A DNA stretch of 64,000 bases from positions 2,604,001-2,668,000 of the forward strand of contig CP036163.1 of the NCBI GenBank assembly GCA_019056595.1. The letters run 5' to 3'. Shown here one piece after another: positions 1 to 64,000 of this stretch. The notes beneath the pieces were generated by a model. That model was not told where the DNA came from. It did not search any database and saw only the letters and a program-made list of their open reading frames with translations. How positions within the stretch are numbered: the first letter of the stretch is position 1; every line of letters begins with the position of its first letter. The position numbers and the translations under genes were made by a program. This DNA comes from Pectobacterium atrosepticum (GTDB taxonomy: Bacteria; Pseudomonadota; Gammaproteobacteria; Enterobacterales; Enterobacteriaceae).

Positions 1-2019
1 AGAGCCTTGAGTGAAGAATTCAAACGGGCGAACAGCGCCCGTTCTACGCTAGGCATTCGCTCAGAGCGTGAGATTCAGCGCGAAATCCAGCAGACGATTG
101 CGGCATACAGCCGCCTAACCCGAATGGGTGTTATGTCGGCGAGTGAGCAGTCTCGTGCATTCGGTGCGATGACTGACCGTGTGAGCCGATTGCGTGGTGA
201 GTTGAGCGGAACCGCTCAGGCTATGAGCCGCATGGATAAGCTGAGCGCGGTGGGTTCTGGCGCTATGGCTATCGCAGGTGGTGTAGCTGCGGGGGCTGCT
301 ATGTTAACCCGCCCAGTCAGCAATACGATGACATACGAACAGACGCTGGCGAATATGACAAATACAGCCTTTTCAGACAGGAAGACTGTTGATGCTCGTC
401 GAGCAGGTATGCAAGAAATCGACTCGCTAATCCGTGATTCCGTCAAGGTTGGAGGCGGAACAAAAGAAGGTACGGCAGATACGTTAAATGAAATGTTGGC
501 GTCTGGTGAAGTTGATATGACGTCAGCTAAAACGTTATTACCAATGCTGCAAAAATATTCGACGGCAAGCGGAGCCAGCTCCAGGGATTTATCTCAGATA
601 GCAATCCGACTAAAACAAACGTTTGGCGTCGAAGATAAAGACATGGAAAAAGCGCTGAACATGGCGATTGCTGCCGGACAAGCCGGCGGTTTTGAGTTGT
701 CAGATATGGCTAAATGGTTACCGCAACAGTTAGCGGCTGCAAGTAATAACGGCATGAAAGGATTGGATGACTTTGCTGTTTTACTCGGCGTCAATCAGGC
801 CGCAAAGATTACAGCTGGCACCAGTGATGAAGCTGGGAACAATGTGGTAAACCTGCTGGGGAAAATTACAAGTCAGGATGCGGCGAACGCTGCAAGCAAT
901 GTCAAAATTAAAGGCAAGGGAATAGATTTGCCAGGCAGTCTCTCAGCGGCGCAGGGAAAAGGATTGAATTCACTGGATGCGTTTGTTGCCATTATTGATA
1001 AAGTCGTTGCCAGTAACCCAGCATACAAGAAGCTGGATGCGCAACTAGCTTCTTCATCCGGTAGTGACCGCCGCCAAATAATGGAATCACAGGCAAAAAT
1101 ATTAGAGGGATCAGCTGTTGGGCAGATCATCGCTGACCGGCAGGCACTGATGGCGCTGATCGGGTATCGCAGTAACCGTGAGTATGCAAAGAACGTTATC
1201 ACTGAGGTTAACGAGCAACGTAGTCTCCCGTCTGGAGAGACAGCGGGCGATTTGAATTTTTCGCTAATGTCAGATACTGAAGGTTTCAAAATACAGCAGT
1301 TAAAAAATACTGCTGATTTTGCAGAAATTGACAGCACAGATGGGTTATCTAAGCTGCTCGGTGATGTATCCGAGAAACTGGTCAAATACTCAAATGAATA
1401 CCCTGGGTTGACTGTTGCGCTCTCTGGCGCAACGACAGGCATTAAAGCGCTGGGCGCGGGAGCGGTTACTGCCGGGGGTGTTCTGGCTGCGTGGAAACTC
1501 ATATCGGGAAATGGTGGCGTTACTCCCCCTCCTGTACCCGGAGGCCCGACAACTACGCCGAATGTTCCTGGAACAAAGCTACCCTCATGGTTAAGTCGTC
1601 TGGGTGGTGTTGCACGTGTCGCTGGGCGCGTCGCTGCACCATTAGCCCTCTATCAAGCGGCCGAAGATGCCCCGCTGGTGCAAGTCGAGCGTGGTGATGC
1701 CGCAGTACGCACCCGCCTCAAGGCGAACAAATACGCCAGCGAACTGGAACGCATTCAGGATAGCCGCCGCGCCGCTCCTGGCTTTCTTGATGTGGTCGAT
1801 GAGGTTAAAACATGGTGGGCCAGACCGACCACCATCGGCGCAGACGTGAACCCCGCGACGATGGGCGTGCCGTCTTACCTGTTGCCGCAGCAGCCACAAA
1901 GCAACCAACCAATTCAGATAAATACAAAGGTTGAGCTGGATAGTCGTGTTATTGCCGAGGCAGTTAACGAAGTCAACAGCCAGCAGGCCACGCGTGGCTC
2001 GAACGGAGCATATCAATAA
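1..2019 (+). CDS. Phage tail tape measure protein (5' partial)
   Basis: Sets tail length and sits in the tail lumen before DNA ejection. The frame is open to the window edge, so the TTG at 7 need not be the start and the protein is probably longer than the 670 residues seen. The visible part has an Ala/Gly-rich hydrophobic stretch (about residues 80-105) followed by a TP901-type tape measure core (AMTYEQTLANMT-like region near residue 108), then a second Ala/Gly-rich hydrophobic region near 475-500 and a Pro-rich linker near 510-525. Its stop overlaps the start of the next gene by one base, typical of a tail operon. Family-level call is good; assignment to a particular phage is not possible from this part alone. 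Confidence 0.85.
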   Translation, partial: RALSEEFKRANSARSTLGIRSEREIQREIQQTIAAYSRLTRMGVMSASEQSRAFGAMTDRVSRLRGELSGTAQAMSRMDKLSAVGSGAMAIAGGVAAGAAMLTRPVSNTMTYEQTLANMTNTAFSDRKTVDARRAGMQEIDSLIRDSVKVGGGTKEGTADTLNEMLASGEVDMTSAKTLLPMLQKYSTASGASSRDLSQIAIRLKQTFGVEDKDMEKALNMAIAAGQAGGFELSDMAKWLPQQLAAASNNGMKGLDDFAVLLGVNQAAKITAGTSDEAGNNVVNLLGKITSQDAANAASNVKIKGKGIDLPGSLSAAQGKGLNSLDAFVAIIDKVVASNPAYKKLDAQLASSSGSDRRQIMESQAKILEGSAVGQIIADRQALMALIGYRSNREYAKNVITEVNEQRSLPSGETAGDLNFSLMSDTEGFKIQQLKNTADFAEIDSTDGLSKLLGDVSEKLVKYSNEYPGLTVALSGATTGIKALGAGAVTAGGVLAAWKLISGNGGVTPPPVPGGPTTTPNVPGTKLPSWLSRLGGVARVAGRVAAPLALYQAAEDAPLVQVERGDAAVRTRLKANKYASELERIQDSRRAAPGFLDVVDEVKTWWARPTTIGADVNPATMGVPSYLLPQQPQSNQPIQINTKVELDSRVIAEAVNEVNSQQATRGSNGAYQ

Positions 2020-3410
2020 TGGCCTGGGCAGACTCATTACAAGACGGCTCCTTTCGTGGCGTGAAATTCGATGTGATCAACGTGCGTGACAGCGCTCAAC
2101 GCGATATTGCGCAGCATGAATACCCTAACCTGGACGGCGCAGACATTCAGGATTTGGGGTTAAAGCCTCACAGCTCACAGATTCAGGCTGTGGTGTGGGG
2201 TGACGATTACGAAACCCGCCTCCAGTCGCTACTGGACGCTCTACGCAAGCCAGGTGCAGCGGAACTGATACACCCGGTGTTTGGTGCGATGCCGAACATG
2301 CTGGCGGCTGTGTTTCAGGTCAATCACGATGCGGAGAATGTCAATTACTGCACCATCGATATTCAGTTTGTGCAGTCCAAAACGGGCAATCCGTTCTTTG
2401 TTAAAGACTATCCGCTATCAAAAGCCGATGAGATTTTTAATCAGACGCAGTCGCTGATCGACAATGCCAGTTCGCTGCTGGACGATGTTACTCAGCCACT
2501 GAGAACGGCAAAAACCATGATGAATAAAGTGCGTGGCCTGGCGACCGGCGCATTAAACATGGTGACGATATTCCGCAGCGATATCAGCGGATTTATCAGC
2601 GGTACAACTGATTTTATCAATTTCCCTGGCGCGTTTTTCGGTGACCTGCGTTCTGCGCTGTCACTCAAAACGGGCGCATCAAAGAGTTCACTGCATTCTG
2701 CTTATGTGGGTGGTGGCACATCTGCTGTGGCTGCATCATCCGTTACTGTACCCAGCAGTGCAGAGCAACAAGCCATCGCTACAACGAACTATGCAGCATC
2801 ACCGACTGTCATCATGGCCGATTGGGCAAGCACGCAGGCCGCGCTGCTATCCGTTCAGTCCATGCCTGCTGGTTTAGTCTCCGGCAGTATCGATGCGCCG
2901 GTTGATATGCCCGCACAACTGGTCGAGAGCGATATTGTTGAGTTAATCGCGATTGTCGCGGTGGCCGTCGCGATGGAGGCGGCAGAAGAAGCTGGAGCGG
3001 TGCTCAGTGACCCTGCGCTGACAGCAGTATTAACGCCGCTCGACATCGAGAAAATCACCAATGAGACGCGGCAGATGATACAGGACGCGATTGATATCAA
3101 TCGTGATGCGTATGCACCAGCGATGGCTGAAATCAGCAGCAGCGCACAGCCGACGGGCTTGTCTTATCAGCCTGTCATCGACCAGTTGGCGACTATCGCG
3201 CTGACAGTTCAAGCGCTGGCCGAAGCTGTCATCAGTGAGAAACCGCAACTGATGACGCGCACCGTCACTGCGCTCGGTAACCTACATCTGGTTGCGCATC
3301 GCTGGTATAACGACTATTCCCGCGCGGCAGAGCTGCAACGCCTGAACCCGCAACTGCGCGACCCGAACAACCTTAACGCGGGGGATGTGCTGAATGCCTA
3401 CGCAGAATAA
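2019..3410 (+). CDS. Mu gp43-like DNA circularisation / tail protein
   Basis: 463 residues. The N-terminal 130 residues match the DNA-circularisation N-terminal family known from Mu gp43 (opening with a W-x-D-x-L-x-D-G-S-F-R-G-V-x-F pattern). The middle is Ala-rich and low in complexity. The last 40 residues (R-AAELQRLNPQLRDPNNL, then AGDVL) look like a LysM-type fold, as expected of a hub protein beside the baseplate. Start is the ATG sharing its A with the preceding stop codon; the 3' end overlaps the next gene by 17 bases, so the genes are translationally coupled. Probably a structural link between tail tube and baseplate. Confidence 0.85.
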   Translation: MAWADSLQDGSFRGVKFDVINVRDSAQRDIAQHEYPNLDGADIQDLGLKPHSSQIQAVVWGDDYETRLQSLLDALRKPGAAELIHPVFGAMPNMLAAVFQVNHDAENVNYCTIDIQFVQSKTGNPFFVKDYPLSKADEIFNQTQSLIDNASSLLDDVTQPLRTAKTMMNKVRGLATGALNMVTIFRSDISGFISGTTDFINFPGAFFGDLRSALSLKTGASKSSLHSAYVGGGTSAVAASSVTVPSSAEQQAIATTNYAASPTVIMADWASTQAALLSVQSMPAGLVSGSIDAPVDMPAQLVESDIVELIAIVAVAVAMEAAEEAGAVLSDPALTAVLTPLDIEKITNETRQMIQDAIDINRDAYAPAMAEISSSAQPTGLSYQPVIDQLATIALTVQALAEAVISEKPQLMTRTVTALGNLHLVAHRWYNDYSRAAELQRLNPQLRDPNNLNAGDVLNAYAE

Positions 3411-4581
3411 CCCCGCGACTGATAACGCTGCTGTGTCCGTCATTATTAACGGCAAGGCGCACACGGACTGGTCACGCTACCAGATTGACAGCGACTTCCT
3501 GATACCGGCTGATGCGTGGAGCGTTAGCCTGGGACTGCCTGATGGTAAGTTTCCTGCTGACGTGGTACGTGGTGCGCCGGTGACGGTAAAAGTCGGCAGC
3601 GATACGGTGATGACAGGCCGCATTGACAGCGTGCAGCGTTCTGTTGCGCGTAGTGGCGTCACGCTGTCGCTGTCTGGCCGTGACAGCGCCGCTATCCTTG
3701 TTGACTGTGCCGCACCAATCCTCACCGCGCGACAGGTTGGGCTTGAGGATGTCGTCGCGCAGATCGTCCGCCCGCTTGGTATCACAAAAGTCCGCATTGA
3801 GGCTGAGAGCGCTATCCGCAGCGATAAAATCAGTGCAGAGCCTGGCGAACGGGCGTGGGACATGCTGTTACGCGCGTGCGCCGGTCGAGGTCTGTGGCCG
3901 TGGTTCGCGCCGGACGGGACGTTGGTTGTCGGTGGCCCGGATTACACTAAACAGCCCGTCGCGTCACTCATCATGAGGATGGACGGCAAAGGCAATAATG
4001 TGCTGTCGCTGTCTGATGCCAGCTCAATAGATAAATCGTTTTCAGAGCTGACGGTATTAGCGCAAAGCCACGCGCATTCCTCCAGCAAAAAGGATCTGGC
4101 GATTATCGATGTCGATGATGACAGCGACAGCGATATTGAGTTGAGTACAGGCACAGCAGAGACGGGCCAGCACGGCATGAAAACCGTAGTTAAAGACCCA
4201 ACGGTAAATTATTACAGGCCGCAGGTGATGGTTGTGGGTGATGCCGACAATCAGGAGCAAATCAACTATCGCGCCCGTAAAGCGCTGTCTGACGCGCGAC
4301 TGTCTGGCTACAGTCTGACCGCTATTGTCCACGGCCACAGAGCATCGGACGGCGTGCTGTGGGAGCCAGGGCAACGTATTCACGTAATCAGCGAGTACCA
4401 CGGTATCGATGCTGTTTTCTTTCTTATGGGGCGTGAGTTCAGCGGTGGACGTCCGGGCGGCACAACCACAACGCTCAGACTGAAGGAAGATGGCGTCTGG
4501 ATACCCGATGCGTATCCGAAGAAGAAAAAACAGCGTAAACGTAAGAGCAAAAAGGAGCTGCAAATTGTCGATGTGGCCTGA
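3394..4581 (+). CDS. Mu gp44-like baseplate hub protein
   Basis: 395 residues, the Mu gp44 / gpP family (structural relative of T4 gp27), forming the trimeric baseplate hub. Evidence is position between gp43- and gp45-like genes and sequence features of the family: an N-terminal beta domain beginning V-x-V-x-I-N-G-K, a repeated 'SGRDSA' segment near residue 90, and a C-terminal Lys/Arg-rich tail (KKKKQRKRKSKK) near residue 378. An acidic stretch rich in Asp and Ser lies around residues 230-245. The gene overlaps its neighbours on both sides, which supports one long tail transcript. Confidence 0.85.
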   Translation: MPTQNNPATDNAAVSVIINGKAHTDWSRYQIDSDFLIPADAWSVSLGLPDGKFPADVVRGAPVTVKVGSDTVMTGRIDSVQRSVARSGVTLSLSGRDSAAILVDCAAPILTARQVGLEDVVAQIVRPLGITKVRIEAESAIRSDKISAEPGERAWDMLLRACAGRGLWPWFAPDGTLVVGGPDYTKQPVASLIMRMDGKGNNVLSLSDASSIDKSFSELTVLAQSHAHSSSKKDLAIIDVDDDSDSDIELSTGTAETGQHGMKTVVKDPTVNYYRPQVMVVGDADNQEQINYRARKALSDARLSGYSLTAIVHGHRASDGVLWEPGQRIHVISEYHGIDAVFFLMGREFSGGRPGGTTTTLRLKEDGVWIPDAYPKKKKQRKRKSKKELQIVDVA

Positions 4582-5221
4582 TATTGAAAGACGTATTAAT
4601 GGGGCGTTAAATCGCATTAGACTGGCGTTTAGAATCCGTTTAACGCGGGTGAATAGTACCGGTTCGGTGCAAACGTTCCAGGCTAAAGGACTGGCGGGCG
4701 AACCATTGCAAGACAGTGAGCTATTCCAGCACTACGGGTTTACGTCAAATCCGCTGCCTGGTGCGATGGCTATTGTGATACCTCTCGGTGGGCAAACGTC
4801 GCACAGTGTCGTGATTGCAACTGAGCACGCGACCTACCGGCTCCAGTCTCTCGCTCCCGGAGAGGTAGCGCTTTATACCGATGAGGGCGCTCGGATTGTA
4901 CTTAAACGCGGACGGCTGATAGAAACAGACTGTGACGAGTTCCGCGTCAACTGCAAACAATTTGTTGTCAACGCAGAGGAAAAAGCGGATTTTAATACCC
5001 CGATGGTGACGGCCAGCGAGCAAGTTACCGCGCAGAGTCAAATCACCGGCAACGGTGGCATTGCGATTAAAGGCGGTACGGGTGCATCGTTTGAAGGTAA
5101 CGTCACGCAAACACAAGGCGACTATCAGACCAGCGGGAACGTCACTGCGGGCAATATTGCGCTCAACGGCCACAAACATCCTGGCGATTCTGGCGGCACG
5201 ACTGGCCCCGCCATTCCATAA
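4565..5221 (+). CDS. Mu gp45-like baseplate spike protein
   Basis: About 218 residues, the gp45 / gpV-type spike at the tip of the baseplate. The N-terminal part is an OB-like domain ('FQHYGFTSNPLPG', then a 'GGQTSHSVVIAT' strand). The C-terminal half is a repetitive Gly/Asn/Thr-rich beta-helix ('NGGIAIKGGTG', 'GNVTQTQGDYQTSGNVTAGNIALNGHKH'-type repeats, shortened here) ending in an H-x-H pair that binds the apical metal ion in this family. A longer reading frame starts at 4490, but AAAGGAG at 4551-4557 is correctly spaced for TTG at 4565; ATG at 4571 is the alternative. Confidence 0.85.
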   Translation: MSMWPDIERRINGALNRIRLAFRIRLTRVNSTGSVQTFQAKGLAGEPLQDSELFQHYGFTSNPLPGAMAIVIPLGGQTSHSVVIATEHATYRLQSLAPGEVALYTDEGARIVLKRGRLIETDCDEFRVNCKQFVVNAEEKADFNTPMVTASEQVTAQSQITGNGGIAIKGGTGASFEGNVTQTQGDYQTSGNVTAGNIALNGHKHPGDSGGTTGPAIP

Positions 5222-5278
5222 CAACCCACTGAACCCTTTCCTCTTATTGATTGCCTCCCATGCTGCCATTCTGGCGGC

Positions 5279-5629
5279 ATGGATAATTTACTGAACCCGA
5301 CAACCAGCGATTACACCGGCACGACGACAACGACATTAGCGAATGCCGTTTATCTGCGCCTAATGACGCCGCTAGGCTCGTACTGGGCCGCCCCGTCGTT
5401 AGGTTCAAAGCTGCATCTGTTGGCGCGTGAGAAAGACGTTGCGCGGGTGCATAAGCTGGCGCAGCAATACGCGGCTGAAGCATTGCAGCCGATTGTTGAC
5501 GATGGCCGCGCCTCTGCTATTTCCGTTTCTGTCTCTGCGAGTGAGCCAGGTTGGGTGGTGTTGCTGATCGAGGTCACAACGGCCGCACAGCAAACACAAA
5601 CCTTTAGACATCCGGTAAGGGTGAGCTGA
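5279..5629 (+). CDS. Mu gp46-like baseplate protein
   Basis: 116 residues, gp46 / GPW-gp25-like family, a baseplate wedge component. The protein opens with 'MDNLLNP', has an Asp/Thr-rich first strand and a 'LGSKLHLLAREKD' helix near residue 40 that is characteristic of this family. The 57-base gap to the previous gene is the only sizeable gap in the tail operon and contains a small GCTGCCATTCTGGCGGC hairpin just ahead of the start. The stop overlaps the next start by one base (TGATG). Confidence 0.85.
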   Translation: MDNLLNPTTSDYTGTTTTTLANAVYLRLMTPLGSYWAAPSLGSKLHLLAREKDVARVHKLAQQYAAEALQPIVDDGRASAISVSVSASEPGWVVLLIEVTTAAQQTQTFRHPVRVS

Positions 5630-6690
5630 TGCCGCATATCACACCATCGTTCGATGAAGCACGCAGTCGTCTATTGCGTGACCTGAAAAACCTGCGCCCG
5701 GATGCAGATATTAGCGACGACAGTGATTTTTATGTCCGTGCATCGTCCGTAGCAAGTGCTGTGACCGGCATTTATCAGCATCAAGGCTGGATAGTTCGCC
5801 AGATATTCCCTGATACGGCCGACACTGAATTTTTAGAGATGCACTGCCGGTTACGTGATATTTCACGTAAAGCTGCAACCACAGCCACGGGTGAAATTAC
5901 GGCCACAGGCGAAGTCGGCGCGGTCGCGCCAGTCGGGCAGATTATCAATCGCGGTAGCCTGTCATTCACAACGACTGCGGCTGGCACTGTGGGCGCAGAT
6001 GGCAAAGCAATTATTCCTGTCATTGCGTTAGCATCCGGCGCGGTCGGTAACACTACCGCTGTGATGTCTGGCACGTTCTCCAGTGCGCCGGATGGTTATG
6101 ACAGCACGGTGAGCATTGGTCTGATTGGGGGCGGAACGGACAAAGAGACTGACGCTGAAATGCTGGCGCGTCTGCTTGAGTTGATCCGCCGCCCCCCTGC
6201 GGGCGGGAATAAGTACGATTACAAACGCTGGGCGCTGAGTATCACAGGAGTTACGTCTGCGTATGTCTATCCGCTCCGGCGTGGCCTTGGAACCGTTGAT
6301 GTGGTTATCACGTCTGCAAACGGCTTGCCGTCTGATGAAATCATTAGCGCGGTGCAGACGTACATTGATGATGTTCGCCCGGTCACAGCAAAAAACACGA
6401 TGATAATCGGCCCGACAATCAAGAATATCGATATTGATGCGCGGGTGTCCCTGTCTGGCGTGACACTGATTGAAGCGACAACGGCAATTAATCACGCGCT
6501 GACGGATTATATCAATACGCTCGCGCCCGGTGAGCCGTTTATTCGCAGTCAGGCTGAAATGATTATTTCGCAATTATCCGGCGTGACAGACCGCAATATT
6601 ATTTCTCCTGCCGCCAATATTTATCCGGCAGCGGATGAAAATAAAGTCGAGTGGCTACGAATTGCAAATATAGCGGTGTCATTGCTATGA
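5629..6690 (+). CDS. Mu gp47-like baseplate J protein
   Basis: 353 residues, the baseplate J family (P2 gpJ / Mu gp47 / T4 gp6), which forms the wedge ring. Visible family features: an N-terminal 'ASSVASAVTGIYQHQGWIVRQIFPDTAD' helix (residues about 37-65), the central 'GGTDKETDAEMLARLLELIRRPPAGGNKYDYKRWA' segment (about 165-200) that marks the family, and a C-terminal 'PGEPFIRSQ' element. Segments are quoted in short form. The stop overlaps the next gene by four bases (ATGA). Confidence 0.9.
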   Translation: MPHITPSFDEARSRLLRDLKNLRPDADISDDSDFYVRASSVASAVTGIYQHQGWIVRQIFPDTADTEFLEMHCRLRDISRKAATTATGEITATGEVGAVAPVGQIINRGSLSFTTTAAGTVGADGKAIIPVIALASGAVGNTTAVMSGTFSSAPDGYDSTVSIGLIGGGTDKETDAEMLARLLELIRRPPAGGNKYDYKRWALSITGVTSAYVYPLRRGLGTVDVVITSANGLPSDEIISAVQTYIDDVRPVTAKNTMIIGPTIKNIDIDARVSLSGVTLIEATTAINHALTDYINTLAPGEPFIRSQAEMIISQLSGVTDRNIISPAANIYPAADENKVEWLRIANIAVSLL

Positions 6691-7259
6691 GTGAGTCGAA
6701 AACATTACTCGGCCTGTTACTACCACCTGTTTCATATGATGCGACACAGCCCGTTATCGCCGCAGAGTTGGAAGTCGAAGGGAATGTGCTGGACGCAGCC
6801 AGGCTGCTGGCTAATCGCGTGCTCGGCGGCATCACGCCAGTTGCTGCACAAAGCCTGTTAGCAGATTGGGAGCGCGTTCTGGCTATCACGCTACCCGTCG
6901 ATAGCAGCTATCAGCAGCGACTCGGCAACGTGCTGATAAAGCTTGCCGAAACGGGTGGGCTGAGTATTCCATATTTTATGCGTTTAGCATCACGACTCGG
7001 CTACACAATAACGATTGATGAGCTGCGACCGTTCCGCACAGGCGTAAGCCGCTGCGGTGAGCAAATAATGCATCACGACGTTCTTTGGGCGTGGCGCGTC
7101 AATGTTACCGGTACGCAGGTAAAAAAATACTATTTCAGGGCGGGATTATCTGCGGTCGGAGAGCGTCTATTGTCATTCGGTGACACGGTTATTGAGTCGG
7201 TATTCAATGACCTGAAACCAGCACACACCTTTTGTTATTTCTCGTATCAGGAAAACTGA
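6687..7259 (+). CDS. Mu gp48-like tail protein (DUF2313)
   Basis: 190 residues, the gp48 / YmfQ family (DUF2313), a tail protein next to the fibre genes in Mu-like and P2-like tails. A longer frame is open from 6651, but the ATG at 6687 overlaps the stop of the preceding baseplate gene as ATGA, so this start is preferred. Features: 'SKTLLGLLLPPVSYD' at the N-terminus, 'LLADWERVLAITLP' in the middle and a C-terminal 'LKPAHTFCYFSY' that matches the family's ending. Confidence 0.85.
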   Translation: MSESKTLLGLLLPPVSYDATQPVIAAELEVEGNVLDAARLLANRVLGGITPVAAQSLLADWERVLAITLPVDSSYQQRLGNVLIKLAETGGLSIPYFMRLASRLGYTITIDELRPFRTGVSRCGEQIMHHDVLWAWRVNVTGTQVKKYYFRAGLSAVGERLLSFGDTVIESVFNDLKPAHTFCYFSYQEN

Positions 7260-7261
7260 TT

Positions 7262-8437
7262 ATGCAAAACCTAATGCCCCCGGTAAATACGCCGGATAAT
7301 GTATTTCACGACGGTAATCCGCTGACGGGTGAACTGGGAACGATTGTCACTGCGAAATTTATGAATGATGTGCAAGCGGCGATCAGGAATTCGCAAGCTG
7401 AGATTATTTATGTATTAGCAGATGCTGATATTGTCATTGATCCGAATAAAACTGATCAGTTATTAACGGCGTTAAAAGCAACGTTTGCAACAAACGTGAG
7501 CATGAATGACCGTGTGCCATCGACTCGAATAGTTAACGGTAAGTCGCTATCTGCTGACATAACGCTGAATGCTGGTGATGTCCGGGCGTTGGCACAAGAC
7601 CAGAACGGCGCTGACATTCCAAACAAGCCGCTATTTTTGTCAAACATCAACGCTATGACGCTAGATACATTTCAGCGTGTGACGGGAAAAAAACTGTTCT
7701 CAGTTGATAATGACGTGATAACGGTAAAACCAGAAAACTATGGTCAGCGCGCATACTTCCAGTTTAACAATGCAGCAAGCACTGAGGCGATAGCATTCGT
7801 CGGGCTGCGATACGGCACAAATGAGCAAGGGCTGACTCTAGAGCATCGATCCGGAGCATCAATACGCATTGATAACGGCGAAATTAATTTTTATGGATTA
7901 CCGCATGGGGCAACTGCTGCAAGCGGTACCAGCACTCAGCAGCTCGCATCAACTGCGTTTGTGCAAAACGAATTAGCTGTGACAGCTGGTATCCCTCAAC
8001 CGTGGCCGCGCGCCACCGCTCCGACCGGATGGCTGAAATGCAATGGTCAACCTTTTGATACATCAGCATTCCCGCGTCTGGCCGCAGCATATCCAGCAGG
8101 TGTTTTACCAGACTTGCGCGGTGAATTTATGCGGGGTTGGGATGACGGGCGCGGCGTCGATTCTGGTCGTGCTCTGCTTAGCGCTCAAAGTGACGCGATC
8201 AGGAACATAGTCGGCGAAATCTGGACTAGCGCAGCAAGCCAGCAGTTTTTAGGTGAAATGTTGTCATCCAGTGGTGTATTTGAACTGCTATATGAATTTG
8301 CGGTCGGCGCGATTCCTGATGCTGCTGGAAACTCATGCCCATCACGCATGAGATTTGATGCGTCGCGAGCAGTCCCAACAGCTAACGAAAACCGTCCCCG
8401 CAACATTGCCTTTAACTACATCGTGAGAGCAGCATAA
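7262..8437 (+). CDS. Phage tail fibre / collar-domain protein
   Basis: 391 residues from ATG 7262. The N-terminal 100 residues follow the Mu/P2 pattern of attachment to the baseplate ('NTPDNVFHDGNPLTGELGT', 'VTAKFMNDVQ'). The centre carries a short beta-rich shaft. Residues about 250-300 form a tail-collar domain ('PWPRATAPTGWLKCNGQPF', 'LPDLRGEFMRGWDDGRG'), and the protein ends 'NIAFNYIVRAA', the usual terminus of collar-type fibres. This is the host-range determinant and would be the first place to look for differences between related islands. Followed immediately by its chaperone gene with a one-base overlap. Confidence 0.85.
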   Translation: MQNLMPPVNTPDNVFHDGNPLTGELGTIVTAKFMNDVQAAIRNSQAEIIYVLADADIVIDPNKTDQLLTALKATFATNVSMNDRVPSTRIVNGKSLSADITLNAGDVRALAQDQNGADIPNKPLFLSNINAMTLDTFQRVTGKKLFSVDNDVITVKPENYGQRAYFQFNNAASTEAIAFVGLRYGTNEQGLTLEHRSGASIRIDNGEINFYGLPHGATAASGTSTQQLASTAFVQNELAVTAGIPQPWPRATAPTGWLKCNGQPFDTSAFPRLAAAYPAGVLPDLRGEFMRGWDDGRGVDSGRALLSAQSDAIRNIVGEIWTSAASQQFLGEMLSSSGVFELLYEFAVGAIPDAAGNSCPSRMRFDASRAVPTANENRPRNIAFNYIVRAA

Positions 8438-9078
8438 TGAGCAACTATTCAACACAAATTAAAAACGCAGAACTGAACGAACGCGGCCTGGCAATCAACA
8501 CGGGCTGGATTACGGTTTATCACGTTAATCCGGCTACGCGGGAATATCAGAACGCCAGCTATGAGTATGTTATGCAGGGTGTTGGTATTCCTGCCGACAG
8601 CTATACCGACGAGCCAGAATTACCGCCCGTCGGCCAAGCCCTGCGCCGTTCCGCTGATGGGAAATCGTGGGAACAAGTGCCAGATTATCGCGGCCAGACC
8701 GTTTACAGCACAGAAACCCGCCAGCCGCAGACGGTGATGCAATTCGGTGCTCTGCCTGAAAATATGACGTTTCTGGCTCCGGCAACCGAGTTTGATAAGT
8801 GGAACGGTAAAGCGTGGGTGCTAGATAAAGTCGCACAAGCCGCCGCAGAGATCAGAGCGGCACAGCAGGAACTGGCAACGCGTAAAGCCGCAGCCACGGC
8901 ACGCATCAACGAGCTGACATATGCTGTCAATCTAGACATTGCGACGGATGACGAGAAAGCTGCACTGTCCGAGTGGCAAAAATATACGGTGCTGCTGAGT
9001 CGAGTTGATGTGAGCACTACTGATATCGAGTGGCCGACTGTGCCAGATAGTGGATTGATCGCTACAACCGATCAATAA
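8437..9078 (+). CDS. Tail fibre assembly chaperone (Tfa)
   Basis: 213 residues, Caudovirales tail fibre assembly family, which helps the fibre fold or trimerise. Features: an N-terminal 'GWITVYHVNPATREYQNASYEYVMQGVGIPA' strand-rich part, the 'W-x-x-V-x-D-Y-R-G' motif near residue 75 (WEQVPDYRG) and a C-terminal Ala/Glu-rich helix ending in a Trp-containing segment ('LSEWQKYTVLLSRVD'), all usual for the family. Last gene of the rightward tail operon; a strong terminator follows after about 95 bases. No DNA invertase gene or inverted second fibre set is seen within the window. Confidence 0.88.
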   Translation: MSNYSTQIKNAELNERGLAINTGWITVYHVNPATREYQNASYEYVMQGVGIPADSYTDEPELPPVGQALRRSADGKSWEQVPDYRGQTVYSTETRQPQTVMQFGALPENMTFLAPATEFDKWNGKAWVLDKVAQAAAEIRAAQQELATRKAAATARINELTYAVNLDIATDDEKAALSEWQKYTVLLSRVDVSTTDIEWPTVPDSGLIATTDQ

Positions 9079-9173
9079 CACATAATTGATCTGTATAAAC
9101 GTTTATAAAATAGCCAGCCCAAATGTCATTATGTTGTTGGTTTTAAAAATATAATGATATGCCAGGGAAAGCG

Positions 9174-9207
9174 AAGCCCGCCAGTAGCATCTGGCGGGCT
9201 TTTTATT
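9174..9207 (+). terminator. Rho-independent terminator of the tail operon
   Basis: Perfect 11-bp stem AAGCCCGCCAG / CTGGCGGGCTT with a 6-base loop (TAGCAT), then TTTATTT. It lies about 95 bases after the tail fibre assembly gene and closes the rightward tail transcript. Confidence 0.9.
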
Positions 9208-9222
9208 TAGCTGGAAATAATA

Positions 9223-9450
9223 CTATTCAGGAACACCGCGCTGCATTAAATAGTCAGCCAGTCCGCTACGCTCACCTGAACTTAGAGGGCTATGTTTTTC
9301 TGTCAGGCCAAGAAGCTCAGCGCGATTCCCTCCAACCGGGGTCGCCACGCTTGATTTCACGTTCTCCCCATATATCACAAGTGCATAGACCCCATTTGGT
9401 AATGACGTCAGCCGAGCATAGCGGCCGACACTAATCTGGTAATCACTCAC
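9223..9450 (-). CDS. Small protein at the prophage right end, unknown
   Basis: 75 residues from a GTG start at 9450; an AGGG-containing purine stretch precedes it. I do not recognise the family. The protein is compact and mixed ('VGRYARLTSLPNGVYALVIYGENVKSS' in the first half, 'SSGERSGLADYLMQRG' at the end), with no membrane segment, no Cys and no signal peptide. It is convergent with the tail operon and sits between the tail terminator and the inferred phage end, a position where temperate phages often carry cargo genes expressed in the lysogen. Real gene is likely but not certain. Confidence 0.5.
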   Translation of the reverse strand: MSDYQISVGRYARLTSLPNGVYALVIYGENVKSSVATPVGGNRAELLGLTEKHSPLSSGERSGLADYLMQRGVPE

Positions 9451-9532
9451 ACGTCACCCTCGCGACTGATATTGCACAATGCTGAATCTCGGTTAAATGG
9501 GGATTATAGCTTATGCGGAATTAATCATGATT

Positions 9533-10324
9533 CTATGCAAAAAAAAACGGCGCGCTACAGTCAAAGCGGCAACCGTCATCGCTAATGCGCCCTGCCCACA
9601 GGTTCATCGCCGGTGAACCAATAAAACTGGCCACGAACAGTGACGCTGGACGGCGGTAAATATCAGACGGTGCGCCGATTTGTTCAGCGATACCTTTATT
9701 CATCACGATGACGCGCTGCGCCAACGTCATAGCTTCGACCTGATCGTGCGTGACGTACAGGCTGGTAGTTTTCAGACGCTGGTGCAGTTGCTGCAATTCC
9801 AGCCGCATCTGTACACGCAGTTTGGCATCCAGATTCGACAACGGTTCATCAAACAGGAACACCGCCGGTTCACGCACAATCGCCCGCCCCATCGCCACGC
9901 GCTGACGCTGGCCGCCCGATAACTCACGCGGTTTGCGTTGCAGCAGCGGCATCAGTTCCAGAATACGTGCCGCTTCTTCCACACGCTCACGAATCTGCGT
10001 CTTACCGAAGCCACGAATTTTCAGGCTGTAAGCCATATTGTCGAACACGTTCATGTGCGGATAAAGCGCGTAATTCTGGAACACCATCGCAATACCGCGA
10101 TCTTTCGGTTCCAGATCGGTGACCCGCTGGTTATCAATATAGATATCGCCGCTGGTGGTACGTTCGAGGCCCGCCACCATGCGCAACAGCGTCGATTTAC
10201 CGCAGCCCGACGGTCCCACCATCACGACGAATTCGCCATCCGCGACGTCCAGATCGATGGGTTGGATAATCTGTGTTTTGCCATCGTAAGACTTGGTGAC
10301 AGCCTGAAGTTTTAAACATGCCAT
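9533..10324 (-). pseudogene. ugpC: ugpC, glycerol-3-phosphate ABC ATPase, 3'-truncated
   Basis: ATP-binding subunit of the UgpBAEC importer for sn-glycerol-3-phosphate and glycerophosphodiesters. 263 residues instead of about 356. The ATPase core is whole: Walker [10 protein letters not shown] at residues 37-45, Q-loop '[13 protein letters not shown]', signature [14 protein letters not shown] near 134, Walker B '[12 protein letters not shown]', H-loop '[10 protein letters not shown]'. After '[11 protein letters not shown]' the protein ends in a short unrelated tail rich in Phe, where family members continue into the C-terminal TOBE/regulatory domain. The break coincides with the inferred end of the Mu-like element, and ugpQ, next in E. 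coli, is missing here. The product might still be made and bind ATP, but loss of the TOBE domain normally impairs regulation and assembly. Sure of identity and truncation; insertion as the cause is inferred. Confidence 0.88.
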
Positions 10325-10349
10325 AAGCGTTTCCGAAATTAGTCTCGAT

Positions 10350-11195
10350 TTATTTTTCGCTGTCGACCAGACCGCGAACGAACCAGCGCTGCATCAGTAG
10401 CACCACCAGCAGCGGCGGCAGCATGGTCAACAGCATCGCGGCCATCACCTGATTCCACTGGGTTGCACCATCACCGGAGGCAATCATGCTTTTAATCCCC
10501 GCAACCGCGGTGCCCAGATTGGCATCGCTAACTATCAGCAGCGGCCACAGATACTGGTTCCAGCCGTAAATGAACGTGATCACGAACAGCGCCGCCAGAT
10601 TGGTCTTCGACAGCGGCAACACCATGTCGAAGAAGAAACGCATCGGGCTGGCACCGTCGATACGCGCCGCTTCCATCAGTTCATCCGGCAGCGTCATAAA
10701 GAACTGGCGAAACAGGAAAGTTGCGGTCGCCGACGCCATCAGCGGCAGCGTTAAACCGGTGTAGCTGTCCATCATGTCCAGCCGCGCGATCACTTCCACC
10801 GTCGGGAAAATACGCACTTCTACCGGCAGCATCAGCGTCAGGAAAATCATCCAGAAGAACAGGTTGCGCAGTGGAAAACGAAAATAAACGATGGCGTAAG
10901 CGGATAGGATCGATACGGTAATTTTGCCTACCGTGATCGCCAGCGCCATGACGAAGCTATTGAGCAGCATTAGCCCGAACGGCGTGGTGTTATTGCCCGC
11001 ACCGTGCAACCAGATATCACGCAGGTTTCCCCACAGGTGCGAACCGGGGATGAGCGTCATCGGAGCCTGAAAGACTTCCTGATTATCCAGCGTGGCGGCG
11101 ACAAACCCCACGTACAGAGGGAACAATACGGCGAGAATGCCGACGATCAGCATGACGTGGCTGAAAATATCTAACCCGCGACGATTCTCAATCAT
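10350..11195 (-). CDS. ugpE: Glycerol-3-phosphate ABC permease UgpE
   Basis: 281 residues, one of the two inner-membrane permeases of the Ugp importer. Six hydrophobic segments, beginning with '[22 protein letters not shown]', and the EAA coupling-helix motif '[22 protein letters not shown]' near residue 190 that contacts UgpC. Highly similar along its whole length to E. coli UgpE, ending 'RGLVDSEK'. Two starts are possible, ATG 11201 and ATG 11195; the latter matches the E. coli N-terminus (MIENR) and has AAGG nine bases upstream. The 26-base gap to ugpA and the 25-base gap to ugpC indicate one operon. Confidence 0.95.
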
Positions 11196-11221
11196 TGCCA
11201 TTGACCTTCATAGATTCACCT

Positions 11222-12109
11222 TCATTGATAATTCACCTTCCGTTCCACAAAACGGAACTGAATAACGGTCAACCCGATCACCAACAGCATCAGTATCACC
11301 GACTGCGCCGCCGAACTGGACAGATCCAACCCTGCAAAGCCTTCGCGATAAATCTTGTAGATCAGCGTAGTTGTCGACTGCACCGGCCCGCCGGCCGTCG
11401 CGGCATCGATGATTGGGAAGGTATCGAAAAAGGCATACACCAGATTGACGACTAACAGGAAGAAGCTCACCGGCGAGATCATCGGCAGCACCAGATTGAA
11501 GAACCGCCGTACCGGCCCTGCCCCGTCGATCGCGCCCGCTTCCACCAGCGAACGGGGGATCGATTGCAGCGCAGCAAGGAAGAACAAAAAGTTATAGCTA
11601 ATCTGTTTCCACACCGACGCCAGTACGACTAAAAACATCGCCTGCCCGCTGTCCTGCGCGTGGTTCCACGTATAGCCAAGCAGCCCAAGAAAATGGGTAA
11701 TCAGCCCGAGTCCAGGGTTAAACAGAAACATCCACAGCACGGCGGCGACAGCGGGTGCCACGGCATAAGGTAGAATGATCAAGGTCTGATACAGACGGCT
11801 GGCACGGATGACATAGTCCACCAGCGCGGCCAGAAAGAGTGAAATCAGCATGCCAAACCCGGCCACCAGAAAGCTGAATATCAGCGTGGTGTAAAAAGAA
11901 TCAAGGTAGTAGGGGTTATTGAACAGCTGCCGGAAGTTTTCCATGCCGACGAATTCACTGGATAGCCCAAACGGATCCAGATTCTGCACCGAATACCACA
12001 GCGCCTGACCGGCAGGCCAGATAAAGAAAATCACGGTAATCAGCAGTTGAGGTAACACCAGCACGTAGGGCAACCAGCTGCTGCGAAAAACGGGGCGGGA
12101 TGATGTCAT
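11222..12109 (-). CDS. ugpA: Glycerol-3-phosphate ABC permease UgpA
   Basis: 295 residues from ATG 12109 (an ATG at 12121 is also in frame; the shorter form matches the E. coli N-terminus '[10 protein letters not shown]'). Six membrane helices, the first being '[22 protein letters not shown]'. The EAA-type motif '[22 protein letters not shown]' near residue 205 pairs with UgpC. Second gene of ugpBAEC, forming a heterodimeric channel with UgpE. No anomalies seen in this gene, so the Ugp defect is limited to ugpC and whatever lies on the far side of the prophage. Confidence 0.95.
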
Positions 12110-12181
12110 GCGGTAACTCATTGCAAACAGAAAAGAAACAGGCCGATTCCTTTCGGCCCGATATGACTCAACAGCAGCGTA

Positions 12182-13516
12182 TTACTTCGTTGACTGCTCG
12201 AAGCGACGCAGCAGCGCGTTACCGCGTTCTACCGCGCTATCCAACGCCTGTTGTGGCGTCTTCTTACCTGTCCATACGCTTTCTAATTCTTCATCCACGA
12301 CGGTACGAATTTGCGGCATATTGCCCAAACGCATACCTTTGGTGAACGGCAACGGTGGCTTGTTCAGCATCTGACGCGTAGCAATATCCGCACCGGGGTT
12401 TTTCTCATAGAAGCCCTGCTTCTGCGTCAGCTCATACGCCGCCGTGGTGATCGGCAGGTAACCGGTTTTCTGGTGCCATTCAGCGGCATTTTCTGGCTTC
12501 GCCAGGAATTGCATAAACTCAGCAACGCCTTTGTAGGTCGCCGCATCTTTACCGCCCATCACCCACAGGCTAGCTCCGCCAATAATGGCGTTCTGCGGCG
12601 CGCCTTTAGCATCGGCGTCATACGGCATCATACCGACGCCATAGTTGAACTTGGCATGCTCCCGAATGTTCGCCAGCGAGCCGGAAGACGCGGTCGTCAT
12701 GGCACATTCGCCGTTATAGAACTTCTCGGTCGGCTCATCCTTGCGTCCGAAATAGGTGAAATCACCTTTCTTGTTCATGTCCTGCAACAGCTGAATGTGT
12801 TTGACCTGCGTAGGTTTGTTGAATTCCAGTACCGTATCGGTGCCGTCAAAGCCGTTATTCTTGGTCGCAACGGGCAGACCGTTCCAGGCGCTGAAGTTTT
12901 CAATCTGAATCCAGCCCTGCCAGCCGCTAGCGTAGCCGCACTTCATCCCGGCTGAGCGCAATTTGGCGGTGTAGTCAGCCATTTGCTGCCAGGTTTTCGG
13001 CGGCTGCTCTGGATCTAAACCGGCTTTCTTGAAAGCATCTTTGTTGTAATACAGCACGGGGGTCGAGCTGTTAAATGGCTGCGACAGCAGGTGACCACTC
13101 TTCGCATCGGTGTAATAACCGGAGACGGTCGGTACAAACACCGACTCATCGAAATTAATGCCAGCGTCTTTGAAGACTTCATAGACTGGCTTGATGGCTT
13201 TACTTGCCATCATGGTCGCAGTACCGACTTCATAGACCTGCAAAATAGCGGGCGCATTCCCAGCACGGTAGGCCGCAATCCCGGCAGCCAGGTTCTGTTC
13301 GTAGTTACCTTTATAGACCGGTACAATTTTTACGTCGGTGTGTTCTTTATTAAAACGGTCAGCCAGAGAATTCACTTCTTTCCCTAACTCGCCTTCCATG
13401 GAATGCCAGAAAGGAATATCTGTCGCGGCCTGCGCACCGGCGCTCATCAGCGCGAATGCCACACACGCCGCTGCGGTGCGAATAGCATGTGTTTTACGAA
13501 TTGTGTTGTTGAACAT
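12182..13516 (-). CDS. ugpB: Glycerol-3-phosphate-binding periplasmic protein UgpB
   Basis: 444 residues from ATG 13516, chosen because AGGAG lies six bases upstream; a longer frame starts at 13531. Signal peptide of about 35 residues, with cleavage expected after 'SAGAQA'. The mature protein begins '[18 protein letters not shown]' and is a family 1 solute-binding protein very close to E. coli UgpB, including ligand-pocket segments such as '[22 protein letters not shown]' and '[18 protein letters not shown]' (given in part). First gene of the operon and preceded by a Pho box, so phosphate starvation should induce it. It remains intact although ugpC is truncated. Confidence 0.95.
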
Positions 13517-13591
13517 GCCTGTCTCCTGCAATCAATTAAGTTCGCCATCATCACGGCGTTTTTTATGCGAAGGTAAACATGACACGGGCGC

Positions 13592-13631
13592 ATGACAGAA
13601 AAATAACTGGGAGATGACGGAAAAATTACAA
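13592..13631 (-). promoter_or_regulatory. Pho box (PhoB operator) upstream of ugpB
   Basis: On the minus strand four 7-mers occur at exact 11-base spacing: TTGTAAT (13631-13625), CCGTCAT (13620-13614), CAGTTAT (13609-13603) and CTGTCAT (13598-13592). PhoB binds direct repeats of CTGTCAT spaced by four bases of AT-rich sequence, which is this layout. The block ends about 75 bases before the ugpB start. A poorer fifth unit (CCGTGTC, 13587-13581) keeps the register. Known biology: ugp is part of the Pho regulon in enterobacteria. Confidence 0.8.
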
Positions 13632-13771
13632 GGAAAGGAGAGGCATAAGTAAAAACTCACTTATCCTAGGTGAAGTAGATTTTACAGGTTTTCACTACAC
13701 GTGGATGACGGCAGGTGTCACAAGTGGAGAGCTACGTATCTATTCAAACGCACTGGCTACCCCGAACAGGG

Positions 13772-14197
13772 CTATTTTCGAATAACATCAACGACAACGG
13801 TTTTAGGATCTCTGATGATTCCTATATGTATCGTTTTATCTGAATCTGTAGACTTCCAATACTCACCTGTCGTGTCTGTATAACTCAGGGTAAAACCAAG
13901 CGACTTCAAATAAGCGCGTATATTTGTCGCATCATTGGTATTTTGAAACGTAATATTGCTGACTTCCAACGCAGGGCCATCAACCGTGGCATAGCCAAAA
14001 TCATAGACAGAAGAAATGCGCGGGCAATTTTTAATGATCTCGTCCGTCAGCATTTCATATCGTCGGGTGTCCTGTTCCGAATAACGAGAACTCCCCTCTG
14101 TCAGAATGACTATTGCAGGCCAATAATAGATAAGTGGCAAGGCAATTAGGAGTAATACGGCGAGTAATATAATTATCTTTTTTTTCATTTTATTCAA
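13772..14197 (-). CDS. Small membrane-anchored protein, possible immunity protein
   Basis: 141 residues, family not recognised. Residues 5-28 are a single hydrophobic segment after a Lys-rich start ('MNKMKKKIIILLAVLLLIALPLIYYW' in short), without a lipobox Cys, so an N-terminal anchor or uncleaved signal with the remainder in the periplasm is likely. The C-terminal 110 residues are soluble and mixed, with one Cys ('KNCPRISSVYDFGYA'). It overlaps the upstream DUF4056-like gene by eight bases and is more AT-rich than the ugp and otn genes around it. An overlapping downstream gene with a periplasmic domain is a common arrangement for an immunity partner, but no direct evidence supports that here. 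Confidence 0.6.
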   Translation of the reverse strand: MNKMKKKIIILLAVLLLIALPLIYYWPAIVILTEGSSRYSEQDTRRYEMLTDEIIKNCPRISSVYDFGYATVDGPALEVSNITFQNTNDATNIRAYLKSLGFTLSYTDTTGEYWKSTDSDKTIHIGIIRDPKTVVVDVIRK

Positions 14198-14885
14198 AGA
14201 AATGCGTTATAATTTCAGTGCCATCGTAGGATGCAATACCTACATTTCCTGACTTAAAATCATTATAGGGCTGTATTGTTTGCATAAAAGAGGGGAGATA
14301 TCCCAATCGAGGTTGAGCATGCGGCATCTTCTCAGGGTCTGGAAATAAAATAGGGCGGAATCCTATATTTTTGAAATTTCCGATAGGGCCATAAAAATCC
14401 CATCGGTTTAATGCTTCTTCTTTACTCACTGGCCGTAATAAATAAAAAGGGTTAGGAGTAGAAACCACTCGGTAAAAACCTAATAAATCTGAAACAAGAT
14501 CTTCCCCACTAAATCCACTATCTGTAACTAAATTGAATGGAAAAGAGGCCTGCATAGATTCAAACCGTTTCGCAACGGTGAGCATCATAGCAAGTGCAAT
14601 ACTCTGTCTTTCCTGAAGAGATCTTCCTTTTCTTATCCGCCATTTAATAAACCGGTTGATAGTGACACTTCTTCTGAGCCCAATCATGCCTTGTTTATAG
14701 GTCACATCGTAGTATGGCATTCCATCTTCAGTATTCTCTCCGACATACATTTGTTGAATAATATCCTTAATGTCGTCCCCTTTCGCATGGCCTAAATCAA
14801 TCCAACCTAGCACCTCGGTATAAATCAAGCCATATGTCACACCAGAGGCTTGTCGGCCATCAATAATTTCACTACGCACGCTCAT
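14190..14885 (-). CDS. DUF4056-like protein of unknown function
   Basis: 231 residues, no signal peptide or membrane segment, no cysteine. Two segments resemble the DUF4056 family: 'GLIYTEVLGWIDLGHA' (residues about 19-34, the family's GLxYTxxGGxIDLGH motif) and 'SGFSGEDLVSDLLGFYR' (about 122-138, the FSxEDLxSNxxG motif). The conserved His of the first motif is present. Function of the family is unknown to me. Start ATG 14885; AGGAATG-type ribosome site precedes it. AT-rich compared with neighbours, flanked by backbone operons, and co-transcribed with a small membrane-anchored gene, suggesting acquired cargo. Family assignment is from memory of motifs and moderate in certainty. Confidence 0.6.
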   Translation of the reverse strand: MSVRSEIIDGRQASGVTYGLIYTEVLGWIDLGHAKGDDIKDIIQQMYVGENTEDGMPYYDVTYKQGMIGLRRSVTINRFIKWRIRKGRSLQERQSIALAMMLTVAKRFESMQASFPFNLVTDSGFSGEDLVSDLLGFYRVVSTPNPFYLLRPVSKEEALNRWDFYGPIGNFKNIGFRPILFPDPEKMPHAQPRLGYLPSFMQTIQPYNDFKSGNVGIASYDGTEIITHFFE

Positions 14886-15001
14886 TATTTACATTCCTTT
14901 GTTTTTCATGAGTTTATTTAATTAACGACATCACGATAATACGTTTATTTCCACATTGGACTCAAGACGATAGTTAGGCCGTCCCAATTTGGCTATCCTC
15001 C

Positions 15002-15763
15002 TCACCCCGCCACCAGCACCTCCACACCCATTTTGCTCAGCGCCTCTTTGGCGGCGACGGGCAGGCCGTCATCGGTAATGATGCTGTCGAAGACGTCGAG
15101 CGGCGTGGCCAGATGGGTGGCGATGCGGCCGTATTTTGAGGTGTCGCACAGCAAGACGCGTTTTCTGCTGGCTTCCACCGCCGCACGTTTCACGACCACT
15201 TTGTCTTCGTTCGGCGTGGACAGCCCGCGCAGGCTCCATGAGGATGCAGAAATAAACGCAATATCGATAAACAGGTTGCGCAGCGCCTGTGCCACCGCTT
15301 CACCAATGCAGGATTGATTTTCCCGACACAGCGTGCCGCCCGTGTGGATCATACGGCACTGGCTGGACTCAATCAGAAAAGCGGCAATCGCAAAATCGTT
15401 GGTGACAATCAGGAGATCGTCACGCTCGGCCAGTTCGCGCGCTAGCGATAGCGTGGTGGTACCCGCATCCAGATAAATGCAGCTATTCAACGGAATGTGC
15501 TGCGCGGCCAGTTTACCCATCGCTGCTTTTTGCTGGCTGAACATCACGGATTTATCCTGATGCGACGGCTCAGTCGCCAGCCGTTCAGGTGAACGCACGC
15601 CGCCGGAGACGCTCAGCAGCAGGCCGTCTTGTTCCAGTTTTTGCACATCGCGCCGCACCGTCATGTGCGACACGCCCAGCCGCTCAGTCAGCTCGTTAAT
15701 GCTTACCGCGCCGCGCTCGGCGATCAGCGCCAGAATCTGTTGATGACGTTCTACTGGTATCAC
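15002..15763 (-). CDS. ygbI: DeoR-family regulator YgbI
   Basis: 253 residues from a GTG start. N-terminal DeoR-type helix-turn-helix ('GAVSINELTERLGVSHMTVRRDVQKLEQDGLL', residues about 18-50) and a C-terminal sugar-phosphate sensing domain of the ISOCOT fold with 'YLDAGTTTLSLA' and 'VTNDFAIAAFL' motifs. Close to E. coli YgbI throughout. It is divergent from ltnD with a 336-base shared control region, so it most likely represses the tetronate operon until a sugar acid phosphate intermediate binds. The effector is not known from the sequence. Confidence 0.9.
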   Translation of the reverse strand: MIPVERHQQILALIAERGAVSINELTERLGVSHMTVRRDVQKLEQDGLLLSVSGGVRSPERLATEPSHQDKSVMFSQQKAAMGKLAAQHIPLNSCIYLDAGTTTLSLARELAERDDLLIVTNDFAIAAFLIESSQCRMIHTGGTLCRENQSCIGEAVAQALRNLFIDIAFISASSWSLRGLSTPNEDKVVVKRAAVEASRKRVLLCDTSKYGRIATHLATPLDVFDSIITDDGLPVAAKEALSKMGVEVLVAG

Positions 15764-16008
15764 GCTGTCCGTTCCCTGTTTGATAATGCTGGTCTGATAA
15801 AGTCAGTTTGGTAAAGATTGTGAGAAACACCCCGTTTAATGACGATAATTACCATAAATTCACGCCACAAACCACGCCAGACATGACCGTTCTCATCATC
15901 CCCCAGCGTCAAAATAGACATAATCATCTGATAAATAAAACTAATAACGAAAATCACGCAGTAAACGGTGTTCAACTACACTGAATCATCACGATTTAAA
16001 TGTTAATT

Positions 16009-16055
16009 TATGTGATAAAAATCACCACAATTTGTTCTGATAGTCCTTATATTTA
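16009..16055 (+). promoter_or_regulatory. CRP site and promoter for the tetronate operon
   Basis: TGTGA (16011-16015), six bases, TCACC (16022-16026) is nine of ten to the CRP consensus. A TATATT -10 candidate lies at 16048-16053, putting the CRP centre (16018.5) about 41.5 bases before a start near 16060: the geometry of a class II CRP-dependent promoter. No good -35 hexamer is needed or seen. ltnD begins at 16100. The rest of the 15764-16099 gap is AT-rich and should contain YgbI operators, which I could not delimit. Confidence 0.7.
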
Positions 16056-16099
16056 ACACCAGAGCACAAAAAATCACTAATTTTAACAAGGCAACCACG

Positions 16100-17014
16100 A
16101 TGAAAAAGACTTCTGATTATGCTGTCGCCGTTATCGGTCTGGGTTCCATGGGGTTTGGCGCTGCGGCGTCCTGCATCAATGCGGGCCTGACGACATACGG
16201 CGTCGATATCAATCCGCAGGCACTCGAAAAGTTACGTCAGGCGGGTGCGGCGCAGGCTGACACGCGCATTGATGCTTTCGCTGACAAGCTGGATGCCGTG
16301 GTACTGCTGGTGGTGAACGCTACACAGGTGAACGGGATTCTGTTCGGCGAGCCGCAGGTAGCAGCGAAGCTCAAGCCCGGCACCGTGGTCATGGTGTCCT
16401 CAACGATCTCCGCGCAGGATGCCAAAAATATCGAGCAGCGTCTGGCGGAACATCAGCTCGTCATGCTGGATGCGCCGGTATCCGGCGGTGCCGCGAAAGC
16501 CGCCGCAGGCGACATGACGGTAATGGCATCGGGTTCCGATCTGGCGTTTGAGAAACTGAAACCGGTACTCGACGCCGTCGCGGGCAAGGTCTACCGCATC
16601 GGTGAAGAAATTGGGCTGGGCGCAACGGTTAAAATTATTCACCAACTGTTGGCGGGCGTACACATCGCCGCGGGTGCAGAAGCGATGGCGCTGGCCGCCC
16701 GCGCCGATATCCCGTTGGATATCATGTACGACGTGGTAACCAACGCCGCCGGGAATTCCTGGATGTTTGAAAACCGTATGCGCCACGTTGTCGATGGCGA
16801 TTACACGCCGAAATCGGCCGTTGATATCTTCGTCAAAGATCTGGGGTTGGTCACCGATACCGCCAAATCTCTTCATTTCCCGCTGCCGTTGGCCTCTACC
16901 GCGTTCAACATGTTCACCGCCGCCAGCAACGCTGGGTTCGGTAAAGAAGACGACAGCGCGGTCATCAAGATTTTTAACGGCATTACGCTGCCGGAAAAGA
17001 AGGAGGCACCATGA
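16100..17014 (+). CDS. ltnD: L-threonate dehydrogenase
   Basis: 304 residues, beta-hydroxyacid dehydrogenase family (YgbJ). Oxidises L-threonate at C2 with NAD to 2-oxo-tetronate in the cytoplasm. Rossmann motif 'VIGLGSMGFGAAASCINAG' at residues 12-30, substrate motif 'DAPVSGGAAKAAAGDMTVM' near 125-143 and the catalytic-lysine helix 'GLGATVKIIHQLL' near 172-184. A weak AAGG precedes the ATG by about eight bases. First gene of the operon ltnD-otnK-otnC-otnI-ygbN; overlaps otnK by four bases (ATGA). Function is established for homologues in the pathway; here inferred by similarity and operon order. Confidence 0.9.
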   Translation: MKKTSDYAVAVIGLGSMGFGAAASCINAGLTTYGVDINPQALEKLRQAGAAQADTRIDAFADKLDAVVLLVVNATQVNGILFGEPQVAAKLKPGTVVMVSSTISAQDAKNIEQRLAEHQLVMLDAPVSGGAAKAAAGDMTVMASGSDLAFEKLKPVLDAVAGKVYRIGEEIGLGATVKIIHQLLAGVHIAAGAEAMALAARADIPLDIMYDVVTNAAGNSWMFENRMRHVVDGDYTPKSAVDIFVKDLGLVTDTAKSLHFPLPLASTAFNMFTAASNAGFGKEDDSAVIKIFNGITLPEKKEAP

Positions 17015-18285
17015 TTAAGCTAGGTGTGATTGCCGACGATTTTACCGGTGCCACGGATATCGCCAGCTTTCTGGTGAACAACGGGCTGCCGACCGTGCAG
17101 CTCAACGGTGTGCCGCCGTCCGACTTTAAAGTCGACACACAGGCCGTCGTAATTAGCCTGAAATCACGTTCTTGCTCGGCGGAACAGGCTGTGGCGGATT
17201 CACTTAATGCACTGGCGTGGCTGCAACAACAGGGCTGCCAGCAGTTCTATTTTAAATATTGTTCCACCTTCGACAGCACCGCGAAAGGCAATATCGGCCC
17301 GGTGACCGACGCGCTGCTAGAGCAGTTGGGTGAAACGCAAACCATCATCTCTCCAGCACTACCGGTGAACGGCAGAACCGTCTATCAGGGCCACCTGTTC
17401 GTGATGGATCAGCTGCTGTCCGAATCTGGGATGCGCCACCATCCGGTTACGCCAATGACGGATAGCAACCTGATGCGCGTCATGGAACAGCAGGCGGCGG
17501 GACAATGCGGCCTGGTGCCGTATGCCGTGATGGATCAGGGTGCGGATGCCGTCAAACAGCGGTTGGTGCAGTTGAAAGAACAGGGTATCCGCTATGTGGT
17601 GCTGGATACGCTGAACGAACAGCACCTGCTGACACAGGGCGAGGCACTGCGCGACATGAAACTGGTCACTGGCGGTTCCGGCCTAGCGATTGGTCTGGCG
17701 CGCCAGCTGGCAGACTCAACAAAACAAACCGGTTACGCAACCGAGGCAGGTAAGCCGCAGTCCGGCGCAGGCGTTGTGCTATCCGGTTCCTGCTCAGTGA
17801 TGACCAACAAGCAGGTCGCTCACTACCTGAAACAGGCGGCGGGTCGTGCCATTGATGTCGCTCGCTGCTTAGAAAGCGATGATGCTCAGCAATCCTACGC
17901 GCAGGAACTGGCCGACTGGGTGAAAGCACACCGTGACGATGCACTCGCACCGCTGCTGTACGCCACCTCTTCACCCGACGAACTGGCGCAGATTCAACAG
18001 CGCTGGGGTGCGGAAGCCAGTAGCCATGCAGTAGAGAAACTGTTTGCTGCCGTCGCCCGCCAGCTTCAAGAAGACGGCTTTAAGCGCTTCATCATCGCGG
18101 GCGGTGAAACGTCCAGCATCGTGGTGCAAACGCTGGGTATTCACGCGTTCCATATTGGGCCGTCCATTTCCCCCGGCGTGCCGTGGGTGCGTTCCACCAC
18201 TCATCCACTCTCGCTGGCGTTGAAATCCGGTAACTTCGGCGATGAAGACTTTTTTGCCCGCGCCCAAAAGGAGTTTGCCGCATGA
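17011..18285 (+). CDS. otnK: 3-oxo-tetronate kinase
   Basis: 424 residues, DUF1537 kinase family (YgbK). Phosphorylates 3-oxo-tetronate at O4 using ATP. Conserved N-terminal 'GVIADDFTGATDIASFLV' (residues 4-21, the family's DDxTGA substrate site), 'FKYCSTFDSTAKGNIGPVTDAL' (about 85-106), and the C-terminal nucleotide site 'FIIAGGETSSIVVQTLGI' plus 'SPGVPW'. Segments are abbreviated. Overlaps ltnD and otnC by four bases each, so translation is coupled. Length is as usual for the family. Confidence 0.92.
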   Translation: MIKLGVIADDFTGATDIASFLVNNGLPTVQLNGVPPSDFKVDTQAVVISLKSRSCSAEQAVADSLNALAWLQQQGCQQFYFKYCSTFDSTAKGNIGPVTDALLEQLGETQTIISPALPVNGRTVYQGHLFVMDQLLSESGMRHHPVTPMTDSNLMRVMEQQAAGQCGLVPYAVMDQGADAVKQRLVQLKEQGIRYVVLDTLNEQHLLTQGEALRDMKLVTGGSGLAIGLARQLADSTKQTGYATEAGKPQSGAGVVLSGSCSVMTNKQVAHYLKQAAGRAIDVARCLESDDAQQSYAQELADWVKAHRDDALAPLLYATSSPDELAQIQQRWGAEASSHAVEKLFAAVARQLQEDGFKRFIIAGGETSSIVVQTLGIHAFHIGPSISPGVPWVRSTTHPLSLALKSGNFGDEDFFARAQKEFAA

Positions 18286-18938
18286 GTGAACATCACAACG
18301 GCACAGAGGCGTCGCTGAGCAGCGAGCAGCGAGCACGCGCGGAAATGGTCAAGCTGGGCGCATCCTTTTTCCAGCGCGGCTACGCCACCGGTTCTGCTGG
18401 CAATCTCTCCCTTCTACTGGACGACGGTACACTGCTGGCAACGCCGACCGGCTCTTGCCTCGGCGAACTGGATGCCGAGCGGCTGTCCAAAGTTAGCCTG
18501 AGCGGCGAGTGGATTTCCGGCGATAAACCATCGAAAGAGGTCAGTTTTCACCTGTCGATTTACCGTAACGATCCCGAATGCAAAGCGATCGTTCACCTGC
18601 ACAGCACTTACCTGACGGCGCTCTCGTGTCTGGAAGGGTTGGATACGCAGGATGCCATCAAGCCGTTCACACCCTATGTGGTGATGCGCGTCGGTAAAGT
18701 ACCCGTCGTGCCTTATTACCGCCCCGGCGATGCGCGGCTCGGTGAAGATCTGGCGAAGCTGGCCTCGCGTTATAAAGCCTTCTTGCTGGCTAACCACGGC
18801 CCGGTCGTCACCGGTAAGAATCTGCGGGCAGCGGCGGACAACATGGAAGAGCTGGAAGAAACCGCCAAGCTGATTTTTATTCTCGGTGACCGAAAAATTC
18901 GCTACCTCACCGCTGACGATATTGCCGAGCTCTCTTGA
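18282..18938 (+). CDS. otnC: 3-oxo-tetronate 4-phosphate decarboxylase
   Basis: 218 residues, class II aldolase/adducin fold (YgbL). Decarboxylates 3-oxo-tetronate 4-phosphate to dihydroxyacetone phosphate and CO2, feeding glycolysis. Zinc ligands are visible as the His pair in '[12 protein letters not shown]' (about residues 104-115) and the His of '[12 protein letters not shown]' (about 168-179); '[10 protein letters not shown]' and 'PTGSCLG' form the phosphate-binding part. Followed after 17 bases by otnI. Assignment follows the characterised pathway and the operon order. Confidence 0.92.
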
Positions 18939-18955
18939 TGAGCCAAGGAGTTACC

Positions 18956-19744
18956 ATGCCTAAGTTTGCTGCCAATCTTTCTATGCTGTTTACAGACGTT
19001 CCGTTTCTCGATCGCTTTAAAGCCGCTGCCGATGCGGGTTTTACCTCGGTCGAGTACCTGTTTCCTTATGAATATCCGGCACCGCTGCTGGCGGAAAAGC
19101 TGAGGGAGAATGGCCTGAAGCAGGTGTTGTTCAATACTGCGCCCGGCAACATCGCCGCGGGTGAATGGGGCGTGTCTGCCCTGCCCGACCGTATTGAAGA
19201 TGCCCGTCGGGACATCGATAACGCCTTGGAATATGCACTGGCGCTGAATTGTCCTTCAGTACTGGTGATGGGAGGCGTCGTTCCGCCCGGTGAAGACCGT
19301 GACGCCTATCAGCAAACCTTCATCGATAACCTGCGCTACGCGGCTGATAAATTCGCGCCGCATGGCATCAATATCATGATTGAAGCACTGAGTGCGAAGG
19401 TGAAACCGAATTACCTGTTCGCCAGTCAGTATCAGGCGCTGGAATTAGCCAATCTGATCGACCGGCCGAATATCTATATTCAGGTGGACTTCTTTCACGC
19501 ACAAATTGTCGATGGCAACCTGACGCAAATTATTCACGATTTAGATGGCCGCATCGGACATATTCAAATTGCTTCGGTTCCGGCACGGCATGAACCCGAT
19601 GAAGGAGAAATTAATTATCCATTCATCTTTGCCGAATTGGATCGCGTGAATTATTCCGGCTGGATTGGCTGTGAATATAACCCGCGTGGTAAAACCGAAG
19701 ACGGATTGGGCTGGGCTGAACCCTGGCTGGAGAAAAAACACTAA
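18956..19744 (+). CDS. otnI: 2-oxo-tetronate isomerase
   Basis: 262 residues, Hyi / xylose-isomerase-like TIM barrel (YgbM). Interconverts 2-oxo- and 3-oxo-tetronate, linking LtnD to OtnK. Start at ATG 18956 is chosen because AAGGAG at 18945-18950 is ideally placed and the protein then begins '[12 protein letters not shown]' as in the family; a longer frame opens at 18935. Metal/active-site segments: 'MIEALSAK' (Glu, about residue 142), '[11 protein letters not shown]' (Asp, His, about 177), and '[11 protein letters not shown]' (Glu, about 240). Confidence 0.92.
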
Positions 19745-19820
19745 CTCACTAATTCCAAGAAATAATATTAACACCAGAGACATATTCGTTAGACGCGAAT
19801 AAATAAAAAAGAAAAGATCA

Positions 19821-19849
19821 GATTCCCGCATTATTCAAATGCGGGAGTC
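19821..19849 (+). other. Hairpin between otnI and ygbN
   Basis: GATTCCCGCAT / ATGCGGGAGTC forms an 11-bp stem with one wobble pair and a 7-base loop inside the 191-base otnI-ygbN gap. There is no T run after it on the plus strand, so it is more likely an mRNA-stabilising or partial attenuation structure than a full terminator. It would make transporter expression differ from that of the enzymes. Confidence 0.5.
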
Positions 19850-19935
19850 AGGTCACCCTTTTCTTCAAATAAAACAATAACCCAATACCTTTTCAGCCTC
19901 TGAATTGAAAACAATGGGTCAATGAGGATAAGAAT

Positions 19936-21294
19936 ATGGCCACCTCGCTCTTACTCTGCATCGCTATCGCCGGGGTATTACTCCTGCTGCTGATGGTCAT
20001 CAAATTTAAAATTCAGCCCTTTGTCGCCCTGCTGGTCGTTAGCTTACTCGTTGCCTTAGCTACGGGTATTCCGACTGGTGAGGTGATTAAGGTGATTACC
20101 TCCGGCATGGGCGGTATTCTTGGCTCGGTGGCAATTATTATCGGCCTCGGTGCCATGCTCGGCAGAATGATCGAAGTGTCCGGCGGCGCGGAATCCTTAG
20201 CGCACCGCTTTGCCCAATTAATGGGGCCGGGATTGATGGTGGCAGCATTAACCATCGCCGCCTTTATTCTGGGTATTCCGGTCTTTTTCGATGTCGGCTT
20301 TATTATCCTCGCTCCGATTATTTACGGCTTTGCAAAAGTCGCTAAAGTCTCTCCGATTAAATTCGGTTTGCCCGTCGCAGGCGTAATGCTGACGGTGCAC
20401 GTCGCGCTGCCGCCCCACCCCGGCCCGGTTGCCGCTGCTGGCCTGTTGAATGCCGATATCGGCTGGCTGACCATCATTGGTCTGCTGGTGTCGATTCCTG
20501 TCGGCATCATCAGCTACTGGGCAGCCAAGGCTATGAACCGCCGTAAATATGCGCTTTCCGTCGAAGTGTTAGAGCAGTTACAGCTGGCGAAACCGGAAGA
20601 CAGCACGCCGGACACGGCTCCCGCGTCTGCCCCTTCAGCTGGATTGATTGCCGCGCTGATCGCCATTCCTATCGCCATCATTATGCTTGGCACCGTGTCT
20701 GCGACCATTTTACCTGCCGGACATCCGGTGCGTAACGTCATGTCGCTGGTTGGATCTCCCGCCGTAGCGCTGCTGATCGCTCTGGCACTGGCATTCTGGC
20801 TGATTGCCCTGCGTCGCGGCTGGTCGCTGGAAAAAGCTAGCGGTGTGATGGGCGATGCGATGCCTGCTGCTGCGATGGTCATCATGGTGACCGGTGCGGG
20901 TGGCGTATTCGGCAAAGTACTGGTGGAATCGGGCATCGGTAAAGCGCTGGCGGATACGCTGACCAGCATTCATCTGCCGCTGGTGCCTGCCGCATTTATC
21001 CTGTCGCTAGCGCTACGTGCCTCACAAGGCTCTGCCACCGTCGCTATTCTCACCACCTGCGGCTTGCTAAGTGAAGCCGTCAGTGGCCTGAACCAAATGC
21101 AACTGGTGTTGGTGACGCTCTCTGCCTGTTTTGGCGGATTAGGCCTGTCGCACGTCAATGACTCCGGTTTCTGGATTGTCACCAAATATCTGGGGCTGTC
21201 CGTCGCCGATGGCCTGCGCACCTGGACGGTACTGACAACAATCCTCGGACTGGCTGGGTTCCTTTTCACTTGGGCGCTTTGGCTGGTCATGTAA
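19936..21294 (+). CDS. ygbN: Gluconate-permease family transporter YgbN
   Basis: 452 residues, GntP family proton symporter in the inner membrane with about 12-14 hydrophobic segments. Family motifs: 'GFGGILGSVAIIIGLGAMLG'-like region near residue 58-75, 'FFDVGFIILAPIIYG' (about 117-131) and 'GASQGSATVAILTT'-like segment near 360 (here 'ASQGSATVAILTT'), then 'GLSHVNDSGFWIV'. Likely imports the threonate or another tetronate used by the operon; the substrate is inferred from context. GAGGATAAGAAT places a ribosome site ahead of ATG 19936. A terminator follows at 21317. Confidence 0.88.
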   Translation: MATSLLLCIAIAGVLLLLLMVIKFKIQPFVALLVVSLLVALATGIPTGEVIKVITSGMGGILGSVAIIIGLGAMLGRMIEVSGGAESLAHRFAQLMGPGLMVAALTIAAFILGIPVFFDVGFIILAPIIYGFAKVAKVSPIKFGLPVAGVMLTVHVALPPHPGPVAAAGLLNADIGWLTIIGLLVSIPVGIISYWAAKAMNRRKYALSVEVLEQLQLAKPEDSTPDTAPASAPSAGLIAALIAIPIAIIMLGTVSATILPAGHPVRNVMSLVGSPAVALLIALALAFWLIALRRGWSLEKASGVMGDAMPAAAMVIMVTGAGGVFGKVLVESGIGKALADTLTSIHLPLVPAAFILSLALRASQGSATVAILTTCGLLSEAVSGLNQMQLVLVTLSACFGGLGLSHVNDSGFWIVTKYLGLSVADGLRTWTVLTTILGLAGFLFTWALWLVM

Positions 21295-21316
21295 GCGTCA
21301 CCGCGTTCCGCCACGG

Positions 21317-21341
21317 AAAACCGCTGACACTCAGCGGTTTT
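21317..21341 (+). terminator. Terminator after ygbN
   Basis: AAAACCGCTGA, loop CAC, TCAGCGGTTTT; symmetrical stem of about 11 bp ending in T4. It closes the tetronate operon and separates it from the chemoreceptor cluster. Confidence 0.85.
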
Positions 21342-21594
21342 CCTCCTTATGCCAGAAAATACGCCCGTTTTATTCTTATATTCCACATCTGAATATCCAA
21401 GCGCTGCCGTTATAATCCATACGGGGTAAGAAACCACGCGTTCCCTTATCACCACGACACAAGTTCGCATGCCAATACATGATGTAATCGGAAATACGCC
21501 TTATTCCTGACCTCTCGTGGAAGTAGAAGTAGAAGATGCCAAATCCATACGGCATGAGCCTGCATCAGCCGATGAAAAATAATAAAGGAACACT

Positions 21595-23274
21595 ATGAAT
21601 TTTTTAGCAAAAATGAAGCTTGGCACCATGCTGGGTTCTGGCTTCGCCTCTGTCATCATCATCGGTTTGATGGTCGCCGTTCTGGGACGTGTGCATCTGC
21701 TCGATCTGAGCGAAGATATTGAGTCGCTGTCCGAAAAAAACCTGACCAGCCTGATCCTGATACAGGATGCCAAAAGCGGTTTTGATGCCGTGGCCCGTTC
21801 AGTGCGTACTATCGGCCTGACAAGCGACAGCAGCCGCATTCAGGAAGAAAAACGCCTGATTGATCAGCAAATTGTCCGCAATACCGACATCCTGACCAAA
21901 CTGTATTCTAACCTGTCTGAAGCAGAGTCTCGCGACTCGCTGGACCGCCTGACGCAGGCTCGCCCAGCCTATCGGGACGCAGTGAATAAAGCCGTAGAAC
22001 TTGGCGTATCTGAAAACGCCGAAGAAAGAGCGCAAGCCGTGCAGCTCATGGTCAATGAAATGCAAATTACGCAGGCACCCGTTTTCGCCGCGCTGGACAG
22101 CATGACGGAATTGCAGAAGAAGCGGACGATGGAGATGACGGCAAGCGCCATGCAGGAAGCTCGCTCAGATGGTAACACTCTGATCTTCTACGCGGCGATT
22201 GCGGTTCTCGTTGGCATTCTGGTTTCCGTATTGATTACTCGTACGATCAAAGGCTTGTTGGGTGGCGAAGTGTCCTACGCCGCACAGATCGCCCAAGCGG
22301 TCGCACAAGGAAATCTGGCGGTAGCCGTCAACCTGCGTTCCGGTGATGACCGCAGTGTGCTGGCAGCCATGAACGGTATGCGCAAAAGCCTGAGTAGCAT
22401 TGTTGAACAGGTGCGCGAAAGCAGTGAATCTATCGCGACCGGTGCCAGCCAGATCGCCGCAGGCAGCACCGATCTTAGCCAACGCACGGAAGAACAAGCG
22501 GCCAACCTGCAACAAACCGCAGCGTCTATGGAAGAAATGAGCCAAACCGTACGCCAGAACTCGGATACCGTACGTAACGCCGCTCAACTGGCACAAGCCG
22601 CCAGTCATACCGCCGCGAAAGGCGGAGAAGCCGTCAGCAATATCGTTGTCACCATGAAAGAAATTACCGACAGCTCGCAGAAAATTGGCGACATCATCAG
22701 CGTCATCGACGGTATCGCCTTCCAGACCAACATTCTGGCGCTCAACGCCGCGGTGGAAGCCGCTCGCGCAGGTGAGCAAGGTCGTGGCTTTGCAGTAGTC
22801 GCAGGTGAAGTTCGCTCGCTGGCACAGCGCTCCGCCACCGCCGCCAAAGAGATTAAAGAGCTGATCGGCCACAGCGTCGAGAAAGTCGAAGTGGGTTCTG
22901 CGCTGGTCAGCGATGCGGGAACGACGATCGAAGAATTGGTCCGTCAGGCGCGCAATGTTGCCGATCTGATCAACGAAATTGGCGTCACCACGCAGGAGCA
23001 AGAATCTGGCGTCTCGCAAATTCATGATGCCGTTAACCAACTCGATCAGGTCACACAGCAGAACGCCGCACTCGTTGAGCAATCCGCTTCCGCTGCCGAT
23101 AGTCTGAGCGATCAGGCTGCCCATCTGGTAGAACTGATGAAGGTCTTCATCGTTGAAGGCGGGTCGTCACAGCGTATTGCACCACCGCTGAAAAGACCTT
23201 CCAGCGCAAAGTTCTCTCTCGCCAACCCTAAAGGCAGCGCGGGAAGCAATAACCAAAACTGGGAACAGTTCTGA
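21595..23274 (+). CDS. Methyl-accepting chemotaxis protein 1
   Basis: 559 residues. Membrane helix 1 at about 13-30, periplasmic four-helix-bundle-type sensor at about 32-190, membrane helix 2 at about 195-215, HAMP domain to about 268, then the methylated coiled-coil hairpin. The hairpin tip '[27 protein letters not shown]' (short form) that binds CheA and CheW is intact. Ends NWEQF, a variant of the NWETF tether for CheR and CheB. Ligand unknown; the sensor differs strongly from the other three. The signalling half is nearly the same as in receptor 2. Ribosome site AAGGA precedes ATG 21595. A weak GC-rich hairpin at about 23283-23307 may end the transcript. Confidence 0.95.
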
Positions 23275-23403
23275 TTCCAGGCAGGGGGAGGGTCATGCCT
23301 CTCCCAGTTTACGTTCACATCTCTTCACCGCCAGCCCCCAACGCACGACGCTTTCTGTTTTTTTCATCATCGTGAGCCTGCCCGCAGCAGCAAGAATTAA
23401 AAT

Positions 23404-23430
23404 CAATGTTTTCCCAAAAAATGCCGATAT
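23404..23430 (+). promoter_or_regulatory. Sigma-28 (FliA) promoter before chemoreceptor 2
   Basis: CAATGTTT (23404-23411), exactly 11 bases, GCCGATAT (23423-23430). The FliA consensus is TAAAGTTT-N11-GCCGATAA, so six of eight and seven of eight positions match at the right spacing. It lies about 125 bases before the chemoreceptor start. I did not find an equally good element before the other three receptors. Confidence 0.65.
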
Positions 23431-23555
23431 TCCAGTATGGACTGGTTAGTTATTCATCAAAGGGATCGGGGACCGCGCCAGCACATTGCTTTCTTAGCAC
23501 AAAAGAAAAATCAGCTTAATAACAATAAATATTGTCAATAAGTCATGAGGATAAC

Positions 23556-25226
23556 ATGCAGCGTACAAAAAAAATGAAACTGGGTACCCAGGTTGGTTCA
23601 GGGTTTGCCATTGTTATTATTATCGGCCTATTGGTGGCCATCTTCGGTAGAACGCATCTGGTTGGCCTCGGGAATACGACTGACAACCTTGCCAAAAACC
23701 ATCTTGCCAATCTTATCGTGCTGCAAGAATTGAAAGACAACCTGAACGTGACGATCAAAGCCACTTTGCGCATGCTTATCACAACGGAAAAAAAGGTTCT
23801 GGAGGACAATCAAAAACTGATTGAAACCACGAGCGCCAGAAACGCAAAGCTAGTCACTCAACTGGAAGAAAATTTACAAGCAAAAGAGGTTCGCAATATT
23901 CTGGGTGAACTTCAGCAAAATCGTACTGAATTTGCCACCGTGGGCCGTCAGTCCGTTGCCCTGTCGCTCAACAATAAACAGGCAGAATCCATCGAGTTAG
24001 TCAGAACCCAGCTTGAGCCGATACAAACCAAGCTTTTTAACAACCTGAACACGATGATTCAGTTGCAGAAAGACTACACCACGCAAACCGCAACCAATGC
24101 GATTGAAGAGTCCTACTATGATGGCAATTCACTGCTGATACTGGCTGGCATCGCCTCATTGATCGGTGTGTGCATCGCCTGGCTGATTACTCGTCACATC
24201 AAGAAGCAATTGGGTGGTGAACCCGCCTATGCCACGCAGGTAACGCAGGAAATCGCGCAGGGCAATCTCGCTATACCGATTGAACTGGCGGCAGGCGACA
24301 CGAGCAGCCTGTTGTCTGCGATGAATCACATGCGCAAAAGTCTGGGTGGTATTGTTGAGCAGGTGCGTGAAAGCAGTGAATCTATCGCGACCGGTGCAGG
24401 CCAGATCGCCGCAGGCAGCACCGATCTCAGCCAGCGTACGGAAGAACAGGCGGCTAACCTGCAACAAACCGCAGCCTCCATGGAAGAAATGAGCCAAACC
24501 GTACGCCAGAACTCAGATACCGTACGTAACGCCGCTCAGCTGGCACAGGCCGCGAGCAATACCGCCGCTAAAAGCGGTGAAGCTGTCAGCAATATCGTTG
24601 TCACCATGAAAGAGATCAGCGATAGCTCGCACAAAATTGGCGACATCATCAGCGTTATCGACGGTATCGCCTTCCAGACCAACATTCTGGCGCTCAACGC
24701 CGCAGTAGAAGCCGCACGAGCAGGTGAGCAAGGCCGTGGTTTTGCCGTGGTAGCAGGTGAAGTTCGCTCGCTGGCACAGCGCTCCGCAACTGCCGCCAAA
24801 GAGATTAAAGAGCTGATCGGCCACAGCGTTGAGAAAGTCGAGGTGGGTTCCGTACTGGTCAGCGATGCGGGAACGACAATCGAAGAATTGGTACGTCAGG
24901 CGCGCCACGTTGCCGATCTGATCAACGAAATTGGCGTCACCACACAGGAGCAAGAATCCGGCGTTTCGCAGATTCATGATGCCATCACTCAGCTCGATCA
25001 GGTCACACAGCAGAATGCGGCACTTGTTGAGCAATCCACATCCGCCGCCGATAGTCTGAGCGATCAGGCTGCTCATCTGGTAGAACTGATGAAAGTCTTC
25101 ATTGTTGAAAGCGGGTCGTCACAGCGCACCGCGCCAGAGTTGAAAAGACCCTCCAGTGCAAAGCTTTCTCTCGCAAGCCCTAAAGGCAGAACAAAAAGCG
25201 ACAGCCAAAACTGGGAAACCTTTTAA
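23556..25226 (+). CDS. Methyl-accepting chemotaxis protein 2
   Basis: 556 residues from ATG 23556 (AGGATAAC just upstream; a longer frame at 23532 has no ribosome site). Same plan as receptor 1: membrane helix near 15-35, divergent periplasmic four-helix sensor, second helix near 195-215 ('[21 protein letters not shown]' in short), HAMP, and a signalling hairpin almost identical to receptor 1. Ends NWETF, the exact CheR/CheB tether. The sensor contains '[13 protein letters not shown]', unlike receptor 1, so a different ligand is expected. Probably transcribed from its own FliA promoter. Confidence 0.95.
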
Positions 25227-25250
25227 CGATTAGTAGTAAAAAGAAACGTA

Positions 25251-25278
25251 AAACCGCTGATCGCTCAGCGGTTTTTTT
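25251..25278 (+). terminator. Terminator after chemoreceptor 2
   Basis: ACCGCTGA, loop TCGC, TCAGCGGT followed by seven T. Strong intrinsic terminator 25 bases after the stop codon, showing the second and third receptors are separate transcription units. Confidence 0.92.
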
Positions 25279-25935
25279 ATTCATTTCTAACCTGAACTCT
25301 TCACATCAGCGTTCAGTACTTTTCCGCCACGCGTTGAAGAAACTGGCTACTATTTTCAATAGGAAGAGGCAATTAATAAAAATTAATAATTGGCTTTATA
25401 TTAATAGAGATTGAATAAAATCAATAAAAAACCAAAACAATGTCAGTCTGCGATTATAAAACCATCAAATATATGATGGTAAAAACATCATCTTGTTCAA
25501 AAAAAGCAATGAATAAAAAACAAACACTTCTTTATGGTTGAATAAATAGGCAAAAAATCATAGCTGCAACGTTTATTAGCATAACTGTCAATTTAGCATT
25601 ACAGCAGGGCATCAGTTTATTCCCTTCTTAATCCATAGAGATATTGCGGCTTTTACCGCCGCCTCTTATACTCCTGCGCCATCGTTTCTCTCTTATTACT
25701 CGATGCTCCTCCGCACCAGACACGGCCATCACTTAGCGAAGTGCATGACAGGTACCAGTAAACGCGGAATACGTTTATAGCCTAAAGGAAATGGGCAATG
25801 ATTGAAGGAAAGGATTTACCTAAAATCGTAACGCCACGGTATTCGCAAAATAAATACGTTTTCGCAACGTCGATTTCACATAAATAGCATGCCAGTACTC
25901 ACCATATTCGTTCTCAACGTATAATTAGGGACACA
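25279..25935 (+). other. AT-rich gap before chemoreceptor 3
   Basis: About 660 bases with no convincing gene on either strand. The first 300 bases are very AT-rich with A and T runs, then a more mixed part with short inverted repeats such as GCGGCTTTTACCGC near 25647. It should hold the promoter of the third receptor; the best FliA-like sequence near 25868 (GTCGATTT) has no good partner, so I name none. Confidence 0.6.
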
Positions 25936-27606
25936 ATGAATCTCATCAAAAATAGCAGCCTGGGTAAAATGCTAGGGACTGGCTTTACTCTGGTCATCGC
26001 CATCGGTTTTCTGGTAGCGATATTTGGTCGTATCCAGTTAGACAAGCTCGGGGAAAACATCCAGGTGCTGTCGCAGGTCCGTATTACCAACCTCCTGATG
26101 ATGCAAGAGTTTAAAGACAACATAAACACCAACGCGATCGCCGTCAGAAACCTGACGATGCAGGAAGACGATCGGCTAGTGCAGGAAGAGAAAACGCGTA
26201 TCGAGGAGATGATCTCCCGCAATAACGCGTTACTCTCGAAAATACATGACAGTACCGCCGAGAAACATGCTCAGGAATTGGTCGCCGAACTCCAGCGCGT
26301 ACGCCCGGCCTATAGCAGCAGCATGGCAAACGCCATCACGCTGGCAATGGCGAACAAGAACAGTGAAGCTCAAAATCTGTTATTAACAGACGTGCGGGCT
26401 AAGCAAGATGCTGTTTTCAAGGCCCTGAATGATATGGTCAACTGGCAAGAGAAGCTCACCGTTGAAATCGCCGACCAGTCTTTAAAAAACGCCACTAACG
26501 CGGGCTCGCTGATGGTCATCATCGCCCTGCTTTCTGTGGCGCTGGGAGCGATGATCTCATGGTGGATCACCCGAACTATTAAACGTCAGCTCGGGGGAGA
26601 ACCCGCCTACACGCTGGAAGTGACACGTCAGGTTGCACAGGGGAATCTGGCCGTTACGATTGAACTGCGCGACGGAGACACCACCAGCGTACTCGCAGCG
26701 ATGGAAGATATGCGTCAAAACCTGAGTAACCTTGTCGGTCAGGTGCATCAGAGTAGCGAATCGATCGCCACAGGCGCGACACAGATTGCGATGGGCAACA
26801 CCGATCTGAGCCAACGTACAGAAGAACAGGCCGCGAATCTTCAGGAAACCGCCGCCTCTATGGAACAAATGAATACCACGGTGAAGCAGAATGCGGCAAC
26901 CGTGCGCACCGCAACGGAGTTAGCCCATTCCGCCAGCACCACGGCGCAGAAAGGCGGCGATGCGGTCAGTAACGTTGTGCGTACCATGGAAGATATCACC
27001 GCCAGTTCGCGTAAGATCGGCGATATTATCGGTGTCATTGACGGCATTGCCTTTCAGACTAACATTCTGGCGCTCAACGCCGCCGTTGAAGCGGCCAGAG
27101 CTGGCGAACAAGGTCGTGGCTTTGCCGTGGTCGCGGGCGAAGTACGCTCTCTGGCACAGCGCTCCGCCTCTGCCGCACGTGAAATCAAAGATCTGATTAG
27201 CGTGAGCGTCGCCAACGTGGAAATGGGTGAGAAGCAGGTTAACGACGCGGGTATCACCATCAAAGAAATCGTCGAGAAGTCTCAGCACGTTGCTAACCTG
27301 CTCAATGAGATCGGTTTGACCACGCACGAGCAAGAACAGGGCGTTGCTCAAGTCAATGATGCTGTGAATCAGCTCGATCAGGTGACCCAACAGAACGCCG
27401 CACTGGTTGAAGAATCCGCCTCCGCCGCCGATAGCCTGAGCCAACAGGCCAGAACGCTGCTGGAATTAATGGGTGTTTTCAAACTCAACGGTATCCAGAC
27501 TAAAGCGCCACGGCTGACGTCACAAGTGAAGCAGCCGACAGCGCCAAGGCTGGCTCTGGCAGGCAAATCAGGCCGCACAAGCAGTGATAATTGGGAAACC
27601 TTTTAA
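25936..27606 (+). CDS. Methyl-accepting chemotaxis protein 3
   Basis: 556 residues. Membrane helix 1 about 13-32 ('GTGFTLVIAIGFLVAIFGR'), periplasmic four-helix sensor, membrane helix 2 about 192-212, HAMP, cytoplasmic hairpin with '[18 protein letters not shown]' and '[21 protein letters not shown]' segments, C-terminal NWETF. Signalling-domain details ('[12 protein letters not shown]', '[21 protein letters not shown]', shortened) place it with receptor 4 and apart from receptors 1 and 2. GGGAC precedes ATG 25936. The sensor has 'NNSEAQNLLLTDVRAKQD', similar to the '[13 protein letters not shown]' part of receptor 4. Confidence 0.95.
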   Translation: MNLIKNSSLGKMLGTGFTLVIAIGFLVAIFGRIQLDKLGENIQVLSQVRITNLLMMQEFKDNINTNAIAVRNLTMQEDDRLVQEEKTRIEEMISRNNALLSKIHDSTAEKHAQELVAELQRVRPAYSSSMANAITLAMANKNSEAQNLLLTDVRAKQDAVFKALNDMVNWQEKLTVEIADQSLKNATNAGSLMVIIALLSVALGAMISWWITRTIKRQLGGEPAYTLEVTRQVAQGNLAVTIELRDGDTTSVLAAMEDMRQNLSNLVGQVHQSSESIATGATQIAMGNTDLSQRTEEQAANLQETAASMEQMNTTVKQNAATVRTATELAHSASTTAQKGGDAVSNVVRTMEDITASSRKIGDIIGVIDGIAFQTNILALNAAVEAARAGEQGRGFAVVAGEVRSLAQRSASAAREIKDLISVSVANVEMGEKQVNDAGITIKEIVEKSQHVANLLNEIGLTTHEQEQGVAQVNDAVNQLDQVTQQNAALVEESASAADSLSQQARTLLELMGVFKLNGIQTKAPRLTSQVKQPTAPRLALAGKSGRTSSDNWETF

Positions 27607-27647
27607 CGAGCGTGACCGATCGATAGCATCCTTCGGTCTCTTACCGT

Positions 27648-27680
27648 AAAAAAAGCCGCTGAATTCTCAGCGGCTTTTTT
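27648..27680 (+). terminator. Terminator after chemoreceptor 3
   Basis: GCCGCTGA, loop ATTC, TCAGCGGC flanked by A7 and T6. Works on both strands in principle; it closes the third receptor gene, 41 bases after its stop. Confidence 0.92.
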
Positions 27681-28201
27681 ATGATATCGGGGTAGAAAAA
27701 AATAAATAACAAGGTTAAAAAATCGACATTAATTAATAAATGTCACAATTGAAAATAATAAATTACAAAAAAATAAACGATAAGAAAAGGATCTAATCCT
27801 TATTGGGTACTTCTCTATTGATTAATATTTATTACCCATCTTAGTTGCTATAAGAAAATAATATTAATCACCCGGGCAATGAATAAATTAAGGGATTTTG
27901 TTACGTTTATTCCGCCATCAATATACTACGTTATTGTCTACACTTCATTTGTCATTCCCTTGGCCTGTAAATATTCTCAACAGGTATTCCCGATAGGTAT
28001 GAAAGCGACGACCATTCCCTTCGCCAAGGCAGCGATTGGAGCATAAACGTCGCCAGCATTCCTGTATCGGAGAAACACTGGGAGATAAGCGGAATGATGA
28101 AAGCAATGGAGTTCGTGGGGGAAATCGCGTCTGTACATCACCCCTAACATAAAATAACGACACCTGCCGTGTCAGACTTCAATAAATAAAAAAGGAATAT
28201 C
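27681..28201 (+). other. Gap before chemoreceptor 4
   Basis: About 520 bases. The first 250 are strongly AT-rich; the second half has normal composition but no supported gene (a 72-codon reverse frame at 27945-28163 has no family likeness). AAAGGAATATC immediately precedes ATG 28202 and supplies the ribosome site. A TAAATATT / CCCGATAG pair near 27965 has 13 instead of 11 bases between the parts, so it is not called as a FliA promoter. Confidence 0.6.
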
Positions 28202-29848
28202 ATGAAGAATATGAGTTTGGGAAAAATGTTAGGAACAGGCTTTACGCTAATTATCGTTATTGGATTCTTAGTCGCCATATTGGGCCGCGTTCAGTTAGAA
28301 AAACTTGGGGGAAACATTCAGATTCTGTCACAGATGCGTATTACCAATCTTCTGCTCATGCAGGAAGTTAAAGACAACGTCAACATAGCGGCACGCTCTA
28401 TCAGAAATATTGCACTTCTGACCGACCAACAACAAATGAAGGTGGAAAAAGATCGCATTGAGCAAACCATCGCACGTAATAGCGATTTGCTCGTGCAAAT
28501 ACGTAAAAATGCAGTAAATGACGAGGCTAAAACGTTGCTCGCCACGCTGGATCAGGCTCGCCCGGCCTATACCAACAGCATGAAAAAAGCCATCGACCTG
28601 GCTATGTCCAACGAACACGACGCATTTCGCAATTTTCTGCTGACGGAAGTGCGTACCACGCAAGCAAGCGTATTCGACATTCTGGATAAAATGGTTGGAA
28701 TGCAAAAACAACTGACCGTCACGCTCGCCAATGAATCCGAGAATAATGCGTTACACGCTGGCACCCTAATGTTGATCATCGCGTTGTGTTCTGCCCTGTT
28801 GGGAGGCGTTGTTGCCTGGTGGATCACCCGGAAAATCAAACGCCAACTGGGTGGAGAACCCGCTTATACGCTGGAGATTACCCGTCAAGTTGCACAAGGG
28901 AATCTTGCCATCGCCATTGAACGGCGCGATGGAGACACCACCAGCGTTCTCGCTGCAATGGAGGAAATGCGCCAAAGCCTGAGCAATATCGTCGGACAAG
29001 TCCATCAAAGCAGCGAATCTATCGCCACGGGAGCCAACCAGATTGCGATGGGCAACACCGATCTCAGTCAGCGCACGGAAGAACAGGCCGCCAACCTTCA
29101 GGAAACCGCTGCCTCTATGGAAGAGATGAACACCACGGTTAAGCAGAATGCCGATACCGTGCGCACCGCTGCACAGCTCGCCAACTCGGCCAGTGCCGCA
29201 GCCCGTAAAGGAGGCGATGTCGTCAGCAACGTTGTGCGGACCATGGAAGAGATCACCGCGAGTTCACGTAAAATCGGCGATATTATCGGCGTAATAGACG
29301 GTATTGCTTTCCAGACCAATATTCTGGCACTCAACGCCGCCGTCGAAGCCGCACGAGCAGGGGAACAGGGACGCGGGTTCGCGGTCGTTGCCGGAGAAGT
29401 TCGCTCACTCGCTCAACGTTCCGCTTCTGCTGCGCGTGAAATCAAAGACCTGATTGGCATCAGCGTAGGAAAAGTGGAAACGGGTGGTCTGTTGGTTAAC
29501 GAAGCAGGGGTGACCATAGCAGAAGTCGTGGATCAGTCGCAGCGCGTCGCCAACCTTATCAATGAGATCGGCCTGACCACGCATGAGCAGGAACAGGGCG
29601 TTTCCCAGGTCAATGATGCGGTGAATCAGCTCGATCAGGTAACCCAACAAAATGCCGCACTGGTTGAAGAATCCGCCTCTGCCGCAGACAGCCTGAGCCA
29701 ACAGGCCAGAAATCTGGTTGAGTTGATGGGCGTGTTCAAAATCGACGGTATCCAGACACAACGAGCCGCACCGCCAGTGGCTACGCTGTCTAGACCGAAA
29801 TTAGCGTTAGCTGGTAATTCGAGTAACACAAACTGGGAAACCTTTTAA
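28202..29848 (+). CDS. Methyl-accepting chemotaxis protein 4
   Basis: 548 residues. Membrane helix 1 about 11-30 ('[19 protein letters not shown]'), periplasmic four-helix sensor (about 32-185), membrane helix 2 about 188-210 ('[21 protein letters not shown]' in short), HAMP with '[21 protein letters not shown]', full signalling hairpin, and the terminal tether NWETF. Most like receptor 3 in all cytoplasmic parts; the periplasmic part has diverged. With four receptors in a row and a shared signalling half, the cluster looks like repeated tandem duplication followed by sensor divergence. Confidence 0.95.
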
Positions 29849-29875
29849 CCCACGTCACTTTTCGGTACAACTGGT

Positions 29876-29902
29876 AAAAAGCCGCCCTCCAGGGCGGCTT
29901 TT
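29876..29902. terminator. Bidirectional terminator, receptor 4 / small ORF
   Basis: GCCGCCCT, CC, AGGGCGGC with A5 on the left and T4 on the right. It ends receptor 4 on the plus strand and, read on the minus strand with T5, ends the small gene at 29905-30072. Confidence 0.9.
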
Positions 29903-29904
29903 GG

Positions 29905-30072
29905 CTAAACTTTTTTACCCAACGGCATCAATTGAATCGTCGCCATCAGTGCCGCGGTAAAAAACATGACTATTGATAACAAATCAGGGGCATAGAACCA
30001 CGATGTGTACGCGATGTGTACCTCTGAGTTATTTAAAGCACATAAAACTGCATGAATTAAATGTATTCCCAT
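29905..30072 (-). CDS. 55-aa small membrane protein, unknown
   Basis: ATG 30072 to TAG 29905, 55 residues, with AAAAGGAGCTCTCA directly before the start (GGAG eight bases upstream) and an intrinsic terminator two bases after the stop. Sequence features: His-containing N-terminus (MGIHLIHAVLC), a middle 'VHIAYTSWFYAPD', then one hydrophobic helix of about 20 residues ('LLSIVMFFTAALMATIQL') ending in 'GKKV', so a single-pass membrane protein. Too short for usual gene calling. An 11-bp tandem repeat (CGATGTGTAC at 30001 and 30012) lies inside the frame; loss of one copy would shift the frame to an early stop. Family not recognised; translation signals make it believable. Confidence 0.6.
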   Translation of the reverse strand: MGIHLIHAVLCALNNSEVHIAYTSWFYAPDLLSIVMFFTAALMATIQLMPLGKKV

Positions 30073-30211
30073 TGAGAGCTCCTTTTAAAAAATGGAAGCG
30101 GTCGAATCTGTAGCCGCAAATTCATTTTACGCCCATGAGGAAGGGGGGGCGAAATCGCACACCTTTGCTCCCATACAACGTCTCAATGACCAAGAACCGT
30201 TGCCTACATAC

Positions 30212-30242
30212 AAAAAAGCCGCTGAAATATCAGCGGCTTTTT
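30212..30242. terminator. Terminator of the aminotransferase gene
   Basis: GCCGCTGA, loop AATA, TCAGCGGC with A6 before and T5 after, about 30 bases beyond the aminotransferase stop codon. It ends the leftward liv/aminotransferase transcription. Confidence 0.9.
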
Positions 30243-30270
30243 ACATCAACGGGTTGCTTGCTATCGGCGA

Positions 30271-31461
30271 TTACAACGCACGGCGTAGGCGAGCGACTGC
30301 TTCATGCATTTGCTCATCCGTTGCGGTCGCAAAGGACAGACGCAGCGTTGAGTAGTCGATGTTGTCTGGGAAGAAGAATTCGCCCGGCACAAAGACAACG
30401 CCTTGTTCCAGCGTCTTTTTCAGCCATTCCGTCGTGTTGAAATCGTCCTGACGGAACTTCGCCCACAGGAACATCCCACCTTTCGGCTGGTTAAAGGTGA
30501 TCACATCACCCAGTTCCTTCTCGACCAGCTGTGCCAGCAGTTCGCCTTTATGCTTATAAGCGTGGCGAATTTTCTCGATCTGCGTCTCCAAACGTCCCAG
30601 CCCCAGATAGCATTCTGCGACGGTCTGCGACAGTGCGCTAGCGTGCAGGTCAGCGGCCTGTTTGATAATCGCCACCTTGTGCAACAGCCAATCCGGCAGA
30701 ATCGCCCAACCAAGACGCAGACCCGGAGCCAACACTTTCGAGAACGTGGAGGTATACAGCACGTATTCCGTGCTGCCCAGTTTATCCTGCGCCAGCTGGA
30801 ACAGCGTCGGGTTACGCTCATCAGTGAAACGCAATTCGCCATAGGGATCGTCTTCGATAATGACAAAACCGTAGCGCTCCGCCAGTTGAACCAATTGCAG
30901 GCGACGTTCATAACTCAGCGTAACACCGCTCGGATTACCGAAATTCGGGACAATATAAACGCCCTTGATGCGCTGTTTCTTCAGCAGCTCTTCCAGCTCA
31001 TCAACCACAATGCCGTTGGCATCGGACGATACAGACATCACATTCGCCTGCGCCAGTTCCAGCGTTTGCAGCGCTGCCAGATAAGTCGGGCGTTCAACGA
31101 CGAACACATCACCGGGATCGATCATCGAGCGCATAATCAAGTCCAGCGCCTGCTGCGAACCTGCCGTCACGACAATGTCGTCGCCGCGTGTTTTTACGCC
31201 ACGCACAGCACACAGCTCAGCAATGCGATCGCGCAACACGCCACTGCCTTCGGTTAAGCCATACTGGAATGCCGTTTTTGGCTGTTCGGTAATTGCTAAC
31301 TGCGTGGCCTGACTTAAGCCTTCGAAATCAAACAATGCATCTGACGGAATCCCACCAGCCAGCGAGATAATATTTTCCATCTTGCTGTGTTTCAGCAGTT
31401 CACGGATGGCGGAACTTTTTAACTGAGCGATGCGGTGCGCTAACAACCCTTCAATGGCCAT
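30271..31461 (-). CDS. PLP-dependent aminotransferase (2-aminoadipate type)
   Basis: 396 residues, class I/II aminotransferase of the LysN / 2-aminoadipate and MocR-like catalytic subgroup, without a GntR DNA-binding domain. PLP features: 'VTAGSQQALDLI' phosphate-binding loop (about 98-109), 'VPNFGNPSG' Asn (about 172-180), 'IIEDDPYGELRF' Asp and Tyr (about 200-211), and 'STFSKVLAPGLRLGW' with the PLP lysine (about 238-252). Probably transaminates branched-chain or related amino acids, suggested by its place 29 bases downstream of livF in the same direction; the substrate is not proven. Normal length, no damage seen. Confidence 0.85.
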   Translation of the reverse strand: MAIEGLLAHRIAQLKSSAIRELLKHSKMENIISLAGGIPSDALFDFEGLSQATQLAITEQPKTAFQYGLTEGSGVLRDRIAELCAVRGVKTRGDDIVVTAGSQQALDLIMRSMIDPGDVFVVERPTYLAALQTLELAQANVMSVSSDANGIVVDELEELLKKQRIKGVYIVPNFGNPSGVTLSYERRLQLVQLAERYGFVIIEDDPYGELRFTDERNPTLFQLAQDKLGSTEYVLYTSTFSKVLAPGLRLGWAILPDWLLHKVAIIKQAADLHASALSQTVAECYLGLGRLETQIEKIRHAYKHKGELLAQLVEKELGDVITFNQPKGGMFLWAKFRQDDFNTTEWLKKTLEQGVVFVPGEFFFPDNIDYSTLRLSFATATDEQMHEAVARLRRAL

Positions 31462-31490
31462 GTATTCTTAACCTTTCAACAAAACTTCAA

Positions 31491-32192
31491 TTATCCGCCC
31501 AGATAGGCCGAACGTACCGCTTCATTAGCTAACAATGCCGCACCGGTATCTTCCAACACGATATGACCATTTTCAAGTACATAACCCCGGTCAGCCAGTT
31601 TCAGCGCCTGATTGGCATTTTGCTCTACCAGGAAGATGGTCATCCCCTCTTCGCGCAATTGCTGGATCGTATCAAAAATTTGCAGAATGATAATCGGTGC
31701 CAGCCCCAGCGACGGCTCGTCCAGCAGCAGCAAACGCGGCTGGCTCATCAGCGCACGGCCTATCGCCAGCATCTGCTGCTCACCGCCGGACATGGTGCCG
31801 GAACGCTGGGCGCGTCGCTCATGCAGACGAGGGAACAGATCGTAGACGCGCGCAATGCGCTCCTGATACTGATCGCGCTCGGCAAAGAACCCACCCATCG
31901 CCAAATTTTCTTCTACCGTCATACGGGAAAAGACGCGACGGCCTTCCGGCACAATCGCGATAGCTTCGCGCATAATCTGCGCCGTCTGCCAGTGAGTGAT
32001 GTCCTTACCGTCAAACGTAATGGAACCTTCCGACGCGCGCGGATCGCCGCACAGCGTGCCCAGCAGCGTCGTTTTACCGGCACCGTTCGCACCGATCAAC
32101 GTGACAATCTCGCCCTGATTAATATGCAGGCTAACCTGATGCAGCGCCTGAATTTTTCCGTAGTGGGCGGAAACCTGATGTAATGACAGCAT
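31491..32192 (-). CDS. livF: Branched-chain amino acid ABC ATPase LivF
   Basis: 233 residues, ATPase of the LIV high-affinity importer for leucine, isoleucine and valine. Walker A 'GANGAGKTTLLG' (about 34-45), signature 'MSGGEQQMLAIGRAL' (about 134-148), Walker B 'LLLLDEPSLGLAP', H-loop 'LVEQNANQAL'. The ending 'EAVRSAYLGG' is typical. Five-base gap from livG. E. coli LivF is 237 residues, so length is normal. Confidence 0.95.
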   Translation of the reverse strand: MLSLHQVSAHYGKIQALHQVSLHINQGEIVTLIGANGAGKTTLLGTLCGDPRASEGSITFDGKDITHWQTAQIMREAIAIVPEGRRVFSRMTVEENLAMGGFFAERDQYQERIARVYDLFPRLHERRAQRSGTMSGGEQQMLAIGRALMSQPRLLLLDEPSLGLAPIIILQIFDTIQQLREEGMTIFLVEQNANQALKLADRGYVLENGHIVLEDTGAALLANEAVRSAYLGG

Positions 32193-32197
32193 AAACG

Positions 32198-32968
32198 TTA
32201 TCCTTCACCCAGATATGCACGAATGACATCTGGGTTGTTACGAATTTCAGCTGGAGTGCCTTGTGCCAGCGGCGTTCCCTGATTGACGACATAAATCCGG
32301 TCAGAAATCCCCATTACCAGCTTCATATCATGTTCAATCAACAACACGGACACCTGATGGCTATCGCGCAGTTCCGCAATCAGCTGATTTAACTCGTCCG
32401 TTTCTTTCGGGTTCAAACCTGCCGCCGGCTCATCGAGCATCAACAGCTCAGGTCGCGTCACCATGCAGCGGGCAATTTCCAGACGGCGCTGCTGACCGTA
32501 AGCCAGATTCCCCGCCTGACGGTTCGCTAAATCCAGCAGGCCGATACGCTCCAGCCACACCGCGGCACGCGCTTGCGCATCCGCTTCCGCACGACGAAAG
32601 CCCGGCGTTTTCAACAGCCCGGCAAACACGCCGCTTTTCAGGTGTTGATGCTGCGCGACCAGCAGGTTCTCGATCACCGTCATTTCACGGAAGAGGCGAA
32701 CGTGCTGGAACGTGCGCACCACGCCCATGCGGGCAATGGCCTGTCCGGGTAACCCTTCCAGATGACGATCGCGCAGCATGATGGTGCCACCACTCGGGCG
32801 ATAAAAACCGGTCAGGCAGTTAAAGACCGTCGTTTTCCCCGCCCCATTCGGGCCGATCAGCGAGACAATTTCGCCAGCATGAATGTCCATTTCAACATTG
32901 TTGACCGCCAGCAGGCCGCCAAAACGCATCATCAGACCTCTGACTGATAATAGTGGCTGCGTGCTCAT
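32198..32968 (-). CDS. livG: Branched-chain amino acid ABC ATPase LivG
   Basis: 256 residues, the partner ATPase of LivF. Walker A '[18 protein letters not shown]' (about 39-56), signature '[15 protein letters not shown]', Walker B '[15 protein letters not shown]', H-loop '[15 protein letters not shown]', C-terminal '[12 protein letters not shown]'. Overlaps livM by four bases, so translation is coupled. Confidence 0.95.
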
Positions 32969-34239
32969 GCTTGATCTTCCTTCTTCGCGACTTTCAGCTT
33001 CATCTCAGGACGCTTCATCGGCAGCAGGCCTTGCGGACGCCAAATCATCATCAGAACCATCAATGCACCCAGCAACAGCATGCTGTATTCATTCAGGTCG
33101 CGCATCAGTTCGCGGGACACCACCAACAGGATCGCGGCGAGGATGACCGCAAACTGCGAGCCCATTCCGCCCAACACAACAATAGCCAACACAAAGGCAG
33201 ACTCAGCAAACGTGAACGATTCCGGACTAACAAATCCCTGACGCGCGGCAAACAGCGTACCGGCAAACCCAGCAAACGCGGCGCTGATGGTAAAGGCGGT
33301 CAGCTTGATGCGCGTTGGGCTCAGGCCCAGAGAACGACAGGCGATTTCGTCATCACGCAGCGCTTCCCAGGCGCGTCCCAGCGGCATCCGCAGCAGGCGG
33401 TTAATCACAAACAGGGTTAATATGACCAACAGCAGCGCGACCAGATACAGGAAGATAATGCGGTCGCTGGGGTCGTATTGCAGACCGAAGAAATTATGGA
33501 ACGTATCCCAACCGCCATCGCGGGCGTTGCGGCCAAACTCCAGACCAAAGAAGGTCGGTTTAGGGATCTGGCTGATGCCGTTCGGACCACCGGTAATTTC
33601 GGTATTATTCAACAGCAGGATACGGACAATTTCGCCGAACCCAAGCGTCACAATCGCCAGATAATCACCGCGCAAACGCAGCACAGGGAACCCTAGCAGG
33701 AAGCCAGACAGCGCCGCCGCCATGCCCGCCAGCGGCAAACTTTCCCAGAAGCCCAATCCGTAATAGTGATTCAGCAGTGCATAGGTATACGCGCCAATGG
33801 CGTAAAACCCGCCGTAGCCCAAGACCAGCAGACCAGACAGGCCAACCACAACGTTCAAACCCAAGCCCAGCATCACGTAAATCAGCGTGAGGGTGGCGAT
33901 ATCTACCGTACCGCGCGAGACCAGAAACGGCCAAGCGATAGCAGCGATAATCAACGCCGCCGCGACTATCTTCTGTCGTGCCGTACTGCCATCAAAACTC
34001 GGCAGCACCAGTGACGGTGCGGAAAATTTCTTGATGCTTTGTTGGAAAAAGGGGCGAATCAACTGGAAGAAGAACACCACGATGCAGCCCGCACCAATCC
34101 AATACCAGCGAACTTCACCGGCACCGTGCACTACCAGTTTGGTGCCATCCAGCGACAGTTGCATGCCCATTAAAAACGAGGCCAGCACCAGCAGCATGAA
34201 CGCGGAAACCAACGCATTAAGCAGGTTGAGCTGTTTCAT
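32965..34239 (-). CDS. livM: Branched-chain amino acid ABC permease LivM
   Basis: 424 residues, close to the E. coli length of 425. An N-terminal extension with three to four hydrophobic segments ([22 protein letters not shown] at the start, quoted in part) precedes the conserved permease core ('[33 protein letters not shown]' region, about 142-175). The coupling segment '[18 protein letters not shown]' (about 312-329) contacts the ATPases. Forms the channel with LivH. Overlaps both neighbours by four bases. Confidence 0.95.
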
Positions 34240-35162
34240 ACTTTCTCAACCTCCGGGCGACCCAGAATGCCGGTTGGCATCACCAGCAGCACCACAATCA
34301 GCAGCGCAAATGACACCGCATCTTTGTATTCCGTGCTCAGGTAAGCGGACGTCAGCGCTTCGGCTACACCCAAGACCAGCCCGCCGATCATCGCGCCAGG
34401 AATACTGCCAATCCCGCCCAGAACGGCAGCCGTAAAGGCTTTCATCCCAGCCATGAAGCCGATATAGGGGTTGATTACGCCGTAAAATTGTCCCAACAGC
34501 ACGCCTGCAACAGCAGCCATAAGCGCACCAATGACGAATGTCAGTGAGATAACGCGATCGGTGCTGATACCCAGCAGGCTTGCCATTTTCAGGTCTTCAG
34601 CACAGGCGCGGCAGGCGCGTCCCATACGGGAATAGCGAATAAATAGCGTCAGCGCCAGCATGGCAAGGAACGTAACAATCCAGATGGTCAACTGCATGGT
34701 GCTAATGGTGGCCGCAAAGCCATTGCTTTCGCCCAACACCCACTGGCCGGTCACCAGACTCGGCAGCGCAACATCACGCGAGCCCTGATTCAGGCTGACG
34801 TAGTTTTGCAGGAAAATCGACATCCCGATGGCAGAAATCAGTGCAATCAGACGTTTTGACGTTCGCACGGGGCGGTAGGCTACCCGTTCGATACTCCAGC
34901 CGTAGGCGCTGGAAATCACCACCGCAGCAACGAAGGCGACACTAATCAGGAGCCAGCCAGCATCGATGCCCATCATCATCAGGGCCGCAATAACAATAAA
35001 GGAGACATAGCTACCGATCATATAAACCTCGCCGTGCGCGAAGTTAATCATGCCGATAATGCCGTAAACCATGGTGTAGCCAATGGCGATCAGCGCATAG
35101 GTGCTGCCCAACGTTAGGCCGTTGAACATCTGCTGAAGAAAGTAGAGGAACTGCTCGGACAT
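34236..35162 (-). CDS. livH: Branched-chain amino acid ABC permease LivH
   Basis: 308 residues, the same length as E. coli LivH. Eight hydrophobic segments; conserved '[30 protein letters not shown]' region near 14-43 and the ATPase-contact segment '[18 protein letters not shown]' near 186-203. First permease gene, separated from livK by a 156-base gap with two hairpins, which would lower permease expression relative to the binding protein. Confidence 0.95.
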
Positions 35163-35180
35163 ACCTTAACCTTAAATGCC

Positions 35181-35207
35181 GCCCCCGCGCCTTGCGGCAA
35201 CGGGGGC
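35181..35207 (-). other. GC-rich hairpin ahead of livH
   Basis: GCCCCCG (35181-35187) pairs with CGGGGGC (35201-35207), loop containing TTGCCGCAA on the minus strand. Lies about 20 bases before the livH start. Likely slows exonucleases or ribosome entry between livK and livH; not a terminator because no T run follows. Confidence 0.55.
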
Positions 35208-35269
35208 TTCGGTATTGAGGGATAGTAGTGGTACACACTCAGAAAGCGGAAAATGTTCTCCACGCCGAA

Positions 35270-35308
35270 GGGGCAGGCAGCGGTACATTCACCCGCTTCT
35301 GCCTCCCC
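35270..35308 (-). other. Attenuator-like hairpin after livK
   Basis: GGGG-AGGCAG-x-AGCGGG and CCGCT-GCCTG-CCCC form a long stem of about 15 bp with few mismatches, starting 10 bases after the livK stop codon on the minus strand. Followed by TTC rather than a T run. In E. coli a comparable structure separates the abundant binding protein message from the less abundant permease message; I infer the same here. Confidence 0.65.
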
Positions 35309-35318
35309 TGCATGATGA

Positions 35319-36431
35319 TTATTTCACTGCGCTGGAAGTACCGTCTTTGTGCCACTCAAATACGCCAAATTCAAACCCTTTCAGGTCGCCTTTTGCATCC
35401 CAGCTTAATGGTCCCATTACGGTATCCACAGATTTCGCTTTCAGATCCGCGACCAGTTTTTCCGGCTCATCGCTACCAGTACGTGTCATCGCGGTGGTCA
35501 GTGATTGCAGCGCAGCGTAGGTCGTCCAGACGAACGGGCCTGTTGGGTCCAGTTTCTTGGCCTTCAGCGCATCTACAATCGGTTGGTTAGCAGGAACCTG
35601 ATCGTAACGCTTAGGCAGCGTCACCAGCATGCCTTCAGAGGCATCGCCTGCGATGTTAGACAGCGAAGAGTTACCCACGCCTTCCGGGCCCATGAATTTG
35701 GTTGTCATACCAGCCTGACGAGCCTGACGCAGAATCTGTCCCATTTCTGGGTAGTAGCCGCCGAAATAAACGAAATCGACGTTCTCTTTCTTCAGACGCG
35801 CAACCAGCGTAGAGAAATCTTTATCACCCGCCGTCACACCTTCAAACAGCACAACATTCGCACCGGCTTTTTTCAGGCTATCCTGAACAGAGCGGGCCAG
35901 ACCTTCACCATATTGCTGCTTGTCATGAACCACGGCGATACGCTGAGGTTTGATGGTTTCGACAATGTATTTTGCTGAGGTTGGCCCCTGATCGGAATCC
36001 AGCCCCGTCGTGCGCATCACCATTTTATAGCCGCGCGTGGTCAAATCGGCATTGGTTGCCGCAGGCGTAATCATGATCACGCCTTCTTCTTCATAGATAT
36101 CAGACGCAGGCTGCGTGGAGGAGGAACACAGATGGCCAATCACATAACGGATACCGTCATTGATGACTTTGTTCGCTACGGCAACCGCCTGCTTAGGGTC
36201 GCACGCGTCATCATATTCAACGCCAACCAGTTTGTTGCCGTTTACGCCGCCTTTTGCGTTGATATCGGCAATAGCCTGACGCGCGCCAATGAACTCCATA
36301 TCTCCATATTGCGCAACGGGCCCAGACATTGCGCCAACAACCGCAACCTTAATATCGGCAGCGCTGACCGCATGGCTAAACGCCGCAGCCATACAACCCA
36401 TCAGCAATACTTTACCTTTACTGAATTTCAT
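35319..36431 (-). CDS. livK: Branched-chain amino acid binding protein (LivK/LivJ)
   Basis: 370 residues from ATG 36431 ('[24 protein letters not shown]' signal, cleavage before ADIKVAV); an upstream in-frame start at 36452 is less likely. Periplasmic leucine/isoleucine/valine-binding protein: '[19 protein letters not shown]' at the mature N-terminus, '[17 protein letters not shown]', '[19 protein letters not shown]' ligand loop (positions abbreviated), '[15 protein letters not shown]'. LivJ and LivK are very alike; position directly before livHMGF favours the livK name. No second binding-protein gene lies in the window. Confidence 0.92.
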
Positions 36432-36835
36432 TTTTTTTACCCCATCTGTCATTATGGATATTGCCGAAAACCTGACCGCCTTCTGCCATAACCTGCTATT
36501 TTCTTATAAGTAAGAAAGGCTTAGGTTATTATTAGTAATGTTTTCTAATAAGGCTTTATTTTTCATATTATTAAACAGGAGTTTTATGCTGCAAATCAAC
36601 TCACCCTGTCAGAAACAAGCGGAGCAAACAGCACAAAACACCAGATGTAAAAACCAGTATTCAATTTATATATAGTCAGATATTCTACTTTATGCATTAA
36701 TTGTTGATGGATTACTCGAAAAACAAAGAATGAGAAAAACATTTGCTCTATTAACCATAACGCTCAAATTACACAACTGTTCCACTACAAGACAACTACA
36801 TTATTCTTCACTCACATGATGGAGTGCCGATAAAA
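36432..36835. other. Divergent control region of livK and panM
   Basis: About 400 AT-rich bases with no gene. On the livK side there are long AT stretches (near 36510-36570 and 36660-36700) of the kind that bind Lrp or H-NS, but no operator could be delimited. On the panM side GGAG at 36821-36824 lies 11 bases before ATG 36836. Confidence 0.6.
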
Positions 36836-37282
36836 ATGAAACTAACCATTGAATGCCTCACCCAGTTCAGCCCTCAGGATAAAATTGATCTGGCGAAAAT
36901 TTGGCCGCATCAGAACATTGATTTACTCGAAGAAGGGCTCACGCTCGATCAGCGGTTATTCGCCGCCCGTTTTAACGATCGACTGTTAGGTGGTGTGCTG
37001 GTCGAAATTGAAGGGGAATATGCGGAACTGAGCGATCTGATGGTGCGAGAAGTCACGCGGCGACGTGGCGTAGGGCAACTTTTGATTGATGAAGCGCGTC
37101 GCCAGCTTCCTGAGGTTAAAGAATGGTGGTTGGCAACGGCCGATCATGCTTCGATCAAAGAGGAAGTGCTGGCGCGATTTATGGTGTCTTGCGGCTTCTC
37201 ACCCGTATCCGGCGGCTGGCGCTATATTCGCAGAAAAGAAACGCCGCTGATTCTTGACGAACTCAACCCAGAGAAACCATAA
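36836..37282 (+). CDS. panM: PanD maturation/regulatory factor PanM
   Basis: 148 residues (127 in E. coli), GNAT-fold protein that with CoA promotes self-cleavage of aspartate decarboxylase PanD and so tunes beta-alanine and pantothenate synthesis. N-terminus 'MKLTIECLTQFSPQDKIDLAKIWP' agrees with E. coli PanM at most positions. The acetyl-CoA loop 'VREVTRRRGVGQLLIDEARRQ' (about 73-93) is intact. The C-terminus is about 20 residues longer than in E. coli ('RRKETPLILDELNPEKP'). The frame is open from a GTG at 36824, but ATG 36836 fits the family. Confidence 0.9.
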   Translation: MKLTIECLTQFSPQDKIDLAKIWPHQNIDLLEEGLTLDQRLFAARFNDRLLGGVLVEIEGEYAELSDLMVREVTRRRGVGQLLIDEARRQLPEVKEWWLATADHASIKEEVLARFMVSCGFSPVSGGWRYIRRKETPLILDELNPEKP

Positions 37283-37311
37283 ACACATCTCTACGGCCTG
37301 ACTTTCACGTT

Positions 37312-37346
37312 GGACAAAAACAAAACGACCGGGCATTACCCGGTCG
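37312..37346 (-). terminator. Terminator of rpoH
   Basis: On the minus strand CGACCGGG, loop TAATG, CCCGGTCG is followed by TTTTGTTTTTG. It starts about 25 bases after the rpoH stop. Confidence 0.9.
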
Positions 37347-37371
37347 CTACAGAAAGAGACGATGAGAGCGA

Positions 37372-38229
37372 TTACGCTTCTATCGCCGCTCGCAGTTTTT
37401 TCATCGCATTCTTTTCTAACTGACGCACACGCTCTGCGGAAACACCGTATTGGTCGGCCAGTTCCTGCAAGGTGGATTTGTTGTCATCATCCAGCCAGCG
37501 GGCGCGAATAATGTGCTGGCTACGTTCATCCAGCCCTTCCAGCGCATAGGTGAGCTTATCGGCCGCATGCGTATCCCAGTTGTCCTCTTCAATGCCATCG
37601 GCAAAGTCAGACGATTTATCCTGTAGGTAAAGCATTGGCGACATCGCTTTGCCGTCGTGCGAGTCCTCTTCCGGCGTCGGATCGAAGGTCATGTCCTGCG
37701 CCGCCATGCGAGATTCCATCTCGCGCACGTCTTTAGTGGTTACACCAAGTTCACGCGCTACCAGTTCGACTTCATCCTGGTTAAACCAACCGAGGCGTGT
37801 TTTCGCCTTCCGCAGGTTAAAGAACAACTTACGCTGTGCTTTAGTGGTAGCTACCTTCACGATACGCCAGTTACGCAGCACGTATTCATGAATTTCTGCC
37901 TTGATCCAATGCACGGCGAAAGAAACCAGACGCACGCCAACTTCAGGGTTGAAGCGACGTACCGCTTTCATCAGGCCGATATTCCCTTCCTGAATCAGGT
38001 CCGCCTGCGGCAGGCCGTAGCCGGAATAGTTACGGGCAACGTGAATAACAAAACGCAGGTGTGAAAGAATCAGGTGCTTAGCAGCCTCCAGATCGCCCTG
38101 ATAATGCAGTCGTTCAGCCAGCGCCCGCTCTTCCTCCGCCGTCAGCATCGGATAGGCATTGGCGGCACGAATATACCCTTCCAGACTGCCCTGGGGAACT
38201 AAGGTGAAAGTTTGCATATCTTTGGTCAT
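37372..38229 (-). CDS. rpoH: RNA polymerase heat-shock sigma factor RpoH
   Basis: 285 residues, sigma-32, directing transcription of chaperone and protease genes. Region 2 '[20 protein letters not shown]' (about 77-96) and '...[35 protein letters not shown]' with the RpoH box QRKLFFNLR near 132; region 4 '[32 protein letters not shown]' at the C-terminus. Nearly identical to E. coli in these regions. Weak GAGGG lies ahead of ATG 38229; in E. coli the start region folds with codons downstream to form a thermosensor, which I could not verify by eye. A sigma-E promoter lies at 38364-38391. Confidence 0.97.
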
Positions 38230-38363
38230 TCAACCCTCTCTGTTACTCTACTCGTCATATTGCAGTCAGCTATCTTAGCACTGCTTCGCCGCATCGTTTT
38301 GCGCGAAAATGGCAAAATGCGGCACCTTTAAGCGTATTTATTGAAACCTTAAAATCTGTTTAT

Positions 38364-38391
38364 TCAGACTGTGATTTCGCTCGCAAGTTCC
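38364..38391 (-). promoter_or_regulatory. Sigma-E promoter of rpoH
   Basis: On the minus strand GGAACTT (38391-38385), exactly 16 bases, TCTGA (38368-38364). This equals the RpoE consensus GGAACTT-N16-TCTGA and corresponds to the E. coli rpoH P3 promoter. Expected start is near 38357, giving a leader of about 125-130 bases. Confidence 0.88.
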
Positions 38392-38560
38392 TATCATTTT
38401 ATTCACCTGATGCCAGAGATCAAGCAGGAGACGAACAAGACGTTAACGCACAAGAAACCAAGGGAAAAACACAGCGGAAAGTGCAAATAAGAGATGTCGC
38501 TGAGGAGGTTTCCCCTGCAATACGGTCTGAATTACAGGGGATAATTATACCAGAAAACGC

Positions 38561-39529
38561 TTACTGTGGTGTAAAACGGCGTAAATGTTGCACTGTTGCC
38601 AGCCAGGCGGCAAGCCAGCCAATCATGCCAGCGATGAGCAGTAGCAGCAGGGACTCGTCCCAGCTCAACCCTTTGACGGCAAACGTCGTACCGAAAACAG
38701 CAGCAACCTGTGCCACCACCGCATCCAGCTTCCAGACCAGCGCCTGCGATAAAATCAGCGACAGCACCGCCCCGCCCACGCCCATTGCAGCTCCGCCATT
38801 CAGGAACGGACGCAGAATAAAGCCGTCCGTCGCACCAATCAACTTCATCACGTTGATGGTTTCACGGCGACTGAAAATACTCAGACGCACGCTGTTGCCG
38901 ATCACCAAAAAGACAGCAACAACCATCAGGACGCCAATCATGGCGGAAATTTGCCCAACCAGATTAGTTAGCGCCACCAGACGAGCAAACCAGCTGTCGT
39001 CCATTCGAACTTCATCAACGCCCTGCGTCGATGCCACGCGATCGCGCAACGTTGTCAGCGTGGTGGAATCCTGAAAACTCATTTTTGGCGTAATGATTGC
39101 CACCGCGGGTAACGGGTTTTCTTCCAGCATATCCAGCGCGCCGCCAAAACCGGACCAGTTGCGGAATTCGCCCATCGCCTCATTGCGCGACAGGTAATTA
39201 ACTTTATCGACGCCATCTTCAGATTGAAGCTGCGTGATAACCGCCTGCGCCGCGTTGTCATCCAGCGATTTATCCAGATACACCGTCAGTTGAGGCGATG
39301 GATACCACTGTGTTGCAGCCTGACTGACGTTTTTCCACACCAGATAGCAGATGCTGGGCAGCGCCAGCGAGATAGCGATAACCATCACGGTCAGAAAGGT
39401 GGCCAGCGGCTGGCGCAGCATATCAGCCAGCGTATTTGTCCAGGCATAGCGCCATTGTTCCTGCCAACCGCCGCGCAGTGCTTTCGCTTTTGCGACAGGC
39501 TTTTTCGCATTACGGACGTTATTTGCCAT
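38561..39529 (-). CDS. ftsX: Cell division ABC-like permease FtsX
   Basis: 322 residues from ATG 39529, where the family N-terminus begins ([21 protein letters not shown]); an open frame reaches 39556. Four membrane helices: the first near 53-73 ('[23 protein letters not shown]' region), a periplasmic domain of about 120 residues, then three helices in the C-terminal half ('[22 protein letters not shown]' and following). With FtsE it activates amidases through EnvC at the division septum. Starts 11 bases inside the ftsE 3' end. Confidence 0.95.
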
Positions 39530-40190
39530 CGTGGTTTCCCCCCACCATGCGGCCATCCGACAACGTCAGCACACGGTAATTACGGCGAGCGATCAGCCCG
39601 GTATCATGCGTCGCCATCAGGACAGTGACGCCGACGCGATTGAACTCTTCAAACAGGCGCAAAATGTCTTCTGACAACGCTTCGTCCAGATTGCCCGTCG
39701 GCTCATCCGCCAGCAACACGGCGGGTTTATTCACCACAGCGCGTGCAATACCCACGCGCTGTTGCTCACCACCGGACAGCTGGATAGGATAATTCTTCGC
39801 TTTATCCAGCAGGCCAACCTTGTCCAGCGCGGCCGATACCCGACGACGAATGTCCTCACTGCTGGCGCCCGCGATAATGAGCGGCATCGCGACGTTGTCA
39901 TAGACCGTGCGCTCCATCAACAGGTGGTGATCCTGAAAAATCATGCCGATCTGACGCCGTAAGAACGGGACTTCGCGTTTTTTCAGGCGGCTAATATTGT
40001 GACCGCCAAACAAAATCTGACCCGCGCTGGGACGTTCAATACCACAAATCAGTTTCAGCAGAGTGCTCTTCCCTGCGCCGGAATGGCCGGTCAGGAACGC
40101 CATTTCCGCTGGGCGCAGATGGAAATCCACCCCTTGCAATGCCTGACGCCCACCGAGGTAAGCTTTACTGACCTGTTCAAAACGAATCAT
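39519..40190 (-). CDS. ftsE: Cell division ATP-binding protein FtsE
   Basis: 223 residues, ATPase partner of FtsX. Walker A '[14 protein letters not shown]' (about 36-49), signature '[17 protein letters not shown]' (about 138-154), Walker B '[14 protein letters not shown]', H-loop '[10 protein letters not shown]'. Middle gene of ftsY-ftsE-ftsX; six-base gap from ftsY. Confidence 0.97.
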
Positions 40191-40195
40191 CCGTT

Positions 40196-41605
40196 TTAAT
40201 CCTCTCGGGCAAAAAGTGCCTCAATAAAATCGTCGGCCTTGAATGGCCGTAAATCTTCAATGCCTTCACCTACCCCAATATAGCGGATAGGAATAGCAAA
40301 CTGGTCGGCAATGGCGAAAATCACCCCGCCTTTCGCGGTCCCGTCCAGCTTAGTCAAGGTAATGCCTGTCAGGCCAACTGCTTCATTAAACAGCTTGGCC
40401 TGACTCACTGCGTTCTGTCCGGTGCTCGCATCCAGCGTCAGCATAACTTCATGCGGCGCGTCTTCGTCCAGCTTCTTCATCACGCGCACAATCTTTTTCA
40501 GCTCTTCCATCAGGTACGCTTTGTTCTGCAAGCGACCTGCGGTATCCGCGATCAGGACATCCACGCCGCGCGCTTTCGCTGCCTGAATTGCATCGAAAAT
40601 CACCGATGCCGAATCCGCCCCTGTGTGCTGCGCTATCACCGGCACGTTATTGCGCTGTCCCCAGACCTGAAGCTGCTCGACTGCTGCTGCACGGAAGGTG
40701 TCACCCGCCGCCAGCATCACAGATTTGCCCTGTGCCTGGAACTGGCGTGCCATTTTACCGATGGTGGTGGTTTTACCCACGCCATTAACGCCAACCATCA
40801 GAATGACATACGGCGTTTTGCCTTCGATATTCAGCGGGACGTCCACCTTAGCAAGAATCTCTGCCATTTCTTCTTTCAGCTTAACAAAAAGCGTATCAGC
40901 ATCTTTCAGTTGGCGGCGACTGGCGTGCTCCGTCAGGCTGTCGATGATCTTACGGGTGGTCTCGACCCCGACATCCGCAATCAGCAGTTGCTCTTCCAGT
41001 TCATCAAACAGATCGTCGTCGATTTTCTTACCGCGAAACAATCCGATAAATCCGGAACCGAGATTCTCACGCGTTTTTACCAGACTGCGCTTCAGGCGAG
41101 CGAAGAAACCTTCTTTCGTCGGGCGTTCTTGCTCTTGCACAACGACTGGAACGTCGTCCTGTTGCTCATTTTCCTGTTCTTCGTACTGTTCTTCTTGCTG
41201 CGCAGCATCCAGCGCCTCGTCAACCACCGTCGCGTTCTCTGCGATCTCAACCTGCACGATCGGATCGGTGATATCCCGATCGAGTACGTCATGATCGATC
41301 GGTTCACGATCGTCTGCCGCAACGGTAACCTCATGCTCGGCGACTGATGGAGCCAGTTCTTCCGCTTCAACCTTTATCTTTTCTTCAGCTACTATCTTTT
41401 CTTCAACGACAGATTCTTCCGGCAGCGGTTGCGCTACGAGCTCCGGCGTAGGCTCAACGGTCTGGTGAGTCGATGCGGCGGCATCCGATTCACCAGCGGG
41501 CGCATCGTCAACGACCGGCTTCTCCTGCGGCTGCTCTTGTTGTTTTTCTTCCTGTTTCCCAAGTCCCAGCCAGGAAAAAAAACCGCGCTTCTTTTCTTTT
41601 GACAT
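40196..41605 (-). CDS. ftsY: Signal recognition particle receptor FtsY
   Basis: 469 residues from ATG 41605 ('MSKEKKRGFFSWLGLG', as in E. coli); an open frame to 41644 is not needed. Docks ribosome-SRP complexes at the membrane. N-terminal membrane-binding helix, then an acidic, Glu/Gln/Val-rich A domain (about 15-165) of low complexity, then the N and G domains: G1 'GVNGVGKTTTIGKMA' near 270, 'DTFRAAAVEQL', G3 'DTAGRLQNKAYLMEEL', G4 'TKLDGTAKGG', and 'GVGEGIEDLRPF' near the C-terminus. The acidic domain is the variable part of the family. Confidence 0.97.
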   Translation of the reverse strand: MSKEKKRGFFSWLGLGKQEEKQQEQPQEKPVVDDAPAGESDAAASTHQTVEPTPELVAQPLPEESVVEEKIVAEEKIKVEAEELAPSVAEHEVTVAADDREPIDHDVLDRDITDPIVQVEIAENATVVDEALDAAQQEEQYEEQENEQQDDVPVVVQEQERPTKEGFFARLKRSLVKTRENLGSGFIGLFRGKKIDDDLFDELEEQLLIADVGVETTRKIIDSLTEHASRRQLKDADTLFVKLKEEMAEILAKVDVPLNIEGKTPYVILMVGVNGVGKTTTIGKMARQFQAQGKSVMLAAGDTFRAAAVEQLQVWGQRNNVPVIAQHTGADSASVIFDAIQAAKARGVDVLIADTAGRLQNKAYLMEELKKIVRVMKKLDEDAPHEVMLTLDASTGQNAVSQAKLFNEAVGLTGITLTKLDGTAKGGVIFAIADQFAIPIRYIGVGEGIEDLRPFKADDFIEALFARED

Positions 41606-41954
41606 GTGTAATCGCGCTCCACGCTGCTCACCGCAGCGAATCAATCAATGAAAATCATATTTAAACAACAAGTTTAACACTTTCCTGCCGACAGCAACAC
41701 GCAGCCAACGGGAGCAATGACAGACAATTCTCCGTGCTACCGACAATCTTCGTAACGAAAGGCAATGTCCGTTACGAAGTGTGTCAAACGCCGCGAGTGA
41801 TCGAAAGGTCGCAGACAGCACAAAATTTTGGCTTAAGCACTTTAACGTCCATCTTAACATTCCCTCTACACGCAACCGCCGCTAGAATAGCGCCAGAAAT
41901 TTCCTGCCCGCATCCACACCATGATGATGCGGCACAACAATAACCCTGTGAGCT
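41606..41954. other. Divergent control region of ftsY and rsmD
   Basis: About 350 bases without a gene. The notable element is a perfect inverted repeat, CTTCGTAACG (41748-41757) and CGTTACGAAG (41770-41779), 12 bases apart, on the scale of an operator or an mRNA hairpin; no T run follows. rsmD begins with a weak ribosome site (GTGAG). Confidence 0.6.
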
Positions 41955-42530
41955 ATGGCTAAAAAAAATGCATCGTCAGCCGCCGGACAAATCCGAATCA
42001 TCGGTGGTCAATGGCGCGGCAGAAAACTTCCGGTTCCTGATAGCCCCGGTTTACGTCCCACTACCGACCGTGTACGTGAAACGTTATTTAACTGGCTAGC
42101 CCCCGTCATTCAGCAGGCTCGCTGTCTGGACTGCTTTGCTGGCAGCGGGGCGCTCGGTCTGGAAGCCTTATCTCGTTATGCTGCCCATGCCACATTATTG
42201 GAGATGGAGCGTGCAGTCGCCCAGCAATTAACGCAGAATTTGGCACTGCTTCGGGCGGAAAACGCCGAGGTGGTCAATACTGATGCCCTGAGTTGGCTGG
42301 CGAAGCCGGGCACGCCGTTTGACGTCGTGTTTCTCGATCCGCCGTTCCGCAAAGAGCTGCTGAATAACACGCTTGCTCTGCTGGAACAACAGGGCTGGCT
42401 GGCACCAGACGCGTGGATTTACGTGGAAACAGAAGCGGAAAATGCGCAGTTGACCATCCCGGAGAATTGGCAGTTGCACCGTGAAAAGATTGCGGGTCAG
42501 GTAGCCTACCGTTTGTACATCCGTCAGTGA
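41955..42530 (+). CDS. rsmD: 16S rRNA (guanine-966-N2)-methyltransferase RsmD
   Basis: 191 residues. Methylates G966 of 16S rRNA using S-adenosylmethionine during 30S assembly. N-terminal 'IRIIGGQWRGRKLPVPDSPGLRPTTDRVRETLFNWL' block (about 12-47) typical of the family, SAM motif 'CLDCFAGSGALGLEALSR', catalytic motif 'VFLDPPF' (NPPY-type, about 117-123). Starts ATG 41955, divergent from ftsY as in E. coli. Confidence 0.95.
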   Translation: MAKKNASSAAGQIRIIGGQWRGRKLPVPDSPGLRPTTDRVRETLFNWLAPVIQQARCLDCFAGSGALGLEALSRYAAHATLLEMERAVAQQLTQNLALLRAENAEVVNTDALSWLAKPGTPFDVVFLDPPFRKELLNNTLALLEQQGWLAPDAWIYVETEAENAQLTIPENWQLHREKIAGQVAYRLYIRQ

Positions 42531-42556
42531 TCTTTGCAGCAACGTAAGGGTAAGAG

Positions 42557-42835
42557 ATGATTTTGATTAACCTTGGCAGATTATTGATGCTGGGCGTGTG
42601 GGGATTTCTGTTGCTTAACCTGATTCAGCCGTTTCCCAAGCCGTTGAATATCTTCATGACCGTGGCGATGGTGTTTATGATCCTGATGCATGGTTTTCAA
42701 CTGCTGCTGTTAAAATCCAGTCAGCCGAAGGACAGCCCACCGCTGGGCCGGGCGCTTCAGGCGCGTATTTTCCTTTTTGGCGTGTTTGAACTACTGGCGT
42801 GGCAGAAAAAGCAACCGAAGCCACCGAAGCCGTAA
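42557..42835 (+). CDS. yhhL: Inner membrane protein YhhL (DUF1145)
   Basis: 92 residues. Two hydrophobic helices ('LLMLGVWGFLLLNLIQPFPKPL' and 'IFMTVAMVFMILMHGFQLLLL', in part) with a Pro-rich basic C-terminus ('WQKKQPKPPKP'). Matches the DUF1145 family, function unknown. It follows rsmD by 26 bases in the same direction and has GTAAGGGTAAGAG as ribosome site. Convergent with yhhM across a 3-base gap. Confidence 0.85.
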   Translation: MILINLGRLLMLGVWGFLLLNLIQPFPKPLNIFMTVAMVFMILMHGFQLLLLKSSQPKDSPPLGRALQARIFLFGVFELLAWQKKQPKPPKP

Positions 42836-42838
42836 CCG

Positions 42839-43198
42839 CTACTTCTGCTGGGGCACAAAGCGAATAAAGCGCGTGCCCTTTAGCTGCAACGATCCCTGCA
42901 TACCGGTATCAAGCTGGTGATAATCTGCGTTTTCGAGGCGTAGCGTGATAGTCGCGCTGCCAGCAATTGGCCTGAACGTGACTTCATACAGCATATCCTC
43001 CACGACCATCACCTGATGCTCACGCGCACGCCGACGAGTACGGGGAAATTCGCGTTTGTGTTTCACCTCTGCGGCCACAATACGCAGCGGAGCCGCATCA
43101 TTCTTCGCTTCCCGATGACGTTGGCGTCGATACTGCCCCGCCGCCAGCACTAAAATAGCGCCAACGGCCAAAGCCAACAGCCAGGGAAAATCATGCAT
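42839..43198 (-). CDS. yhhM: YhhM-like membrane protein (DUF2500)
   Basis: 119 residues. One N-terminal membrane helix ('FPWLLALAVGAILVLAAGQY', about 4-23), a basic linker, then a soluble beta-rich DUF2500 domain of about 85 residues ('VEDMLYEVTFRPIAGSATITLRL' in part). Function unknown. Its ATG shares one base with the stop codon of the upstream DUF1820 gene, so the two are co-translated. Confidence 0.85.
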   Translation of the reverse strand: MHDFPWLLALAVGAILVLAAGQYRRQRHREAKNDAAPLRIVAAEVKHKREFPRTRRRAREHQVMVVEDMLYEVTFRPIAGSATITLRLENADYHQLDTGMQGSLQLKGTRFIRFVPQQK

Positions 43199-43518
43199 CA
43201 GGGTTTCTTGCCGGGAAGATAAGGGAACGCGGTAACGTTATCGCCTAAATCAGAAATACGGGCACTGCCTTTTTCCGTCACGGCATCAATACGAATAATC
43301 GCCTGTAGAGGGATAAAACTGCGGCTAACGCCGGAGAATTCCGTTTTCAGTTTCTCGGTTGACGGGTCAACCAATACCGTAGATTGGCTATCAAACACAA
43401 AATCGGCAATTTCAATAAAACCGAACAGATTACCCTGAACCAACTCACGCACGTAAAGCTGGTAATTCTTACCGTTATTTATAAATTGAATACGATAAAG
43501 TGCAGATTCATTACTCAT
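43198..43518 (-). CDS. DUF1820 family protein
   Basis: 106 residues, no signal or membrane segment. Matches the DUF1820 pattern: 'YRIQFINNGKNYQLYVRELVQGNLFGFIEIADFVF' in the first half and 'HIPLQAIIRIDAVTEKGSARI'-like second half (here 'SFIPLQAIIRIDAV'). Function unknown; the family is widespread in gammaproteobacteria and usually a single small cytoplasmic protein. Absent next to yhhM in E. coli K-12 as far as I recall, so this is a lineage difference in an otherwise conserved block. Confidence 0.8.
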   Translation of the reverse strand: MSNESALYRIQFINNGKNYQLYVRELVQGNLFGFIEIADFVFDSQSTVLVDPSTEKLKTEFSGVSRSFIPLQAIIRIDAVTEKGSARISDLGDNVTAFPYLPGKKP

Positions 43519-43699
43519 TCAACACAATGCTCCCTTCAGAGACTTCACGGCGTGAAAACGGGCGATAACATAACATGAAGATCACGAAAGGCGCATCCGT
43601 CTCGCACCGTGTTGTTTAACTTCCTCACAATCCCCTACACTAAATAAAGAACGGTTTATTTTTATCCTGATACAAACAAAAACACAAAAAGGACACGCT

Positions 43700-44329
43700 A
43701 TGCTTTGGTCATTTATTGCTGTGCTTTTTTCTGGTTGGTTGTACGTAGACGCCAGCTATCGTGGTCCAACGTGGCAGCGTTGGTTATTCAAACCGGTCAC
43801 GATGCTACTGCTGCTAGCGCTAGCATGGCAGATGCCGCTGCTTGGCGTGCCAGGCTATCTGATTGTTCTGGGGTTACTGGCAACGCTGGTTGCAGACACG
43901 CTACTGTTGCTCCCGACTCAGCGCCTGCTTTACGCGTTCGGTGCCTATTTCATCTCCCATCTGCTGTACACCATTAGCTTTTTTACCGGACAAATCACGC
44001 TCACGTTCTTCTGGCCACTGGCACTAACGCTCGTCATTTTGGCCGCGATCCTGATCGCCATCATCTGGGGACGATTGGACGCACAGCGCTGGCCCGCCTG
44101 CGCGTTTATCATCATGACGACGCTGATGGTCTGGATTGCAGGTGAACGGTATTTTGCGCTGGGGACAAATGCGAACTTCTCCTTGCTGACGGGCACCGTA
44201 CTGCTGTTTATCGCCCATGCAGCCTGGCTGATTCACCATTATCGTTTCCCGTTCCGCGCCCATCAGGCGATTGTGGCCGCGGGCTATTTTGGCGGTCATT
44301 TCCTGATCGTTCGCTCCCTGTATTTCTAA
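43700..44329 (+). CDS. yhhN: YhhN family membrane protein (TMEM86-like)
   Basis: 209 residues with about eight hydrophobic segments and few charges. YhhN/TMEM86 family; eukaryotic members are lysoplasmalogenases, while the bacterial role is not settled. Conserved Asp and His residues appear in '[15 protein letters not shown]' (about 58-72) and '[15 protein letters not shown]' (about 81-95). AAAAGGACACGCT precedes ATG 43700. Ends 'LIVRSLYF'. Confidence 0.85.
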
Positions 44330-44423
44330 CGCTCGCGACGCTCACGAAAGGCTGGCTAAGCATTGAGCGGCGGTGTAAAGTTTCTGATGAGAATGGCAAT
44401 CACTAATAACACAGGAGGAAGAT

Positions 44424-46787
44424 ATGCACTCTCATCAGCACCACAGCACTGAGAAATCAGCATGCTGCAATAACGGCGTTCACAACGCGCCACGCAGTAC
44501 CGCGCACAGCGCAAAAAGCTGCTGCAACGAGCACACGCAGCATTCGAACCACGCAGACCACAGCTGCTGTTCAACCAAGCACACATCCGATGCCGCCGTT
44601 CAGACCGCGTGTGGTACAGAGCAACATTCGTCAGACAGCGGCGGTAGCGCTGATTCAGACGACCCCGACGGCGGAGACAGCGACAGGCCCCGATCTCACC
44701 AGCGTTTCAGCTGGAAAATCAGCGGGATGGATTGTCCCAGCTGCGCACGTAAAATCGAAAATGCAGTAAAAAATATCACCGAAATTGAACAGGCCAAAGT
44801 GCTGTTCGCCACCGAAAAACTGGTTGTTGACGCCTACTCCGATATTCGCCCTCAGGTTCAACATGCCGTTCAGCAAGCTGGCTTCACCTTGCAGGACACC
44901 GCACTCCCCATCGCACCACCCGACACATCTACCATCCGTCGTTTCGTGCATGAATATGGGTTCTTAATACTTTTCACTTTGCTGGCTGCTGCAAGCTGGG
45001 GACTTTCCCTCTTAAGCGAGCGCGGCGGGCAGATCGCATTTATCGCGACCACCATTGTCGGGCTGATTCCAATCCTGAAAAAAACAGTGCAGCTCATTCG
45101 TACGGGTACGCCCTTCGCGATTGAAACGCTGATGAGCGTGGCTTCCATCGGGGCGCTCCTGATTGGCGCCACCACGGAAGCCACGGTCATTTTGCTGCTG
45201 TTTATGTTGGGCGAACACCTTGAGTCTTACGCGGCAAATCGCGCACGACGGGGCGTAACGGCACTGATGGCGCTGCTTCCTGAAGATGCTACGGTTATCG
45301 GCAACGGGCAGCGACGCCTCGTTCCCGTTGCAAGTCTGGTTCCCGGCGATGTTATTGAAGTCGCCCCTGGCGGACGACTCCCTGCCGATGCGGAGCTATT
45401 GAACAGCGATGCCAGCTTTGATGAAAGCGCCCTGACCGGCGAATCAGTTCCCGTTGAGCGCACACCCGGTGAAAAAATTGCCGCTGGCAGCCTGTGTGTC
45501 GATCGGGTCGTGCAGCTGCGAGTGGTTTCACAGCCGGGCAACAGCGCCATCGATCGCATTCTGCAACTGATAGAAGATGCGGAAGAGCGCCGCGCGCCGA
45601 TAGAACGCTTCCTCGATAAGTTCAGCCGCTACTACACACCAGCCATCATGCTGCTGTCGCTGCTGGTGATTCTGGTGCCGCCGTTGCTGCTGGCACAGCC
45701 GTGGCAAGAGTGGGTTTATCGCGGTCTGACGCTGCTGTTAATCGGCTGTCCGTGTGCGCTGGTGATCTCAACGCCTGCGGCGATTACCTCAGGGCTGGCT
45801 GCGGCAACGCGTCGGGGTGCGCTGATTAAAGGCGGTGCAGCGCTGGAATCGCTGGCCAATATCAAGACTATCGCATTTGATAAGACAGGTACGCTGACGG
45901 AAGGCAAACCGCAGGTGACAAACGTGTTACCCGTAGCGGGCATTAGTGAAACGGCGCTGCTGACACGCACCGCCGCGGTGGAGTCGGGTTCACACCATCC
46001 GCTCGCCAAAGCGATCGTCCAGCATGCGTTATCCAGCAGTACATTCCTCCCGATGGCAGAAAACCGCAAAGCGCTGGCGGGTGTCGGCGTTGAAGGCACG
46101 ATAGGCGGCAAACGGATTCAGGTCAGTGCGCCGACTCGCGTTGCGCCCGATCTACTTGACGCCGACTGGCTGCAACGAATTGATGCGCTGGAAAACGAAG
46201 GGAAAACCGTCGTGGTGGTGCAAGAAGACGACACCCTGCTCGGTTTGCTGGCGCTGAGCGATACGCTACGCCACGATGCGCGTGAAGCGCTGGATGCCTT
46301 GCAGCAGTTAGGGATTCGGGGCGTCATGCTCACGGGAGATAATCCCCGCGCAGCAGCGGCCATCGCAGCAACATTGGGGATCGATTACCGAGCCAGCCTG
46401 CTCCCTGCCGATAAGGTCGCGGCAGTCAGCGAATTGAGTAAGCAGCACCCCGTGGCGATGGTGGGCGACGGTATCAACGACGCGCCAGCGATGAAAGCCG
46501 CAACAATCGGCATCGCGATGGGAAGCGGTACGGATGTGGCGCTGGAAACCGCCGATGCGGCATTAACGCACAGCCGCCTGACCGGGCTGGCGGCCATGAT
46601 CAGCCTGTCGCGGGCGACGCAGCGTAATATTCGTCAGAACATTACCATCGCGCTGGGGCTGAAAGCCGTATTTCTGGTCACCAGTATTCTGGGCATTACC
46701 GGACTGTGGCTGGCGGTGCTGGCGGATTCCGGCGCAACGGCATTAGTCACTGCCAACGCGCTGCGGCTGCTGAGAAAACAGGACTAA
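44424..46787 (+). CDS. zntA: Zn/Cd/Pb-exporting P-type ATPase ZntA
   Basis: 787 residues, P1B-type ATPase exporting Zn(II), Cd(II) and Pb(II). The first 90 residues are a His/Cys/Ser-rich extension, followed by a GMDCPSCARKIE metal-binding domain (about 105-116). Eight membrane helices; ion site 'GCPCALVISTPAAI' (about 438-451), phosphorylation site 'DKTGTLTEGKP', 'SHHPLAKA' (HP motif), 'MLTGDN', 'GDGINDAPAMKAA', and 'LADSGATALVT' with the conserved Asp. AGGAGGAAGAT precedes the ATG. No ZntR-type palindrome was found upstream. The metal-binding head is longer and richer in His and Cys pairs than the E. coli one. Confidence 0.96.
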   Translation: MHSHQHHSTEKSACCNNGVHNAPRSTAHSAKSCCNEHTQHSNHADHSCCSTKHTSDAAVQTACGTEQHSSDSGGSADSDDPDGGDSDRPRSHQRFSWKISGMDCPSCARKIENAVKNITEIEQAKVLFATEKLVVDAYSDIRPQVQHAVQQAGFTLQDTALPIAPPDTSTIRRFVHEYGFLILFTLLAAASWGLSLLSERGGQIAFIATTIVGLIPILKKTVQLIRTGTPFAIETLMSVASIGALLIGATTEATVILLLFMLGEHLESYAANRARRGVTALMALLPEDATVIGNGQRRLVPVASLVPGDVIEVAPGGRLPADAELLNSDASFDESALTGESVPVERTPGEKIAAGSLCVDRVVQLRVVSQPGNSAIDRILQLIEDAEERRAPIERFLDKFSRYYTPAIMLLSLLVILVPPLLLAQPWQEWVYRGLTLLLIGCPCALVISTPAAITSGLAAATRRGALIKGGAALESLANIKTIAFDKTGTLTEGKPQVTNVLPVAGISETALLTRTAAVESGSHHPLAKAIVQHALSSSTFLPMAENRKALAGVGVEGTIGGKRIQVSAPTRVAPDLLDADWLQRIDALENEGKTVVVVQEDDTLLGLLALSDTLRHDAREALDALQQLGIRGVMLTGDNPRAAAAIAATLGIDYRASLLPADKVAAVSELSKQHPVAMVGDGINDAPAMKAATIGIAMGSGTDVALETADAALTHSRLTGLAAMISLSRATQRNIRQNITIALGLKAVFLVTSILGITGLWLAVLADSGATALVTANALRLLRKQD

Positions 46788-46809
46788 TATTACCGTTGCT
46801 GGCTGTTGG

Positions 46810-46877
46810 ATCGAGATACACGGAGAAACACGGGGCGAGGCCTTCCTACGGGAACCTCATCCCCGTGTTTTTCCTAA
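46810..46877 (+). repeat. Dispersed palindromic repeat, copy A
   Basis: 68 bases starting ATCGAGATACAC and ending TTTTTCCTAA, with an inverted pair AAACACGGGGcGAGG / CCTCatCCCCGTGTTT. A second copy lies on the other strand at 60734-60800 and matches at roughly three quarters of positions, including the ATCGAGATACAC and GGGAACCTC blocks. Lies between zntA and the ERIC element. Could form a terminator-like hairpin for zntA. Confidence 0.75.
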
Positions 46878-46896
46878 TAACGCACTGAGTAACTCT

Positions 46897-47022
46897 TATA
46901 CTCTAAATAATTCGAGTTGCAGGCAGGCGGCAATCGCACGAATCCCCTGGAGCTTACACGAGTAAGTGACTGGGGTGAGTAAGAGAAGCCAACGCACCTG
47001 CGGCTTGAAGTATGACGAGTAT
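46897..47022. repeat. ERIC repeat (enterobacterial intergenic consensus)
   Basis: 126 bases. Contains GAATCCCCTGGAGCTTACA and AGTAAGTGACTGGGGTGAG, close to the two conserved ERIC cores used for ERIC-PCR, then CCAACGCACCTGCGGCTTG and AAGTATGACGAGTAT. The ends TATACTC / GAGTATC are inverted. Length agrees with the 127-base ERIC. The right end touches the tusA stop codon (TGA at 47024-47022), so transcription of tusA runs into the element. Confidence 0.92.
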
Positions 47023-47267
47023 CATTGACCCTTGCGCAGCAGATACCGATAGGGAACCTGTTCAGTCTCTTGCGCCAGAAGCTCATGCTCCATATACACG
47101 CAAAAACCGGGAATATCGCGAGTAGTGGCCGGATCGTCGGCAATAATCAGCAGCGTTTGCCCGGTTTCCATCTGGCGTACTGTCTTACGCACCATCATCA
47201 CAGGCTCAGGGCAGCGCAGTCCCTGGGCATCAAGGGTTTTATCTGGGTTGGTAAAGGGATCGGTCAT
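47022..47267 (-). CDS. tusA: Sulfur carrier protein TusA
   Basis: 81 residues from ATG 47267 ('[22 protein letters not shown]'), the length of E. coli TusA; an in-frame ATG at 47291 gives 89. Accepts persulfide sulfur from IscS and passes it to TusBCD for 2-thiouridine at tRNA position 34. The persulfide Cys lies in '[13 protein letters not shown]' (about 17-29). The last codons and stop abut an ERIC repeat. Confidence 0.95.
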
Positions 47268-47444
47268 CAACGTTCTCAGTGCTGGAATCAAAAAACTGCC
47301 TTAGTTTACGCGGAGGATTCCCCTACGCAAGCGACGACAACGTTTGCGCATAAAACAACCATCCTTTCTCGGCAAAACACATTGCATTGGCGAAACAATT
47401 GCGTATTATGCCGCCGCGTTGCAGCATAAATCTGCACGTTATCC

Positions 47445-47476
47445 CTTGGGTTCCCTAACCCCAATAACCAAAAAGG
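47445..47476 (+). promoter_or_regulatory. preQ1-I-type riboswitch ahead of yhhQ
   Basis: Seven bases before the yhhQ start the sequence has TTGGG (47446-47450) pairing with CCCAA (47460-47464), a loop TTCCCTAAC, then an A-rich tail TAACCAAAAAGG that ends in the ribosome site AAGG. The same order (GGG stem, C-containing loop, AACCCCA with the ligand-pairing C, A-rich tail ending in GG of the Shine-Dalgarno) occurs in the Thermoanaerobacter tengcongensis preQ1 aptamer as I remember it. Folding of CC in the loop onto GG of the ribosome site would turn translation off with ligand. The gene controlled imports queuosine precursors, which fits. Confidence 0.8.
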
Positions 47477-47483
47477 TCACATT

Positions 47484-48161
47484 ATGTATCGTTTTACTCC
47501 CCAGCAGCGGCTTACGGCGCTGCTCTGGCTATCGTTGTTCCATGTGCTGATCATTACGTCGAGTAATTATCTGGTTCAGCTCCCAGTATTGATTTTCGGT
47601 TTTCATACCACCTGGGGCGCGTTTACCTTTCCGTTTATTTTTCTGGCAACTGACCTGACAGTCCGAGTTTTCGGTGCGCCGCTGGCGCGTCGTATCATCC
47701 TGACCGTGATGGTACCTGCGCTGGTGATTTCCTATCTGGTTTCGTCACTGTTTTATCAGGGCGCATGGCAGTCGTTCGGGGCCTTAAGCCAGGTGAATAT
47801 CGTCGTGGCGCGTATCGCCTGCGCCAGCTTCATGGCGTATGTTCTTGGCCAGATTCTGGATGTTCACGTCTTCAACCGGCTGCGTCAGAAACGCGCGTGG
47901 TGGGTGGCACCCGCCGTTTCAATCGTGTTTGGTAATTTTAGCGATACGCTGGCCTTTTTCTTCATCGCGTTTTACCGCAGCACCGATGCCTTTATGGCGG
48001 CAAACTGGGTTGAAATTGCGATGGTGGATTATGCCTTCAAGTTGCTGATCAGCCTAGCCTTCTTCCTGCCGATGTACGGGGTCATGCTGAACATGGTGCT
48101 CAAACGTCTGAGCGAACAGAAAGGCACTGCCGACTATCACTCCGCCAGCAGCCACAATTAA
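47484..48161 (+). CDS. yhhQ: Queuosine precursor transporter YhhQ
   Basis: 225 residues, vitamin-transport-like (ECF substrate-binding related) inner membrane protein with six helices, for example 'LTALLWLSLFHVLIITSSNYLVQLPV' region (about 9-34). Conserved 'FVFPFIFLATDLTVRVFG'-type segment here reads 'FTFPFIFLATDLTVRVFGAPLARRI' (about 46-71) and a later 'FGNFSDTLAFFFIAF' (about 149-163). In E. coli it takes up preQ0 and preQ1 for queuosine synthesis. AAGG at 47473-47476 is the ribosome site and is part of the aptamer described above. Confidence 0.92.
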   Translation: MYRFTPQQRLTALLWLSLFHVLIITSSNYLVQLPVLIFGFHTTWGAFTFPFIFLATDLTVRVFGAPLARRIILTVMVPALVISYLVSSLFYQGAWQSFGALSQVNIVVARIACASFMAYVLGQILDVHVFNRLRQKRAWWVAPAVSIVFGNFSDTLAFFFIAFYRSTDAFMAANWVEIAMVDYAFKLLISLAFFLPMYGVMLNMVLKRLSEQKGTADYHSASSHN

Positions 48162-48312
48162 TGCTTATCGAATTATTTAGGGCATACACTCATCGTTTTG
48201 TAAAAAAATGCGGGCTCCAACAACGGCTTGCAACAACAAAATGCTTGTTTTTGCTATCTGAATAGGGTGCCATACTGTTATTACCTGTTAAAAAACGAGA
48301 GAAAGGGAACCT

Positions 48313-48879
48313 ATGTCGAATGTAATCAAATACCTCGGTGTCGGCTTGCTTGTCGGCCTGCTTGCCGCCTGTGATGGCAAAACGGATGACGCCGCAAAAG
48401 CGGGCGCACAAGATAAACCTGCAGCAGAAGCTACCGCGAGCCAGAACATTGAATTAATGGATGGAAAGGTTGCGTTTACTCTACCAGCCGATATGCGTGA
48501 CCAAAGCGGTAAAGTGGGTACGCAGGCAAACAACATGCACGTTTACGCCAATGACAACGGGCAGAAAGCGGTCATCGTGATTCTGGGCGACAACACCACA
48601 GAAGAGCTGACCGTGCTGGCACAGCGTCTGGAAGATCAGCAGCGCACACGTGACGCCAACCTTCAGGTCGTCACCAACAAAACCATCGACGTTGATGGCA
48701 AGAAGCTGCAACAGCTCGACAGCATTATCACCAGCAGCGGACAGCAAGCTTATTCCTCGGTGGTGTTGGGCAAAGTGGAAAACCAACTGCTGACCTTGCA
48801 GATCACCCTGCCAGCCAGCAATCAGCAACAGGCACAGAGCGAAGCGGAAGGCATCATCCACACGCTGAAGCTAAAATAA
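48313..48879 (+). CDS. dcrB: Lipoprotein DcrB
   Basis: 188 residues. Signal and lipobox '[15 protein letters not shown]' put the lipidated Cys at about residue 20; Asp follows it, which in enterobacteria favours inner-membrane retention. Mature part is Ala/Gln-rich with a single beta-rich domain. DcrB is needed for entry of phages C1 and C6 in E. coli and supports lipoprotein processing when maturation is limited. GAGAAAGGGAA precedes ATG 48313. Follows yhhQ as in E. coli. Confidence 0.92.
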
Positions 48880-48919
48880 TCGGCGATCCCCTTCCCTTTT
48901 AAGCCGTCCCTTAATACAC

Positions 48920-48943
48920 AAATCCCCAGCCCACTGGGGATTT
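48920..48943 (+). terminator. Hairpin after dcrB
   Basis: AAATCCCCAG, loop CCCA, CTGGGGATTT. Ten-base perfect stem about 40 bases after the dcrB stop; the T run is short (TTTG), so termination may be partial. Confidence 0.7.
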
Positions 48944-49377
48944 GTGCTGCTGGCAGCTATCACAATGATGTCAAATTAGATCAGCCATGTGAGAAAATAC
49001 GGAATTAGCCTTCTGAGATATCTACATGGTTAGATAGCACATTGAATTAATTAAAATAATTATGTTGATAATCAATTGGTTTGCTTACTTTTAGCCCTTT
49101 CGTTGCGCCATTGGTTCTCAGCTCACCTTGCTATCCTTTACACGTACTTTCTTTCTCACAAGAAATTTCGTCAAGGATGCCACATGGAACGTTTTCATCA
49201 TTCTGCCTACCCTCCCAGCTCTATGCCGCACCAACCGCTTGGCATGAACACATTACGGTTAACGTCTAACCCCTGACCAACCGATGTTTTCTACATTTTT
49301 ATCAGCACGGCGTTTTAGCCAACATGGATTGTGGTGTGAGCAGACTCAGACCTAAACCTGAGTATAGGAGTAGATTA
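48944..49377 (+). other. Gap before the DUF2235 effector gene
   Basis: About 430 bases, AT-rich to about 49080. An open frame of 30 codons with AAGGATG ahead of its ATG at 49184 ('MERFHHSAYPP...') is seen, but nothing resembles a known leader or gene, so it is not called. AGGAG at 49367-49371 is the ribosome site of the effector gene. No secretion genes (vgrG, hcp, PAAR) are seen here. Confidence 0.6.
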
Positions 49378-51372
49378 ATGGCAGCAGATCCCTACTGTAT
49401 CCCCTGTGAACACTACGATAATTGGATAGAGATTGAGGTTCGTGATGAAAATAATCGTTCGTTCAAGGGGCTGAAAGCGACACTGACCGACGATACCGGC
49501 AAATCCGAAACGGTTACTCTCAAAGAAGGGCCGGTGTTAGTACACGGTTTTGCCGTTGGCCCGATAGCCGTCAAGCTAGAGACGCTTCCCTGGCTTAAGG
49601 CGGCGCAATCGCGTGAAGTATTGAAGGACGGGCAGAGTGCCGTCCCTGCCTATGTAGCAGAAAAGGCTGGGAACGATGAAACCCCACGTGAACATATTAA
49701 GGCAACTACCGGCGACCTGTGCCTGACCGCACCTGAGCAACCGTTGCCAGAGGCGCATCAGGAAGGGAAAGCCGGTAACGTGCGTTTCTTTACCAAACAT
49801 TCCTACGTTATCGAGGTAAAAGGCTACCAGCTCAACGTATTGCGCATCGGTGTATTCTTCGATGGCACGGGGAATAACACCTATAATGCCGAGTCTGGTC
49901 TTAAACAAGTGGAGCAATGGCTGGCTGAAACCTGCTCCGATCCGGCGCAGCGGGAGAAAGAGCTGCGTGGCTGCCAGATGGGGCGGCTCCCGGTTGGGGA
50001 TAGTGCCGCGAATGATAAAACCAATATCTGGAAACTCTATGAGCAATTTAAAGTCGGTGGCGAAACGTTAAGTGCTCATGCTTATATCAGCGGAATTGGG
50101 ACGCTCAATCCCGTCGCAGGGAAAGAGGGGCTGGAATACCGATCGGACAATATGCTGACAAAAGGGCTGGACCTCGATTTTGGTGGTGAGAATACCTCAA
50201 TCGTTGGCAAGGTGAATCAGGCCTGTGAGCAGGAAATTGTCGCTGCGGTCAAACGTGATTTAAGGGAGGCATTACCTAACATCGACTGCATTCATCGCAT
50301 TGTATTCGATGTGTTTGGCTTTAGCCGCGGGGCGGCGGCGGCACGCCATTTTGTCAATGTCATCGACCAGAAAGCCGATCACCCGTTGGTGCAGGCGATC
50401 GCCAATACGCCCACTATCCGTCTTAAGGCTGGGTTTGACTGGGCCAATAGGGACGATGTGCGTATCACGTTTGTCGGGATTTTTGACACGGTCGCTTCAT
50501 CGTACCACCCCAGTCTCAATATCCGCTTGCAGGATGATTGTGCCGAACGAGTGCTACATCTGACGGCGCTGGATGAGGTGCGAAAACACTTCCCCTTAAC
50601 GCGCATCACTCCTACAGCGATAGGCACCAGCATTCCGCCACACTTTACCGAGCTGGCGCTGCCGGGCGCGCATTCGGATCTTGGCGGCGGCTATTACAGC
50701 CGCTGGAGCCTGTCTAATCCGAACAGCGATCCGGCGCTGACTGAGTGCCTCGAACTGGAACGCTTTATGAGTGAAGACGCAGCCTCCACGCCGGATACAG
50801 AAAGCCGCGCCTATCGTCAGGCCCGCGCCTATGCCGAGGAAAAAATTGCGCAGGGCTGGGTCGGACGCCTTCACCCGCATTTGCTGCACGCTGCCACACC
50901 ACCCGTGGGGGCGATCAGTTTGATCCCCTATTCGTTTATCCGACGGCGTGGCAAGGATGATTTGTGGCCGAAAAAGGCCGTGTATGTGGAGGTGGTGATG
51001 AGCCGCGTGGTGGAGGGAGAGTATTCGCGTATTCCGCTACATATGATGGTGGAAGCGGGTCGAGCTGCTGGAGTGCCGTTTAAGGTGTGGGATAAAACAA
51101 TCAGTGCGCATAGGCTTGAATCTGGCGCAGTCAAACTGCCAGCGATCAATCTAACTAAATTAGATGAGATGTGGGCATTCGCGGCCAACGAACCGGGGGT
51201 GGTGAAAAATCTGAGCCAGCAGCTCTCTGCGGAGGTTTATCGGGCACTGCGCCGCGATTATGTGCACCGCAGCGCCAGCAATCAGGGTATCGCCAGCCCG
51301 GCGAATATCAGTAAACAGGAAACCACCGTGAGCAAGGAACGGCGGCATGTGATAGGCAATCAGGAGGTATGA
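49378..51372 (+). CDS. DUF2235 alpha/beta hydrolase, T6SS Tle1-like lipase
   Basis: 664 residues from ATG 49378 (AGGAG seven bases upstream; an open frame reaches 49324). Residues 1-160 form a Cys-containing beta-rich N-terminal part ('ADPYCIPCEHYDNWIEIEVRDE' in part) seen in type VI secretion lipases. The DUF2235 core begins 'RIGVFFDGTGNNTYN' (about 157), with nucleophile Ser316 in GFSRG, 'VGIFDTVAS' (acid) and 'PGAHSDLGGGY' (His). This set is that of Tle1-type phospholipases, which attack membranes of rival bacteria. No signal peptide. Immediately followed, with overlap, by a lipoprotein gene of the expected immunity type. Substrate is inferred, and no secretion apparatus lies in the window. 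Confidence 0.85.
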   Translation: MAADPYCIPCEHYDNWIEIEVRDENNRSFKGLKATLTDDTGKSETVTLKEGPVLVHGFAVGPIAVKLETLPWLKAAQSREVLKDGQSAVPAYVAEKAGNDETPREHIKATTGDLCLTAPEQPLPEAHQEGKAGNVRFFTKHSYVIEVKGYQLNVLRIGVFFDGTGNNTYNAESGLKQVEQWLAETCSDPAQREKELRGCQMGRLPVGDSAANDKTNIWKLYEQFKVGGETLSAHAYISGIGTLNPVAGKEGLEYRSDNMLTKGLDLDFGGENTSIVGKVNQACEQEIVAAVKRDLREALPNIDCIHRIVFDVFGFSRGAAAARHFVNVIDQKADHPLVQAIANTPTIRLKAGFDWANRDDVRITFVGIFDTVASSYHPSLNIRLQDDCAERVLHLTALDEVRKHFPLTRITPTAIGTSIPPHFTELALPGAHSDLGGGYYSRWSLSNPNSDPALTECLELERFMSEDAASTPDTESRAYRQARAYAEEKIAQGWVGRLHPHLLHAATPPVGAISLIPYSFIRRRGKDDLWPKKAVYVEVVMSRVVEGEYSRIPLHMMVEAGRAAGVPFKVWDKTISAHRLESGAVKLPAINLTKLDEMWAFAANEPGVVKNLSQQLSAEVYRALRRDYVHRSASNQGIASPANISKQETTVSKERRHVIGNQEV

Positions 51373-52079
51373 TGTTTAAACAATGTATTGTGTTGCTGGG
51401 GCTTTGTTTTTCATTGACTGCCTGTGCGACGGCCCCCACAAAATCGGCTTTTTCATGGCGATATGGCACTGGCAGCAATATCGATGAAACGTGGACCACC
51501 AACGTTGAATTTTATCGTGGCGGAGCATTTATTGGCGGCTACCCAGGGGGTGGAGTAGGACCCGGTGCCAGTGTAAAACGGATTACGGAGAAGCGTTACT
51601 ATTGGGCCGGCGGTGGTGGTTTGCCTGTAGAGGGAATGGCCGTTCCCGATCGGGCAGTAATAGAGATGGTGTCCCTCTACGATCGCAAACGCTACCGTAT
51701 CAAGGTCAATTTACCAGCAAATTTAGCCCAGCAAATGCAGCAGCGCTATCAGATTGGCAAGCGTATTGACCAACGCAACTGGATCTATTTTGGGCTGGCT
51801 CCCGGCGGTTATTATGAAGTGCTATTGCAGGGGGATTTACTTGGCGTCAGTCCAGATTTGTTACTTGCCCGTGGCATCGCCGAGGAAGTGACGGACAATT
51901 GGTATGATAAAAAATTCCCAATCGGCGTAAGCCAATACACCGTAACGATCCAAGATTTCGACAAAGAATACGGCGAACTGTTTAAGCAGCACCCCATCCC
52001 ATTGGGAATGGACTGGGCACCGATCATGGATGCCTACCGCGCCAAACAGCCTAAAGCGGACCAGCAACCGGTGAAGTAA
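51369..52079 (+). CDS. DUF2931-like lipoprotein, probable immunity protein
   Basis: 236 residues. Signal with lipobox 'LGLCFSLTACATA', lipidated Cys near residue 19; the residue after it is Ala, so outer-membrane sorting is expected. The mature part contains 'FSWRYGTGSN', 'GGGLPVEGMAVPDRAVIEM' and 'YFGLAPGGYYEVLLQG', similar to DUF2931 lipoproteins that neutralise secreted phospholipases. Starts at ATG 51369 or 51372, overlapping the effector stop; AGGAGGT precedes. Function is inferred from neighbour, localisation and family. Confidence 0.78.
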   Translation: MMFKQCIVLLGLCFSLTACATAPTKSAFSWRYGTGSNIDETWTTNVEFYRGGAFIGGYPGGGVGPGASVKRITEKRYYWAGGGGLPVEGMAVPDRAVIEMVSLYDRKRYRIKVNLPANLAQQMQQRYQIGKRIDQRNWIYFGLAPGGYYEVLLQGDLLGVSPDLLLARGIAEEVTDNWYDKKFPIGVSQYTVTIQDFDKEYGELFKQHPIPLGMDWAPIMDAYRAKQPKADQQPVK

Positions 52080-52096
52080 TGTGATCGGGTTGTGAG

Positions 52097-52200
52097 TACA
52101 TCGCCAGCCCGGCTAATACCAGCAAATTTGAAACCACCGTGAGTAAAGAGCGGCGGCACGTAATAGGCAATGAGAAAGCATGATGTTCAGGTATTTTATT
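52097..52200 (+). pseudogene. Relic of a second effector/immunity junction
   Basis: Bases 52097-52183 encode, in frame, a C-terminal tail that matches the end of the 49378-51372 effector at 23 of 28 residues ('IASPAN', 'ETTVSKERRHVIGN'), ending in a stop that overlaps ATGATG (52180), just as in the intact pair. After 'MFRYFII' the immunity frame is lost at the yhhS end. So this is the remains of a second effector-immunity unit, shortened at both sides. The DNA identity to 51286-51380 shows a duplication followed by deletion. Confidence 0.85.
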
Positions 52201-53407
52201 ATTGATGACTCCATCCTCCCGCAGGGCGCTGAGTCAGTCGCCACGTCAGCGCCAGACCGCATAGCCCCAGCAACGCCGCCGCCAGATAAATAGAGGCGAT
52301 ACCGGTATAGCCCATCAGTACGCCCGCCACTGGCCCGACTACGCCTAGCGACAGATCGAGAAATATCGTATAGGTTGCCAGTGCACTGCCCTGATTCTGT
52401 GGTGATACGGCCTTGACGGCAACAACACCCAATGCTGGGAATACCAGAGAGAAACCTGCCCCCGCGAGGAATGCGCCCACTTCCGCCATTAGCGGCTGCG
52501 TCGCGCCCCACACCAGCAGTAAACCCACGATCTCAACCACAAAGCACGCCATTGCTACGCGCAACCCGCCAAACCGCTGAATGCTGTTGGGGAAAACCAG
52601 CCGCGCACCGACAAAAGCACCGCTGAAAATGGTCAGCGTCAGCGCCGCACCTTCCCAATTGTGATCGGCATAAAACAGCGTGATAAAGGTAGCGATCACA
52701 CCAAACCCCGCAGAGGCGATCGCCAGAATAATGCCGTAAACCCAGACTTTCCCCAGCACTTCGCGGAAGGGAATCTTTTTACCGGGCGCGACCTGCACTG
52801 CTGGACGCGGCAGCGCAAAGATAATCGCCACGGCTGCGATCAGAATAATGCACACGGAGAGCAGTTTTAGCCCACCGATATGGTTCAGCCAGACGCCGAG
52901 CGGTGCACCAATCGCCATCGCACCGTACGTCGCAATACCATTCCACGAAATCACGCGCCCGATATGTCGGGAGCCCACCACACCAACGCCCCAGAGCGTT
53001 GCACCTGTACCGGCAAAGCTCTGCCCCGCACCTAGCACGACACGCCCGATACACAGCAGCAGCAGCGTGATCGCGGGCGACGCATCGCTAAAGGCAGCCA
53101 GCAGGTAAAACACCCCGCTCAGCATGACGCCAGCCAGCCCCCAGACGACAATCTTCTTCGGCCCTTTTTCATCGGCGCTACGACCCGCATGCGGGCGGCT
53201 CAATAGCGTGGAGAAGTATTGCAGGCTGATCACCAGCCCAGCCCAGAATGCGCTATAGCCAAGATGATCATGTACATATCCCGGCAGCACCGCCAACGGC
53301 AGGCCAATATTCAGATAGCTGGCGAAATTGAACGCCACAACGGAAACGATGCGCAGGTTAAGGCGCAGGCCGCTCAGCGCCGGTTCGGATGGGGAAGGTG
53401 TTGGCAT
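52199..53407 (-). CDS. yhhS: MFS transporter YhhS
   Basis: 402 residues, 12 membrane helices, DHA-like drug efflux subgroup of the major facilitator superfamily. 'FNFASYLNIGLPLAVLPGYVHD' (about 26-47) and 'LLSRPHAGRSADEKGPKKIVV' (loop 2-3 MFS motif, about 68-88) agree with E. coli YhhS. Substrate unknown; in E. coli overproduction is reported to affect glyphosate and arabinose export. C-terminus ends in the region that borders the effector relic. Confidence 0.9.
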   Translation of the reverse strand: MPTPSPSEPALSGLRLNLRIVSVVAFNFASYLNIGLPLAVLPGYVHDHLGYSAFWAGLVISLQYFSTLLSRPHAGRSADEKGPKKIVVWGLAGVMLSGVFYLLAAFSDASPAITLLLLCIGRVVLGAGQSFAGTGATLWGVGVVGSRHIGRVISWNGIATYGAMAIGAPLGVWLNHIGGLKLLSVCIILIAAVAIIFALPRPAVQVAPGKKIPFREVLGKVWVYGIILAIASAGFGVIATFITLFYADHNWEGAALTLTIFSGAFVGARLVFPNSIQRFGGLRVAMACFVVEIVGLLLVWGATQPLMAEVGAFLAGAGFSLVFPALGVVAVKAVSPQNQGSALATYTIFLDLSLGVVGPVAGVLMGYTGIASIYLAAALLGLCGLALTWRLTQRPAGGWSHQ

Positions 53408-53524
53408 GGAAAATTCACTCGCTTAACGTCCGTGTATGACGTACGTTCAAAAAACATCGAAAAGTCACATTCTTATATTGTTGGTTATAATCAAACTTAT
53501 AATCCCGAACACAGGAGAAAAGCA

Positions 53525-54541
53525 ATGCCTGTACCGGCAGACCCGGATCGCCAGTCAACATCGTCAACCCCAGAAGGGGACGAATCACCGCAGACATCCC
53601 ATTCGCTACTGGGCAAGAGCAAACGTCTGGTCGCCCGTATTCAGGCGATCCCCAGCATAGCGCACCTGATTCGCGCGGGTGAACGTTTCAACGATCGCAT
53701 GGGCAACCAGTTTGGCGCGGCCATTACCTATTTTTCCTTTCTGTCGCTGATCCCCATTCTCATGGTGTCTTTTGCCGCCGTGGGTTTCGTGTTGGCCTCC
53801 AACCCCGACCTGCTGACGGGGCTGATAAACCGTATCGTTAACAGTATCAGCGATCCTAATTTAGCCAATACGCTAAAAAGTACCGTCAACACCGCCGTAC
53901 AGCAGCGTACCACCGTCGGGCTTACCGGGTTACTGATCGCACTCTATTCCGGCATCAGTTGGATGGGAAACCTGCGTGAAGCCATTCGCGCCCAATCACG
54001 CGACGTCTGGGAACGGAATCCAAAAGATGAAGAGAAGATTTACTTTCAGTACACGCGGGATTTCCTGTCGCTGACCGGCTTGGTTATTGCGCTAATCATC
54101 ACGCTTTTCCTGACTTCCGTTGCCGGCACCGCGCAAAACATGATTGTGACCGCGCTGGGACTGGATGGCATCGAGTGGTTGCGCCCCGCGTTAACGCTGA
54201 TTGCGCTGTCAATCTCCATCTTCGCCAACTATTTGTTATTCCTGTGGATATTTTTCGTGTTACCGCGGCACAAACCCAAACGCAAAGCGCTCTTTCGCGG
54301 TACGTTGATTGCCGCCGTCGGTTTTGAAGCGATCAAATTCGCCATGACTGTCGCGCTGCCTAAACTGGCCAGTTCCCCTTCCGGAGCCGCATTCGGCTCG
54401 GTCATTGGCCTGATGGCGTTCTTCTATTTCTTCGCTCGCCTGACGCTCTTTTGCGCCGCCTGGATCGCAACAGCGAACTACAAAGGCGACACCTCGACAG
54501 ACAAGAATGAGCAGGAGAAAGAACCGTCCCCCGATCGCTAA
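53525..54541 (+). CDS. yhjD: Inner membrane protein YhjD (YihY/BrkB family)
   Basis: 338 residues from ATG 53525 (ACAGGAGAAAAGCA precedes it); a longer frame opens at 53219 but has no ribosome site and lies inside yhhS. Six membrane helices. Family segment 'GNQFGAAITYFSFLSLIPILMVSFAAVGFVLAS' (about 60-92, shown in part) and 'LREAIRAQSRDVWER' (about 150-164). E. coli YhjD variants bypass the need for Kdo by easing lipid IVA export, so a role in lipid export has been proposed; here inferred by similarity. Confidence 0.92.
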   Translation: MPVPADPDRQSTSSTPEGDESPQTSHSLLGKSKRLVARIQAIPSIAHLIRAGERFNDRMGNQFGAAITYFSFLSLIPILMVSFAAVGFVLASNPDLLTGLINRIVNSISDPNLANTLKSTVNTAVQQRTTVGLTGLLIALYSGISWMGNLREAIRAQSRDVWERNPKDEEKIYFQYTRDFLSLTGLVIALIITLFLTSVAGTAQNMIVTALGLDGIEWLRPALTLIALSISIFANYLLFLWIFFVLPRHKPKRKALFRGTLIAAVGFEAIKFAMTVALPKLASSPSGAAFGSVIGLMAFFYFFARLTLFCAAWIATANYKGDTSTDKNEQEKEPSPDR

Positions 54542-54585
54542 AAGCAGAGGGAAAGCACTGGTTTTCCGATCTGCGTCATGAAAAA

Positions 54586-54605
54586 ATAAAACATCGTTTC
54601 AAGAC
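54586..54605 (+). promoter_or_regulatory. KdgR operator ahead of kdgK
   Basis: AATAAAACATCGTTTCAAGA; the KdgR consensus centres on AAACA..GTTTCA (ATRAAAYR-NYRTTTCAT). It lies about 105 bases before the kdgK start. KdgR represses pectin-catabolism genes in Pectobacterium and Dickeya until KDG accumulates. A second dyad, AGTCTCA / TGAGACT (54616-54637), follows and may mark another regulator. Confidence 0.8.
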
Positions 54606-54708
54606 TATTGACTCAGTCTCACGTAATGTTGAGACTGACGTTAATATCCTCCTTTTTATTCCCTAATAATTCACGTGCTAGGGTACCTTTTCAAACAGGC
54701 CAAAAGTG

Positions 54709-55641
54709 ATGACAACTACTAACATTGCCGTAATCGGCGAATGCATGATCGAACTGTCGCAGAAAGGCACGGATCTTAACCGTGGATTTGGTGGCGATAC
54801 GCTGAACACCGCTGTTTACATTGCGCGTCAAGTGAATGCCGATAAGCTGGGCGTACATTATGTGACCGCACTCGGCACCGATAGCTTCAGTACCGAGATG
54901 GTTGCCGCCTGGCAAAAAGAAGGGGTGAAAACCGACCTGATCCAGCGACTGGACAATAAATTACCCGGTTTATACTTCATTGAAACCGACGATAGCGGCG
55001 AGCGTACGTTCTACTATTGGCGCAATGACGCGGCTGCCCGCTACTGGCTGGACAGCCCGGAAGCAGAAAAGATCGGTCAGGGGCTGGCACAGTTTGACTA
55101 TCTCTACCTGAGTGGTATCAGCCTGGCAATTCTGAACGCCGAAAGCCGTCAGCGTCTTCTCGCGCTGCTACGTGCCTGCCGCGCTAACGGCGGTAAAGTG
55201 ATTTTTGATAATAACTACCGTCCACGTTTGTGGCAGAGCAAGGAAGAGACGCAGCAGTCCTACACCGACATCCTGTCTTGTACGGATATCGCTTTCCTGA
55301 CGCTGGATGATGAAGACATGCTGTGGGGCACGAAGCCGCTGGAAGCGGTGCTCGAGCGGACGCACGGTTTGGGCGTTAACGAAGTGGTCATCAAACGCGG
55401 TGCCGATTCCTGCATCGTGTCAGAACGCGGACAAGCGCTGGTCGATGTCCCCGCGATAAAATTGTCAAAAGAGAAAGTGGTCGATACCACCGCAGCGGGC
55501 GACTCTTTCAGCGCAGGCTACCTGGCAGTACGCCTGAATGGCGGCAGCACGCAGGAAGCCGCACAGCGCGGTCACCTGACAGCCAGCACGGTCATTCAAT
55601 ACCGTGGCGCGATTATCCCGCTTGAGGCAATGCCTGCGTAA
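54709..55641 (+). CDS. kdgK: 2-dehydro-3-deoxygluconokinase (KDG kinase)
   Basis: 310 residues. PfkB-family sugar kinase that phosphorylates 2-keto-3-deoxygluconate, a common intermediate in pectin and hexuronate breakdown. PfkB signatures: 'GGDTLNTAVYIARQV' (about 28-42) and 'DTTAAGDSFSAGYLA' (about 255-269, with the catalytic Asp). Near identical to E. coli KdgK at the ends. GTG at 54706 is a less likely start than ATG 54709. In soft-rot bacteria this is part of the KdgR regulon, in line with the operator upstream. Confidence 0.95.
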   Translation: MTTTNIAVIGECMIELSQKGTDLNRGFGGDTLNTAVYIARQVNADKLGVHYVTALGTDSFSTEMVAAWQKEGVKTDLIQRLDNKLPGLYFIETDDSGERTFYYWRNDAAARYWLDSPEAEKIGQGLAQFDYLYLSGISLAILNAESRQRLLALLRACRANGGKVIFDNNYRPRLWQSKEETQQSYTDILSCTDIAFLTLDDEDMLWGTKPLEAVLERTHGLGVNEVVIKRGADSCIVSERGQALVDVPAIKLSKEKVVDTTAAGDSFSAGYLAVRLNGGSTQEAAQRGHLTASTVIQYRGAIIPLEAMPA

Positions 55642-55666
55642 ACGGTACGTAGCATGATAATAAGTT

Positions 55667-55689
55667 AAAGGCCGCAATTGCGGCCTTTT
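55667..55689. terminator. Bidirectional terminator kdgK / yhjJ
   Basis: AAAGGCCGCAATTGCGGCCTTTT, a perfect palindrome with A and T runs on both sides between two convergent genes. Confidence 0.92.
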
Positions 55690-55719
55690 CTATTGCTGTT
55701 TCTATTACTGATAACGGAT

Positions 55720-57216
55720 TTACTGTGCGGCGGGCGCGGTTTCCTGCGGTTTTGTTCCTTCAGGTGCCGCCGCGCTGGCAACAGGCTCAGCAGTTGGCGT
55801 CATAATCTGGTCGTAGGTTTCCTGTAACGCCTTCATATTCGCTTCTGGCTCACCCGGCTGTTGGATCAGCATCAGCGTCGTATCCTGTACTAGCTGCTGG
55901 TGCAGTTCCTGATTCAGCATATCAAGCGTCAATGCGGACAGATAAGTCTGGCGCAGTTTCTGATACTGCTCGGGAGCAATGTCCACGACGCCATTTTGCT
56001 GGGATCGCAAACGCTGATCCATCAGGATGTCCGTACTGGTTCGTGCATAGGTGGCGAACAGCTTGTTCAGTTCGTCCGTCTTGCGCGCAATCAGCGCATC
56101 AAACTCTTGCTGTGTCAGCCCTTTTTCACGTAGCGTCGCCAGCTCACGCGCCATAAACGTCACGCCCGGTTCAACACTCTCGCTACCCGGAACATCCATA
56201 TGAATCGCGCACTGAGAACGGGTATAAAACACATTGCAGTCGAAACGGAGATTGTTGCCCTTCAGCGGGCTCTTCTCCAGCACCTGCTGTAGATGCCAGA
56301 ACATCGCTTCCCGCGTCATGTCGCCCAGCCAGTAGCGAACCAGTGCCTGCGATTCACGAATAGGATGCCATGGCGCATCCCACATCAGCGACAGCGTATC
56401 CTGCTGGACGTTGTTATTCATCAGGCTGATCGCCTGCGGCGGCAGCGGGCTTAATGTCGGTACCGGTGCTGGCGCTTCGCGTTTCCCTTCTAACGGGGAG
56501 AACACTTTACCGATCTGCTCGATCACGCTGCGATTATCCACATGACCGACGATGTAGAGCGTCATCGCATCTGGCGTATACCAGGTTTTATAAAATTGCT
56601 GGAGCTGCTCGCCATTCAGCGGCAATTTGACGTCCTGAGCAGGATCGTGTGCCAGCAGTGGCGACCCTTTCAGGCGATAGCGCCAGCTCGGATCCTGTGG
56701 GTTAACCGGAAAGGTGACAACCTGATCGGGAACCTTCAACGCGGCATGTAGGCTTTTTTCGTCGAACGACATCTGCCCTGCACTTTCAGCCAGCCACGTC
56801 AGCGCTTCTTTCAGCAATTCGGGGCGGTTATTCGGCAAGCTCAGGTTATACGACGTGAAGTCGTACGAAATAATTATCGGAGGCAGGACGCGCGAGCCGT
56901 TAGCATCCCGAATCCACATGGACGGTAACTGAGCTGCGGACAGCTTATCGCCAGGCGCTAAGGCCAGACGAGGAAGGAAATGCGCAAAGCCCACTTGCTG
57001 GGCGTTTTCCAACAACGATCCGGCATTAACAACCAGACGCAGCTCAACCCGATCGCCGGGACGCTGTGGCGTTGTTAATAACTGCCAGGTAAAACCATTA
57101 TCAAGTTTACCCTGCTGCCAGGCAGCATCGGGCTGTAGTGTTTCAGCCTGCACGCTGCTGCTGACCACGGCCAGCAACAAACCACCAACGAAAAGCGCCT
57201 TTTTGGTGCCCTGCAT
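55720..57216 (-). CDS. yhjJ: M16 peptidase-like protein YhjJ, zinc site lost
   Basis: 498 residues with a Sec signal peptide (residues about 1-24, ending 'SSSVQA'), so periplasmic. Two M16 (pitrilysin-like) domains. The position of the family's HxxEH zinc motif reads 'VGFAHFLPRLAL' (about 75-86): the first His is followed by Phe-Leu-Pro-Arg instead of Phe-Leu-Glu-His, so catalysis by zinc is not expected. E. coli YhjJ is also described as lacking peptidase residues. The C-terminus is Pro/Ala/Glu-rich ('EPVASAAAPEGTKPQETAPAAQ' in part). Function unknown. Confidence 0.9.
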   Translation of the reverse strand: MQGTKKALFVGGLLLAVVSSSVQAETLQPDAAWQQGKLDNGFTWQLLTTPQRPGDRVELRLVVNAGSLLENAQQVGFAHFLPRLALAPGDKLSAAQLPSMWIRDANGSRVLPPIIISYDFTSYNLSLPNNRPELLKEALTWLAESAGQMSFDEKSLHAALKVPDQVVTFPVNPQDPSWRYRLKGSPLLAHDPAQDVKLPLNGEQLQQFYKTWYTPDAMTLYIVGHVDNRSVIEQIGKVFSPLEGKREAPAPVPTLSPLPPQAISLMNNNVQQDTLSLMWDAPWHPIRESQALVRYWLGDMTREAMFWHLQQVLEKSPLKGNNLRFDCNVFYTRSQCAIHMDVPGSESVEPGVTFMARELATLREKGLTQQEFDALIARKTDELNKLFATYARTSTDILMDQRLRSQQNGVVDIAPEQYQKLRQTYLSALTLDMLNQELHQQLVQDTTLMLIQQPGEPEANMKALQETYDQIMTPTAEPVASAAAPEGTKPQETAPAAQ

Positions 57217-57510
57217 GTGAACCCCTGCTAATAGCTATCCAACATAATAATGTGGTTATAGTTGATCATTATGGTGGCCTTGCGTCTGCCACCGCACACT
57301 CTCGTGGATATATCACGGAAAAAATTGAAGACGCGAAGTGTACCATTCCATTGGACAGCGCGCTTTTATCTATGTCACTTCAAGAGGCGAAATAATCTGC
57401 AAAAAAGGTAAAAATAGTCATATTTAACAATATTTTTACGTTTCATTACGGGTAGGAAAAGAGGGGAAAACGATTTGGTTCGACGTGTTTACAGATAAAA
57501 AGCTTACAGA
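57217..57510 (-). other. Gap between dctA and yhjJ
   Basis: About 290 bases up to the dctA terminator. No gene. It should contain the yhjJ promoter; an AT-rich stretch near 57405-57450 is the only obvious feature. Confidence 0.5.
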
Positions 57511-57550
57511 CAAAAAAATTCCCCACGGAGCAGAACACCGCAGGGAATTA
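57511..57550 (-). terminator. Terminator after dctA
   Basis: On the minus strand ATTCCC-x-GCGG ... CCG-x-GGGGAAT followed by TTTTTTT; an 11-base paired stem with small bulges about 30 bases after the dctA stop. Confidence 0.8.
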
Positions 57551-57576
57551 TCTAGGATATAGACGCTATGCTGGAA

Positions 57577-58869
57577 TTACGACTGCGCCGTCGGCGTGGC
57601 CGCGTTATCGTTCTTATTGTTACCGGACAGCTCAGCATCCAGTTTCTTCTCATCCAGCTCGCGGCAGTATTTTGCTACCACGATGGTCGCAACACCGTTA
57701 CCAATCAGGTTGGTCAGCGCACGGGCTTCTGACATGAAGCGGTCAATACCCAGAATCAACGCCAGACCGGCAACAGGCAGGTGGCCCACAGCAGACAGCG
57801 TTGCTGCCAGCACGATAAACCCACTTCCCGTCACGCCTGCTGCACCTTTAGAGGACAGCAGCAGCACCACCAGCAGCGTAATTTGATGCCAGATATCCAT
57901 GTGGCTGTTAGTCGCCTGAGCGATAAAGACCGCCGCCATCGTAAGATAGATAGAGGTGCCATCAAGGTTGAACGAGTAGCCAGTAGGAATAACCAGACCG
58001 ACGACCGATTTTTTACAACCGACCTTCTCCATCTTCTCCAGCATTCGTGGCAGCACGGATTCGGAAGAAGACGTGCCCAACACGATCAGCAATTCTTCAC
58101 GGATGTAGCGGATGAATTTGAAGATACTGAAGCCCGTTGCTTTCGCAATACTGCCCAACACCAGGAATACAAACAGAATACAGGTGAGATAGAAGCAGAG
58201 AATCAGTTGCCCCAACTGCACCAACGTACCGACACCATATTTACCGATAGTGAAGGCCATAGCACCGAACGCACCCAGCGGGGCCAATTTCATGATCATG
58301 TTAATGACGCCGAAAATGACCTTGGAGAAGCTTTCGATCACATCAAAAATGACTTTGCCCTTTGGCCCCAAGCGGTGCAGTGCAAAGCCGAACATCACAG
58401 CAAACAGCAGAACCTGCAAGATATTACCGCTGGCAAACGCACCGACCACACTCGCCGGAATCACGTCCATCAGAAACGGAATCAGGCCTTGTTGCGAAGC
58501 CTGTTGGGTATAAACCGCCACCGCAGACGCATCAAGCGTACTCGGGTCGATGTTCATACCTACGCCAGGTTGTACGACATTGACCACGACCAGGCCGATA
58601 ATCAGCGCAATCGTACTCACAACTTCAAAATACAGCAGGGCGGCAGCACCAGTACGACCGACCGACTTCATACTTTCCATGCCTGCGATACCGGTTACTA
58701 CCGTACAGAAGATAACCGGCGCAATAATCATTTTAATTAATTTAACAAACCCATCGCCCAGCGGCTTCATTTGCTCACCAAGCTGGGGGTAAAAATGCCC
58801 CAACAGTATCCCTATCGTAATGGCGGCAAGAACCTGAAAATAAAGACTTTTAAAAATTGATGTTTTCAT
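57577..58869 (-). CDS. dctA: C4-dicarboxylate transporter DctA
   Basis: 430 residues, dicarboxylate/amino acid:cation symporter family. Takes up succinate, fumarate, malate and related acids aerobically. Eight membrane helices and two re-entrant hairpins; the Ser-rich loop '[18 protein letters not shown]' (about 266-283) and '[22 protein letters not shown]' (about 300-321, in part), '[19 protein letters not shown]' and '[19 protein letters not shown]' are the substrate and ion motifs. Length agrees with the E. coli protein. Transport context: yhjJ-dctA-yhjK as in E. coli. Confidence 0.95.
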
Positions 58870-59186
58870 ACATACGTCCTATGGTGGGGAAAACACAGGA
58901 AGGGAATAGGGTACGAAAATGCCGCCTGTGATTGCGCCGAAAAATAACATTGCAATAACAAGCTGAGAATGTTTTATAAGTTTAGTTTGTGAACGATAGG
59001 TTAAAAACAAGAGCTGAATCACGTCAGCAGGAATAACAAAGAAACATCAGTGCAATTTATCTGTAACAGATGCACGTTTTTACAGCAGACGATCCTCGTT
59101 CAAAAGCGCTCAACCCCCGCCATACGGGGAAGTAGCGTTCAGGAAACACATCGAGGAAAAATAACATTTTCGTTACCTGTGAATGC
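58870..59186 (-). other. Upstream region of dctA
   Basis: About 315 bases, AT-rich near 58930-59030, no gene. A TGTGAACGATAGGTTA stretch near 58986 looks like half of a CRP site but the second half is poor, so not called. Also marks where a longer YhjK would have continued; no EAL-type sequence is seen in any frame. Confidence 0.5.
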
Positions 59187-60368
59187 TCAGGAGGACGTGG
59201 TGAGACGATGAATACCGCATTTTTTATCATGCCGCGCCTGTTGCATGGCAAAACGCGTCTGCGACAACAACAGCGCCGCCTCCTCGGGTCGAGGGGCGGT
59301 AATTGTCAGGATACCGGCGCTGATAGCCCGAGCAGGCTGGGAGCCCGCGGGTAAAAAGGGAGAGTTAATCGCCAGCATCACGTTTTGCGCCCAATCCTGC
59401 GCTTGTTCAGCAGATTCCAGCGTCTTCCCGATGATGGCGAATTCATCACAATCGAGGCGCGCCAAATAGATCAGTCCAGCCTCATTTTGTTCTGCTATCA
59501 CCGCGTGAAGCTGCTTAGCCAACGTGGCCATATCGCCCTGACTAGCTGAAGAATCAAGCCCGAAAACCAGCAGGCTGAACGGAATGCCATCTGCCAAACG
59601 CTGTTCAAGGCGTCGTATAAAATGCGCTTTATCCGGTAGACCCGTGCCTGCATTTCCTGCAGAGAGCGACTGCTCCAGCAGTTGTTGATTGCGGTTATAG
59701 CTGCGCACCAGCGCCCCCAACTCATCATCCTGATGCCAAGGCGGCAGCGTGAGCGGACGGTGAAGCATGGCATCCGGCGGTAGATTCTGTAACTCGACAA
59801 TAATCCCACGCAGTGGGTGTATCAGCAGCCGATTAATGCACCAGGTAATGGCAATCGACATAATCAACGCCAGCAGCAAATACGTCGCCAGCATGGTTGA
59901 AAACGTGCTGACGATAAATTGATACATCCGGTAGGAATCCGCCTGCAAGACCAGATGTGCCAGCGGTGCCGAATATTGCGTCTGCGGCGGCGAATAGAGC
60001 GGAATAGAGATGCGGATCGGCAACTTAAAAACGCGGGCGATCCAGTCCGGCACCGGACGTTCTTCTGGGAAATTAGCGTGCAGCGTTTGGAAATCATCCG
60101 GCAGCAGTACATCTGCACGACTAAGAAAGGCAACTGGCAGCAAGCTATCCAGAATATTGCCAGCTCGCTGAACCTCCCCTTGTAACACCGCATCCGTCAG
60201 CGGTTGACGCACGGAATAGGCGATGCTCTCCAGTTGCTTGGCATAATCTTCACGGCGCTGATGAACGAAGTGAAAGAGCTGTATGACGATAAACAGGCTG
60301 ATCGTCACCAGTGCCACGGCAGACACGGCTGTCATCTGTTTAATCGTTAATGAACGTCTGAGCCGCAA
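59187..60368 (-). CDS. YhjK-like membrane protein, degenerate GGDEF, no EAL
   Basis: 393 residues; E. coli YhjK (PdeK), at the same locus, has about 650. Membrane helix 1 (about 14-33), periplasmic sensor (about 35-150), membrane helix 2 (about 158-180), HAMP-like linker to about 235, then a GGDEF-fold domain (about 240-385). The signature is 'LDCDEFAI' in place of GGDEF, and the i-site is absent. The protein stops at 'RLTTSS' with no EAL domain. Neither cyclic-di-GMP synthesis nor hydrolysis is expected; a regulatory or ligand-sensing role is possible. The stop is real in the sequence and no remnant follows, so this may be stable in this lineage. Confidence 0.85.
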   Translation of the reverse strand: MRLRRSLTIKQMTAVSAVALVTISLFIVIQLFHFVHQRREDYAKQLESIAYSVRQPLTDAVLQGEVQRAGNILDSLLPVAFLSRADVLLPDDFQTLHANFPEERPVPDWIARVFKLPIRISIPLYSPPQTQYSAPLAHLVLQADSYRMYQFIVSTFSTMLATYLLLALIMSIAITWCINRLLIHPLRGIIVELQNLPPDAMLHRPLTLPPWHQDDELGALVRSYNRNQQLLEQSLSAGNAGTGLPDKAHFIRRLEQRLADGIPFSLLVFGLDSSASQGDMATLAKQLHAVIAEQNEAGLIYLARLDCDEFAIIGKTLESAEQAQDWAQNVMLAINSPFLPAGSQPARAISAGILTITAPRPEEAALLLSQTRFAMQQARHDKKCGIHRLTTSS

Positions 60369-60836
60369 GCGCTTTCTCCGTCAACCTTTTATGCAGATCT
60401 GAATACCTGACCCACCGGATAAAAACAGGCAGGCAATACACAGCGCGAAAACCACGCCGCGACACGCGCAAGTTACACGCGGCGAATAGTATAAGGCAGC
60501 TTATCGTCGCCTCAACGCTGTTTTCTGCTGATGCTCTGGGGATTTCATCTTAATCCTAGACGACCCTTGGCGGCAGCCGTAACGCGGCCTCAGAATAGGA
60601 TATATCCCCCGCATAAGCCAGCGAGGCTATTTAAGGGCTGAGCGAATATAACGAGCGATGAAGAAAGGCGGGCGGCAGCAACCTTGCTGCTACCCGATAG
60701 GACGTGTTTGCGACGAACTAATACTGCCCGTTTTTAGGGGAAACACTGGGGAGGTTCCCGCAAGATGCCTCACCCCTGTGGTCGCCCTGTGTATCTCGAT
60801 GCTTAAGCGATTAGCATGATTTTATGGCGGTTGACG
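60369..60836. other. Gap between bcsG and the YhjK-like gene
   Basis: About 470 bases. Contains the dispersed repeat copy B (60734-60800). No gene on either strand. The remainder holds short dyads, for example near 60555-60610, with no family likeness. Confidence 0.6.
60734..60800 (-). repeat. Dispersed palindromic repeat, copy B
   Basis: 67 bases, reverse orientation relative to copy A at 46810-46877. Read on the minus strand it starts ATCGAGATACAC and ends CCCCTAA, with the shared block GCGGGAACCTC. Located 37-100 bases after the bcsG stop codon, so it could fold in the 3' end of the cellulose transcript. Confidence 0.75.
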
Positions 60837-62483
60837 CTATTGCGGGTAAGGCACCCAGTCTCCACCATTCAAACGAATATAGGGTTTTCCCTGATATTGC
60901 ATCACGATAGAGTTCTCATTTTCCGAGATCGCTTCCGTTTGCGGCAGTGCACTCGTCAGTGCTTGCCAGTCCACAGAAGGTGCGGTGAACACTTTACCGT
61001 CAACCATCCGCGCCACTAGCTCCGAAATCGCCATATGGCTGCTCGGTGATGTAATCTCCAGCGTGTCACCCTGATGCGGAGCCTGTAGACCAAACATTTT
61101 CACGCCCACGGGAACATGCGTGATGCTCGGACTGGGAATATCACGTAGCCCAGACATTTGCATCTTATCCCCAGCCAGTGCCGCGCCGTGCTCCGGCACG
61201 ACAATAACCATCACTTTACGGCCAGATTTTTGCAGCACGTCAAAAAAGGCATCCAGTTGGTCAAACAAAATCTTCGCGCGTGGCGCATAGTCAGCCGACT
61301 GGTTGCTTCCCACAAAGCGGTTACCATCATGCAGCGGAAGCAGGTTAAAGAAGGTCGCGTTACGCGTCGTCGTCGCTTTATCCCTCTCGCCCAGCCAGCG
61401 ATTTAACAGCTCCAGATCGTTATAAATCGGCTCACCGTCGAACGAGGTAATCTGGTGACTAATCCCCTCCTGCGACAACATCGGGATCTGAATGTTGCCC
61501 TCTTCACGTACCTCACGCAGGTAATTGCCAAAGATACCGGAATGATCGAGCATCAGTTGCTCTTCAAAGCCCAGCGTTACCAAATTACTGAACAAGTAAC
61601 ACTGTTCGTTCACCGGCTGGTACAAATCAGTATGAGACTGCTGACCGCAGCTTGCACGTAGCAGGCGAATTGACGCAGGCCCACTGTAGGCAGCGGCAGA
61701 GTTAAATTGGCGGAACAGGATATCGAACTTCTTCCACAGCGGGTGGTTTTCTAACTGCGCCACTTCCAGATCCGACCACGACAGCGAACAGATATTGATA
61801 ATCAGAAGATCAAAAGGCTGCGCATCCTGCGGCAGCGTAGCGGGGAACACCGTGGTTCGCGCCTTTTCTCGCGTATAAAACTGATTCAGGTAAGCGGTTA
61901 GATTCGCGTTCGTTGGCGGTAAGGTGGCCTCAGGTAGTGCAGCGCCGCCATCCTTCGGAGAAGCCGCAACAGAAGGTGCTGGCGTCGTCAATGCCGCAGG
62001 CATCAGCGATATGGCAGGGCCCGCCAGATTGACGATGTTTAGCCACGCCAGCGCCGCCACGGTAAACACCGTAATACGAATCCACTGCGCGAAAAACAGG
62101 TAGGCCACGGTAATAACCACCGCCGCACCGATCATTTGCCAGTTAATGAAGCGATTTAACAGCTCCAACAAATAGGCTGAGCTAAAGCCAACAACCTGCG
62201 TTCCCTGACTGAGGATGCTGTTGATGCCCGGCAGCCAGGTATCGTGGTAAAAAAGCCCGATACCGAGCGGGATAGCAATAATATGACGCCAGCGGTGCAG
62301 CGTAACATTGGGGATAGGAAACAGCAGAAACGCCAGAAACACGAGATTAAGCAGCGGATGAAAATTCAGGTAGCCAAACCATAACAGGGCAAATTTCAGC
62401 AAAAAATACAAATTCCAGGCACCGAGCCCACGCCAGTAACGCCATATATTCTGCTGTTGCTGCGTACGTGTTTTTTCGTCCAT
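60837..62483 (-). CDS. bcsG: Cellulose phosphoethanolamine transferase BcsG
   Basis: 548 residues from ATG 62483 (MDEKTRTQQQ), one base after the bcsF stop; E. coli BcsG has 559. Attaches phosphoethanolamine to cellulose in the periplasm. N-terminal half has about five membrane helices; the C-terminal half is an alkaline-phosphatase-fold domain with the nucleophile Ser in 'AAAYSGPASIRLLRASCGQ' (about residue 262) and zinc/His residues in 'VIVVPEHGAALAGDKMQMSGLRDIPSP' (shortened). 'IINICSLSWSDL' provides an earlier metal-site segment. Typical of type II cellulose operons. Confidence 0.95.
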   Translation of the reverse strand: MDEKTRTQQQQNIWRYWRGLGAWNLYFLLKFALLWFGYLNFHPLLNLVFLAFLLFPIPNVTLHRWRHIIAIPLGIGLFYHDTWLPGINSILSQGTQVVGFSSAYLLELLNRFINWQMIGAAVVITVAYLFFAQWIRITVFTVAALAWLNIVNLAGPAISLMPAALTTPAPSVAASPKDGGAALPEATLPPTNANLTAYLNQFYTREKARTTVFPATLPQDAQPFDLLIINICSLSWSDLEVAQLENHPLWKKFDILFRQFNSAAAYSGPASIRLLRASCGQQSHTDLYQPVNEQCYLFSNLVTLGFEEQLMLDHSGIFGNYLREVREEGNIQIPMLSQEGISHQITSFDGEPIYNDLELLNRWLGERDKATTTRNATFFNLLPLHDGNRFVGSNQSADYAPRAKILFDQLDAFFDVLQKSGRKVMVIVVPEHGAALAGDKMQMSGLRDIPSPSITHVPVGVKMFGLQAPHQGDTLEITSPSSHMAISELVARMVDGKVFTAPSVDWQALTSALPQTEAISENENSIVMQYQGKPYIRLNGGDWVPYPQ

Positions 62484-62484
62484 T

Positions 62485-62706
62485 TTATTTTTTAGTCTCT
62501 GCTGAAGTCGGCTTGGTTGAGACCGTCTTTGTTGAAGAAGGGTTACGCATCCAGACACTCGCGGGCTTCAGGTAACGCGGCGACAATAGCCTGTTTTTCC
62601 AGTACTGAATCCAGTGGGGAATCACACGGTGTGCTAGATAGCCGAGCGTAAAGAAGATGACTGCACTCAATAACACCAGTTGAACGATATCAATCAGGTT
62701 CATCAT
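62485..62706 (-). CDS. bcsF: Cellulose accessory membrane protein BcsF
   Basis: 73 residues (63 in E. coli), one membrane helix ('VQLVLLSAVIFFTLGYLAH', about 8-26) and a basic, Ser/Thr-rich tail. Anchors BcsE and BcsG at the inner membrane. First codon could be ATG 62706 or 62703; the 3' end lies next to the bcsG start and the 5' end overlaps bcsE by four bases. Confidence 0.9.
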   Translation of the reverse strand: MMNLIDIVQLVLLSAVIFFTLGYLAHRVIPHWIQYWKNRLLSPRYLKPASVWMRNPSSTKTVSTKPTSAETKK

Positions 62707-64000
62707 GATGGTTCTCCCGGTGCGCGGGCCAGTAAATCAGGCCCCAGTAAATCTATAGCAATAGGTTCACGCCGCGGCGTCTGGCTGCGTGGCGCAGATT
62801 CCGTCCGTTGCAATTGCACATAATCGTTAATCTGCTGTTCCTGCCCGGAAGTGTTCTCCTGCGCCAACGATTTGATCTCCGCCAGAATCTGTAAGTCTTG
62901 TGACCACACAATCCGATTGCTGAACACTTCATCCACCGGCAAACGGAAGATAGATTTCAACGCGATATCCAATTCATTCAGACGACAATTAGACAGGAAT
63001 AAAAACAGACGACCCTGCGCGATCGTGACGACATCACCAAAGCGTCTCAACGTGCACAACGTCAACGACTGCGCCGCTCTCACTCCCGGCACAGGACGCA
63101 ATGCCACCAGCACGCCTTTGCTGCCTTCGGGCATCAACGTACTATCAATCAACATCTGCACAGACTGCCGAAATGTCTCAGGAGGCTGGTAGCCCTTAAT
63201 CTGCAGCGGCCGCATGGTGGTCAGCAGAACCTCGACATCGACAGGAACATGTTTAGTAAAGCGCTGCCCTTGCACGCTTTCAATCCGCGTCAGGAAGCGC
63301 GATAACGGCTCTGAATGGGAGACAATAAGATTTGCGCCACACGCCAATAACAAGCGCTCGTCGCTGGCACGCAGGCAGGGCTTCATTTCCCGCACCACTA
63401 TCTTCAGCAGTTCGCCGCGTTGCCGACGCAGGCTATGAACCTGTTTGGCGAGCGTATCCACCTGAATAGTCTGATTGAGTGCGAAAACGAGGGTTGCCGC
63501 ATGTGTCAGCATGCCGGTTTGTACCAAAATGGCGTTGTCGTCCATTAACTGCCAGTTTTCTGACAGCGCAGGCGCGCCTTCCAGCACGCTCCTTTCCATC
63601 AGAAAGAGCCCATCGTCATTCAGAGACGGCGTGAGGCCGGGTTGTTCTTCCGTCAGCATTTGCCATCCGTCATTATCGGATTGCAGCATCTGTACCTGAT
63701 TCGCTCGCACGCCTCTTTCCGTTGCCCACCACGACACCAGATACTGCGCGCGATCCTGCTGCCATTGCAGGCTAGCCAAACCGTAAAGCCCGCGATGTTG
63801 GGCGATCAGCATATTTCTCAGGCGGGTTACGCCGCTGCTATGACTGAGAACCACCAGCGTACACTGGCGCTGATGTAGCCATACCGCCGTGTCATCTACC
63901 CAACGCTGTAGCCTCTCCGGCGAAATATCTCGCCACAGGCTAGCGGGGGCATAAAGCACTAAAAGACGATTTTTCGGGCGTAATGCTCGCATTAAATCAT
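62703..64000 (-). CDS. bcsE: Cyclic-di-GMP-binding cellulose protein BcsE (5' partial)
   Basis: The frame continues to the window edge: codons before ATG 63992 read Leu and Asp, so that ATG is internal. About 430 of 520 expected residues are seen; the N-terminal 90 lie beyond 64000. BcsE binds c-di-GMP and recruits other Bcs parts for full cellulose output. The C-terminal half carries 'TLCTLRRFGDVVTIAQG', with RFGD fitting the RxGD c-di-GMP site of the GIL domain. C-terminus Pro/Arg-rich ('PRSQTPRREPIAID'). Overlaps bcsF by four bases, in the order bcsE-F-G as in E. coli. Confidence 0.9.
   Translation of the reverse strand, partial: DLMRALRPKNRLLVLYAPASLWRDISPERLQRWVDDTAVWLHQRQCTLVVLSHSSGVTRLRNMLIAQHRGLYGLASLQWQQDRAQYLVSWWATERGVRANQVQMLQSDNDGWQMLTEEQPGLTPSLNDDGLFLMERSVLEGAPALSENWQLMDDNAILVQTGMLTHAATLVFALNQTIQVDTLAKQVHSLRRQRGELLKIVVREMKPCLRASDERLLLACGANLIVSHSEPLSRFLTRIESVQGQRFTKHVPVDVEVLLTTMRPLQIKGYQPPETFRQSVQMLIDSTLMPEGSKGVLVALRPVPGVRAAQSLTLCTLRRFGDVVTIAQGRLFLFLSNCRLNELDIALKSIFRLPVDEVFSNRIVWSQDLQILAEIKSLAQENTSGQEQQINDYVQLQRTESAPRSQTPRREPIAIDLLGPDLLARAPGEPS

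Follow-up and report, generated by a model that had tools for sequence, protein, structure and literature searches.

The 31-base element upstream of yhhQ in the analysed stretch of Pectobacterium atrosepticum DNA (the window, 64,000 nt) is very probably a preQ1-I type III riboswitch that controls translation of that gene. It is very probably the Pectobacterium orthologue of the solved Escherichia coli yhhQ switch, and thus an already known, ordinary element. Sequence, position, conservation, stem covariation and gene context were observed directly here; the ligand, its contacts and the repression are those described for the orthologue in E. coli, and we infer by analogy that they are the same in this organism.

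Architecture and gene context of the element

Read directly from the sequence, the element occupies positions 47446–47476 of the + strand and reads UUGGG-UUCCCUAAC-CCCAA-UAACC-AAAAAGG, followed by a gap of 7 nt to the yhhQ ATG (Table 1). Several features place it in the type III subtype. Three G-C pairs close P1 around a pyrimidine-rich 9-nt loop that starts with UU (47448–47462, GGG-UUCCCUAAC-CCC), and an AC motif puts the specificity C next to P1 (A47458, C47459). The tail ends in AAGG, which is the Shine-Dalgarno sequence and could pair with the loop CCU (CCU/AGG), yhhQ lies downstream in a gamma-proteobacterial host, and P1 covaries at pairs 2, 4 and 5 by a statistic that ignores kinship.

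A preliminary description had recognised a preQ1-I-like aptamer at this place, which family conservation and the E. coli match bear out and for which preQ1-I-III is the sharper name. It had also taken the tail for the yhhQ ribosome site, in agreement with the AAAAAGG Shine-Dalgarno at 47470–47476, and had correctly seen a queuosine precursor transporter gene seven bases downstream (NF008406; ATG at 47484). The end of its interval, 47445–47476, stands, and its start is one base early. The idea that the element is something new finds no support, since the subtype has been published upstream of E. coli yhhQ.

Table 1. Features of the yhhQ leader and gene in the window, with the basis of each assignment.
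Feature	Coordinates	Strand	Basis and remarks
Putative PurR operator, PurR-box-like site ACGACAACGTTTGCGC	47334..47349	+	tusA-yhhQ intergenic region; 13/16 agreement with the PurR consensus
Candidate yhhQ promoter -10 box, TATTAT	47404..47409	+	putative; poor -35
P1 5' strand UUGGG	47446..47450	+	47450 corresponds to G5 of the E. coli structure, the pocket-floor G (PMC10622847)
Loop UUCCCUAAC	47451..47459	+	UU, minor-groove recognition; CCCU, anti-Shine-Dalgarno; A47457; A47458, equivalent to A13; C47459, specificity base; predicted base roles from PMC10622847
P1 3' strand CCCAA	47460..47464	+	sequence and family comparison
Variable L3 linker UAACC	47465..47469	+	length varies widely among relatives
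A-rich tail and Shine-Dalgarno AAAAAGG	47470..47476	+	predicted roles, assigned from the equivalent positions of the E. coli co-crystal structure
yhhQ, 7-cyano-7-deazaguanine/7-aminomethyl-7-deazaguanine transporter, 225 aa	47484..48161	+	NF008406, E 2.3e-112; PF02592

The YhhQ product scores 374 bits against NF008406 (cut-off 252), and a sequence search for a solved structure of it returned none at E ≤ 0.001. Upstream of yhhQ lies the divergent tusA with zntA beyond it, and dcrB follows downstream, a gene order that is identical in E. coli. Moreover, QueC, QueF and Tgt are all present in the genome with scores above cut-off, so that preQ1 should be made and used in this organism.

Further observations were made in the surroundings of these genes. 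A 124-bp imperfect inverted repeat (46896–47019) between zntA and tusA has at least 40 dispersed copies in the genome that are 83–100% identical (scoring covered 40 of 212 candidates, and all 40 matched). Its match to Rfam RF02818 V_AS5 (33.7 bits) is below the cut-off of 96, and perhaps indicates that a repeat element underlies this Rfam family. A YhhN family protein of 209 aa (43700–44329; PF07947, E 2.1e-43) has no NCBIfam match. A 682-aa ORF (49324–51372) matches PF09994, the Tle1-like catalytic domain of T6SS phospholipase effectors (E 7.6e-19), and is followed by a 236-aa ORF.

Relation to the E. coli yhhQ riboswitch and choice of ligand

The preQ1-I-III subtype and its 293 sequences are attributed to McCown et al. 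2014 in PMC10622847 and PMC11625349. For E. coli yhhQ, PMC10622847 describes a 2.30 Å co-crystal structure, reporter assays and switching in vivo, as well as binding of preQ1 with a KD of 57.9 nM by ITC. In that structure, C14 (C15 in the full-length RNA) reads the Watson-Crick face of the ligand, the Shine-Dalgarno A27 touches the ligand, and the pseudoknot pairs are U11-A28, C10-G29 and C9-G30; the linker is described as variable in length and sequence. The same source reports preQ1 binding, by ITC and in-line probing, for type III elements of Enterobacter cloacae and Shigella dysenteriae, which we liken to the window element by the subtype given there and not by sequence. PMC5372724 lists yhhQ both among the genes with preQ1 riboswitches and as a member of the PurR regulon. 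We found no paper on a preQ1 riboswitch in Pectobacterium among the open-access papers searched.

The E. coli element among our genomes (L001) has a linker, GGUUAAUC, identical to the one printed in PMC10622847. It shares with the window element the downstream gene, the flanking zntA, tusA and dcrB, the GGG/CCC stem core, the loop UUCCCU-N-AC and a tail ending in AAGG. The two loops are identical at 8 of 9 positions, and the window element has every base to which a function is ascribed in E. coli, save that A47457 replaces C12. The window element differs in having 5 rather than 6 pairs in P1 (the 6 being deduced from L001 and the paper's linker), a linker of 5 nt instead of 8 nt, an A where E. 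coli has C at loop position 12, and 7 nt instead of 6 nt between GG and ATG. The type II element of Thermoanaerobacter tengcongensis and the type I elements (RF00522) share with it the alpha preQ1 site and an H-type pseudoknot but, unlike type III, have larger loops with purines and bury the Shine-Dalgarno sequence partially or indirectly.

The substitution at position 12 bears on the identity of the ligand. It lies beside the methylamine contact and could be read, together with the preference of YhhQ for preQ0 and an earlier in-line study that pointed to preQ0 (PMC10622847 reports both), as a sign that the element senses preQ0, the preferred cargo of the transporter, or another purine instead of preQ1. 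We consider this very unlikely, given that in E. coli the position-12 contact is made by the backbone and not by the base, and that the published affinity of the E. coli RNA for preQ1 is some 130–138 times that for preQ0.

Conservation in Enterobacteriaceae and across Gammaproteobacteria

Of 119 Enterobacteriaceae genomes, 77 encode YhhQ, and the leader region was taken from 74 of these, two partial matches and one match with stops being left out. One of the 74 regions, L033, is too short to place the start; with E. coli (L001) added, 74 leaders were examined. The motif with its A-run and GG is present in 71 of the 74 leaders at a linker of up to 60 nt, and in 72 once the linker limit is lifted, which adds L059, with a long linker and its core ~96 nt upstream. 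The type III element is absent from the remaining two, L073 and L075. When no base was fixed and the core was sought within 110 nt of the start, 67 of the 74 leaders matched without any difference, 4 with one and 1 with two, and the best matches in L073 and L075 had 8 and 9 differences, respectively.

Across the 72 core-bearing leaders, 13 of the 15 core positions are invariant, among them those of the unpaired UUCCCU and of the specificity C; in the AC motif, C is found in all 72 and A in 70. Most family elements have the loop TTCCCTCAC (66/71), and the form of the window, TTCCCTAAC with A at position 12, occurs in 3/71. Between CCC and the A-run the 71 elements differ freely, with 4 to 46 nt in this stretch, and the GG-to-ATG spacing is 6–10 nt, 7 nt being the commonest (35/71). 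The exact 31-mer is present in 13 named records among the genome contigs searched, all of them Pectobacterium or Brenneria. It should be noted that L072, L091, L094 and L095 carry an extra C on the 3' side of the core, and these five C in a row make the P1 register ambiguous, so that one more base may belong to the loop.

At the level of the class, the core followed by AAAAGG was found in 7 of 369 genomes, as against none for the reversed control, and all six exact matches outside this genome lie 6–10 nt before a YhhQ homologue with 55–63% identity. YhhQ itself is encoded in 18 of the 369 genomes: this one, 13 with close orthologues (L096–L108) and 4 with distant ones (L109–L112). Eight of the 13 close orthologues, which come from other families, have the element within 150 nt upstream, six of them in exact form and two, from one genus, with a stem that reads GAG/CUC instead of GGG/CCC (L101:1448–1479 and L106:2137–2168). 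No element was found within 150 nt in the other five (L096, L098, L099, L104 and L108), nor within 150 nt of the match in any of the four distant homologues. L104 has an RF00522 match of 51.9 bits; yhhQ is separated from it by a 157-aa ORF, which we take to resemble QueF.

Covariation and folding of the stem

The P1 stem was analysed in 77 distinct elements by pair-by-pair shuffling, the statistics of which ignore kinship. Pairs 1 and 3, UUCCC and the last loop C are constant in this set because the search expression fixed them. Pair 2 is GC in 75 of the 77 elements (six of these 75 were found by a pattern fixing the pair) and AU in 2, a compensatory change seen in one genus, and like pairs 4 and 5 it exceeds all 1000 shuffles. 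Standard pairs occur at pair 4 in 71/77 elements, compared to 65.7 by shuffling, and at pair 5 in 40/77, compared to 24.9, and in neither case did any of 1000 shuffles reach the observed value. Pair 4 is usually UA, with AU, CG and UG each found twice. The outermost pair 6, by contrast, is unsupported (24/77 vs 27.7 by shuffling). Within the family only (66 of 71 sequences, linker ≤20 nt), covariation was weak: 5 of 500 shuffles reached its score, and controls slid by +2 and +3 scored higher, and relatives from other families were therefore added. Since the P2 loop bases and the GG are invariant, covariation is silent on P2; the predicted P2 pseudoknot draws its support from conservation and, by analogy, from the published E. 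coli structure.

Thermodynamic folding gave no significant stability (z = 0.29; 118 of 200 shuffles at least as stable), which is no surprise for a stem of 5 bp when the folding program leaves pseudoknots out of its model, and we rejected it as support. Because that program sees mainly the 5-bp hairpin, one could regard the conserved leader as a strong ribosome-binding site combined with a translation-tuning hairpin, devoid of ligand sensing. The core, however, is nearly invariant while the adjoining linker varies freely, and a plain hairpin has no need of an unpaired UUCCCU or of a specificity C. As the E. coli orthologue moreover binds preQ1 and switches (PMC10622847), such a leader is extremely improbable, and the riboswitch remains our preferred reading.

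Pattern and covariance model searches

The 15-base core GGGTTCCCTNACCCC occurs a single time without mismatch in the window. Allowing up to three mismatches gave 3 matches where 2.77 were expected, so loose matches are at the level of chance and the exact match alone stands out. Core and AAAAGG tail together occur once in the 5.04 Mb genome, and the reversed-pattern control gave 0.

A covariance model, R1, was built from 34 leaders with the window element among the training sequences, and as a training member this element scores 50.2 bits. Scanning the class with R1 gave matches in 9 of 369 genomes at E ≤ 0.01, and the pattern search and the R1 scan together found a single type III element in the genome of the window. 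Two R1 matches were rejected as chance: that of L120 (26.2 bits) falls within an ORF of 516 aa on the opposite strand and that of L121 (25 bits) within a same-strand ORF of 307 aa, and both ORFs were judged not to be yhhQ from their letters alone. The GAG/CUC elements L101 and L106 score 23–24 bits with R1, no better than these chance matches, and were missed in the class scan. A chance similarity before yhhQ, which the two other three-mismatch core matches in the window (as expected) and the two weak R1 matches of 25–26 bits in ORFs unrelated to yhhQ might bring to mind, has a negligible probability and is already refuted, given 50.2 bits for the window element (a training member) vs about 25 for chance matches and a core before yhhQ in 72/74 family leaders.

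The Rfam model RF00522 (PreQ1, Rfam 15; gathering cut-off 39 bits) matched nothing in the window stretch or in the genome. It likewise gave no match to the E. coli yhhQ element at E up to 10, and matched none of 10 motif-bearing loci, the E. coli locus included; it was positive for the B. subtilis control and for L104. The preliminary description had named this model as one of its checks, and a poor covariance score, together with the lack of a preQ1-dependent structure change, as grounds for refutation. The score is indeed poor, but the refutation does not follow, because the E. coli element escapes this model too and its silence is therefore uninformative. We rejected RF00522 as a deciding test for this reason, and its miss appears best explained as a gap in Rfam 15 for the type III subtype.

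Proposed mechanism

By analogy with the E. coli structure, the P1 hairpin may form when preQ1 is scarce, leaving the AAAAAGG tail free; the ribosome would then translate yhhQ, and the transporter would import preQ0/preQ1. When preQ1 is plentiful, it would form a Watson-Crick pair with C47459 on a floor made by G47450-C47460. The A-rich tail would dock in the P1 minor groove, where the first Shine-Dalgarno A (47473) would contact the ligand, and A47474, G47475 and G47476 would pair with U47456, C47455 and C47454 in the P2 pseudoknot. Formation of P2 would bury the ribosome site and turn the transporter off. The logic would be that of feedback, a sufficient level of preQ1 calling for no further importer.

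Possible upstream control and linker inserts in relatives

None of 200 single-base shuffles matched the PurR consensus as well as the PurR-box-like site in the tusA-yhhQ intergenic region. A comparable site, with at least 12/16 agreement, is present in 38 of 74 family leaders, and the other 36 are without one. In 52 of 72 family leaders the 80 nt preceding the core contain TATNAT, a raw count without shuffle control, and a consensus promoter scan of the yhhQ upstream region found nothing.

The least expected observation concerns the linkers of relatives; the window element has no such insert. Linkers of 21–46 nt, outer stem letters included, occur in five family members (L034, L041, L051, L058 and L063, the last with a 29-nt linker), and that of L059 is about 70 nt long. 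Folded alone with their tails, the inserts of L059 and L063 form stable hairpins, each more stable than 200 of 200 shuffles. Those of L034, L041 and L051 are modestly stable (35, 20 and 30 of 200 shuffles as good, respectively), and the insert of L058 has no excess stability (104/200). We found no paper on hairpin insertion in preQ1 riboswitch linkers among the open-access papers searched. It is conceivable, albeit unlikely, that the pocket of these relatives closes across a second folded domain, possibly with a signal of its own, and that the switch of the window is under PurR.

Significance

This case serves as a calibration: a 31-base riboswitch was read correctly from raw sequence, and the RF00522 check would have wrongly discarded it. 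R1 recovers the element that Rfam misses. Moreover, the GAG/CUC stem, the A at position 12 and the hairpin-bearing linkers are cheap natural test cases for the published structure. If the unlikely combination outlined above were true, PurR stacked over the switch would place a single transporter under two-tier control by purine and preQ1.
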